From IMG/VR virus record IMGVR_UViG_3300032116_000484, positions 1-41,109 of that record: DNA of 41,109 nt. One strand, given 5' to 3'. The notes beneath the pieces were generated by a model. The model saw only the letters and a list, made by a program, of their open reading frames with translations. It did no database searches and had not been told where the DNA came from. Source of the stretch: a virus. This document shows, piece by piece, positions 1 to 41,109 of the stretch. The position numbers were made by a program, and so were the translations under genes. The first letter of the stretch is position 1. Each line of letters opens with the position of its first letter.

Positions 1-1
1 A

Positions 2-2779
2 GATCCTGAACAGGGTAAAATAATCAAGAAGGACACCTTTACACCCTTTTTATGGGTTGGTGATTTATCTGGATTAAATTTTTATAGTAATTCCAAGGCT
101 CAACAAAAAAGAGCAATGTCAACACATGGAATTGTTATTGAAAAGTTAGAAACATATGGTAATGAACGACTTGAAAATGGTTTAAAATATTTGGTAAAAA
201 GTATAAAAAGTTATACGAATCTTACAAGTTTTTTTAGAGAAGGGGGTATAGATCCGTGGAATGAAAATTTTAGACAATATTTTCAAGTATTATCACCCGT
301 AGAACAATATCTGATTGACAAAAAGAAAAGATTATTTAAAGGTATCGATGATTATGGTGGTGTTCATCGATTTGTGTTCGATATTGAAACCACAGGTCTT
401 GAGGCTGATAAGGATAAAATTATTCTTATCGGAGTAAAAGACAATCGTGGTTTACAAAGAACAATTTCTGCATTCGGAGAAGATGGTGAAAAGAAATGTA
501 TTGAAGAATTCTTTAAAACAATTAGAGAAGTAAAACCCACAATTATTAGTGGTTATAACTCGGCATTTTTCGATTGGCCGTTTATTTTAAAAAGAGCAAG
601 AATACTTGAAATAGATATACAAGGTTTAACGGGTATATACACACCTAAAGGTATTACAGAAAAAGAAGGTATATTAAAATTAGCAAATGAAGTTGAACCA
701 TATACTCAACATATAATATGGGGATTTAATATGATTGATATTGCTCATGCCGTTCGTAGGGCTCAGGCTATCAATAGTGAAATTAAGTCTTGGGGTTTGA
801 AATATATAACACAATATCTTGAAAAAGAAAAACCTAATCGTGTATATGTTGATGGTGCTTGGATTTCAAAAATATATCTTGATAACGAGAGCTACTACGT
901 AAATCCAAAAACAGGAAAATATAAAAAAATTGGTGAACCAGGCACCGAAAATCTTTTAGAGAAATATCCTGGTAAATACGAAATATGGCCAGGTAGAAAA
1001 ATTGTTGAACAATACCTTGATGATGACTTAACTGAAACTATGGTTGTTGATGATTCATTTTCACAATCAACTTTTTTACTTTCAAAACTCGTACCCACTA
1101 CATATGAAAGAATTGCAACTATGGGTACCGCAACATTGTGGAAAATAATTATGCTAGCTTGGAGTTATGAAAATAATTTGGCGATTCCTTGTAAAGATGA
1201 AAAACGTGCAATCACGGGTGGTTTATCAAGATTATTAAATGTCGGATACTCTAAAAATATTGTAAAGTTTGACTACGCGTCACTTTACCCATCAATTCAA
1301 CTTGTCTATGATGTGTTTCCTGAGTGTGATGTAATGGGTGTACAAAAGTCCATGTTAAAGTATTTCCGTAACATTCGTATCAAGTATAAAAGACTTGCAG
1401 GAGACCTCTCCAAAACAAATCCCGTTGAAGCGGAGATGTACGACCGTAAACAACTACCTATTAAGATTTTCATCAACGCGTATTTCGGTTCACTTTCCGC
1501 CCCACAAGTATTTCCATGGGGTGATATGAATATGGGTGAAACAATTACTTGTGTTGGTCGTCAGTGTTTACGTATGATGATTATGTTTTTCCAAAAGAAA
1601 GGTTATAAACCTCTCGTAATGGATACGGATGGTGTAAACTTTGAAACTCCTGAAACCATCAACGAACACAAGTATATAGGAAAGGGATTGAATGAATTAG
1701 TTGAAGGGGGTAAAGAATATGTGGGAATCGAGGCGGACACCGCGGAGTTCAATGATATTTTTATGAGAAACGAAATGGGTTTAGATATTGATTATGTTGC
1801 ACCATCTTGTATTAATGTTTCTCGTAAAAATTATATTATTAAACTTATAAAGAAAGGAAAAGAAAAAATTAAACTCACAGGTAATACGATTAAATCAAAA
1901 AAATTACAACAGTATGTTGTTGAGTTTTTAGATGAAGGTTTAAAAATGTTATTGAATGGTGATGGTGTTGGGTTTATTGATTTGTATTATGATTATGTGA
2001 CAAAAATATTTAATAAAGAAATTCCTTTATCAAAAATTGCGAACAAAGCAAGGGTGAAACAATCTGTCGATGAATATAGAAAATATATTAAAAAAATAAC
2101 TAAAGCTGGTTCGTTTATGTCAAGACAAGCCCATATGGAACTTGTTATGTTAAATAATTATTCAGCTGGTTTAGGAGAAACAATTTACTATGTTAACAAC
2201 GGTTCTAAAAAATCTTCAGGTGATGTTCAGAAGATTTCAAAACCAACAAAAAAACAACAAGAAGAATTTCAACAAAAACATGGGTACCCAATACCCCCTG
2301 ATTTTATTGAGGTGAATTGTTATATGATTCCCGAAAAGGAAATTCAAGATAATCCAAATATGACAGGTGATTATAATGTACCGAGATACCTTTCAACATT
2401 TAATAAAAGGATTGAACCGTTACTTTGTGTATTCAAACCCGAAATAAGAGAGGACATATTAGTTGAGGATCCGAATCAAAGACAATATTTTACAAAATTA
2501 CAATGTGAATTAGTTAGTGGTTTTCCGTTGAAGGAAGATGGTCAAGATAAGTTTGATGAAGTAATGACTTTGTCTGATAGTGAAGTACTGTTTTGGAATC
2601 GTGTAAATCGTGATCCTTTCTTTATGTATGTTGAGGATAGTTTATCACTTGTTGACCAATATTGGGTAGACCACAACAGAAAGGTAGTAAAACTACAAGC
2701 AAACAGTATTAAAAGTAACGAGGATGAAATCATTGAGAACAGTGCTCATGATTATGCTTATCACGCAGTAGAGTCTTAA
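2..2779 (+). CDS. gp43: Family B DNA polymerase (T4 gp43-like), 5' end missing
   Basis: Replicative DNA polymerase with 3'-5' proofreading exonuclease. The frame is open from base 2 to the first ATG at 116, and those 38 codons read as protein, so the true start lies outside the window. Numbering from the ATG at 116: Exo I D89-I-E91, Exo II around N148 to F152-D153, and Exo III candidate Y300-x3-D304. Polymerase motif A is D386-YASLYPSI, motif B K450-x3-N454-AYFG, and motif C D503-T-D505-G. Motif C ends in Gly where most family B enzymes have Ser (DTDS). The visible length (925 codons) fits the T4 enzyme of about 900 residues. It converges on the gp13-like gene, with overlapping stop codons at 2776-2779. 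The family call is secure from the motifs; the gp43 identity is supported by the later neighbours. Confidence 0.96.
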   Translation, partial: DPEQGKIIKKDTFTPFLWVGDLSGLNFYSNSKAQQKRAMSTHGIVIEKLETYGNERLENGLKYLVKSIKSYTNLTSFFREGGIDPWNENFRQYFQVLSPVEQYLIDKKKRLFKGIDDYGGVHRFVFDIETTGLEADKDKIILIGVKDNRGLQRTISAFGEDGEKKCIEEFFKTIREVKPTIISGYNSAFFDWPFILKRARILEIDIQGLTGIYTPKGITEKEGILKLANEVEPYTQHIIWGFNMIDIAHAVRRAQAINSEIKSWGLKYITQYLEKEKPNRVYVDGAWISKIYLDNESYYVNPKTGKYKKIGEPGTENLLEKYPGKYEIWPGRKIVEQYLDDDLTETMVVDDSFSQSTFLLSKLVPTTYERIATMGTATLWKIIMLAWSYENNLAIPCKDEKRAITGGLSRLLNVGYSKNIVKFDYASLYPSIQLVYDVFPECDVMGVQKSMLKYFRNIRIKYKRLAGDLSKTNPVEAEMYDRKQLPIKIFINAYFGSLSAPQVFPWGDMNMGETITCVGRQCLRMMIMFFQKKGYKPLVMDTDGVNFETPETINEHKYIGKGLNELVEGGKEYVGIEADTAEFNDIFMRNEMGLDIDYVAPSCINVSRKNYIIKLIKKGKEKIKLTGNTIKSKKLQQYVVEFLDEGLKMLLNGDGVGFIDLYYDYVTKIFNKEIPLSKIANKARVKQSVDEYRKYIKKITKAGSFMSRQAHMELVMLNNYSAGLGETIYYVNNGSKKSSGDVQKISKPTKKQQEEFQQKHGYPIPPDFIEVNCYMIPEKEIQDNPNMTGDYNVPRYLSTFNKRIEPLLCVFKPEIREDILVEDPNQRQYFTKLQCELVSGFPLKEDGQDKFDEVMTLSDSEVLFWNRVNRDPFFMYVEDSLSLVDQYWVDHNRKVVKLQANSIKSNEDEIIENSAHDYAYHAVES

Positions 2780-3891
2780 ATCACATTAAAAGGTGATTGC
2801 ATTGGTCTATACTTTAATGACTTGTTAAGATTTTCCGCTTCTGCACCCTTTCTTTCAAGAAGTTTGTCAGGACGAAGTCTTTCAAGTCTTTGCATTAATT
2901 CTTCAATCAATTTTAATCTTTCGTCTTTTGCTTCGGTTAGTAAAGACGTGTAATCTAACTTAACCGCGCTGTCGGGAACTTGTAGATCACCTGAAAACTT
3001 ACCCCATATTCTTGCTAAACCTTCTTTTGCATATGCAATAAGATATTTTCTAACCCAATTTTGTGCCGGTTTGTTTAACACATCCCAAGTCAGTGGAGTT
3101 GTTTCAACATCTGATGGTAATTTAACAACGTCCGCATTTTCATCTAAACATGTGTCTCTATCCATAGTATCGTAATACCAATACCAAACACGATAATTAT
3201 TTCTTAGATTCGAAAAATCAAATCTACCACCAGGTACATTATATAAATGTACAAGTTTTGTACCGTTTGGTCCAGCGGTTATTCTATATGTTACGTCTCC
3301 TCCAATTAATCTATTTTTAATGTTTCTATCTTGCATTCTTAAAAGAAGGTCATATGCTGGTAACATAAAATAGGAACCTGATGTACCCATTTGTGCAAAA
3401 CCACCAACACCACCGAAACCAACACCACCAAGACCACCAAAACCACCTAAGAATGGATCCACAATTGAATCCGTTAATTCTGCTCTTTGAAACCAAAGAA
3501 GTTCGTTTATTTCTCTACCGGCGGGTATCACATATGTTTGAGTGTTACCTGATAATTCAAAATAATCCTTTTTTAATTCCCAATTTCCACCTGTCTGTAA
3601 ACCAACAATTTTAGAATAAGAGTGTGTGTATTGTGTTTCGTATTCTAAACTTCTTGTTGTAAATGCTCGTGTTAAAGATTGTGTGTCAACATCAAGTCCC
3701 GCTAAAGCTGACCACTGAGATTCTATTAACCAATCACTCACGTATTGTTCATATTCGGATATAGATAATTCCATAAATGTATCCATCTGCTCCTCGGTAA
3801 GTTCAATTCCACGAACTGGCATACCCAATAAATGAAACACCTGTGTATATAATTTCTCCTTTTCGGGTTGTGATATTACTGTTATTGACAT
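2776..3891 (-). CDS. gp13: Neck protein, T4 gp13-like
   Basis: Probable neck (head-completion/connector) protein. The N-terminal part (residues 15-60) has the gp13 pattern of a short helix, a 'LG-P---IELT-EQ' turn and an acidic helix. The C-terminal part (about 280-350) has the gp13-type helix ending in 'IWGKFSG' followed by a charged helix rich in E, K and R. At 371 aa it is somewhat longer than T4 gp13 (about 309). Part of the excess is a Gly-rich insert at residues 148-164 made of G, F, L and V, probably a flexible loop. The gene is on the minus strand while most other structural genes are on plus. A TATTTATA box (3917-3910 read on minus) lies 18 nt before the ATG, and the leader is A-rich with no Shine-Dalgarno. 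The call is by pattern memory without an alignment. Confidence 0.7.
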   Translation of the reverse strand: MSITVISQPEKEKLYTQVFHLLGMPVRGIELTEEQMDTFMELSISEYEQYVSDWLIESQWSALAGLDVDTQSLTRAFTTRSLEYETQYTHSYSKIVGLQTGGNWELKKDYFELSGNTQTYVIPAGREINELLWFQRAELTDSIVDPFLGGFGGLGGVGFGGVGGFAQMGTSGSYFMLPAYDLLLRMQDRNIKNRLIGGDVTYRITAGPNGTKLVHLYNVPGGRFDFSNLRNNYRVWYWYYDTMDRDTCLDENADVVKLPSDVETTPLTWDVLNKPAQNWVRKYLIAYAKEGLARIWGKFSGDLQVPDSAVKLDYTSLLTEAKDERLKLIEELMQRLERLRPDKLLERKGAEAENLNKSLKYRPMQSPFNVI

Positions 3892-3896
3892 AGTTT

Positions 3897-3928
3897 TTTG
3901 GTATATTCCTATAAATACTTTATATTTG
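3897..3928 (+). promoter_or_regulatory. Bacteroidetes-type promoter for the putative nuclease gene
   Basis: TTTG at 3897-3900, a 20-nt spacer, then TATATTTG at 3921-3928. This matches the Bacteroidetes housekeeping sigma consensus TTTG-N19-21-TAnnTTTG. The start codon at 3933 is only 4 nt past the -7 element, so the transcript would be leaderless or nearly so. It suggests transcription by unmodified host polymerase, hence possibly early expression (inference). Confidence 0.5.
3910..3917 (-). promoter_or_regulatory. Late-type TATTTATA box for the gp13-like gene
   Basis: Read on the minus strand the octamer is TATTTATA followed by GGAATA, the same 14-base string found before the tail tube gene at 11906. 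It sits 18 nt before the ATG at 3891. The plus-strand promoter of the nuclease gene overlaps it, so the two divergent genes share a 41-nt gap. Confidence 0.5.
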
Positions 3929-3932
3929 TATT

Positions 3933-4967
3933 ATGGAAATACTAAATTCAGATATTAGAAATCATAGATATGACTATTTCAAAAGTCTTCTGTCTGGTGA
4001 TTTTAAAAAAAAATATAAAGAAAAATGTAATATAGTTTTTGAAAAAAAAGGTAGGGAATTGGGTATTTGGGGTTATTGGCGTAAAAATGGAATGTATGGA
4101 ATTCTAGATTTTTTCAACGAAGTTCCCGTTTCTTGGTGTTGGAGAAATACACCAAATACACACCCTTATTGTTTTCATGATTTTTACTATCTATATTATC
4201 AAAAAACAGGAGTGGAGTTGAATTTTTATGATAGAGATAAGTGGGATGAAAATTTAGAATTATTATTTGATTTTGTTGAAGAAAATTTTGAATTATTTTT
4301 TACTACCAATATTGAAACAAAGTATTTTTATCATTTTTGGTTTAGGTGTAACAAATCTTGGACATTAGGACAAATTACAATTATTTGTTTAATGTATAAA
4401 ATTAGAACCATTTTCAATGAACATAAAATTGTAAAAATGGATTTTGCATTACAACGAGGAGATTTAAATGATTTTAAAGGTATTGATGTTATAATTGAAT
4501 TAGAAACAAAAGAAAAAATTAAAATACAAGTAAAGAGTGGTAAAGTAATTCGTGAAGATGAAAGTGGATATCTTATATCCGGCTCAGTAAACGATTTAAA
4601 AGCTGATGTTGATTATTGGTGTTATGTTGATATTAAACCAAATGAAACTGAAATAATTTTATTTCAAAATCTCAATAGATATATTAATAGGGAAGGACAA
4701 AATATATTTTTCAAAAAAGAAATTACTCACCCTGTAAAAATAAAAGAAAAAATTATGGTACCAGAAAAATTAGAAGAAATTGCAACATTTTGTTTTGATA
4801 GAAAAGTATTAATTGAAATTGAACACATTCCCGGTGGTTCTAATGAGGTTATAATACAAAAAGAACCTGAGAAAATGATTAATATTAGAATTTCAGATTT
4901 TAAAGATGAAAATCTTATAGTTTTATTGAAAGAAAAATTTGATGAATTAAAGCAAGTGTTTAATTAA
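3933..4967 (+). CDS. Putative nuclease, Mrr/PD-(D/E)XK-like
   Basis: Unrecognised 344-aa protein with a restriction-endonuclease-like signature in its middle. D177 and D180 precede 'GID' with D185, then a beta strand ending in Q199-V-K201. The D-x13-QxK arrangement resembles the Mrr branch of the PD-(D/E)XK fold, where Gln replaces the usual acidic residue. The N-terminal half (about 40-140) is rich in W, Y, F, H and C (for example WCW at 68-70) and could be a DNA- or base-recognition domain. There is no signal peptide or membrane segment. It is flanked by divergent gp13 and a convergent helicase gene, overlapping the latter by 21 nt. The Bacteroidetes-type promoter suggests early expression. 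It could be a host-DNA-degrading, homing-like or anti-competitor nuclease; the sequence does not decide which. No HNH or GIY-YIG motif is seen. Confidence 0.55.
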   Translation: MEILNSDIRNHRYDYFKSLLSGDFKKKYKEKCNIVFEKKGRELGIWGYWRKNGMYGILDFFNEVPVSWCWRNTPNTHPYCFHDFYYLYYQKTGVELNFYDRDKWDENLELLFDFVEENFELFFTTNIETKYFYHFWFRCNKSWTLGQITIICLMYKIRTIFNEHKIVKMDFALQRGDLNDFKGIDVIIELETKEKIKIQVKSGKVIREDESGYLISGSVNDLKADVDYWCYVDIKPNETEIILFQNLNRYINREGQNIFFKKEITHPVKIKEKIMVPEKLEEIATFCFDRKVLIEIEHIPGGSNEVIIQKEPEKMINIRISDFKDENLIVLLKEKFDELKQVFN

Positions 4968-6701
4968 ATCTTGACCGAACGATTCTGAGAATTCCCCATC
5001 TCCCATTACTTGGTCAATAATTCCTTTCTTCTTCTGTAATATATTATAGATAACTTTTTCGATTGTATTTTCAAATACGGGATAATATACAAGTACACTA
5101 TTCTTTTGTCCATAACGATATGCTCTATCTTCTCCTTGTGAGTGGTCGGCAGGAACAAACGAAAGGTCATTCATAATAACAACCTCGGCTGCTGTCAATG
5201 TAATACCAACACCGGCCGCCTTAATGTTACCGATGAATACTTTTATTTTATCTTCATTTTGAAATCTATCAACAGATTCTTGTCTTCTGTCTTTTGACAT
5301 ACGACCATCTAAAACAACAGAAGTCTTTTTATATTTTTCATGTAACATGTCGACAGTCATTGTAAAGTTTGTTAATACAATGACCTTTTTACCTTGTTCA
5401 ATACACTTGTCAATCAATTCACATGTGTATGGAATCTTTTCATAAGAAATTAATTGTCTAACTTTCATTAAACGATTAAGAGTGATACTAATAGTATCCT
5501 CTTCTTTTTTCTCCTTACTGATTCTTACGAATTCTTCCAGTTCCTCATCGTACATTTTACTACTTAATTCAAGAAAAACCGGTGTTACTATTTTTTCTGG
5601 TAAATCGAGAATATCAGTTTTCATTCTACGAAGAACAACATTCTTAGTTAGTTCTCTTAATTCATCTAAATTACTTGCCCCACTTGTATTCCAAACTTTT
5701 CTATTACCAACTCTAAATTGAAAACCTTTACAATATCTTCTAACATATGTTTGCCAATTTAAAGTAAGTGGTGAATCAACAATTTTAAGTAAATTAAAGT
5801 AATTGATTGGTCTTGATGTCATAGGTGTACCAGTTAATAACCAAACCTTTGGTATGGTATCCAAAACGTCATTTAATAGTCTTGTCCTATTTGCGGTAGT
5901 ATTTGAAATATAATGTGCTTCATCAACAATGGCTAAATCAAAATTAGTGTTTACTAATAATTTGTAATCATCACTATCCTCACTTTTATCTGTGGTGTGA
6001 TAGTTCTTAATAATATCATAATTGATAATATAGAAGTCAAAGGTATGACCCCATTTTCTTCCCTCAACTATTAAAATTTTCCTATCACTATAATTTTTAA
6101 TTTCTCTTTCCCAATTTATTTTTAATGACGCGGGACAAACAATTAGAATTTTTCTCGCCCCACTTTCCAATGACGCAATAACCGCGGATGTTGTTTTACC
6201 AAGACCCATGTCATCGGCAAGAATATATTTGTTGTTTGCTAATAGTTTTTCAATTGCCACTTTCTGATGATCCATTGGTGGTCTTGAAACGTACTTTGAA
6301 TAATCAATTTCTCTATTTAATTTTTTTTCGGGTTGAATTACCGCAGCTTTAGGTAACCAAAATGCTGATAATTTATCTGAATCTAAAATTTTACCCCAAA
6401 TATGATAAGCTTTATCAGATTCACATAATAACTTTTCACACCATATTTTATCTGGTGCAGTTGTTAAAAGTTTTTCATCCATTAATTTTTCACCAAAATT
6501 GGAAACAATACCGATATATTTTCTAGCAATTTTCGGGGTGGTGTCCTTATATTTTAAAACATACTCAGATTGTGGTCTTGTTAGTTTGAAGTTTTTAACA
6601 TCATTAAATCTTCTTTTCCATTCCAATAACTGATTATTAGAACCTTCATATGTTAATAAAACATCTCTAGCCTCAATTTCAGGTATAATCATACTATCCA
6701 T
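4947..6701 (-). CDS. SNF2-family (superfamily 2) DNA helicase/translocase
   Basis: ATP-dependent DNA translocase of 584 aa. Motif I is DDMGLGKT (163-170), motif II is DEAH (260-263), motif III is LTGTP (289-293), and the C-terminal RecA lobe shows 'KAAGVGITLTAA' and 'QGEDRAYRYGQ', the SNF2 motifs V and VI. About 140 N-terminal residues before the helicase core do not show a known domain by eye. T4 uses UvsW for replication-fork remodelling and origin-to-recombination switching; this compact SNF2 protein may play a comparable part (inference), but its motif II and SNF2 signatures differ from UvsW. It lies on the minus strand between two plus-strand genes. The upstream minus sequence carries both a TATTTATA box and an overlapping TATATTTG element, 5-9 nt before the ATG. 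Confidence 0.9.
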   Translation of the reverse strand: MDSMIIPEIEARDVLLTYEGSNNQLLEWKRRFNDVKNFKLTRPQSEYVLKYKDTTPKIARKYIGIVSNFGEKLMDEKLLTTAPDKIWCEKLLCESDKAYHIWGKILDSDKLSAFWLPKAAVIQPEKKLNREIDYSKYVSRPPMDHQKVAIEKLLANNKYILADDMGLGKTTSAVIASLESGARKILIVCPASLKINWEREIKNYSDRKILIVEGRKWGHTFDFYIINYDIIKNYHTTDKSEDSDDYKLLVNTNFDLAIVDEAHYISNTTANRTRLLNDVLDTIPKVWLLTGTPMTSRPINYFNLLKIVDSPLTLNWQTYVRRYCKGFQFRVGNRKVWNTSGASNLDELRELTKNVVLRRMKTDILDLPEKIVTPVFLELSSKMYDEELEEFVRISKEKKEEDTISITLNRLMKVRQLISYEKIPYTCELIDKCIEQGKKVIVLTNFTMTVDMLHEKYKKTSVVLDGRMSKDRRQESVDRFQNEDKIKVFIGNIKAAGVGITLTAAEVVIMNDLSFVPADHSQGEDRAYRYGQKNSVLVYYPVFENTIEKVIYNILQKKKGIIDQVMGDGEFSESFGQDLIKHLL

Positions 6702-6706
6702 TATTA

Positions 6707-6718
6707 CAAATATAAATA
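6707..6718 (-). promoter_or_regulatory. Composite TATTTATA / TAnnTTTG promoter element for the SNF2 gene
   Basis: On the minus strand TATTTATA (6718-6711) overlaps TATATTTG (6714-6707), 5 nt before the ATG at 6701. The second element matches the Bacteroidetes -7 consensus TAnnTTTG. A -33 element is weak: GTTT at 6738-6735 rather than TTTG. The gene might be read by both host and phage-modified polymerase. Confidence 0.4.
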
Positions 6719-6738
6719 ATTAGATTATAATATTAAAC

Positions 6739-6746
6739 TATTTATA
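6739..6746 (+). promoter_or_regulatory. Late-type TATTTATA box for the gp14-like gene
   Basis: TATTTATA ends 5 nt before the ATG at 6752. If transcription starts about 6 nt after the box, as in T4 late promoters, the mRNA begins at the start codon and is leaderless. Confidence 0.5.
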
Positions 6747-6751
6747 GAAAT

Positions 6752-7264
6752 ATGAACAATAAACTACCTATCACCAGATTGTCAAAATTCTTTTCACAAG
6801 AAGACTTTGACATTAATATACAAATGGGTCAAGAATACCTCCATGGTGACTTGAACATGAAATTTGTCCTATATCGAGTTGATAGAACAAAAACTGATAC
6901 CGATTCAATATATGCGGAAGTGGGGAAGGATGAAATTAAATTTTTTCCACCTATCGAAATCAATGGGTTGGTTCAAATTGCTGAAGCTAAAAACGCGTCG
7001 TATAAAACGGGTGTGATGAGATATTTGGAACCGGGTAATCTAACAATAAGAATTTATTTGAGTCATTTAGATGAATTAGGAGTACAGATTAAATATGGTG
7101 ATTTTGTTGGTTACGCTGAAAGTGAAGAAAGATTACGTTTCTATCAAGTAGTGAATGATGGTAGAATACAGGCGGACAATAAACATAAGATGTTTGGATA
7201 TAAGCCACATTATGTAACTATAGAGTGTGCACCTGTCCAAGAATCAGAATTTAGAGGAGTATAA
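6752..7264 (+). CDS. Neck protein, probably T4 gp14-like
   Basis: A 170-aa protein, tentatively the gp14-type neck protein. The supporting pattern is a 'FFPPIEI' segment at about 64-70, then 'YGDFVGYAESEERLRFYQV' at about 115-133, which recalls the 'GD-I-FP----LFEI--V' stretch of gp14, and a closing beta-rich segment. T4 gp14 is longer (256 aa), so this would be a reduced version. Position supports the call: it is directly before a gp15-like gene (1-nt gap) and near sheath and tube, and a gp13-like gene lies 3 kb away. The neck of T4 is built of gp13 and gp14. An alternative is another small head-tail joining protein. Confidence 0.5.
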   Translation: MNNKLPITRLSKFFSQEDFDINIQMGQEYLHGDLNMKFVLYRVDRTKTDTDSIYAEVGKDEIKFFPPIEINGLVQIAEAKNASYKTGVMRYLEPGNLTIRIYLSHLDELGVQIKYGDFVGYAESEERLRFYQVVNDGRIQADNKHKMFGYKPHYVTIECAPVQESEFRGV

Positions 7265-7265
7265 A

Positions 7266-8519
7266 ATGGGAATACCAAAAAGAAAAAACGACATAGAGGT
7301 TTACGGAAATAAGGAATACTACCAAGGTCAAAAAATTATCGAAAGAAGACAGGAGTTATTGGATAGGATTACTAAATCTGACTCTTACCTACCCGATTCA
7401 GTTTTACATGATGACCTAGATGGTGGTATGTTAGACTTTGTTAAAAAGAGTTTTAAAATAGTTACAGATGGTGAAATGATTCCTGTTATTCCAAAAATAA
7501 TGACGATTCAAAGATGGGGTGAATTTACAAACAATTGGCAGTTTACTGATGACGATGGTAATATAAAACTACCATTTATTGCATTAATAAGAAAACCGGA
7601 CGCACAACCCGGAACAAATCCCTCGGTTCAAAGAACAATTCCTGACAGAACCACGTTCTATTATGCATCTGTTCCAACTTGGAACGGTACACAAATGGGA
7701 GCCGACATTTATAAAATGCCTCAGCCCGTCGCAATTGATATATCGTATGAGGTTACTATTGTTTGTACAAAATTTAGAGATTTAAATAAGTTTAATAAAA
7801 TTGTTTTACAGAAGTTCTCTTCAAGACAGGCATACACAACGGTAAAAGGTCACTATATACCAATAGTTTTAGATGGTATAGATGATAGTACTCCTATGGA
7901 ATCATTAGATAGTCGTAGATTTTATATTCAAAATTATAAGTTTACTATGTTGGGTATATTAATTGATAGTGAAGAATTTGAGGTAAAACCCGCTTTAAGT
8001 AGAATGTTTCTTATGAATGAGTTTATTCAAAGTAGTAATTACCAAAAAAAGTATATTAATAAATCTATTGATATTACTGTTGCAAGTTTTACAGCGGATG
8101 GTTTACAGACCGCCTTTAGTGTTGGTGAAACTATCGGGATTTTATTTAATGTTGCGGTTAATGGTCTTGTTCAGGAAAGAGGTGTAGATTATTTTCATGT
8201 AGCCGGTACATCAAAAATTACATTTGTAACACCACCATTAGATGGAAGTGTTATTACAATTACATATTACAAGGGTAAAAATAGTGTTATTATTGACACA
8301 TATGGAAGACCAATTCAGGTTTCAACTGAATATTACACATATGATGGGTCGACATTGTCTTTTGAGGTTGTAAACTTTATTGATAGTGTTGTGACTTTAG
8401 ATATTAATGGTCTTGTTGAAGAAGAAGGTGTTGGTTTTGAAATTACAAGTCAAAGGGAAATTACATTACAAGGTGCTCCTGTTGTTGGTTCTAAAATAGG
8501 TATTACGTACCTACATTAA
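7266..8519 (+). CDS. gp15: Tail completion / sheath stabiliser protein, gp15-like, with duplicated C-terminal domain
   Basis: Probable tail terminator that caps tube and sheath and joins the tail to the neck (gp15 in T4). The start is taken at the ATG 7266, 1 nt after the preceding stop and 6 nt after AGAGGAG, rather than an in-frame ATG at 7227 inside the upstream gene. Residues 60-255 carry the gp15-like core: 'IMTIQRWGEFTNNWQF', a 'ISYEVTIVCTKFRDLNKFN' stretch and 'RRFYIQNYKFTMLGILID'. At 417 aa it exceeds T4 gp15 (272 aa). The extra length is two tandem beta-rich repeats, about 263-335 and 343-417, each with NGLVxExGV (around 299 and 381) and ending in an 'ITYY/ITYL' strand. Such repeats occur in phage surface and fibre proteins. 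Confidence 0.65.
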   Translation: MGIPKRKNDIEVYGNKEYYQGQKIIERRQELLDRITKSDSYLPDSVLHDDLDGGMLDFVKKSFKIVTDGEMIPVIPKIMTIQRWGEFTNNWQFTDDDGNIKLPFIALIRKPDAQPGTNPSVQRTIPDRTTFYYASVPTWNGTQMGADIYKMPQPVAIDISYEVTIVCTKFRDLNKFNKIVLQKFSSRQAYTTVKGHYIPIVLDGIDDSTPMESLDSRRFYIQNYKFTMLGILIDSEEFEVKPALSRMFLMNEFIQSSNYQKKYINKSIDITVASFTADGLQTAFSVGETIGILFNVAVNGLVQERGVDYFHVAGTSKITFVTPPLDGSVITITYYKGKNSVIIDTYGRPIQVSTEYYTYDGSTLSFEVVNFIDSVVTLDINGLVEEEGVGFEITSQREITLQGAPVVGSKIGITYLH

Positions 8520-8675
8520 TCACTCACCATACAAATCTTTTTTCTTAGGTTTACAATTTTCTTCTATTAATTTTTCTAAAAGTTTGTAAATTTTTATACC
8601 CTTTTCATCACAAAATTTTTTTAACATTTCGTGATGTTTTTCACTTATTTTAACGTTTTTAATTGTGTTTTCCAT
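8520..8675 (-). CDS. Small ribbon-helix-helix (Arc/MetJ-like) protein
   Basis: A 51-aa ORF on the minus strand, just after the gp15-like stop codon. The order of elements is that of a ribbon-helix-helix DNA-binding protein: a beta strand 'IKNVKIS' (5-11), helix A 'EKHHEMLKKFCDEKG' (12-26) and helix B 'IYKLLEKLIEEN' (29-40), then a basic tail 'CKPKKKD'. The start ATG is the only good one, and the TGA at 8522-8520 abuts the converging gp15-like gene. Such proteins bind DNA as dimers and usually act as transcriptional regulators. The target is unknown; the AGATA-N6-TATCT repeat at 8701-8716 in its own upstream region is a candidate operator. The fold call is by eye on a very short protein. Confidence 0.6.
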   Translation of the reverse strand: MENTIKNVKISEKHHEMLKKFCDEKGIKIYKLLEKLIEENCKPKKKDLYGE

Positions 8676-8705
8676 AGTAAAGATAATTTAAGATATTATT
8701 AGATA

Positions 8706-8713
8706 AATAAATA
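8706..8713 (-). promoter_or_regulatory. TATTTATT box upstream of the RHH gene, inside a small inverted repeat
   Basis: Read on minus, TATTTATT lies 30 nt before the ATG at 8675. It is enclosed by AGATA (8701-8705) and TATCT (8712-8716), an inverted repeat that could be an operator for the RHH protein itself. In such AT-rich DNA a chance occurrence is possible. Confidence 0.3.
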
Positions 8714-8756
8714 TCTATTTTAAAAATATTAGGGAAATCTTTCATAAAAACAAAGA

Positions 8757-8764
8757 TATTTATA
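8757..8764 (+). promoter_or_regulatory. Late-type TATTTATA box for the tail sheath gene
   Basis: TATTTATA is followed by 36 nt of A/T-rich leader before the sheath ATG. The tail tube gene has exactly the same 36-nt gap from its own box, suggesting a shared layout for the two most abundant tail proteins. Confidence 0.6.
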
Positions 8765-8800
8765 ATGTAAGTAATAAATTATTTAACCAAACATTAATCA

Positions 8801-11638
8801 ATGGCAAGTTCAAACAGAGTTTTCGTTTCTCCTGGTGTATATACCTCAGAGAAGGATTTAACATTTGTGGCTCAAAGTGTGGGTGTAACAACACTCGGTT
8901 TAGTAGGTGAAACCTTAAAAGGTCCCGCTTTTGAACCAATTTTAATCAGCAACTTCGACGAGTTTAAAACATATTTTGGACCATCATCACCCGTAAAAGA
9001 TGGTAATGGTAATCCAAAGTATGAATTACCATATGTTGCGAAATCATATTTAGAAGAATCAAATCAATTATTCGTAACAAGAGTTTTAGGTTTAACAGGT
9101 TACAAACCAGTAAAAACTTACGGTATTAAAACTTTAGGTGGAGTTTCAGTTACATTAACAGGTTATACCTCAACAACAGGTATAACATTAACACCAACAA
9201 CAGCTGGTATCACAGGTAGTACAATTTACGGTGAATTATCGGGTAAAACATCATTTGATGGTACATCTATTACAGATTACATTAAATCTGAATTTAGTGG
9301 TTATACCACTGGTCAGACAGGAAATTGGTTTGTAATTGGTAAACCTGACGCAGATGATGTTGCAGCTTTAACTGCATCAAAAGAGGTTGTATCTCCATTA
9401 ACTGGTCAGGATAATGAAACATCCAATCACGAAAAAGAATGGTACAATGTGTTTTTTAACAGTGGAGCAACAATAACAGATGTTTATTCATATCTGTTTG
9501 TTTGGGATGGTACAGGTTTTGATGTTACAAGATATGAATATAACGCGTCAATAAATTCGGACTATAATAATATTGTTGTGGCCGCTTTAAGATCAAGAGG
9601 TTCATATAGTGGTCAAACATTAAATTTAGAAGTAACAGGTTCAACCGTAAGTATATCGGGTGATATCACAGGAAATCCTTTAGGTGAATTTACATTAAAT
9701 GTAACAGGTTCAACAAGTGGATCTAAGTCATTCACCTGTTCTTTAGACACAACGTCAACTAAATTCATTACTAAAGTTTTAGGACATGAAGTTTTTGACA
9801 AAGTAAAATCAGATTTCCCTCTATATGTTCATGAAGTTTATTCTTCTCTTTTAAAATCGGCATTTGATAAGGGTTTAATTAGAGGTTTAAGCACCACAAT
9901 AGTTGAAGAATCAGATGGTAATAACTTCTTGGGTCAGTGGGATACCACAATTTCACCAATGGTTGTATCTGAGGTTCGTGGTGGTGAGGTTGCTGATTTG
10001 TTTGAGGTTATTACAATTTCAGATGGTGAAGCTGCAAACTTCCAAGTTAAAATTACAATCCAAAACATTGATTTGGATAGTGGTGATTTCGATTTAATAG
10101 TAAGAGATTTTAATGATTCTGACGATAATATCGTTGTATTAGAGAAATTTACAAGATGTAATATGAATCCAGACCTACCAGGTTACGTGGCAAGAAAAGT
10201 TGGTACATCAGATGGTGAATATGAATTACGTTCAAGATACGTTATGTTATCTATGGCTGACAATCATCCAACTGACGCTTTCCCTGCGGGTTTTAAAGGA
10301 TTTAAAAATAACGGTGCGTTTGGTAGTGGAAATAAATTAGGTAGTGTTTTATATAAAACTGAATACTTTGACGCAGGTGATGTGGTATCGTATGAAGTAG
10401 ATGGTACACCTGTTTTATCAAATGGTGATAAAATAAGAAAGGTTTCCTTAGGTTTATCCTCTCAAGTTGGGTTTGATAGAGACTTATTGAAATACAAGGG
10501 ATTAGGAGCCTTAACAGAAACTTTTGGTTTCCACTTATCAACAAACGCATCTTCTATAACGGGAGTAACATTCCAGTGTACACCATATGATTTAGAAGGT
10601 TCAAGTAAAGATAAATTGGAAAACATTTCTTTCCGTAAGTTCACTTTCGCGGTGTTTGGTGGTTTCGATGGATGGGATATCTATAGAAACGTAAGAACAA
10701 ACGAAGATTCTTACATTTTTGGTAAGAGTGTTTATGTAAGTGGTCACACAACTAATGGAGGTGTTTTTAGTTCAACTGTCGGAAACTCAGACTACTACTC
10801 ATACTTACAAGGTATAAACACTTTTGCAAACCCTGAAGCGGTAGATATTAACGTATTTGCAACACCAGGTATAAATTTCTTTAACCATAGTTCATTGGTA
10901 ACACAAGCAATTGACATGATTGAAAACGATAGAGCTGACTCACTTTATGTGATGAATGCCCCTAACGTTTCAACTGCAGAAGAGGTTATTGACAATTTGG
11001 ATTCAATTTCAATTGATAGTAACTATTCAGCAACATATTGGCCTTGGATTCAGGTGAGAGATGGAGACAATGCAACTCAATTGTATATTCCACCAACAGG
11101 TGAAGTTTTAAAGAATATAGCATTGACTGACAATGTTTCATATCCTTGGTTCGCTGTGGCGGGTTACTCAAGGGGTCTTATAAATGCAATTAAAGCGTTC
11201 AAGAAGTTAACCCTTGATGAAAGAGACGACCTTTACAAGAACAGAATTAACCCAATTGCTACATTCTCAGACACTGGTACAATTATTTGGGGTAACAAAA
11301 CCCTTCAGGTTAGAGAATCCGCACTTGATAGAATCAACGTAAGAAGATTGTTATTAAGAGCTAGAAAGTTAATTTCGGCGGTTGCGGTTAGATTGTTATT
11401 TGAACAAAACGATGAACAAGTAAGAAATGAGTTCTTGAGATTGGTAAACCCTATTCTTGAGTCAATTAAGAAAGAAAGAGGTTTATATGATTTCCGTGTA
11501 ACAGTATCTAACGATCCAGAGGATATTGACGCAAATACACTTAGAGGTAAAATATACATCAAACCTACTCGTTCTCTTGAATTCATAGATGTGGAGTTTG
11601 TTATTACACCTACAGGTGCATCTTTCGATAACATTTAA
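8801..11638 (+). CDS. gp18: Tail sheath protein (gp18-like)
   Basis: Contractile sheath subunit that polymerises around the tail tube. The N-terminus 'SPGVYTSEKDLT' (10-21) and the following 'GLVGETLKGPAFEP' are the standard sheath start. The C-terminal domain (about 770-945) has 'RRLLLRARKLISAVAVRLLF', 'NPILESIKKERGLYDF' and 'GKIYIKPTRSLEFIDVEFVI', the conserved sheath core. At 945 aa it is much longer than T4 gp18 (659 aa). The excess lies in a central Thr/Ser/Gly-rich part (about 105-330) with two copies of a 'VTGST' repeat, probably outward-facing insertion domains. It is a monocistronic unit with its own box 36 nt upstream and a terminator at 11661-11687. Confidence 0.93.
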   Translation: MASSNRVFVSPGVYTSEKDLTFVAQSVGVTTLGLVGETLKGPAFEPILISNFDEFKTYFGPSSPVKDGNGNPKYELPYVAKSYLEESNQLFVTRVLGLTGYKPVKTYGIKTLGGVSVTLTGYTSTTGITLTPTTAGITGSTIYGELSGKTSFDGTSITDYIKSEFSGYTTGQTGNWFVIGKPDADDVAALTASKEVVSPLTGQDNETSNHEKEWYNVFFNSGATITDVYSYLFVWDGTGFDVTRYEYNASINSDYNNIVVAALRSRGSYSGQTLNLEVTGSTVSISGDITGNPLGEFTLNVTGSTSGSKSFTCSLDTTSTKFITKVLGHEVFDKVKSDFPLYVHEVYSSLLKSAFDKGLIRGLSTTIVEESDGNNFLGQWDTTISPMVVSEVRGGEVADLFEVITISDGEAANFQVKITIQNIDLDSGDFDLIVRDFNDSDDNIVVLEKFTRCNMNPDLPGYVARKVGTSDGEYELRSRYVMLSMADNHPTDAFPAGFKGFKNNGAFGSGNKLGSVLYKTEYFDAGDVVSYEVDGTPVLSNGDKIRKVSLGLSSQVGFDRDLLKYKGLGALTETFGFHLSTNASSITGVTFQCTPYDLEGSSKDKLENISFRKFTFAVFGGFDGWDIYRNVRTNEDSYIFGKSVYVSGHTTNGGVFSSTVGNSDYYSYLQGINTFANPEAVDINVFATPGINFFNHSSLVTQAIDMIENDRADSLYVMNAPNVSTAEEVIDNLDSISIDSNYSATYWPWIQVRDGDNATQLYIPPTGEVLKNIALTDNVSYPWFAVAGYSRGLINAIKAFKKLTLDERDDLYKNRINPIATFSDTGTIIWGNKTLQVRESALDRINVRRLLLRARKLISAVAVRLLFEQNDEQVRNEFLRLVNPILESIKKERGLYDFRVTVSNDPEDIDANTLRGKIYIKPTRSLEFIDVEFVITPTGASFDNI

Positions 11639-11660
11639 GAATAAAGTATATAAAAATGAA

Positions 11661-11687
11661 AAGGGAGTCCATTGGATTCCCTTTTTT
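11661..11687 (+). terminator. Rho-independent terminator after the sheath gene
   Basis: AAGGGAGTCC (11661-11670), loop ATT, GGATTCCCTT (11674-11683) with one G-T wobble, then a run of six T starting within the stem end. Confidence 0.85.
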
Positions 11688-11698
11688 ATTGTTTTACA

Positions 11699-11714
11699 TG
11701 TTCCACGCGGAACC
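11699..11714. repeat. Short palindrome resembling a parS site
   Basis: TGTTCCACGCGGAACC has arms GTTCC/GGAAC around ACGC. It matches the parS-type sequence TGTTCCACGTGGAACA at 14 of 16 positions. It could equally be just a hairpin; no parA/parB genes are in the window. Confidence 0.35.
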
Positions 11715-11746
11715 ATTTTTTATAATAATTATACTTTTATACCCAA

Positions 11747-11820
11747 CCCAGTATTCTGGAACCAGTTATTCTAGTATTTATTAATTAATAAAGAAATATT
11801 CTAGAACTGGTTATACTGGG
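11747..11820. repeat. Nested inverted repeat between sheath and tube genes
   Basis: Outer arms CCCAGTAT (11747-11754) and ATACTGGG (11813-11820) are followed inward by AACCAGTT (11760-11767) and AACTGGTT (11805-11812). Next come CTAG (11771-11774) and CTAG (11801-11804), and at the centre a perfect 16-bp palindrome TTTATTAATTAATAAA (11777-11792). The left arm also contains its own small palindrome CCAGTATTCTGG (11748-11759). As RNA it would form a long bulged stem; as DNA a cruciform. Confidence 0.85.
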
Positions 11821-11905
11821 ACTAGTAAAAAACTAACTAAAATTTTTGATAAAATCAAGTATTGAACCAATTATAGTTAAAAAAAAATATTTCTTGATTT
11901 GAGTA

Positions 11906-11913
11906 TATTTATA
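11906..11913 (+). promoter_or_regulatory. Late-type TATTTATA box for the tail tube gene
   Basis: TATTTATA followed by GGAATA, identical over 14 bases to the box before the gp13-like gene on the other strand. The gap to the ATG at 11950 is 36 nt, as for the sheath gene. Confidence 0.65.
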
Positions 11914-11949
11914 GGAATAAAGAATAACTAAAAACTTAACAAATACAAA

Positions 11950-12438
11950 ATGGCAGATTTATTAATGAAAATGCCGGTTCCATATGAACCGAAAAGACAA
12001 AACCGATTTATCGTTAGATTCCCATCATCTTTGGGTATCAATGAATGGTATGTAACATCAGCCGCTAGACCAGCTGCTAAAATCAACTCTGTGGCAATTC
12101 CTTTCCTAAACACTTCAACATATGTAGCTGGAAGATTCGAATGGCAGGAAATGAGGGTAACTTTTAAAGACCCAATTGGTCCATCAGCTTCACAAGCGTT
12201 AATGGAATGGTTCCGTTTACATGCGGAATCAGTAACTGGTCGTATGGGATATGCTGCTGGATATAAAAAAGATATTGAATTGGAAATGTTAGACCCAACG
12301 GGTGTTGTGGTTGAGAAGTGGATTCTTCAAGGTACTTTTATTACCGACTTAAACTTCGGTGATTTAGATTACTCAAGAGATGAAATTGCAACAATCACAT
12401 GTTCTTTGAGAATGGATAGATGTATCCAAGTTTACTAA
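11950..12438 (+). CDS. gp19: Tail tube protein (gp19-like)
   Basis: Subunit of the inner tail tube through which DNA passes, 162 aa, matching T4 gp19 in size (163 aa). The recognised pattern is 'PKRQNRFIVRFP' near the N-terminus, 'YVTSAARPAAKI' at 36-47, 'VTFKDPIGPSASQALMEWF' at about 74-92 and the closing 'LNFGDLDYSRDEIATITCSL'. The single tube fold is beta-rich. It has its own promoter box with a 36-nt leader and its own terminator at 12460-12486, so it is expressed as a separate short, probably abundant mRNA. Confidence 0.92.
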   Translation: MADLLMKMPVPYEPKRQNRFIVRFPSSLGINEWYVTSAARPAAKINSVAIPFLNTSTYVAGRFEWQEMRVTFKDPIGPSASQALMEWFRLHAESVTGRMGYAAGYKKDIELEMLDPTGVVVEKWILQGTFITDLNFGDLDYSRDEIATITCSLRMDRCIQVY

Positions 12439-12459
12439 AATAATAAATCTGTCAAAGAG

Positions 12460-12486
12460 AAGGTATCCCAAAAGGATACCTTTTTT
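12460..12486 (+). terminator. Rho-independent terminator after the tube gene
   Basis: AAGGTATCC (12460-12468), loop CAAAA, GGATACCTT (12474-12482) and a run of six T (12481-12486). A perfect 9-bp stem. Confidence 0.92.
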
Positions 12487-12512
12487 GTTTTAAAACTTTA
12501 CATTGAAATAGT

Positions 12513-12520
12513 TATTTATT
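12513..12520 (+). promoter_or_regulatory. Late-type TATTTATT box for the chaperone gene
   Basis: TATTTATT, 12 nt before the ATG at 12533, just after the tube terminator. Confidence 0.5.
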
Positions 12521-12532
12521 ATATTTTATTAT

Positions 12533-13282
12533 ATGGAACAATTTGTAGTAGACCCAACAATTGCATATGATGTTGTTGAATTACCAAGTAGAGGTATTCA
12601 CTATACAACACAAAAAAAATCTTTAAGAGTTGCATACTTAACAGCCGCTGACGAAAATATATTATCAGCACAAAACCTAATTCAAAGTAATACGGTAGTT
12701 GACGAATTATTGAAAAGAAAAATTTTAGATAAAGATTTTAATTCAGATGATTTGGTTGATGAGGATAGGCAAGCAATTTTAATCTTCTTAAGAAATACCG
12801 CTTTTGGTCCCGAATTCAATGTTTATGTAACAGATCCAAAAACAAACGAAGCGTTTACCGCAAAGGTTGATTTAAGTGAAGTTAAGTTTAAAGATTTTGG
12901 ATTAACACCAAATGAAAATGGTGAATTCAAATATTTTATGGAAAAATCTAAAGTGGAAGTTACTTTTAAGTTTTTAACTAAGAAACAACAAAAAGAACTT
13001 GATGAAATAGAAAAAAGTTGGAATGGTAACGGAGTTGCTCCACTTGTAACTAAAGAATTGGAGATGATGATTAAATCTGTTGCAAGTAATAGAGAAATGA
13101 TGAACATTCACAACTTTGTTCAAAACCTACCAATTAAAGATTCACAAAATTTCAGAAAATACATTAAAGAAAATAAACCATCATTAGATCTTAAAAAAAC
13201 AGTAACGACCCCGTCAGGAGACACAATCCAAGTTGAAATTGGATTCGGGGTAGAATTTTTTCGCCCTTTCTACGGATTATAG
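12533..13282 (+). CDS. Tail assembly chaperone / baseplate hub assembly protein (gp26/gp51-like)
   Basis: A 249-aa protein with the hallmark 'ELPSRGIHY' (16-24), then 'LTAADENILSAQNLIQ', 'EDRQAILIFLRNTAFGPEF' and a long charged helical C-terminal part. This is the pattern of the T4-type protein annotated as baseplate hub assembly (gp26/gp51) and sits immediately before the tape measure gene, the usual place of tail assembly chaperones that coat the tape measure during tube growth. Near its end the frame contains T6 at 13256-13261. A shift there would replace the last residues by 51 codons of a second frame (see next entry), as in the G/GT pair of lambda and in Mu. The zero-frame product ends at TAG 13280-13282. 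It is probably a soluble, non-virion factor. Confidence 0.72.
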   Translation: MEQFVVDPTIAYDVVELPSRGIHYTTQKKSLRVAYLTAADENILSAQNLIQSNTVVDELLKRKILDKDFNSDDLVDEDRQAILIFLRNTAFGPEFNVYVTDPKTNEAFTAKVDLSEVKFKDFGLTPNENGEFKYFMEKSKVEVTFKFLTKKQQKELDEIEKSWNGNGVAPLVTKELEMMIKSVASNREMMNIHNFVQNLPIKDSQNFRKYIKENKPSLDLKKTVTTPSGDTIQVEIGFGVEFFRPFYGL

Positions 13283-13415
13283 TAAGGGACAATTAGACGA
13301 AATTTTATTTTTAGTAAAAAGAGGATTCTCATATCGAGACATCCTTCTTATGCCTGTCTATATCAGACGATATTATATTAGTTATTTAATTGAATTAGAA
13401 AATACTTCCAAATAG
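13260..13415 (+). CDS. Frameshift extension of the tail assembly chaperone (-2 or +1)
   Basis: In the frame +1 (= -2) to the chaperone, 51 codons run from TTC at 13260 to TAG at 13413-13415, 11 nt before the tape measure ATG. The frame is closed upstream by TAG at 13251-13253, and the zero frame ends at 13280-13282, so any switch must occur within under 30 nt, which contain a T6 run (13256-13261). A -2 slip re-pairs UUU with UUU perfectly, as in phage Mu; a +1 slip moves UUU to UUC ahead of the codon CGC. The peptide has an acidic/hydrophobic helix 'QLDEILFLVKRGFSYRDI' followed by 'MPVYIRRYYISYLIELE', like the T part of G/GT chaperones. The only internal ATG (13350) would give just 21 residues. 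The mode of shift is inferred. Confidence 0.6.
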   Translation, partial: FALSTDYSKGQLDEILFLVKRGFSYRDILLMPVYIRRYYISYLIELENTSK

Positions 13416-13423
13416 TATTTATT
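13416..13423 (+). promoter_or_regulatory. Late-type TATTTATT box abutting the tape measure gene
   Basis: TATTTATT ends 3 nt before the ATG at 13427, the same spacing as before the gp25 gene. If it is a promoter, its start site would fall at or just inside the start codon. Confidence 0.4.
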
Positions 13424-13426
13424 AAT

Positions 13427-15352
13427 ATGAACAAACCGTTAATAAGTGATTATATTGGTAAATTTGGAAGTGCAGACGCAGATTCTGGTGCGTATATTGA
13501 CGCCATGAATATGTACAATAAAAATAATAATATTTCTGGTAGATATTCATTAACACAAGGAGAAAGTCAACAATTTTTATCTCACTATCATAAAAAGGGT
13601 TCTGGTGATACAAGTGGAAAAGGTGTAATTTCTAAAGCGGTATCCGCACAAGGGTTTACAACAGGATACGGAATGATAAGTGCGGAGGCATCTACTGAAT
13701 TAATTGGAGCTGACAAAATTGCCGATGCTGCGGTATCAATTGGTAAAGCGTTATTTGGTAGTCAATCACTAAAAGACGGTTTAAAAGGACTTTTTTCAAC
13801 TGGTTTATCAAATCTTTACGAAGGGATGGTGAACATCGTAAATAAGGAAGTTGAACTAAGGAATAAGTTAAATAGCCAAATTGGTATTGGAAAAGAATTA
13901 TCAAGAGGATATAGAGATAATATTGTAAATGCTTATGACGGTGTTCAAGGTATGGGTTATTCATTCGATGAATTGGCCGATACCGCAATATCCGCAACCA
14001 AAGAAACAGGAAGATTTTTCACAATGAATGAATCTGTTATGGAAAACATGGCAGTAACATCGAGAGCATTCATTGGTGACATGAAAGAAATGGCTCCAAT
14101 ATTAAGAAGTTTTGAACTCGTTGGTATTGGTGCAGAAAAAACATTAGAAAATATTAATGCGGGTGGTAAATCTTCACTTACATTAGGTTTAAATATTAGA
14201 AAAACAACAGAAGAATTTCAGAAAAACATCGGAAGAATAAATCAATATGGTTTTGAAAATGGTGTTCAAGGATTAAATAGAATGGTTCAAAAATCTGTTG
14301 AATTTAGAATGAACATGCAAAATGTGTTTGACATTGCAGAAAAAGTAATGTCACCTGAGAAAGCAATAGATTTAGCAGCTAATTTACAAGTATTAGGTGG
14401 TGCGATTGGTTCATTAGGTGACCCATTCCAAATGATGTATATGGCTACAAATAACGTGGAAGGATTACAAGATGCGTTGATTGGAGCCGCGGAATCTTTG
14501 GCCGTATATAGTGAAGAAAATGGTAAATTTGAAATAACGGGTGTTAACTTAAGAAGAGCGAGAGCTATGGCTGAAGAACTCGGTATGAGTTATCAAGACT
14601 TATCGCAAATGGCTATCGCTGCGGCAGAAAGAACCTCAGCTGCCGCAGATTTAATGACCGCGGGTATTGCTGTGGACGATAAAGAAAAAGAATTTATTAC
14701 AAACTTAGCTAGAATGGGTAAAGACGGTAAAATGGTTATTGAGGTGCCTCCGTCTATTGCGGAATCGTTGGGATTAGCAAAGGATCAAAGTACAATAGCA
14801 TTAGATGAATTAAGTCAAACCGCGGCAAATGCAATTTTAGAAAATCAAAAAGAGTTTGAAAAAATGAACCCAAAAGATATCGCATTAGAACAATTTACCG
14901 AAACACAAAAATTAGCATTAACAGTTTCAGAAATTGCTGCAATGTTAAAAGTTGAGTTTGCAAACACCTATAGAAGTATGGGTGCTGACATGGACAAGTA
15001 TATTAAGCAGGCTGATGATATGTTAAAAAACTATATCAAGGGTGATAGAAGTAACACGGATATAAATGCAGAAATTGAAAGTAGAAGAAAGGAATTAAAC
15101 ACAAAGGTTCAAGAAAATTCAACAAAAACATCAACTCAACCATTAACTCCCACAAATGTTAACAATAACCAACAAACTAATCAAAATAACACAAATACCG
15201 ACCCTAACAATAAACCTCTTACTGCGGCCGAAATGGAGAGAATTATGAGAGACGCAAGAACACAAACCAAATATGATGATAAGGGTAAAATTGTAATATC
15301 TAACACTATTGATTCCTCAAATCCAAATGGTTATTTGTATGTTGATTTATAA
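13427..15352 (+). CDS. gp29: Tail tape measure protein (gp29-like)
   Basis: Sets tail length and occupies the tube lumen. The 641-aa protein is almost wholly helical, with many A, E, M and K and few aromatics. It has heptad-like segments at about 130-330 ('NLYEGMVNIVNKEVELRNKL', 'MKEMAPILRSFELVGIGAEK') and a repeat-like 'MSYQDLSQMAIAAAERTSAA' region near 390. The C-terminus (about 563-600) is a Q/N/T-rich low-complexity linker. Length is close to T4 gp29 (590 aa); at the usual 0.15 nm per residue it implies a tail of about 95 nm (inference). Position after the chaperone and its frameshift extension, and before tube-initiator and hub genes, is the standard contractile-tail order. Confidence 0.82.
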   Translation: MNKPLISDYIGKFGSADADSGAYIDAMNMYNKNNNISGRYSLTQGESQQFLSHYHKKGSGDTSGKGVISKAVSAQGFTTGYGMISAEASTELIGADKIADAAVSIGKALFGSQSLKDGLKGLFSTGLSNLYEGMVNIVNKEVELRNKLNSQIGIGKELSRGYRDNIVNAYDGVQGMGYSFDELADTAISATKETGRFFTMNESVMENMAVTSRAFIGDMKEMAPILRSFELVGIGAEKTLENINAGGKSSLTLGLNIRKTTEEFQKNIGRINQYGFENGVQGLNRMVQKSVEFRMNMQNVFDIAEKVMSPEKAIDLAANLQVLGGAIGSLGDPFQMMYMATNNVEGLQDALIGAAESLAVYSEENGKFEITGVNLRRARAMAEELGMSYQDLSQMAIAAAERTSAAADLMTAGIAVDDKEKEFITNLARMGKDGKMVIEVPPSIAESLGLAKDQSTIALDELSQTAANAILENQKEFEKMNPKDIALEQFTETQKLALTVSEIAAMLKVEFANTYRSMGADMDKYIKQADDMLKNYIKGDRSNTDINAEIESRRKELNTKVQENSTKTSTQPLTPTNVNNNQQTNQNNTNTDPNNKPLTAAEMERIMRDARTQTKYDDKGKIVISNTIDSSNPNGYLYVDL

Positions 15353-15387
15353 TTAAAGATTAGAGGTTAATATTTTTATAAATTATC

Positions 15388-15395
15388 TATTTATA
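15388..15395 (+). promoter_or_regulatory. Late-type TATTTATA box for the tube-initiator-like gene
   Basis: TATTTATA set in the near-palindrome ATCTATTTATAGAT, 14 nt before the ATG at 15410. Confidence 0.5.
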
Positions 15396-15409
15396 GATAA
15401 AAGAACTCG

Positions 15410-18400
15410 ATGCCAAGTTACTTAGATTTTGATTCTACTAAAAGATTTAGAGATTATGTGTTAGGTAAAACTTTGAACCAGCCAAACGGCCCTCAAACTT
15501 TTAACTCAGGTAACTATTCTATTCAAAATTTGAGTGATAGTGCAAATATAAATCCGGGTACGGTTGTGGATAATAGAACTCAAATGTTACAACTTCCACA
15601 AACAGGTAACGTTTTTAAACCATTAGAATTTAGTGTAACCGAAAATATAGATACTCTACCAAGAAGAGCAAATCTTAGTTTATACCCATATTTTCAATTA
15701 CAAAACCACAATTTAATAAGTGTATTTAGACAGAATAATTTAGATTCTGAGTCAGAATTAATGAAGTTTGCGGGAAAATATCTATTATCTAACAATGGTC
15801 CCGTTTATTCAAGAATTTCACAAAATATCGAGAGACAAACAAATGGTAGACTTAGGATTGCAGATGCTCTAAATGGAAGTATTTCAACTGCATCGAATAT
15901 TGTAACAGGAAGGGAACCTTTGGTTGCTCCTGATTATAGTATCACCGTTGCGAAAACTTTACCAGGAAAGATTATTGATTTTGTTCAAGTTGCTGCGGGG
16001 GTTGAATTTCCTTTCTCAGAGATACCGGGTCAATATCTTTCCGACCCAAGAAACCCTGTTAATGTAAGACCAACACCCAAAACAGAATTAGGTAAGGTGT
16101 TTCAAGACGTTACAGGTGTTTTAGGTTCATTAATAGGTATAAAGAGAAGACAATCACCGTCAAGAAAACCATCCGATGTAATGATTGAATATCTTGGGGG
16201 CGGTCAAAAAAGTGTTCTTTATGATTTACTGTCATATTCAAAATACTCACCAAATTACACAACATCAGCAAGATCACAAAACACATCGAAGATTTTCAAT
16301 TTTGTCGATAAAGTTGCACAAGGAGTTAAAGACCTTTTAGGTGTTGAGGCTCCAAGAGGTGAGGCTTACATAGGTGATGATAGGGGTAACGATGTAAAAT
16401 ATGCGATGAATGATTTTAACGACATACCCGTTAGAAGTAATTATTTTTTAAGTTTAATGTTTGACCCCGTACAAGCTGAATTGTTCCAAAGAAAGAGAAA
16501 TTATTCTGAAGGTGGTAGTATAACAGGTAAGTTAACATGGATTAGTAGAAATTCTAAAAATGAATTAGGTGCGAACAATAAAGAATGGGCAAATCAACAA
16601 ACAGATTTAGACGATTCACAATCAACATCTTTTGATTTTAGACAAGATTCAATACTAGGGTATACCCAAGAAATTTTAGACTCATTACCATCAAACGGTG
16701 GTGAAGCTCGTTCACATGTTGCTAATGTTATTGATCAAACAAGTAGAATTTTTAGAGAAGGTGATGTTTTGTTAAGTAGAGGTTCTGCGGTTAAATATAT
16801 AGATAAATTTGGAGGAGAAAGTGGTGTAGAATATTGTAGAGTTTGGACTAAAGACAGGTCGTATTTAAATTATTCTGATACAATGAAAAGAACTCAGAAT
16901 ATTAGAAAGTACGATGATAGTATTTTAGATAGAACATGGAATCTTAATATTGCACCAATCTCTAATGGAGGTAAAGACTTCACAGAATCCACAAATATAA
17001 AACCAAGAGGTGATGGTTTTTATGCAAAAAAATATATGTTTTCAATTGAAAACCTAGCATGGAAAACATCAAACACGCCTGGTTTTACTGTAAATGATTT
17101 ACCTTATTGTGAAAGGGGAAATAATGGAGGTAGAGTTATGTGGTTTCCACCATATGACTTAAAAGTGTCAGAACAAAATACAGCTAGATGGGAAAGTAAC
17201 ACATTTTTAGGAAGACCCGAACCAATTTACACATATCAAAATACAGAAAGAAGTGGTCAAGTTTCTTTTAAAGTTGTTGTTGATCATCCGAGTGTACTAA
17301 ATTTATTGGTTAGAGAACATTTCAAAGGAATGTCAGATGAAGAATCTGAAAATTATATAAACGCATTTTTTGCTGGTTGTGAAGAAATCGATTTTTATGA
17401 TTTAATAACAAGATATAGAGAAATAACACCAGATGATGCTAAATCCATTACAGATTATTTGAACGGGAAAAAAGACCCCGATAGAATTAAAGAATTTAAA
17501 ACTGTAACAACAGGCGACGTTCCTAAAAAAGAACCACCTGTTTTGAAAGATAATAGTGAAAAAGTAAATCTCACAGTAAGTTTAAACTTTGCAAATGATT
17601 GGCCTAAAAAAGTCGGAAGTGATGAATTTAAAGGTGCAATATATACATCTGAATATAATAGATCAATTGGTGATACAGGATGGTTGAATTCTACTACGAG
17701 TAATTTGAATTCAATATTAGATGAAATATTATCTGGTACTTCATATAATACCGCGAACGCAATACATGATAAAAAAATCTTATTTGGAAAAGATATTCCA
17801 ACAGGAGAAACACTTACATATAAAAACCAAGTTGTTGCTGATTTAAATAAAGAAATTAACGAAGCACAATCTGGATTTACTAAATATGAAACCCAAACAA
17901 CAACTTTAAAAACAGATATTGAAGCTGGATTAGTAAAAAATTTGTCTGTTCAGATAGGGTCTTCTTGTTCTGCACTAGCGGATAATAATTACAATTTTAG
18001 ATTATCAATTAGAAGAACATATAGTATCATTTTAGATTTTTTAGATAAAATAAAAAAAGATGTTGATGCTAAAAGTATTTTAGACTCTAAATGGCCATCA
18101 TCTTTTAGTGGTAATGCGACTCAACAAACAAATTTTGATTTAGAAATAACACTAAAAGAATTGGGGTATAGTGAATCTGATGGTAAAATAAATTTTAGAA
18201 CAATTAGTTCTGGTGAATTGGCTTCAAATAAAAATAGAGATTGTTCTAATAGTGAATTCAAATATGGTATAGGTAATAGTAATAATAACGATATTTCATT
18301 AAAAGTTGTATCACCTGTTGCATTTGGTTGTAGACAATCCGCCGTGATTTTTGAATATACAAAAACCACGAAACCAGACCCATCTCAATCAACACCTGAA

Positions 18401-20164
18401 CCGGACCCAACAATAAAAACAAGACTAGAACCTACTGACGGACCTACAAACCCTCCATCGTCTAATAAACCACCAATCGATTTGATGAAGAGGATTATTA
18501 TGAAAACACTTAGTGAGTGTTATTATTTTCAAAAGTTAGAAGAAAGTGATCCCGTGGTGTTCAAAACACTTAGAGAAAAATTAAAATATTTTCATCCGGC
18601 TTTTCACTCAACAACACCAGAGGGTCTTAATTCAAGATTAACATTCTTGTTACAATGTATTAGGCCGGGTGATACAATTCCTATAAAGGGATTAAGTGAT
18701 GTTTCTGATTTAAATGCAAGAAATACTTCATTTGGTCCACCACCAATTTGTATACTAAGAGTTGGTGATTTTTATCATTCTAAAGTTATTATCAGAGATG
18801 TTAACATAACATTTGAAGATGCGACATGGGATTTAAATCCAGAAGGTATCGGTGTACAACCAATGATTGCAAACGTATCTCTACAGGTTAACTTTATTGG
18901 TGGACAAGGATTGTCAAAACCAGTCGAAAGACTACAAAACGCATTGTCTTCTAATTTCTATGCAAATACTGAAATGTATGATGAGAGGTCAATTAATACC
19001 GCGGAGACAATAAACGGTCAAAAGAGAGAGGAATTCACTAGAGAATTTTTAGAAAAAATAAGAGAAACACTTCCAAAAATAGAAGATAAACCAAATAATA
19101 GTAAGGGGGATAATTTTTCCGAAGGATACATTGGTAAATTACAATCTACCAATTTAGTTTACACTGAACTAGTTGACGATGTTTATAAATCAACAGAAAA
19201 TTATTTTGAAAAAATTCAATCTTTTTACAATGAGATAGTAAAAGAGTATGGACCATCAATTTCATCCTTTATTTTACACCCAAATTATAGAGAAATTAAA
19301 CAATATGATATATATAACACAACATCATCAAGTGCGGGACTTAATATAGATTTATTTGGTGAGTATCCAACAAATAGACAATTATCTTATTACGTTAAGG
19401 TTTTAAAAGAATCTATGTTAAAGACGTTGTTAACAACTGATATATGTCAAATGATGGGTCTTGATGATGTTTTACCAGTACCAAAACAAAATAAAGCAAA
19501 TGAATTATTACAACCATATTTTAAAACAACAATTGAAACTAAAATAAATTCAATAACAGACAAAGTACAAATCTTATTGAGTGGAAGTGATGGTTTTATT
19601 AAACAAAGAGACGAGGTTATTGAATCTTTAGACAAAGTTAACTTTTTAGTAAAATATGGGTATGATGCTAAAATTACAGGAACAACAGTAACCAAGTGTG
19701 TATTATCAGGATTCACATATAATTTAATTTATGATGAATATGAAAACTGTATAGAACACTTTACAAATAATACAAATAAATTATACGAAGATTTAGATAC
19801 TACAATAAACTATAATAACCCAACAATCACTACGAGTGTACTTTCTGAACTATTATCTGTATTATTAAAAGAAACAGATAAAGAAGGATTTAAAAATGTT
19901 TTTAAAATAGATACTTCAATTTTCGATACAAACACCATGAATAAAATTGAAAGAAAATATGATTCTTTTATTTCTGATTCAATTAAAGATAAAAGGTTTA
20001 GATTAAAAAAACTAAAGAAAAGAAAAAACAACAAAGAGATTTCATTCGCGAAATCTACCGAGTCAGAAGTAACAGATGATGCGGTTAAAAGTGAAGTTAA
20101 AAAATTAAAAGATAAAAATAAAACTCAACCGATAAATAATAAATTAAACTATTTTAACTCATGA
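15410..20164 (+). CDS. Large baseplate/tail-tube-initiator-like protein with an OmpA-like domain
   Basis: A 1584-aa structural protein in the position of T4 gp48/gp54 (tube cap and initiator), between tape measure and LysM-like protein. Residues about 574-630 hold 'MWFPPYDLKVSEQNTARW' then 'FLGRPEPIYTY' and 'ERSG', a pattern of tail-tube/LysM connector proteins. Residues about 715-880 resemble an OmpA C-terminal (peptidoglycan-associating) domain: a strand with 'LNFANDWP', and later 'NYNFRLSIRRTYSIILDFL', which fits the OmpA signature N-x2-LS-x2-R. A Pro/Thr linker follows at about 985-1015, then another tube-like segment (about 1107-1155) with 'FGPPPICILRVGDFY' and 'WDLNPEGIGVQPM'. The C-terminus is charged and Lys-rich. 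It overlaps the next gene by ATGA. The domain reading is by eye. Confidence 0.55.
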   Translation: MPSYLDFDSTKRFRDYVLGKTLNQPNGPQTFNSGNYSIQNLSDSANINPGTVVDNRTQMLQLPQTGNVFKPLEFSVTENIDTLPRRANLSLYPYFQLQNHNLISVFRQNNLDSESELMKFAGKYLLSNNGPVYSRISQNIERQTNGRLRIADALNGSISTASNIVTGREPLVAPDYSITVAKTLPGKIIDFVQVAAGVEFPFSEIPGQYLSDPRNPVNVRPTPKTELGKVFQDVTGVLGSLIGIKRRQSPSRKPSDVMIEYLGGGQKSVLYDLLSYSKYSPNYTTSARSQNTSKIFNFVDKVAQGVKDLLGVEAPRGEAYIGDDRGNDVKYAMNDFNDIPVRSNYFLSLMFDPVQAELFQRKRNYSEGGSITGKLTWISRNSKNELGANNKEWANQQTDLDDSQSTSFDFRQDSILGYTQEILDSLPSNGGEARSHVANVIDQTSRIFREGDVLLSRGSAVKYIDKFGGESGVEYCRVWTKDRSYLNYSDTMKRTQNIRKYDDSILDRTWNLNIAPISNGGKDFTESTNIKPRGDGFYAKKYMFSIENLAWKTSNTPGFTVNDLPYCERGNNGGRVMWFPPYDLKVSEQNTARWESNTFLGRPEPIYTYQNTERSGQVSFKVVVDHPSVLNLLVREHFKGMSDEESENYINAFFAGCEEIDFYDLITRYREITPDDAKSITDYLNGKKDPDRIKEFKTVTTGDVPKKEPPVLKDNSEKVNLTVSLNFANDWPKKVGSDEFKGAIYTSEYNRSIGDTGWLNSTTSNLNSILDEILSGTSYNTANAIHDKKILFGKDIPTGETLTYKNQVVADLNKEINEAQSGFTKYETQTTTLKTDIEAGLVKNLSVQIGSSCSALADNNYNFRLSIRRTYSIILDFLDKIKKDVDAKSILDSKWPSSFSGNATQQTNFDLEITLKELGYSESDGKINFRTISSGELASNKNRDCSNSEFKYGIGNSNNNDISLKVVSPVAFGCRQSAVIFEYTKTTKPDPSQSTPEPDPTIKTRLEPTDGPTNPPSSNKPPIDLMKRIIMKTLSECYYFQKLEESDPVVFKTLREKLKYFHPAFHSTTPEGLNSRLTFLLQCIRPGDTIPIKGLSDVSDLNARNTSFGPPPICILRVGDFYHSKVIIRDVNITFEDATWDLNPEGIGVQPMIANVSLQVNFIGGQGLSKPVERLQNALSSNFYANTEMYDERSINTAETINGQKREEFTREFLEKIRETLPKIEDKPNNSKGDNFSEGYIGKLQSTNLVYTELVDDVYKSTENYFEKIQSFYNEIVKEYGPSISSFILHPNYREIKQYDIYNTTSSSAGLNIDLFGEYPTNRQLSYYVKVLKESMLKTLLTTDICQMMGLDDVLPVPKQNKANELLQPYFKTTIETKINSITDKVQILLSGSDGFIKQRDEVIESLDKVNFLVKYGYDAKITGTTVTKCVLSGFTYNLIYDEYENCIEHFTNNTNKLYEDLDTTINYNNPTITTSVLSELLSVLLKETDKEGFKNVFKIDTSIFDTNTMNKIERKYDSFISDSIKDKRFRLKKLKKRKNNKEISFAKSTESEVTDDAVKSEVKKLKDKNKTQPINNKLNYFNS

Positions 20165-20487
20165 GTAGAAGTTATTTCGATAGGTATCAGTTTTTTATAG
20201 ATGATGGTAAATTCAGAATAGTACCTGGTATTGAAATACCAATAAAAGGTACAGACAAATATCATCAATATAAAAGAGGGAAAGATAGATTAGATAAATT
20301 ATCACAAGAGTTTTATAACACCCCAATTTTTGGTTGGTTAATTATGATGGCCAATCCAACTGCGGGTACTAATGAATTTGAAATTGGAGACAATTACATT
20401 TTAAGAATACCATTTCCCTTGAACTCCACTTTACAAGATTACAAGAGAGGAGTAGAGTTGTATAATTTATATTATGGCGAACAATGA
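20161..20487 (+). CDS. gp53: LysM-like baseplate protein (gp53-like)
   Basis: A 108-aa protein with a LysM-type pattern at about 40-95: 'RGKDRLDKLSQEFYNTPIFG' followed by 'WLIMMANP' and, after a turn, 'FEIGDNYILRIPFPL'. This matches the start of T4 gp53 ('EEIANAIYGNPQLYWVLLM'), whose fold includes a LysM-like unit, and also the gpX-type LysM protein that joins tube and hub in simpler contractile phages. It is shorter than T4 gp53 (196 aa). Its start overlaps the previous stop (ATGA) and its end overlaps the hub gene by 14 nt, so translation of the three is probably coupled. Confidence 0.62.
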   Translation: MSRSYFDRYQFFIDDGKFRIVPGIEIPIKGTDKYHQYKRGKDRLDKLSQEFYNTPIFGWLIMMANPTAGTNEFEIGDNYILRIPFPLNSTLQDYKRGVELYNLYYGEQ

Positions 20488-23400
20488 TTTATCGAATACT
20501 GAAAATATATTAATTAAGACCGATGAGAATAATTTAATATACATCGATCCTAATAGTGTATTGGTTGACGGTCAAGTTCAACCAAGAAACGTGTCTCAAG
20601 AAAAGATGGTTATGTATGTTAATCTTGAGGCTGATATAATTCCAAGAACAACCTTAGCTTCCGATGGTGATAAAAATTCACTTAGAAGTATTGCAAGTGG
20701 AACCTTAAATTTTTTATCCTCTCAAGTGGGTGATGCAACTGATCCATCAAATAGGGCGTTCACAACAAATTGGACAGACGCGTTTTTAGAAACTAATCAA
20801 AAAAAAGATGAAAAGGGAAATCCTGTTGGGGACCCTTTTAGAAGTGATGGATCGGGTCAATCTTTTGGTATCGAAAGTATTTCCGTACAAATAAAGGGAG
20901 CTAACTTTATTCCTCAAGTTGTAATAAATTTTATTGACGTAAGAGGTAAAACATTATTCGATTCACCCGAAAATTCACCATATAAGGCGTTCTTTCATAT
21001 ACCATGGCCGATATTTTATTTATCAATTAAAGGATATTATGGTAAGACAATAAGATATAGACTTCATTTGGTTTCATTTAGTTCAAGATTTAATTCTGGT
21101 TCGGGTAATTTTGAAGTAACAACAAAATTTGTTGGGTCCACATACGCTTTCATGAATGACATTCCATTAAAAGCCATTTTGAATGCACCTTATATGTTTA
21201 TAAGAACAGTTGAGGGATCACAAAAATTTAATGAACAAACTGGTTTGTATGAAAAAAAGGCACTAAAATCATCAAAGGGATATCAAATATTAAAATCAGT
21301 TTATTCTGAAATGAAACAAAAGAAACTGATTCCACAAGATTTTCCAGTTAAGACATTAAGAGAAATCTGTTCACTGGCATCCACATTAGATAAAAAATTA
21401 GAACAACAAATTTTTGACCAAGTCATTGACCCAACCGTTTTGGATGGTATAAGAGCCTACAGAGAAGTTTTAAAAAACTTTGAAGTTGCGGTTAATGGTT
21501 GGAAAAATAAAAATTTAGATTTAACAATATTCACTGATCAATTTATTATTGATTCTGAACCAGCAAGAGGATATGCTTTAAAAGCAAAAGATAAACTCGA
21601 TTTAGTTTTAGTTACTGGTGCCACTGTAAATAATACACTAGAAGGAATAATAAAAACTTATTCAGAAAATTTAAAAATATTACAAAAAACTTTTAACGAT
21701 AACGTAAAGAAAAATGAGAAAGGTGAAATCGTCGGAGTCGTTGTTAATACAAGACTATTATCAAACACTTTACCACCAATTACCACTTATTACAATAAAC
21801 TTCAAAACGACCCATCAAAGTATTATATATTATTTGACAAGTTAATGTCAGACATACACTCAATCAAAAAAGTGTTTTTTGAACAAAACGTGAAAATTGA
21901 AAAAGAGATTGAGAAACAAATGAATAACATAATAAAGAATCCAAGTAAGGGTTTTGGTTTCGAACCTACTGTAAGAAATTTATTTGCGGTAGTATTAGCG
22001 AATGCAGAGGTTTATGTCAGAATGATGAAAGATGTTCACTTTGACGCCTTTAATGTTTCGAATGATAGAAAAACCCTTATCGGTAAATTTTCTGATGAGT
22101 CGGTTGGCGATGCGATTTATCCATGGCCAGAAATCAAAAAAACAACACCTGGTGATAAACAAAGAGTTATTGCATATCCAGGTGAACCAGAATTACAGGA
22201 TAAATTACAATCATATAATGGTTTATTGTGGCCTGAAGTTTCTTTCATTGAAGAATTTATTGGAGTATCAACAAACGTCAAAGACCCATTAGTTGAAAGA
22301 GAAGGTGGTGTAAATGATTTACAATATATTTTCGAAAGCAATCAAGAAGAGTCAAGGATAAACGATATAAGTCAACTATTCAGAGTACAAGATACATTAC
22401 CATATGGTAACAGAACCCCCGTTTCGTTTTTATATGAAATATATGAAAGAGCGAAACAGATGACATTAGTTGATTCTTTTGATTTTAGTGTTTTAATTGA
22501 ATTAGCCAACATTGAATTTAAAACCATTCAACAAGTTGCTGGAGAAGAATTAGATATTTTAGACATATTAAAAACCCATATTAATTCAAAAGATAAACTT
22601 TTGGAATACATGAAAAAACTTTCACCATATGAAAGGTTTGAAAATTATAAGGAATCCGTACCAACAACAAATTATTTAAAAGAGACCATTACAAAATCAT
22701 TTAGAATTGATCAATATAGAGGTTTAGATACATCTAAAAGCGTTGATTTAACACCATATGAGAAATTAGATAAGTTTTTAATAAATTATACACCAGAGGA
22801 ATATAGAAAAAACATATTCCCATTCAATTCAAGCAAATATTTGTCTTATATCAATAAAAATAGTTTTACTGATGACGAATTTAAGTTTAAAGGTATTTTT
22901 AGATTAAGTAATGATACGGATGATTTTATAACAACGCCATTTAATATAAAACAATGGATTAAATCTCTGTATAGACCCTTAAATGAAAATTATAATTTAT
23001 TTACACGAGAATATACAATAGGTGATAATTTTACACACATTTTAAATACACCATATTTTCACAAACAATTATATAGTGACTTTAATAAAACAACGTCTTT
23101 TGGAAAATATGTCGGTTCGGCATATCTATTATTAAATTCACTCCCTTATTTAGATTTGAGAGATGAGATAAGTTTTCAAAGGGCCGATAATAATTCCACA
23201 CTAAACACACTTGAATCTAAAAGATTATCATCAATTTTTAGAGAAATTGGTGCAACACACTATGTTCCATATCATTTGATTGTTAAGTGGGGGTCAATAT
23301 ATCATAGATACAAAAAGAAAAAAATAGAGGGTATTGATATATTAAATGGATTTACAACATCTAACACTGACACTACAACCACAAATATAAATGGACAACA

Positions 23401-26293
23401 ATTTTTTGACATACCTTCTATTGGTTCGAGTTTGAATATATATCAATTATCGGGACAAACGGTTTCACATGCTTTAGGTAAAGACGTAGGTGTTCATCCT
23501 TACTATGATGCAATTTACCATCAAATAGTTAATGGGTATAATCACTTTGTTGTTTCTTCAGGTAAAACATCATTTGAAACCAACGTATCAAATAACACAA
23601 TAAATTTAAAATATAGACAAAGAGAAAACGGGTTAAATTATTGGACACAATATGTGGACAATTCAAAATTTACACCAAATGATTTAACATACACAATATT
23701 ACCCTGTGATGGATTTAATCCCGCAATTAATTTAAAATCTAAAGTAAATGGTATTGAACCATCTAATTTTGATTTTGGTACATCCGAACAATTTAATTTT
23801 AGATTAGTTTGGAAAACCGAATATGTTGAGGAGAACTATAGTGGTAAAACATTTACATCACCATCAGAATACAATATGAAGGCTGGTGGAGATATTTTAC
23901 AACTATCTAATGACCAAGAAAAAATATATGATTTAATTGCAACTTTTAGTCCGCAAATATTAGATGAATTTGAGGACATCTTTTTACAATTTAGTTCTGA
24001 ATTTGTTGAAATTGAGAATCCAGTTAAGAAATTTGATAATGTTGTGTTTGATAATTTCCAAAAATTATTAAAGGAAATTGTAACAGTAAAAAAGGAATCG
24101 GGAGATGGGGATATAGAAGAAACAATTATAAAAATTGTAAACAAACAAAGTAAAAAATTAGCGGAAATATCAGAATTGATATGTAGTGAGAGAAATATGT
24201 TGAAAATTACATTAGGAAATCCAAAAGAACTAGATTCATATGTTTTGGATAACTATGTAAATAATGAATTACCTTTTGGTGAATATAATTTTGCTTCACA
24301 AAGTGGAAATACGAAATATCTTGAATTATATGTTGGTGAAAACCCTGACACAGGTATAACCTATTTAGATTTTTTTAACATATCTGATATTGCACTAAAT
24401 GAGGAAAACATTTTATTATTTAGACCTTTAATATTGATTTATGGTGGTTATATAAAAAATGGTGGAACGAATAATGTAACGGCATTTTCAAATTATTTAA
24501 AAAACAATATATTAGATAAACCAAACACCTCAATAATACCTGGTGGGGCAAATAACAGACTTAATTTATTTTTATTACAATTAATTAGTAAATTTTCTTC
24601 TTTAAAAATAGAAAAGAACAATGCTAGTATAGACTTTGTAGATGGTTATAATAATAGACAAATTAAGGTAGAACTTTATAACACATTCAAATCATTTAAT
24701 GATAAATGGGTTGCGGGTAATTCATTGGGACAAAGACTTTTGTTTGAAGAATTTTTATTTTTAGACAGAGCTAATAGAGATATTGGTAGTAAAGCATATT
24801 TGAATATAAGTAAGTTTAGTGCATTAACAAACAATAAAAATGACAAGGCAAATCTTTATTCTACAATTTCCATGTTATTAAAAGATAGTGGGTTTGACAT
24901 GAGAGCATTACCCGCGTATATTAACTTTTATGGAACCAATATATCAAACAGATCCAAAATTACACCCTCCAAAAAGGTAGCCGAAAATTTATTTGGAACA
25001 TTCTTAGATGTCGATTATGAAGAATCATCACCTAAAATAATTGTTCAGTTTGTTGGTCCAACATCTAAACATACCGCTGATGGAGATAAAAACTTTAATA
25101 AGTTTAATGATGATAGTTTTGATATCTCGAACAGAAATAAAAATCCGTTAATTGTAACTCTTCCTGAATTGTACGATATTGACCAATTAAATAAATCCAA
25201 TAAAGTAGTTGCTTTTGAGGTTAGCTTCGGTGACCAATATCAAAATATTTTCAAAGGAGTAACACTTGATCAAACTACACTAAGAAACACATCAGAATCT
25301 TTTGTTGTATTGGAAAACTTAGCTAGATCAGAATCGGGAGCAGGCACATACAATGTGGACGTTAGTCTTTTTGATTATTATAAACAGGCATCATATTCTT
25401 GTGACGTTACTTGTATGGGTAATGTGATGATTCAACCAACAATGTATTTTTATTTGAAAAATATACCCATGTTCAGAGGAACATATTGGATAACCGAGGT
25501 TAGTCATAATATTAGAAATAACAATATTGAGACTTCGTTTAAAGGAACAAGAATACCGGTTGCATCGTTACCTGATCCAGAGGATTCGTTTGTATCAAGT
25601 TATAAGTCACTTTTAGATAAAATAACAAATGCTGCTCGAGCAATTGTTAAGAGAGCAGATGCATCAAGTACAACTGGTACAACCGAACAAGTTATTAGAA
25701 CACCTGAGGGTAATTTTACAACTGATTTAGGTAAAACAAAAATTAACGGAGAAGTATTAGTTCAAAGTGCGGGTATTAGTGAATTTGGTATTCCATATAA
25801 TGGATTTGGTAATGAGAAGTACATTCAGAAAATAAAATATGGAAATACGGGGGAATGGTTTAGGGCTGTGGTTGTTAGAATGGGAATGGAATCAAAAATT
25901 TACACCATACCCGATACAACACATATGTCTTTGTTAACTAGATTAAGAAATACCGCAAATGTTAATTCCGAAGGTGAAACTGGTTTAAAATGGTCAGAAT
26001 TAAATGTTTTATCAAATTCTCACAACTTTTATTCTACAAAGTTTCAATTTACAAATAGTATAACCGCGGATAAAATCATAACAGGAACGACTGAATTTCT
26101 GAATCCAAATAACGGTAAAACATCGTCAGTTAGCCCAATATATGATATAGATAGAAGGGTTGAAACACTTAACGTTTCAGGACCGGTTAATATTGGACCG
26201 TTTATTGATGGATATGGTATTGCATTATCAAATAAATTAATGGAGACTTTACGTATTCAAGAGGGAGATGTTCTATATTTTAGAATAAAATAA
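20474..26293 (+). CDS. Very large baseplate hub protein
   Basis: A 1939-aa structural protein in the hub position (gp27/gpD-type) of the tail cluster. The N-terminal domain (about 131-235) has 'FIDVRGKTLFDSPENSPY', 'HIPWPIFYLSIKGYYGK' and 'GNFEVTTKFVGSTYAFM', a set seen in large T4-like phage structural proteins. The middle (about 240-1600) shows long mixed helix and strand without a recognised domain. Residues about 1639-1695 look like the gpD/gp27 type of hub ending: 'GNVMIQPTMYFYLKNIPMF' then 'GTYWITEVSHNIR' and 'TSFKGTRIP'. The last 240 residues form a separate beta-rich domain; its end, 'IALSNKLMETLRIQEGDVLY', is faintly like a double-psi barrel but without clear catalytic residues. No lysozyme motif of gp5 was found. 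It overlaps the LysM-like gene by 14 nt. Confidence 0.6.
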   Translation: MANNDLSNTENILIKTDENNLIYIDPNSVLVDGQVQPRNVSQEKMVMYVNLEADIIPRTTLASDGDKNSLRSIASGTLNFLSSQVGDATDPSNRAFTTNWTDAFLETNQKKDEKGNPVGDPFRSDGSGQSFGIESISVQIKGANFIPQVVINFIDVRGKTLFDSPENSPYKAFFHIPWPIFYLSIKGYYGKTIRYRLHLVSFSSRFNSGSGNFEVTTKFVGSTYAFMNDIPLKAILNAPYMFIRTVEGSQKFNEQTGLYEKKALKSSKGYQILKSVYSEMKQKKLIPQDFPVKTLREICSLASTLDKKLEQQIFDQVIDPTVLDGIRAYREVLKNFEVAVNGWKNKNLDLTIFTDQFIIDSEPARGYALKAKDKLDLVLVTGATVNNTLEGIIKTYSENLKILQKTFNDNVKKNEKGEIVGVVVNTRLLSNTLPPITTYYNKLQNDPSKYYILFDKLMSDIHSIKKVFFEQNVKIEKEIEKQMNNIIKNPSKGFGFEPTVRNLFAVVLANAEVYVRMMKDVHFDAFNVSNDRKTLIGKFSDESVGDAIYPWPEIKKTTPGDKQRVIAYPGEPELQDKLQSYNGLLWPEVSFIEEFIGVSTNVKDPLVEREGGVNDLQYIFESNQEESRINDISQLFRVQDTLPYGNRTPVSFLYEIYERAKQMTLVDSFDFSVLIELANIEFKTIQQVAGEELDILDILKTHINSKDKLLEYMKKLSPYERFENYKESVPTTNYLKETITKSFRIDQYRGLDTSKSVDLTPYEKLDKFLINYTPEEYRKNIFPFNSSKYLSYINKNSFTDDEFKFKGIFRLSNDTDDFITTPFNIKQWIKSLYRPLNENYNLFTREYTIGDNFTHILNTPYFHKQLYSDFNKTTSFGKYVGSAYLLLNSLPYLDLRDEISFQRADNNSTLNTLESKRLSSIFREIGATHYVPYHLIVKWGSIYHRYKKKKIEGIDILNGFTTSNTDTTTTNINGQQFFDIPSIGSSLNIYQLSGQTVSHALGKDVGVHPYYDAIYHQIVNGYNHFVVSSGKTSFETNVSNNTINLKYRQRENGLNYWTQYVDNSKFTPNDLTYTILPCDGFNPAINLKSKVNGIEPSNFDFGTSEQFNFRLVWKTEYVEENYSGKTFTSPSEYNMKAGGDILQLSNDQEKIYDLIATFSPQILDEFEDIFLQFSSEFVEIENPVKKFDNVVFDNFQKLLKEIVTVKKESGDGDIEETIIKIVNKQSKKLAEISELICSERNMLKITLGNPKELDSYVLDNYVNNELPFGEYNFASQSGNTKYLELYVGENPDTGITYLDFFNISDIALNEENILLFRPLILIYGGYIKNGGTNNVTAFSNYLKNNILDKPNTSIIPGGANNRLNLFLLQLISKFSSLKIEKNNASIDFVDGYNNRQIKVELYNTFKSFNDKWVAGNSLGQRLLFEEFLFLDRANRDIGSKAYLNISKFSALTNNKNDKANLYSTISMLLKDSGFDMRALPAYINFYGTNISNRSKITPSKKVAENLFGTFLDVDYEESSPKIIVQFVGPTSKHTADGDKNFNKFNDDSFDISNRNKNPLIVTLPELYDIDQLNKSNKVVAFEVSFGDQYQNIFKGVTLDQTTLRNTSESFVVLENLARSESGAGTYNVDVSLFDYYKQASYSCDVTCMGNVMIQPTMYFYLKNIPMFRGTYWITEVSHNIRNNNIETSFKGTRIPVASLPDPEDSFVSSYKSLLDKITNAARAIVKRADASSTTGTTEQVIRTPEGNFTTDLGKTKINGEVLVQSAGISEFGIPYNGFGNEKYIQKIKYGNTGEWFRAVVVRMGMESKIYTIPDTTHMSLLTRLRNTANVNSEGETGLKWSELNVLSNSHNFYSTKFQFTNSITADKIITGTTEFLNPNNGKTSSVSPIYDIDRRVETLNVSGPVNIGPFIDGYGIALSNKLMETLRIQEGDVLYFRIK

Positions 26294-26315
26294 GAAACAT
26301 TAATAATATACGGGA

Positions 26316-26329
26316 TATTTATATTTATA
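26316..26329 (+). promoter_or_regulatory. Double late-type TATTTATA box
   Basis: Two overlapping TATTTATA octamers (26316-26323 and 26322-26329), 11 nt before the ATG at 26341. They probably drive the three small genes that follow. Confidence 0.55.
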
Positions 26330-26340
26330 ACGAAAATATT

Positions 26341-26544
26341 ATGGATAATAATAAACTTAAAAACACAGTAGACCAATTCTTGAATCCAAAACAAATTAGA
26401 AATATATCTAACGATGGGATGGAAAGAGAAGAATGTGACTTACAAACAGGAGAATGTTATGTAATTAGGTCTAAAGACGGTATCGTTGAAAGAATTAATA
26501 AAAAATATATTACCGAAGACGGTAGACAACTTTTACAAGATTAA
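26341..26544 (+). CDS. Small protein of unknown function
   Basis: A 67-aa protein that I do not recognise. It has a helical N-terminus ('KLKNTVDQFLNPKQI'), then a pair of cysteines in 'ECDLQTGECYVIRSKDG' (31-47), which could form a small beta hairpin with a metal-binding or disulfide role, and a charged C-terminus. The start is supported by a double TATTTATA box 11 nt upstream. The next gene starts 4 nt after its stop, so the two are cotranscribed. There is no signal peptide or membrane segment. Confidence 0.75.
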   Translation: MDNNKLKNTVDQFLNPKQIRNISNDGMEREECDLQTGECYVIRSKDGIVERINKKYITEDGRQLLQD

Positions 26545-26548
26545 AGCT

Positions 26549-27190
26549 ATGAGTTTAGAAAAGAAATTACACGAAGAATTGATGAGATTTAATGCCATCA
26601 ATAAATACGGAAAAAAAATGATTATGGAACAAGATGTTCCACCTGCAGCGGTTGAGCCTCCTACCACGGATGCACCCGCAGACGTTCCACCCGTTGACCC
26701 ATCAGCACCTGTAGATCCCGCCGCAGCTCCACCAATGACCGATTCCGCACCAGTTGAAATGGATACTACTGAAGAAATCGATATTACAGACTTGGTTAAC
26801 ATGACTAAGAGTATTAAAAAGGATATGGACGATAATAAGTCTGAATATGATGGTGTTATAAATAAGATGGACGATGTTTTCACAAAATTGTCTGATTTAG
26901 AAAGTAAATTAGTACAAATGGACCAAGTTATGTCTAAAATAGATGAACTAGGTTCTAAAGTTGAACTTATGAAAGAACCATCCGCACAAGAAAAATTAGA
27001 AATGAGATCGTTAGATTCATATCCATTTAATCAAAACCCACAACAGTTCTTTGCACAAAAACAAGGAGAAATGAGACAAAGTGGTAAAAACGAATACGTT
27101 TTAACAAAACAAGAAGTTGAAGATTACCCAAAAGACACAATAAGACAATCATTCAATCCCGAACAACAAGAAGATGAATTTAAGTTCTAA
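26549..27190 (+). CDS. Pro/Ala-rich protein with coiled coil, unknown function
   Basis: A 213-aa protein in three parts: a basic helical start (1-26), a Pro/Ala/Asp-rich linker (about 29-70, rich in 'PPVDP'-like units), and a coiled-coil segment (about 78-145) with heptads of I, M, L and V. The tail is Q/E-rich and disordered-looking. The start is taken at ATG 26549, 4 nt after the previous stop, rather than an in-frame ATG at 26486 that lies inside the upstream gene. Its 3' end overlaps the ferritin-like gene by 17 nt. The design (linker plus coiled coil) is common in virion or scaffold-like proteins, but no specific family is recognised. Confidence 0.75.
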   Translation: MSLEKKLHEELMRFNAINKYGKKMIMEQDVPPAAVEPPTTDAPADVPPVDPSAPVDPAAAPPMTDSAPVEMDTTEEIDITDLVNMTKSIKKDMDDNKSEYDGVINKMDDVFTKLSDLESKLVQMDQVMSKIDELGSKVELMKEPSAQEKLEMRSLDSYPFNQNPQQFFAQKQGEMRQSGKNEYVLTKQEVEDYPKDTIRQSFNPEQQEDEFKF

Positions 27191-27539
27191 TGTAAATTTT
27201 TTCTTAGGTTTACAAACACAGATGAAGATAAATCATTGGCAAACCAAAGGGTTTGCTAGACATAAAGCATTTGGAGAATTTTATGATGTTATGGATGGAT
27301 TAATCGATACATTTGTTGAGAGTGCAATGGGAAAATATGGAAGATTTATTCTTGATGACGAAACTAAAACAATTCAAATGAATAATCTTTCAGACATGGA
27401 TATGAAGGGTTTAATTAATACTGTGAGGGAAGCTTTGGTACAAATTGAATTAGATGAAAAAGACACTGATTTATTGAATATAAGAGACGAAATGATTGGA
27501 GAAGTCAACAAATTATCTTATCTTTTAACATTAGAATAA
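27174..27539 (+). CDS. Dps/ferritin-like small helical protein (DUF5856-type)
   Basis: A 121-aa all-helical protein. The first half has 'MKINHWQTKGFARHKAFGEF' (17-36) followed by 'YDVMDGLIDTFVE', the Dps pattern of HW-x2-K, a second His and an acidic helix. The second half ends in 'DTDLLNIRDEMIGEVNKLSY', like the last helix of Dps. Dps proteins are about 160 aa, so this is a shortened four-helix version, as in phage proteins assigned to DUF5856. Candidate metal ligands are H21, H30, E35, D39 and D42; activity is unproven. It overlaps the upstream gene by 17 nt and is followed by a strong terminator. It could bind iron or DNA, or be merely a structural relative. Confidence 0.65.
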   Translation: MNLSSNVNFFLGLQTQMKINHWQTKGFARHKAFGEFYDVMDGLIDTFVESAMGKYGRFILDDETKTIQMNNLSDMDMKGLINTVREALVQIELDEKDTDLLNIRDEMIGEVNKLSYLLTLE

Positions 27540-27565
27540 CCCGAAAAATAATTTAAAAAAAACTT

Positions 27566-27594
27566 AACCCGAATTTTGTAATTCGGGTTTTTTT
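27566..27594 (+). terminator. Rho-independent terminator after the ferritin-like gene
   Basis: AACCCGAATT (27566-27575), loop TTGT, AATTCGGGTT (27580-27589), then a run of seven T from 27588. A perfect 10-bp stem. The T run merges into the TATTTATA box of the next gene. Confidence 0.93.
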
Positions 27595-27601
27595 ATTTAT
27601 A
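27594..27601 (+). promoter_or_regulatory. Late-type TATTTATA box for the SSB gene
   Basis: TATTTATA directly after the terminator T run, 42 nt before the ATG at 27644. The leader contains no Shine-Dalgarno sequence. Confidence 0.5.
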
Positions 27602-27643
27602 TTTTTAGAACAATGATATTATTAATTTTAAAATTTAACTATT

Positions 27644-28498
27644 ATGTCAACATTTGATGCAGTACTGGCTCAGTACGAAAAAAGTAAACAAGCCACAAGT
27701 GGCAACTCAAACAAAGTCTCACAAGAAGACAGAATGAAAAAGTACTTTACCACGGTTTTACCTAAGGGTTCTCGTGGAGAAGAAAGAAGAATTAGAATTT
27801 TACCTACTAAGGACGGTGGTTCACCTTTTGTTGAGGTGTATTTCCATGAGGTTCAAGTAGATGGAAAATGGTTAAAACTTTATGACCCAAAACAAGAAGG
27901 TAAAAGGTCACCATTAAATGAGGTGTATCAAGGATTAATGGAAACGGGGGTAGAATCAGATAGAGAATTGGCTAGACAATACCGTTCTCGTAAATTCTAT
28001 ATCGTTAAAGTAATAGACAGAGACCACGAAGAAGATGGTGTTAAGTTTTGGAGATTTAAACACAACGCAAAGGGAGATGGTGTCTTAGATAAGATTTTCC
28101 CAATCTTTAAAAATAAAGGGGATATCACTGATACTACTAAAGGTCGTGATTTGATTCTTTCTTTAGGTTTAACTAAGGCGGGAACAGGTAAGGAATACAC
28201 TTCAATTAATTCTGTAATTCCTGAAGACCCGAGTCCGTTACATGAGAATACAGACAAATCAAACGAGTGGGTTAATGATGAATTGGTTTGGTCCGATGTA
28301 TACTCTAAAAAAGGTGAGGATTATCTTGAATTAGTTGCTAATGGAGAAACTCCAAAATGGAGTACGGAAAGTAACAAATGGATTTCTACTTCACAACTTG
28401 ATTCTTCATCAGAAGAAACAATTGCGGCACCAAAAAAATCAACACCGGTTGTTGATCCTCAAGAAGAGGAAGAAGTTGATGGGGACCTACCATTTTAA
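27644..28498 (+). CDS. gp32: Single-stranded DNA-binding protein (gp32-like)
   Basis: Coats ssDNA in replication and recombination. The 284-aa protein begins with a basic/polar region, then 'MKKYFTTVLPKGSRGEERRI' and 'RILP' (about 31-54), which is the gp32 core start (KVRILP type). The centre has 'RSRKFYIVKVIDRDHEEDGV', 'FWRFKHNAKGDGVLDKI' and 'DLILSLGLTK'. The C-terminus is acidic and ends in 'EEEEVDGDLPF'. Size is close to T4 gp32 (301 aa). There are no cysteines at all, so the gp32 zinc site is absent, and the last four residues resemble the DDIPF tip of bacterial SSB. It lies just before uvsX and, in this phage, far from polymerase. It is preceded by a terminator and a TATTTATA box. Confidence 0.85.
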   Translation: MSTFDAVLAQYEKSKQATSGNSNKVSQEDRMKKYFTTVLPKGSRGEERRIRILPTKDGGSPFVEVYFHEVQVDGKWLKLYDPKQEGKRSPLNEVYQGLMETGVESDRELARQYRSRKFYIVKVIDRDHEEDGVKFWRFKHNAKGDGVLDKIFPIFKNKGDITDTTKGRDLILSLGLTKAGTGKEYTSINSVIPEDPSPLHENTDKSNEWVNDELVWSDVYSKKGEDYLELVANGETPKWSTESNKWISTSQLDSSSEETIAAPKKSTPVVDPQEEEEVDGDLPF

Positions 28499-28512
28499 TT
28501 GGTAAAACAATA

Positions 28513-28542
28513 GGGGGTTCGGAGATAACGTCAAAGGCCCCC
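28513..28542 (+). ncRNA. Stable G5/C5 hairpin between SSB and uvsX genes
   Basis: GGGGG (28513-28517) pairs with CCCCC (28538-28542), extended inward by two U-G pairs, leaving a loop of 16 nt that contains GATAACGTCAAA. G+C is far above the surroundings. It sits 15 nt after the SSB stop and 19 nt before the uvsX ATG. It is followed by ACTTTTAAATTT, not a clean T run, so it is at best a weak terminator. It may be an mRNA end, a processing site or a translation control element. Confidence 0.6.
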
Positions 28543-28561
28543 ACTTTTAAATTTATATAAT

Positions 28562-29536
28562 ATGGCAATCAAGAAAAACGATTTTAGTTCAATAAAGAAA
28601 AAGTTCTCTAAAGAAGCCGAATACAAGGCTGATAGGTTCTTTGATTTGGGTGATGCATTTTTAGATGCAACAGGTATTCCTGGTCCGGCTATTGGACATT
28701 TGAATATGTTTTTGGGTCATAGTGATACAGGAAAAACTACGGCACTTGTAAAGGCGGCAGTAGACGCACAAAAGAAAGGTATATTACCTGTGTTTATTAT
28801 TACTGAACAGAAATGGAGTTGGGATCACGCCGAATTAATGGGTTTCAATAAAGAAGATGATTTCTATCTTTTCAATAGTGATTTTGAGTATATTGAACAA
28901 ATTACCGATTTTATTAATGAAGTATTGGATGCTCAAGAAAAGGGTGAAATACCACATGATATTCTATTCTTATGGGACTCTGTAGGTTCAGTACCTTGTA
29001 AAATGACTTACGAAGGTAAAGGTGGTAAACAACACAATGCATCTACATTAGCGGATAAGATTGGTATGGGACTGAATCAAAGAATTTCAGGTTCAAGAAG
29101 GGCCGATAAAAAATATACAAATACCCTAATAATTGTGAATCAACCTTGGGTGGAATTACCCGACAATCCTTTTGGTCAACCTAAGATTAAAGCGAAAGGT
29201 GGAGAAGCAATTTGGTTAAACTCAACTCTTGTATTCTTATTTGGTAATCAAAAAGGTGCGGGAACCACTAAAATCTCAATCACCAAAGACAAGAGAAAAG
29301 TTAAGATTGCAACAAGAACTAAAATTTCAATAATGAAAAACCATGTAAATGGTTTGGGTTATGAAGATGGTAGAATTTTAGTCACTGCACATGACTTTAT
29401 GAAGGGTAGAGATGATGTTGAAGAAAAGAAGAGTATTGAGCTTTACAAATCAGAACATGGAGATTATATTAGTAAAATGTTAGGCGTTAATGTTACAGAC
29501 GCGGAAGATATTGAAGTTGTAACTGAGGATGAATAA
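28562..29536 (+). CDS. uvsX: RecA-like recombinase UvsX
   Basis: ATP-dependent strand-exchange protein for recombination-dependent replication. Walker A is GHSDTGKT (52-59) and the Walker B strand is 'ILFLWDS' ending D139-S140. A probable catalytic Glu is E82 in 'ITEQKW'. Later segments 'NQPWVELPDNPFGQPKIKAK' and 'GGEAIWLNS' match the RecA/UvsX region after the L2 loop. The 324-aa length is a little shorter than T4 UvsX (391 aa). It follows the SSB gene with the hairpin in the 63-nt gap, and RNase H comes next, so it belongs to a replication-recombination operon. Confidence 0.92.
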   Translation: MAIKKNDFSSIKKKFSKEAEYKADRFFDLGDAFLDATGIPGPAIGHLNMFLGHSDTGKTTALVKAAVDAQKKGILPVFIITEQKWSWDHAELMGFNKEDDFYLFNSDFEYIEQITDFINEVLDAQEKGEIPHDILFLWDSVGSVPCKMTYEGKGGKQHNASTLADKIGMGLNQRISGSRRADKKYTNTLIIVNQPWVELPDNPFGQPKIKAKGGEAIWLNSTLVFLFGNQKGAGTTKISITKDKRKVKIATRTKISIMKNHVNGLGYEDGRILVTAHDFMKGRDDVEEKKSIELYKSEHGDYISKMLGVNVTDAEDIEVVTEDE

Positions 29537-29552
29537 TTATTAATAAACATTA

Positions 29553-30572
29553 ATGTCCGTTTTATTAGTTGATGGCGACAATTTACTCACGATTGGTTTC
29601 TTTGGTCTTAAGAATCACTTCTATAAGGGAAAACATATTGGAGGAATCTATCATTTTATCAATACTCTTAGGAGATCGTTTGAAACATATCATTTAGATA
29701 AAATTGTTGTGTTTTGGGACGGTGAAAACGGATCCCATCAAAGACGACAAATCTATCATCTCTACAAAGAAAATCGTAGAAACAGAATCCGTTCAGAGGA
29801 AGAACTCGATAACTACAATTATCAAAGAAACAGAATCAAACAGTATTTAGAGGAACTTTATGTTAGACAGGGTGAATTTGAATATTGTGAAACTGATGAT
29901 TGTGTGGCATATTATGTTCAAAACTCCCCAAATGAAACAAAAATCATCTATTCTTCTGATGGTGATTTAACTCAATTGGTTTCTGAAAAAACATCAATAT
30001 ATAACCCTTCACACGGAAAACTATATAAGTCCAACGATATTATAACTTATAGTCATGAGGATATTCATATTAGTAATGTCAAATTGGTTAAAATGTTGTG
30101 TGGAGATCCCTCGGATAATATATCAGGTATCAAAAGTATGGGATTAAAAAGATTATTGTCCTTATATCCTGAAATAAAAAATAGAGCGGTCACAATTGAG
30201 GAAATATTGGAAAGAACCAACTTATTGTTCGAAGATGATAAAACTAATTGGTTATACAAAAACATACTTACGGGTGTAACAAAATATGGTGTCTTTGGTA
30301 ATGAGTTTTTTGAAATTAACAAAAGGATTGTAAGTTTAGAAGAACCGTTTTTGACCGATGAAGCAAAAGACACAATAAACTCACTAATAAATGATTTATT
30401 AGACCCCGAAGGAAGGTCTTATAAAAATATGATGAAAATGATGACGGAAGATGGGATTTTTAATTTATTACCTAAGTCCGATGACAGATGGACGAATTTT
30501 TTAAACCCCTTCCTAAGATTAACTAGAAAAGAAAAAAATAAAAAATTAATTAAAATTAAAAACTATGACTAA
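29553..30572 (+). CDS. rnh: RNase H / 5'-3' exonuclease (FEN family, T4 rnh-like)
   Basis: Removes RNA primers and flaps during lagging-strand synthesis. The 339-aa protein has all acidic metal-site positions of the PIN-like FEN fold: D7 and D9 in 'LLVDGDN', D56 in 'FWDGENG', E113/D115/D116 in 'CETDDCV', D136 and D138 in 'SSDGDLTQLV', and D185/D188 in 'CGDPSDNISG', the last leading into the helix-hairpin-helix DNA-binding segment 'GIKSMGLKRLLSLYP'. T4 RNase H is 305 aa. The C-terminus is Lys-rich. It overlaps the next gene by 8 nt, implying coupling. It is one of the clearest calls in the window. Confidence 0.9.
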   Translation: MSVLLVDGDNLLTIGFFGLKNHFYKGKHIGGIYHFINTLRRSFETYHLDKIVVFWDGENGSHQRRQIYHLYKENRRNRIRSEEELDNYNYQRNRIKQYLEELYVRQGEFEYCETDDCVAYYVQNSPNETKIIYSSDGDLTQLVSEKTSIYNPSHGKLYKSNDIITYSHEDIHISNVKLVKMLCGDPSDNISGIKSMGLKRLLSLYPEIKNRAVTIEEILERTNLLFEDDKTNWLYKNILTGVTKYGVFGNEFFEINKRIVSLEEPFLTDEAKDTINSLINDLLDPEGRSYKNMMKMMTEDGIFNLLPKSDDRWTNFLNPFLRLTRKEKNKKLIKIKNYD

Positions 30573-31011
30573 TCAACAAGAAATCACAAAATTTGAATTT
30601 TTGTTAACATTGGATGGAAACATTGTCTGCCAAAGATTTTTTAATGTAAAAAACCATAACCCTAAAGCGAGGAGGTCAATGGATCTTCATTATTATATAA
30701 AAGAAATTTCTGAAGAAATAAGTGATGATTTAAAAACAAAAACATCCGATTATTTGTGTGAAAATCAAAATTATTTCCTCAATTTGGAGAGTGTGGAAGA
30801 TGACGAAGAGAACAAAAAAGAGGAATTTTTAATTGAAATTAAGTTGAATGAGGATGTATTTATTTCAAGAATATTTCCAGCGTATTACTACCATCCAAAG
30901 GTTAGATATACAGTAGATGTTCGTCCAAAACTTAAGAGGATTTTGTCAGATTTGACTGACATACTGTCTTCAAAAAATTTAGAAACAAAATATTTGAATT
31001 ACGAACTTTAA
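30565..31011 (+). CDS. Duplicated-domain protein of unknown function in the replication operon
   Basis: A 148-aa protein that I do not recognise. It consists of two similar halves: residues about 10-56 ('FEFLLTLDGNIVCQRFFNV', 'NPKARRSMDLHYYIKEIS') and about 87-138 ('FLIEIKLNEDVFISRIFPA', 'HPKVRYTVDVRPKLKRILS'). Each has a beta strand, a 'R-F----(N/H)P--R---D' turn and an acidic/basic helix. An acidic linker 'VEDDEENKKEE' joins them. The gene overlaps rnh by 8 nt and ends 15 nt before the helicase gene, so it is likely a replication accessory factor. T4 has small genes near rnh and 32 (dsbA, 33, 59), but no similarity to them is visible. Confidence 0.8.
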   Translation: MTNQQEITKFEFLLTLDGNIVCQRFFNVKNHNPKARRSMDLHYYIKEISEEISDDLKTKTSDYLCENQNYFLNLESVEDDEENKKEEFLIEIKLNEDVFISRIFPAYYYHPKVRYTVDVRPKLKRILSDLTDILSSKNLETKYLNYEL

Positions 31012-31026
31012 AAAAAAATTACAAAC

Positions 31027-32412
31027 ATGTCTGAAGAGAAAAATTTTGGGTACCTAGGTCATACATTTCAACAACAACTAATAAAGGCTATTATAGAAGA
31101 TAAGAAGTTTGGAGACGTTATCGTTGAAGTATTAGAGAGTAAATACTTCGATAACAATTCATTTAAGTTTATTATGGAGAACATTAAGGAACTTCATAAA
31201 CTTTACAATAAAGTCCCAAACTATGAGACAGTTGCCCAAAAAATTATGTCTGAAGGTGGTAATAAGGATTCTAATAGACCACACATTGATACATTAGAAT
31301 CAATTAAAAATTTAGAGAAAAATGATGAATTTGTAAAAGACAAATCATTAAATTTTTGTAGACAACAAAACTTAAAAAAAGAATTGAAAACCATTCAATC
31401 AATTATTGATAATGGTGAATTTGAGTCATACAATAAAATTGAAGAGAAAATTCAAAAAGCTTTACAGGTTGGTGTCATAAACGATAGTGTTGTTGATGTA
31501 TTTCACAATATTGACGACGCTCTTGAAAAGGATTACAGACTACCAATTAGAACAGGAATTGTTGGTTTAGATAACGTTTTAAAGGGTGGTCTAGGTAGAG
31601 GTGAGTTAGGTGTTGTATTAGCACCAACTGGTACAGGTAAAACAACATTACTAACTAAGTTTTCCAATACCGCTTACAACGATGGATTTAATGTCCTTCA
31701 AATATTTTTTGAAGATAATGAAGGTCAAATTAAAAGAAAACACTATACCATATGGTCAGGTGTTGCTCCGGATGAACAACCAGAGTTTAAAGAAGAAGTT
31801 CTTGCTTCTGTAAGAGAACAACAAGAAAGGTCGTCGGGTTCTCTTAAATTATCAAAATTACCAAGTGACAATATCACCATTTCTGAAATTAAATCTAAAA
31901 TTAGAAAAATGATTTCAGAAGGATTTAAACCCGATTTGGTGGTAATTGATTATGTCGATTGTATTTCACCCGAGAGAAGTGTAAATGGTGAAGAATGGAA
32001 AGGAGAAGGGTCAATTATGAGAAGTTTAGAGGCAATGACATCTGAATTTAATATCGCAATATGGACAGCAACACAAGGTAATCGTGAATCAATTTCATCT
32101 GAAGTTGTTACAGGAGACCAAATGGGAGGTTCAATTAAAAAAGCACAAATTGCACATATCATTTTATCAATTGGTAAAACACTTGAACAAAAAGAGAATA
32201 ATTTAGCAACATTAACATTGTTAAAATCTCGTGTTGGTAAAGATGGTATCATATGGCAAAATTGCAAATTCGATAATCAATTCTTAGTAATTGATACTGA
32301 ATCTCAGAATACTCTTTTAGGACACGAACATCAACAAGAAGAAAAGAGAGCAAATCGTGCGGCTGAAGTATTTAAGAAATCACAAGAAAGAAAATTAAGG
32401 ATACAAAATTAA
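31027..32412 (+). CDS. gp41: Replicative DNA helicase (DnaB family, gp41-like)
   Basis: Hexameric 5'-3' helicase of the replisome. The 461-aa protein has a helical N-terminal domain (about 10-150), a linker, then the RecA-like core with 'TGIVGLDNVLKGGLGRGEL' at 176-194, Walker A in 'LAPTGTGKTTLL' (198-209) and Walker B 'DLVVIDYVD' (303-311). 'WTATQGNR' follows in the motif III region and 'TLLKSRVGKDG' near the end. The length agrees with T4 gp41 (475 aa). It sits between the duplicated-domain gene and nrdB. No primase (gp61) gene is in the window. Confidence 0.92.
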   Translation: MSEEKNFGYLGHTFQQQLIKAIIEDKKFGDVIVEVLESKYFDNNSFKFIMENIKELHKLYNKVPNYETVAQKIMSEGGNKDSNRPHIDTLESIKNLEKNDEFVKDKSLNFCRQQNLKKELKTIQSIIDNGEFESYNKIEEKIQKALQVGVINDSVVDVFHNIDDALEKDYRLPIRTGIVGLDNVLKGGLGRGELGVVLAPTGTGKTTLLTKFSNTAYNDGFNVLQIFFEDNEGQIKRKHYTIWSGVAPDEQPEFKEEVLASVREQQERSSGSLKLSKLPSDNITISEIKSKIRKMISEGFKPDLVVIDYVDCISPERSVNGEEWKGEGSIMRSLEAMTSEFNIAIWTATQGNRESISSEVVTGDQMGGSIKKAQIAHIILSIGKTLEQKENNLATLTLLKSRVGKDGIIWQNCKFDNQFLVIDTESQNTLLGHEHQQEEKRANRAAEVFKKSQERKLRIQN

Positions 32413-32420
32413 ATAACAAT

Positions 32421-33416
32421 ATGAGTAGATTATTCACAGAAAGAATACCATTTAAACCATTTGAATATCCTGAATATTTCAACGAAGGGTGGTTAAAACA
32501 AATGCAGGCTTTTTGGTTACATACCGAAATACCTATGCAGGGAGATTTAAAAGATTGGAACGAAAATCTAAGTGATTCTGAAAAACATTTAGTTGGTAAT
32601 ATTTTATTAGGGTTTGCACAAACAGAGTGTGCGGTTTCAGATTATTGGACAGGAATGGTTACTAAATGGTTTCCAAAACACGAAATCAAACAAATGGCGA
32701 TGGCGTTTGGGTCTCAAGAGACGATTCACTCGGTAGCTTATTCATATCTAAACGAGACGTTAGGTTTGGAGGATTTTGAAGGGTTTTTACATGATGAGAC
32801 CATGAAAGAACGTTTTGAATTACTTACTAATACAACCGCGGATTGGACACCAAAGGATTTAGAGAAAAACCCTAAGGCGAGAGTTGAGGTTGCAAGAAGT
32901 TTGGCAATTTTCTCAGCGTTTGCTGAAGGTGTTGCATTATATTCATCATTTGCGGTTCTCTATAGTTTTCAAATGAGAAATCTTTTGAAAGGTATCGGAC
33001 AACAAATGAAATGGAGTGTGAGAGACGAATCACTTCACTCTAAAATGGGATGTCAATTATTCAGACACATGTGTTTAGAATACCCTGAATTATTGAAAGA
33101 GGCTAAAGAAGACATTTATAATGCGGCTAAACTTATTCAAGAATTGGAACACAAATTTATCGATAAGATTTTTGAAATGGGAGACCTCGAAAATTTGAAA
33201 GCGTCTGACCTTAAAGAATTCATCAATAAACGAATAAACGATAAATTAGTTGAACTTGGATATGACCCAACATTTAAATTCAATGAGAAGAAGTCATCTG
33301 AATTGGACTGGTTTTTTCATCTTACAGGAGGAGTTACACACACAGACTTCTTCGCAATGAGACCTACTGATTATAGTAAAGCAGGAGAAGGTGAAAATTG
33401 GGATGATATTTTTTAA
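32421..33416 (+). CDS. nrdB: Ribonucleotide reductase class I small subunit NrdB
   Basis: Carries the diiron-tyrosyl radical for deoxyribonucleotide synthesis. In this 331-aa protein the ligands can be placed: E69 in 'AQTECAV' (where E. coli has D84), E100 and H103 in 'QETIHSVAY' with the radical tyrosine Y107, E169 in 'FAEGVALY', and E203 and H206 in 'VRDESLHS'. The C-terminal tail 'GENWDDIF' is the acidic hydrophobic peptide that docks into NrdA. No N-terminal ATP-cone is present. It lies 8 nt after the helicase stop and 23 nt before nrdA. Confidence 0.95.
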   Translation: MSRLFTERIPFKPFEYPEYFNEGWLKQMQAFWLHTEIPMQGDLKDWNENLSDSEKHLVGNILLGFAQTECAVSDYWTGMVTKWFPKHEIKQMAMAFGSQETIHSVAYSYLNETLGLEDFEGFLHDETMKERFELLTNTTADWTPKDLEKNPKARVEVARSLAIFSAFAEGVALYSSFAVLYSFQMRNLLKGIGQQMKWSVRDESLHSKMGCQLFRHMCLEYPELLKEAKEDIYNAAKLIQELEHKFIDKIFEMGDLENLKASDLKEFINKRINDKLVELGYDPTFKFNEKKSSELDWFFHLTGGVTHTDFFAMRPTDYSKAGEGENWDDIF

Positions 33417-33439
33417 ATAACTAAAAATTTTATTGAAAT

Positions 33440-35221
33440 ATGAAGAACTACGGAGAAGAACTCGGTTGGGAACTCGATGTCGATTTCCCAAGTTGGGGAA
33501 ATACAGAGATTTATGTAAAGACAATATCTAAAGGTTATCTCCTACCAGGAGAAAAACCAAAAGATGCTTATTGGAGAGTTGCAACAACTGTTGCTAAAAG
33601 ATTAGGTAAACCAAATTTAGCAACTAAATTTTTCGACTACATTTGGAAAGGTTGGTTATGCTTAGCTACACCGGTATTATCAAATACAGGAACAGATAGA
33701 GGATTACCAATCTCTTGTTTTGGTATTGATGTTGGTGATAGTATCTATGAAATTGGTAACAAGAATTTGGAGTTAATGATATTAGCTAAACACGGAGGTG
33801 GTGTTGGTATTGGTGTTAATATGATAAGACCGGCGGGGGCTAAGATTACGAATAACGGAACATCAGATGGTGTTATCCCATTTATCAAAATCTACGACTC
33901 AACAATTCTTGCAACAAATCAAGGTTCAGTAAGAAGAGGGGCAGCATCGGTTAATATTAAAATCGAACATAAAGACTTTGAGGACTTTTTGGAAATTAGA
34001 GAACCAAAGGGTGATGTTAACAGACAATCACTTAACTTACATCAATGTGTTGTAGTTAGTGATAAGTTTATGAAAAAGTTAGAAGAGGGTGACTCTGATG
34101 CACGTAGAAAATGGGGTAAACTTCTTCAAAAGAGAAAAGCAACAGGTGAACCATATATTATGTACAAGGGTAATGTTAATAAACAAAATCCTGAAATGTA
34201 TAAAAAGAATGGATTGAAAGTTCACATGACAAATATCTGTTCTGAAATTGTTTTACACACAGACGAATCTCATTCATTTGTATGTTGTTTATCTTCTCTA
34301 AATGTTGCAAAATATGATGAATGGAAAGATACAGATTTAGTTTACACATCAACTATTTTCTTAGATGGAGTATTAGAAGAATTTATTCAAAGAGCAAAAA
34401 ATTTAAGAGGATTTGATAATGCAGTACGTTCCGCTGAAAAAGGTCGAGCACTTGGTTTAGGTGTATTAGGTTGGCACACTTATTTACAACAAAAAGGTGT
34501 TCCATTTGAAGGATTGACTGCACAATTTGAAACACGTAAGATTTTCTCTCAGATTAAAATTGAATCTGAAAGGGCGAGTAGAGATATGGCGAAAGAATTT
34601 GGTGAACCACTATGGTGTAAAGAGAGTGGATTCAGAAACACACATTTAAGAGCGGTTGCACCTACAGTATCAAACTCTAAATTAAGTGGTAACGTAAGTA
34701 GTGGTATTGAACCATGGGCTGCAAATGTATTTACCGAACAAACATCTAAGGGTACATTTATTCGTAAAAATCCCGAATTAGAAAGGGTACTTCGTAAAAT
34801 CGGTAAGAACACTAAAGAGGTATGGGATCAAATCTTAGCGGATGGGGGTTCAGTACAGGGATTAGATTTCTTAGATGAGTGGTGTTTTTCGGATAGTAAA
34901 TTAGTTGAAAGTAAAGAAATATCAATCGATGAAAGATCTCATAGAGCTAATTCCGTTAAAGATGTATTCAAAACATTCAAAGAAATTAATCAATTAGATT
35001 TGGTAAGACAAGCTGGTGTAAGACAACAATATATTGATCAGGCGGTTTCATTAAACTTAGCATTTCCCGCAACCGCGGATCCTAAATGGATTAATCAAGT
35101 ACATTTAGAAGCGTGGAAACAAGGTGTTAAAACACTATACTATATGAGAACAGAATCGGTATTAAGAGGTGATATTGCTGCTCAAGCAATGAATCCCGAT
35201 TGTGTTAGCTGTGAAGCGTAA
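33440..35221 (+). CDS. nrdA: Ribonucleotide reductase class I large subunit NrdA
   Basis: Catalytic subunit that reduces ribonucleoside diphosphates. Catalytic residues visible are C93 in 'PISCFGI', N265-I-C267-S-E269 (radical cysteine and its partners), C282/C283 in 'VCCLSSLN', Y567-Y568 in 'LYYMRTES' for radical transfer, and the C-terminal redox pair C588-x2-C591 ('CVSCEA'). At 593 aa it is shorter than E. coli or T4 NrdA (about 750), because it starts directly at the reductase core without the N-terminal ATP-cone; overall activity control by ATP/dATP is therefore probably absent. The frame stays open for 52 further codons after the TAA, but these cross a structured RNA and a terminator. 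Confidence 0.96.
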   Translation: MKNYGEELGWELDVDFPSWGNTEIYVKTISKGYLLPGEKPKDAYWRVATTVAKRLGKPNLATKFFDYIWKGWLCLATPVLSNTGTDRGLPISCFGIDVGDSIYEIGNKNLELMILAKHGGGVGIGVNMIRPAGAKITNNGTSDGVIPFIKIYDSTILATNQGSVRRGAASVNIKIEHKDFEDFLEIREPKGDVNRQSLNLHQCVVVSDKFMKKLEEGDSDARRKWGKLLQKRKATGEPYIMYKGNVNKQNPEMYKKNGLKVHMTNICSEIVLHTDESHSFVCCLSSLNVAKYDEWKDTDLVYTSTIFLDGVLEEFIQRAKNLRGFDNAVRSAEKGRALGLGVLGWHTYLQQKGVPFEGLTAQFETRKIFSQIKIESERASRDMAKEFGEPLWCKESGFRNTHLRAVAPTVSNSKLSGNVSSGIEPWAANVFTEQTSKGTFIRKNPELERVLRKIGKNTKEVWDQILADGGSVQGLDFLDEWCFSDSKLVESKEISIDERSHRANSVKDVFKTFKEINQLDLVRQAGVRQQYIDQAVSLNLAFPATADPKWINQVHLEAWKQGVKTLYYMRTESVLRGDIAAQAMNPDCVSCEA

Positions 35222-35228
35222 AAAGAAT

Positions 35229-35300
35229 GGGTGACTCCTCAAAGTACTAATGTCGTCAAGGCGTACCTTGAGCACCCAGGTCTCGAGAATAACGGGGGTG
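35229..35300 (+). ncRNA. Structured, GC-rich RNA candidate downstream of nrdA
   Basis: Seventy-two nt of about 54% G+C (hand count) in an AT-rich phage, non-coding by position. Pairing: GGGTG (35229-35233) with CACCC (35273-35277); CTCAA (35238-35242) with TTGAG (35268-35272); GTAC (35244-35247) with GTAC (35263-35266). The apical loop of 15 nt contains GTCGTCAAGGC, which can form three more pairs. CACCC could instead pair with a second GGGTG at 35296-35300, enclosing GAGAATAACG, so two mutually exclusive folds exist. A terminator follows 20 nt downstream. It may be a riboswitch-like attenuator, a stable 3' end or a small RNA. It matches no family I know. Confidence 0.55.
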
Positions 35301-35320
35301 AATATCAAGACACAACATTA

Positions 35321-35344
35321 AACCCAACTTCGGTTGGGTTTTTT
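35321..35344 (+). terminator. Rho-independent terminator after nrdA and the structured RNA
   Basis: AACCCAAC (35321-35328), a TTCG tetraloop, GTTGGGTT (35333-35340), then six T. The T run leads into TATTTATT at 35344-35351. Confidence 0.93.
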
Positions 35345-35370
35345 ATTTATTACCATTTTGTATTAGTTTA

Positions 35371-35378
35371 TATTTATT
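35371..35378 (+). promoter_or_regulatory. Late-type TATTTATT box for the gp25 gene
   Basis: TATTTATT ends 3 nt before the ATG at 35382, as before the tape measure gene. A second copy at 35344-35351 lies just after the terminator and would give a 30-nt gap, closer to the sheath and tube layout. Confidence 0.5.
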
Positions 35379-35381
35379 GAT

Positions 35382-35834
35382 ATGGCAGTAACTTATGGTA
35401 TAGACTATCCATTTAGGGACAGTAGTAAGGGTGATTTTCTAAAGATGACAGAAACACCAGAAAGAGAAGTGAGAGCAAACCTCATACATCTTCTTTTAAC
35501 AAAGAGAGGGTCAAGATATTATTTACCTGATTTTGGTACAAGAATATATGAATACATATTCGAACAAAATGATGTGATAACATTTGGTCTGATTGAAGAA
35601 GAAATAAGAGAAGGAGTAAAAAAGTTTATACCTAATTTAGATATAAACTCAATAAAAATAAATTCGGCGGAAAATGACCCAGAGGAGGAAAAAACATTCA
35701 CACAGAATGAGGATGAAAGACTATTCAGGGTTTCAGACGCATCAAGTAAACCATATACCGCAAAAGTAAGAATAGACTACACGGTTAATAACGGAGCATT
35801 TTCGTCTTCGGATTTTATAATTATCAATATATAA
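35382..35834 (+). CDS. gp25: Baseplate wedge protein gp25
   Basis: Part of the conserved wedge core that nucleates the sheath. The 150-aa protein shows the gp25/GpW-type signature 'LLLTKRGSRYYLPDFGTRIY' (37-56), preceded by the helix 'EREVRANLIH' (28-37), and then 'EEEIREGVKKFIPNLDI' before a beta-rich end. T4 gp25 is 132 aa. The stop is 1 nt before the gp6 start, so they are cotranscribed and likely coupled. Gene order gp25-gp6-gp7-like is the usual wedge order. Confidence 0.9.
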   Translation: MAVTYGIDYPFRDSSKGDFLKMTETPEREVRANLIHLLLTKRGSRYYLPDFGTRIYEYIFEQNDVITFGLIEEEIREGVKKFIPNLDINSIKINSAENDPEEEKTFTQNEDERLFRVSDASSKPYTAKVRIDYTVNNGAFSSSDFIIINI

Positions 35835-35835
35835 T

Positions 35836-37668
35836 ATGTCGAAAAAAATATCATATGCAACAAGAGACTTTGCGGGACTAAGAGAAGAATTGGTCAACAT
35901 GACCAAACAATATTATCCCGATTTAGTAAAGAATACTAACGACGCATCTATATTTTCTGTGTTATTGGATTTAAACGCCGCTGTTACCGATAATCTACAT
36001 TTTCATATCGATAGAGTTTGGCAAGAAACCATTCTTGATTTTGCACAACAAAGACAATCATTATTTCATATTGCAAAAACATATGGTTTAAGAATACCGG
36101 GTAATAGACCTTCTGTTACACTTTGTGATTTTTCAATAAATGTACCGGTAAGTGGTGATAAAGAAAAAACAGAATATCTTGGTTTATTAAGATCAGGAGC
36201 TCAAATGTCTGGTGGAGGTCAAATTTTTGAAACAATAGAAGACATAGATTTTTCCAATCCGTTCAATAGTAAGGGTGAACCAAATAGATTAAAGATTCCT
36301 AATTTTGATGGTAATAATAAGTTGATATCTTATACCATAACCAAGAGAGAACCCGTTGTTAATGGGGTTACAAGAATTTTCAGAAAAGTAATAACAGATA
36401 TAGAACAAAAACCATTCTTAAAAATATTTCTACCCGAATTAAATGTTTTAGGTGTTACCTCAATCATTCATAAAGATGGAACAACCTTTGGAGCAAACCC
36501 AACCCTTGCGGAGTTTAGTTCACCAACAAATAAATGGTACGAAGTAAAATCTTTAATGCAAGATAAAGTTTTTATACCTGATGCGACTAAGTCGTCCGAT
36601 AAAGATAATTTTAGAGCGGGAACCTATGTTTCAGTGAGTAATAAATTTATTACGGAATATACACCTGAGGGTTACTTCCAATTAACATTTGGTTCGGGTA
36701 CTGTAAATCCATTAGATAATTTAGATAATTACATCACAGGGGATTTAAAAGTGAATCTTGCAACATACTTGAATAATTTATCATTAGGGGCGATACCAAA
36801 AGCAAATACAACTATTTTTATAAAATATAGAGTAGGTGGTGGTAAAGATACTAATTTAGGTGTTAACGTAATCACTAATATTGACAATGTTGATTTTAAT
36901 GTTAATGGACCGGTTTCATCTGTAAATACACAAGTAATACAATCACTTAGGGTTACAAATGTAACACCTGCAATTGGTGGTGCGGACCAACCAACTATCG
37001 AGGAAATAAGAAACATGGTTTCATACAACTTTGCTGCACAAAACAGAGCGGTAACATTAAATGATTATAAATCTTTAATTGAAAATATGCCATCTACTTT
37101 TGGTGCCCCCGCCAAAGTAAATGTTATGGAAGAGGATAATAAAGTTAAAATAAAACTTATTTCATATGATGAGAGGGGCAATTTAACGAATATTGTATCA
37201 AACACACTTAAAAATAATATCATAGAATATCTTTCAGAATATAGAATGATAAATGATTATTTAGAAATTGAAAGTGGTGAAGTAATTGATATGGGGGTGG
37301 AAATTGATTTACTTGGTGATAAAAATGAAACCGAAACTGAAATTGTGAGGTCAGTTATTGAAAAAGTTATTACATATTTTTCAATAGATAAAAGAAAAAT
37401 GGGTGATCCATTATTTGTTGGTGAGTTATTTAAAGAAATTGGTACAGTTGCGGGAGTTGTGAGTGTTGTTGAAATAAGAGTATATGGTAAAGTTGGTGGT
37501 GAGTACTCAACTAACGAGGTTGCTGTCGGGTATGAAGATGAGACCACTAAAGAAATATCACAATCTGATATGACAATTTTTATGAAATCAAATCAGATTC
37601 CACAAATAAGATTTCCAAATAAAGATATTAAAGTAAGGGTAAAACCTTTGGTTTCGACTACATTCTAA
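35836..37668 (+). CDS. gp6: Baseplate wedge protein gp6 (J-like)
   Basis: Forms the ring-forming wedge core together with gp25. The 610-aa protein starts with 'YATRDFAGLREELVNM' and 'DASIFSVLLDLNAAVTDNL', the classical gp6/J N-terminal helix pair; beta-rich segments follow. At about 380-430 it has 'TIEEIRNMVSYNFAAQNRAV' and 'TLNDYKSLI', the helical switch region with the R-x-V-T-x2-DY motif found across J proteins. The length is near T4 gp6 (660 aa). The final part is acidic, with a small domain around 470-560. Confidence 0.9.
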   Translation: MSKKISYATRDFAGLREELVNMTKQYYPDLVKNTNDASIFSVLLDLNAAVTDNLHFHIDRVWQETILDFAQQRQSLFHIAKTYGLRIPGNRPSVTLCDFSINVPVSGDKEKTEYLGLLRSGAQMSGGGQIFETIEDIDFSNPFNSKGEPNRLKIPNFDGNNKLISYTITKREPVVNGVTRIFRKVITDIEQKPFLKIFLPELNVLGVTSIIHKDGTTFGANPTLAEFSSPTNKWYEVKSLMQDKVFIPDATKSSDKDNFRAGTYVSVSNKFITEYTPEGYFQLTFGSGTVNPLDNLDNYITGDLKVNLATYLNNLSLGAIPKANTTIFIKYRVGGGKDTNLGVNVITNIDNVDFNVNGPVSSVNTQVIQSLRVTNVTPAIGGADQPTIEEIRNMVSYNFAAQNRAVTLNDYKSLIENMPSTFGAPAKVNVMEEDNKVKIKLISYDERGNLTNIVSNTLKNNIIEYLSEYRMINDYLEIESGEVIDMGVEIDLLGDKNETETEIVRSVIEKVITYFSIDKRKMGDPLFVGELFKEIGTVAGVVSVVEIRVYGKVGGEYSTNEVAVGYEDETTKEISQSDMTIFMKSNQIPQIRFPNKDIKVRVKPLVSTTF

Positions 37669-37710
37669 ATTCAAATTTTCTTATATTATTTTAGAAAACC
37701 TCATTGTTTC

Positions 37711-37718
37711 TATTTATT
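37711..37718 (+). promoter_or_regulatory. Late-type TATTTATT box for the gp7-position gene
   Basis: TATTTATT, 6 nt before the ATG at 37725, in the 56-nt gap after gp6. Confidence 0.5.
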
Positions 37719-37724
37719 ATAAGA

Positions 37725-40700
37725 ATGACACAAAAACATAGAATATCTACAAATATTGGTAAGGACCAAGTAATTAAAGTTGAACTAAAACAAGATTTTG
37801 ACTTACTTGAGGTTCTTTCATTAAAATTTACTCAAAAGGAAATTTACACATCACTTTGTGCTGATTACGGTGTCGTTGTTGGTAGAATAAGTGTTAATGA
37901 TGGTTTTGGTATACCAAATGCAAGAGTTTCTATTTTTATACCATTAGATGATGTCGATGAAAATGACCCCGTAATATCTGAACTTTATCCATATAAATCT
38001 ACATCAGATAGAAATGAGACAGGATATAAATACAACTTATTACCATCAAGACAACAACATAGTGGACATTCACCAACAGGTACGTTTCCTGACCAAACAG
38101 ATGTTTTAAATAGAGAAGAATACTTGGAAATATATGAAAAATATTACAAGTATACAGTAAAAACAAATCAATCTGGTGACTTTATGATATGGGGTGTACC
38201 ATTAGGTACACAAACACTACATGTTGATGTTGACCTATCCGATATGGGGTGTCAATCAATGGTACCCTATGATTTTATATATGAGGGTATTTCTGAGGAA
38301 AAGTTTGAAAACAAATACACTTTTATGTCCTCTGAAAATTTAGATACCCTACCACAAATTATATCGTTTGATAAAACAATTGAAGTTTATCCATTTTGGG
38401 GTAATGAAGATTTGTGTGAGATTGGTATCACAAGAACTGATTTCGATTTAGGTATAAGAGGTGTTAGATTAGAACCCTACGCGATTATGATGGGTGGAAC
38501 TATTTCCGATTCTGGAAAAGATGCACTTATGGTCAATTGTAATGTTGACAATCAGATGGGTGAAAAATGTAAACTAACCACATTTAAGGGTGATATTGAG
38601 GCAATTAGGTTTACTGGTGAATATGAAAAGGACACAAACGGTAACCCACAATTAAATCGACCAATACTTGAAAGTTTCGCAATAGATAGTACGATAAATG
38701 AAAATGGTGTATTCTTTTTCAGGGTACCAATGAATACCGAGTACTATGTAACAAACGAATTCGGTGAAGCGATATTATCTAAACAAAAAAAGGGAATACC
38801 AACAAAAGGAACATATCGTTTTAGATTTTCATTGGGAGAAGACACGGGTGCAAGAAATAGATTTACTGGTGAAATATTAGTACCAAATATTCGTGAATAC
38901 CATACTGGTGATACTTTATTTAGTGGTAACCACACAACAATAAATCCTAAGTCATATTCATTTAGTACAAATATTGATGATTATCCTAATATAAATGTAG
39001 TTTCGGGAACAGATAACGATGCAATTAATGATAATTTATTAGGTGTACCACAAGATTATTTCTATCAGTTTAGATATAATAGAGTTTACACCGTTTCTCA
39101 ATTTCTAAACAAATATAATAAATCAAGTGCATTTGAAAAGGCGTTTAGTTTTTTTGTTAAAGATAGAAATGAATCGTTTATTGGAATAAAAGAAATTTCA
39201 CCAGGAGTGGGAGATTGCGCAAATACTAACAATTATTTTCCAATTAATGATGCCGTAAGAAATCATAGATTTAATTTTTTTATTATTACAATAATAAGTT
39301 TTATTGAATTAATTGGATTAAGGATTTCACTTTTCATAAAAGAATTTGTTACCACCATTTTATTTGCAATCGCTGAGCTTTTATCAAGTACAGGTGTATC
39401 AAATAAAGCGGCGGCAAAAATGTTTAAAAGAGCAAAAGAATTTCAATTTAAGAGTATTTTTAAACTAAGTTTAATTGTTTATCCTGATTGTTATGATTGT
39501 ACTGAGGACACTACACGAAATGAGGTTGTTCCAGTTTCTGACCCAATAGACATTCCATCTATCACGGGTACCACCGCAGCTGCAACTAATTTTTATTTAG
39601 AGGAAAAATATTCATCATCCGCCGGTGCATTAGGTACGTGTGATGAATATACAATTTCAAATTCGGGAGCAACAAATGTAACTGTTACATATACCGATTG
39701 TCATGGTACTCTTAGAACAGCGACAATAACATCAGGTACAACAAATTTTAATTTATGTGCATATCCTGGTCAATCCTCAACATTTACAAGTGCGGGTTTA
39801 GACGTTAGTGTTACAACAGACGGATGTGCGGGTGCCGGTGGTTATGAACCCGATGACGACTTATATTTCAGATCATCTGGTGGTGGGTATGCAGGATTTG
39901 TACCAACACCACCCGTGGGACAAGAAACGAATGACGGTTCTTGGCTACGTCAAAAGTATGTTTTGGAAATCGATGTGTATGGTGGAGGTAGTACATACAT
40001 TGCGGCGGGTTTTGGACAGGGATTATCTATAGTATACGATTCCGCAACATCTGGTTGGAAAATCATAGATTTATATAAATCAATCGCGGATCAAATATCA
40101 CAAGCATACAATATACCTTTTGATGAACCCGCTTCAGGAACATGTCATGAAGTACAAAATTATGTTAAAGTAAAAAAGATTTGGATTGCTGATGCAGATG
40201 TAACTGAATTAGAATATAATCTACAAGAAGTAGAAAGTGGATGTGCAAAATATGATTATATAATTGAGGATGCATTGAATAAAACTGGTGATATGAGTTT
40301 AAGTGGAATCACATCACCAATTTATTCTGGACCAACACCTGTTGCGAAAAACACATATGTAGATGTCATAGACTATTATGAATCAAGTCAACCACGACCA
40401 TCTATTTTCGGAGGGCCACACAGACCATCTTCAGGAACTGCCGCTGGTAAATACATGTGGACACAACTTGATCCCAATTATAATAATAAAGTTTTAGGAT
40501 TACCACCATACGATGTATCGGATTGTGAATCACCATATGATTACTCATCATTAATAGGTGTTGCGTCGATACATGCAAAATGGCCAACGGTTTTAAATAC
40601 GAGTAGTTTTGAGAATGAAGTATCACATTGTATTTACAATGGATTATACTATGGTAGTGTCAAAAAGAAGGGTCCATACTTCGTTGATAGACAATTAACA

Positions 40701-41109
40701 AAAGATGGAACATTAACTGGTTTTTCAGAATTTAGAGATGGTGTTTACACAATTGTACCATTAGCAGGTAAAACTGGTGAACTTTTAAATTCTTACAGAA
40801 GAAGAAAGTTATTTGGTAAGTTGATGTGTGCGGGAGTTACATCATATACATTTTCAAATTCTTGGTTAAATGGTATGTTATATTTCTTCCAATTTGTAAA
40901 AAGAGGTACAAATAAATTTTGTAAAGAATGTTTATACAAAAAAACAGAATCAGACGGTTCAGTTCATTACTATTATAGATCAACACCATATAGTGCATCT
41001 TATAGTGGTTATGAACCTCAAACAAATGGTACTACAAAACCACATGATGAGGATTCAGTAACAGGCAAAACATATAATCAAATCTATAGTGGAAAAACAT
41101 CGGGATTTT
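37725..41109 (+). CDS. Large structural protein in gp7 position, 3' end missing
   Basis: An uninterrupted frame of 1128 codons that runs off the window. The place after gp25-gp6 is that of wedge protein gp7, but I see no clear gp7 similarity. Residues about 54-180 resemble a transthyretin/carboxypeptidase-regulatory beta fold: 'GRISVNDGFGIPNARVSIFI', then 'GDFMIWGVPLGTQTLHVDV'. Residues about 515-557 are strongly hydrophobic ('FFIITIISFIELIGL', 'FVTTILFAIAELL'), unusual for a soluble baseplate protein. Residues about 638-705 have four cysteines in a beta pattern 'CDEYTI', 'YTDCHGT', 'FNLCAYPG', 'DGCAGAGG', a unit I associate with Bacteroidetes phage tail proteins. Further C-x2-C pairs are at about 588-591 and in 'FCKECLY' near residue 1066. 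The protein is probably a wedge or fibre-bearing component. Confidence 0.6.
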   Translation, partial: MTQKHRISTNIGKDQVIKVELKQDFDLLEVLSLKFTQKEIYTSLCADYGVVVGRISVNDGFGIPNARVSIFIPLDDVDENDPVISELYPYKSTSDRNETGYKYNLLPSRQQHSGHSPTGTFPDQTDVLNREEYLEIYEKYYKYTVKTNQSGDFMIWGVPLGTQTLHVDVDLSDMGCQSMVPYDFIYEGISEEKFENKYTFMSSENLDTLPQIISFDKTIEVYPFWGNEDLCEIGITRTDFDLGIRGVRLEPYAIMMGGTISDSGKDALMVNCNVDNQMGEKCKLTTFKGDIEAIRFTGEYEKDTNGNPQLNRPILESFAIDSTINENGVFFFRVPMNTEYYVTNEFGEAILSKQKKGIPTKGTYRFRFSLGEDTGARNRFTGEILVPNIREYHTGDTLFSGNHTTINPKSYSFSTNIDDYPNINVVSGTDNDAINDNLLGVPQDYFYQFRYNRVYTVSQFLNKYNKSSAFEKAFSFFVKDRNESFIGIKEISPGVGDCANTNNYFPINDAVRNHRFNFFIITIISFIELIGLRISLFIKEFVTTILFAIAELLSSTGVSNKAAAKMFKRAKEFQFKSIFKLSLIVYPDCYDCTEDTTRNEVVPVSDPIDIPSITGTTAAATNFYLEEKYSSSAGALGTCDEYTISNSGATNVTVTYTDCHGTLRTATITSGTTNFNLCAYPGQSSTFTSAGLDVSVTTDGCAGAGGYEPDDDLYFRSSGGGYAGFVPTPPVGQETNDGSWLRQKYVLEIDVYGGGSTYIAAGFGQGLSIVYDSATSGWKIIDLYKSIADQISQAYNIPFDEPASGTCHEVQNYVKVKKIWIADADVTELEYNLQEVESGCAKYDYIIEDALNKTGDMSLSGITSPIYSGPTPVAKNTYVDVIDYYESSQPRPSIFGGPHRPSSGTAAGKYMWTQLDPNYNNKVLGLPPYDVSDCESPYDYSSLIGVASIHAKWPTVLNTSSFENEVSHCIYNGLYYGSVKKKGPYFVDRQLTKDGTLTGFSEFRDGVYTIVPLAGKTGELLNSYRRRKLFGKLMCAGVTSYTFSNSWLNGMLYFFQFVKRGTNKFCKECLYKKTESDGSVHYYYRSTPYSASYSGYEPQTNGTTKPHDEDSVTGKTYNQIYSGKTSGF

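Follow-up and report, generated by a model that had tools for sequence, protein, structure and literature searches.

How might a phage of the T4 type draw two tail assembly chaperones from one gene, and which way would the ribosome step between the frames? The question is raised by a viral DNA stretch of 41,109 nt (IMG/VR record IMGVR_UViG_3300032116_000484, positions 1 to 41,109; hereafter the window), in which a chaperone-like gene ends inside a second open frame that runs on almost to the next gene. The initial annotation, made from the letters alone, proposed a -2 (or +1) programmed frameshift at a run of six T.

The chaperone gene and its tail cluster

The features of the locus are as follows.

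8801-11638, plus strand: tail sheath (PF04984, phrog_23)
11950-12438, plus strand: tail tube, gp19-like (PF06841, phrog_4542)
12533-13282, plus strand: G (TAC-N), short form of the tail assembly chaperone, 249 aa (PF12322, phrog_150)
12533-13412, plus strand: predicted GT (TAC-NC) fusion, 293 aa, read through with a single TTTC step
13247-13250, plus strand: GGGG upstream of the shift site, five bases before T6, conserved
13254-13415, plus strand: frame of the T (TAC-C) domain, +1 relative to G, ending at TAG 13413-13415 (selection, conservation)
13256-13264, plus strand: shift site TTT_TTT_CGC, with TTT in the E-site, TTT in the P-site and CGC in the A-site
13427-15352, plus strand: probable tape measure protein, 641 aa (position, synteny)

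The G frame runs from ATG 12533 to the stop TAG at 13280-13282, and its product matched PF12322 in Pfam (E 4.4e-9, 36.8 bits against a curated cut-off of 24.5) and phrog_150 in PHROG (E 6.9e-11). By these profile matches, G is a member of the T4 gp26 family of tail assembly chaperones (PF12322). The AlphaFold (AF2) model of the 249-aa protein had a pLDDT of 89 and matched predicted structures in BFVD, namely the baseplate hub subunit of SP-15 and other T4-like gp26 proteins. A fold search of the PDB with this model gave no significant match, a PDB sequence search returned only chance matches to Rab8, and no match was found among isolate phages searched at the DNA level.

In the tail cluster of the window, the sheath, the gp19-like tube, G and T follow in this order before the presumed tape measure gene. 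As the product of 13427-15352 matched no Pfam or PHROG profile, we infer its identity from its position and from synteny with Flavobacterium phage immuto (sheath-tube-hub-TMP). The tail sheath, of 945 aa, is unusually long, and the proteins encoded at 15410-20164 (1584 aa, with no Pfam or PHROG match) and 20474-26293 (1939 aa) are both very long.

Coding status of the second frame

The +1 frame is closed by TAG 13251-13253 and open from 13254 to 13412, which gives 53 codons, 44 of them past the zero-frame stop; the 51 codons counted after the zero-frame end in the initial annotation were a small miscount. Since the upstream TAG closes the frame, the switch has to fall between 13254 and 13282, as had been claimed, and the T6 run does lie at 13256-13261. 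The gap of 11 nt between the stop of T and ATG 13427 of the presumed tape measure gene was likewise given correctly. As a chance control, we counted how often the ends of control genes in the same loci are followed by a shifted frame that stays open for 38 codons or more. Frames of that length followed 14% (+1) and 9% (-1) of the control ends, so the open frame of the window taken alone is not significant.

Conservation is decisive here. The T frame was retained in all 25 close relatives (71-100% identity), and in a wider survey of IMG/VR contigs, from which 105 non-redundant relatives were analysed, the +1 frame was open for 39-108 codons beyond the stop in every one (105/105). Pairwise single changes in the T region among 20 unique close relatives comprised 1918 synonymous and 524 non-synonymous changes with zero stops when read in the +1 frame, against 288:2174 in the zero frame and 385:2265 in the -1 frame, each of which had hundreds of stop-type changes. 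This codon-wise purifying selection, confined to the +1 frame, together with the conservation indicates that the second frame is a genuine, conserved coding sequence. The alignment of homologues proposed as a check thus turned out in favour of the annotation, with the frame present throughout and the substitutions mostly silent in it; together with the PF12322 match, these data support, at the sequence level, a programmed frameshift in a G/GT-type chaperone gene. More than 100 contigs that were assembled independently, and isolate genomes too, show the same arrangement with the second frame under selection, and this conservation refutes an assembly error or a decaying gene, an explanation for which no support was found and which is barely credible.

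Isolates carrying the T frame include Flavobacterium phage immuto, Microcystis phage Mel-JY01, Bacillus phage SP-15, Listeria phage LIS04, Streptococcus phage GXN1, Rhodothermus phage RM378 and Pseudomonas phage QdP_Psa3. Homologues lacking the second frame, named beforehand as evidence against the shift, did not occur among the 105 relatives analysed; outside this set, profiles detected no T domain beside G in some gut or rumen Bacteroidota relatives (L235, L236, L239, L240, L242, L247 and L248), so the G/T arrangement is not universal. In most of these loci a coiled-coil, tape-measure-like ORF lies almost directly after G. Elsewhere (L004, L005, L006, L011, L013 and L014), the sequence differs among close relatives directly past the T stop, which suggests an exchange of the tape measure region at this point.

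The T domain might still be made as a stand-alone small protein by internal initiation. It is annotated as a gene of its own in Bellamy and KVP40, and an ATG, GTG or TTG occurs somewhere past the site in 46 of 99 relatives. The T frame of the window has no ATG, GTG or TTG before the Met of MPVYIRRYY, a start that is internal to the domain, and where some relatives have a TTG upstream, the window has TAG. Moreover, the positions of such starts are not conserved, in contrast to the invariant shift site. We therefore regard internal initiation as very improbable.

The shift site and the probable direction of the slip

The overlap has the makings of a G/GT switch: a shifted ORF that overlaps the end of G, is under coding selection and has no start of its own, and a conserved slippery site, TTT_TTT_CGN or TTT_TTT_TGG. 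Positions 13256-13275 are invariant in 20 unique relatives, and nearly all sites take one of these two forms, with TTC_TTT_CGN and TTT_CTT_TGG as variants. The base after the P-site YTT is C or T in 93 of 99 non-redundant sites, and such a pyrimidine is what +1 re-pairing needs, whether tRNA-Phe moves from UUU to UUC or UUU, or tRNA-Leu from CUU to UUU. Where the A-site codon is for arginine, it is CGN in all 74 cases, while the same genes elsewhere use CGN for 182 of 1006 arginines and AGA or AGG for 824 (82%). CGC occurs once in the 11,667 codons of the window, namely in this A-site, and exactly once in 31 of 33 related loci; CGG is absent from the window, whose G+C content is 32%, and no tRNA genes were found in it. 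The rarity of the codon cannot be all there is to the signal, as some relatives have in the A-site TGG or CGT, a codon that the window uses more often than CGC. A +1 slip would re-pair the TTC triplet without decoding it, and the upkeep of this triplet therefore speaks for the slip, although the bases of the overlap are also held in place by dual coding. LIS04 (TTT_AGT) and a group with TTA/TTT-AAT-CCC-AGT need another exact slip.

The initial annotation preferred a -2 slip, as in G/GT of phage Mu, a known -2 chaperone case, in which the P-site tRNA-Phe would move two bases back on UUUUUU. The T6 of the window permits this, and the run is present in 85 of the 99 relatives; it is broken in the rest, immuto among them, so its proposed conservation held for most sites only. 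However, -2 re-pairing is impossible in the relatives with TTC_TTT_CGN (7), TTC_TTT_CAT (1) or TTT_CTT_TGG, which keep the same T frame. Nor would a -2 slip need C or T after the P-site codon or CGN over AGA, and both are strongly kept. Because of this conserved pyrimidine and the CGN in the A-site, we favour +1 over -2, so that the second of the two directions originally offered is the better supported and a -2 slip appears improbable. The two directions predict different junction peptides: a -2 shift, similarly improbable as the source of the fusion, would give an extra Phe (...EFFFALSTDYSK), and a +1 shift ...EFFALSTDYSK, with GVEFF of G joined directly to ALSTDYSK of T.

Slippage of RNA polymerase on T6, with one base lost or two gained, would also place G and T in frame, in a subpopulation of the mRNA. 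It could draw on the same run in 85 of 99 relatives, but immuto, GXN1, QdP_Psa3, L057, L097 and L103 have no unbroken run, and six T are short for polymerase slippage. It is even less probable than internal initiation.

Nearby elements gave no clear stimulator. At the invariant GGGG, 57 of the 66 relatives that have glycine there encode it by GGG, a codon used for about 10% of glycines elsewhere. As a Shine-Dalgarno stimulator GGGG seems a poor candidate, its spacing and the host type being unlike those of RF2. A search for a stimulatory RNA structure downstream found no covariation (fold z -1.57); a single consensus hairpin emerged, in which GGGG is paired with CCC around the slip site, and nearly all of its pairs are invariant. 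A Shine-Dalgarno-like leader precedes 1 of 21 genes of the window; this near-absence makes an RF2-type Shine-Dalgarno stimulator unlikely and a slow A-site codon the natural driver. Few such leaders are also consistent with a Bacteroidota host, which is probable here, as the nearest isolate infects Flavobacterium and several relatives lie in Bacteroidota genome bins.

Taken together, these results make it very likely that a single gene for a T4-type tail assembly chaperone yields two proteins here, via +1 P-site slippage at TTT_TTT_CGC. Most ribosomes would terminate at TAG 13280 and release G, of 249 aa. A minority would halt at the very rare CGC in the A-site while tRNA-Phe occupies UUU 13259-13261 in the P-site; this tRNA would then advance by one base to UUC 13260-13262, which suits its GAA anticodon better, and decoding would resume at GCC in the +1 frame to give GT, of 293 aa. 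If lambda is a guide, the tape measure protein would be coated by G, while GT would bring in tail tube subunits. UUU_Ynn is reported to be especially prone to +1 shifts in bacteria (PMC5009743). The influenza PA-X shift at UUU_CGU is proven by its junction peptide (PMC3498833), and among plant amalgaviruses UUU_CGN is widespread (PMC5052127). The window has UUU in the P-site, CGN in the A-site and a +1 continuation, and a motif known from eukaryotic viruses is thus apparently in use on bacterial ribosomes.

More tentatively, we suggest that a hungry-codon switch may set the chaperone ratio throughout a large T4-type branch, probably with mainly Bacteroidota hosts that lack Shine-Dalgarno leaders, that UUU_CGN arose independently in influenza and the amalgaviruses, and that the -1 relatives use the same T6C in the opposite register. 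If this is true, a near-unique CGC or CGN would stall the ribosome after UUU, and the G:GT ratio would follow the supply of tRNA-Arg in the host.

Relatives in the -1 frame and known systems

In cyanophage-type gp26 loci (L155-L234, L036 and L037) the T domain lies in the -1 frame, and T_TTT_TTC is invariant in 63 of 63 non-redundant IMG/VR loci of the cyanophage clade; KVP40 also has a homologous T domain in the -1 frame. The T domains of the +1 frame and of the -1 frame in cyanophages and KVP40 are homologous (hhalign E 5e-8). The -1 T profile matched the C-terminus of T4 gp51 (residues 199-244) with an E of 1e-5, whereas 500 shuffles reached 0.017 at best; the +1 T profile gave no direct match to gp51, which was reached by the -1 profile only. 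T4 gp26 and gp51 both match PF12322, and gp51 alone has the extra C-terminal domain. In the tree, the +1, -1 and T4 members separate with two state changes, Bellamy and KVP40 forming a -1 group beside T4; the deep branches are long, which makes any rooting tentative. The +1 and -1 groups share the T6C tract with the registers of G and T swapped. The window itself is not of the -1 T_TTT_TTC type: its -1 frame closes 4 codons past the stop, and its T6C lies in a different register from the heptamer of cyanophages and KVP40.

The initial annotation did not regard such shifts as an established feature of T4-type phages; publication has overtaken this, both for frameshifting in T4-like chaperones and for the two-gene solution of gp26 and gp51. 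Vladimirov, Gautam and Davidson (2022) reportedly identified the chaperones of T4-like phages and put forward genes 26 and 51 as their two-gene form, and frameshifting is said to be retained in several other T4-like groups. Our comparison supports the published view that in T4 gene 26 stands for G and gene 51 for GT, and adds to the T4-like picture a +1 branch with a simple signal. Where a small ORF after a gp26-like gene is labelled "hypothetical" or "baseplate hub assembly", it is probably a C-terminal half that has escaped annotation. What seems to be new in this branch is the +1 direction together with the UUU_CGN motif, although the 2022 study may include +1 cases. A 2016 review named T4 as the one exception among long-tailed phages, which as a rule produce two forms of the chaperone through frameshifting (PMC5009743), and a 2025 paper cites Vladimirov et al. 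for -1 poly-T signals in T4-like chaperones (PMC12846349).

The window resembles the T4-like TAC-N/TAC-NC pairs in its gp26/PF12322 family, in its position upstream of the tape measure gene and in the logic of two isoforms, but it carries +1 TTT_CGN, whereas the T4-like signals are described in the 2025 paper as -1 poly-T (PMC12846349). The cyanophage (Kyanoviridae) and KVP40 loci, with gp26 and a small downstream ORF, have homologous G and T domains and differ in the -1 frame of T. With G/GT of lambda (-1) and Mu (-2) it shares the gene order, an overlap of the two frames towards the end of G and the short T extension, and differs in the direction and signal of the shift. RF2 (prfB), with CUU_UGA, shows the same +1 re-pairing in the P-site at a slow A-site, and a few relatives even use CTT_T (CTT_TGG); unlike RF2, the window and its relatives have a sense codon (CGN or TGG) in the A-site instead of a stop, and no evident Shine-Dalgarno stimulator. 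With influenza A PA-X (UCC_UUU_CGU) and the amalgaviruses (UUU_CGN), the P-site and A-site signal and the +1 direction are identical, although these act on eukaryotic ribosomes in unrelated genes and the E-site codon of PA-X is UCC instead of UUU.
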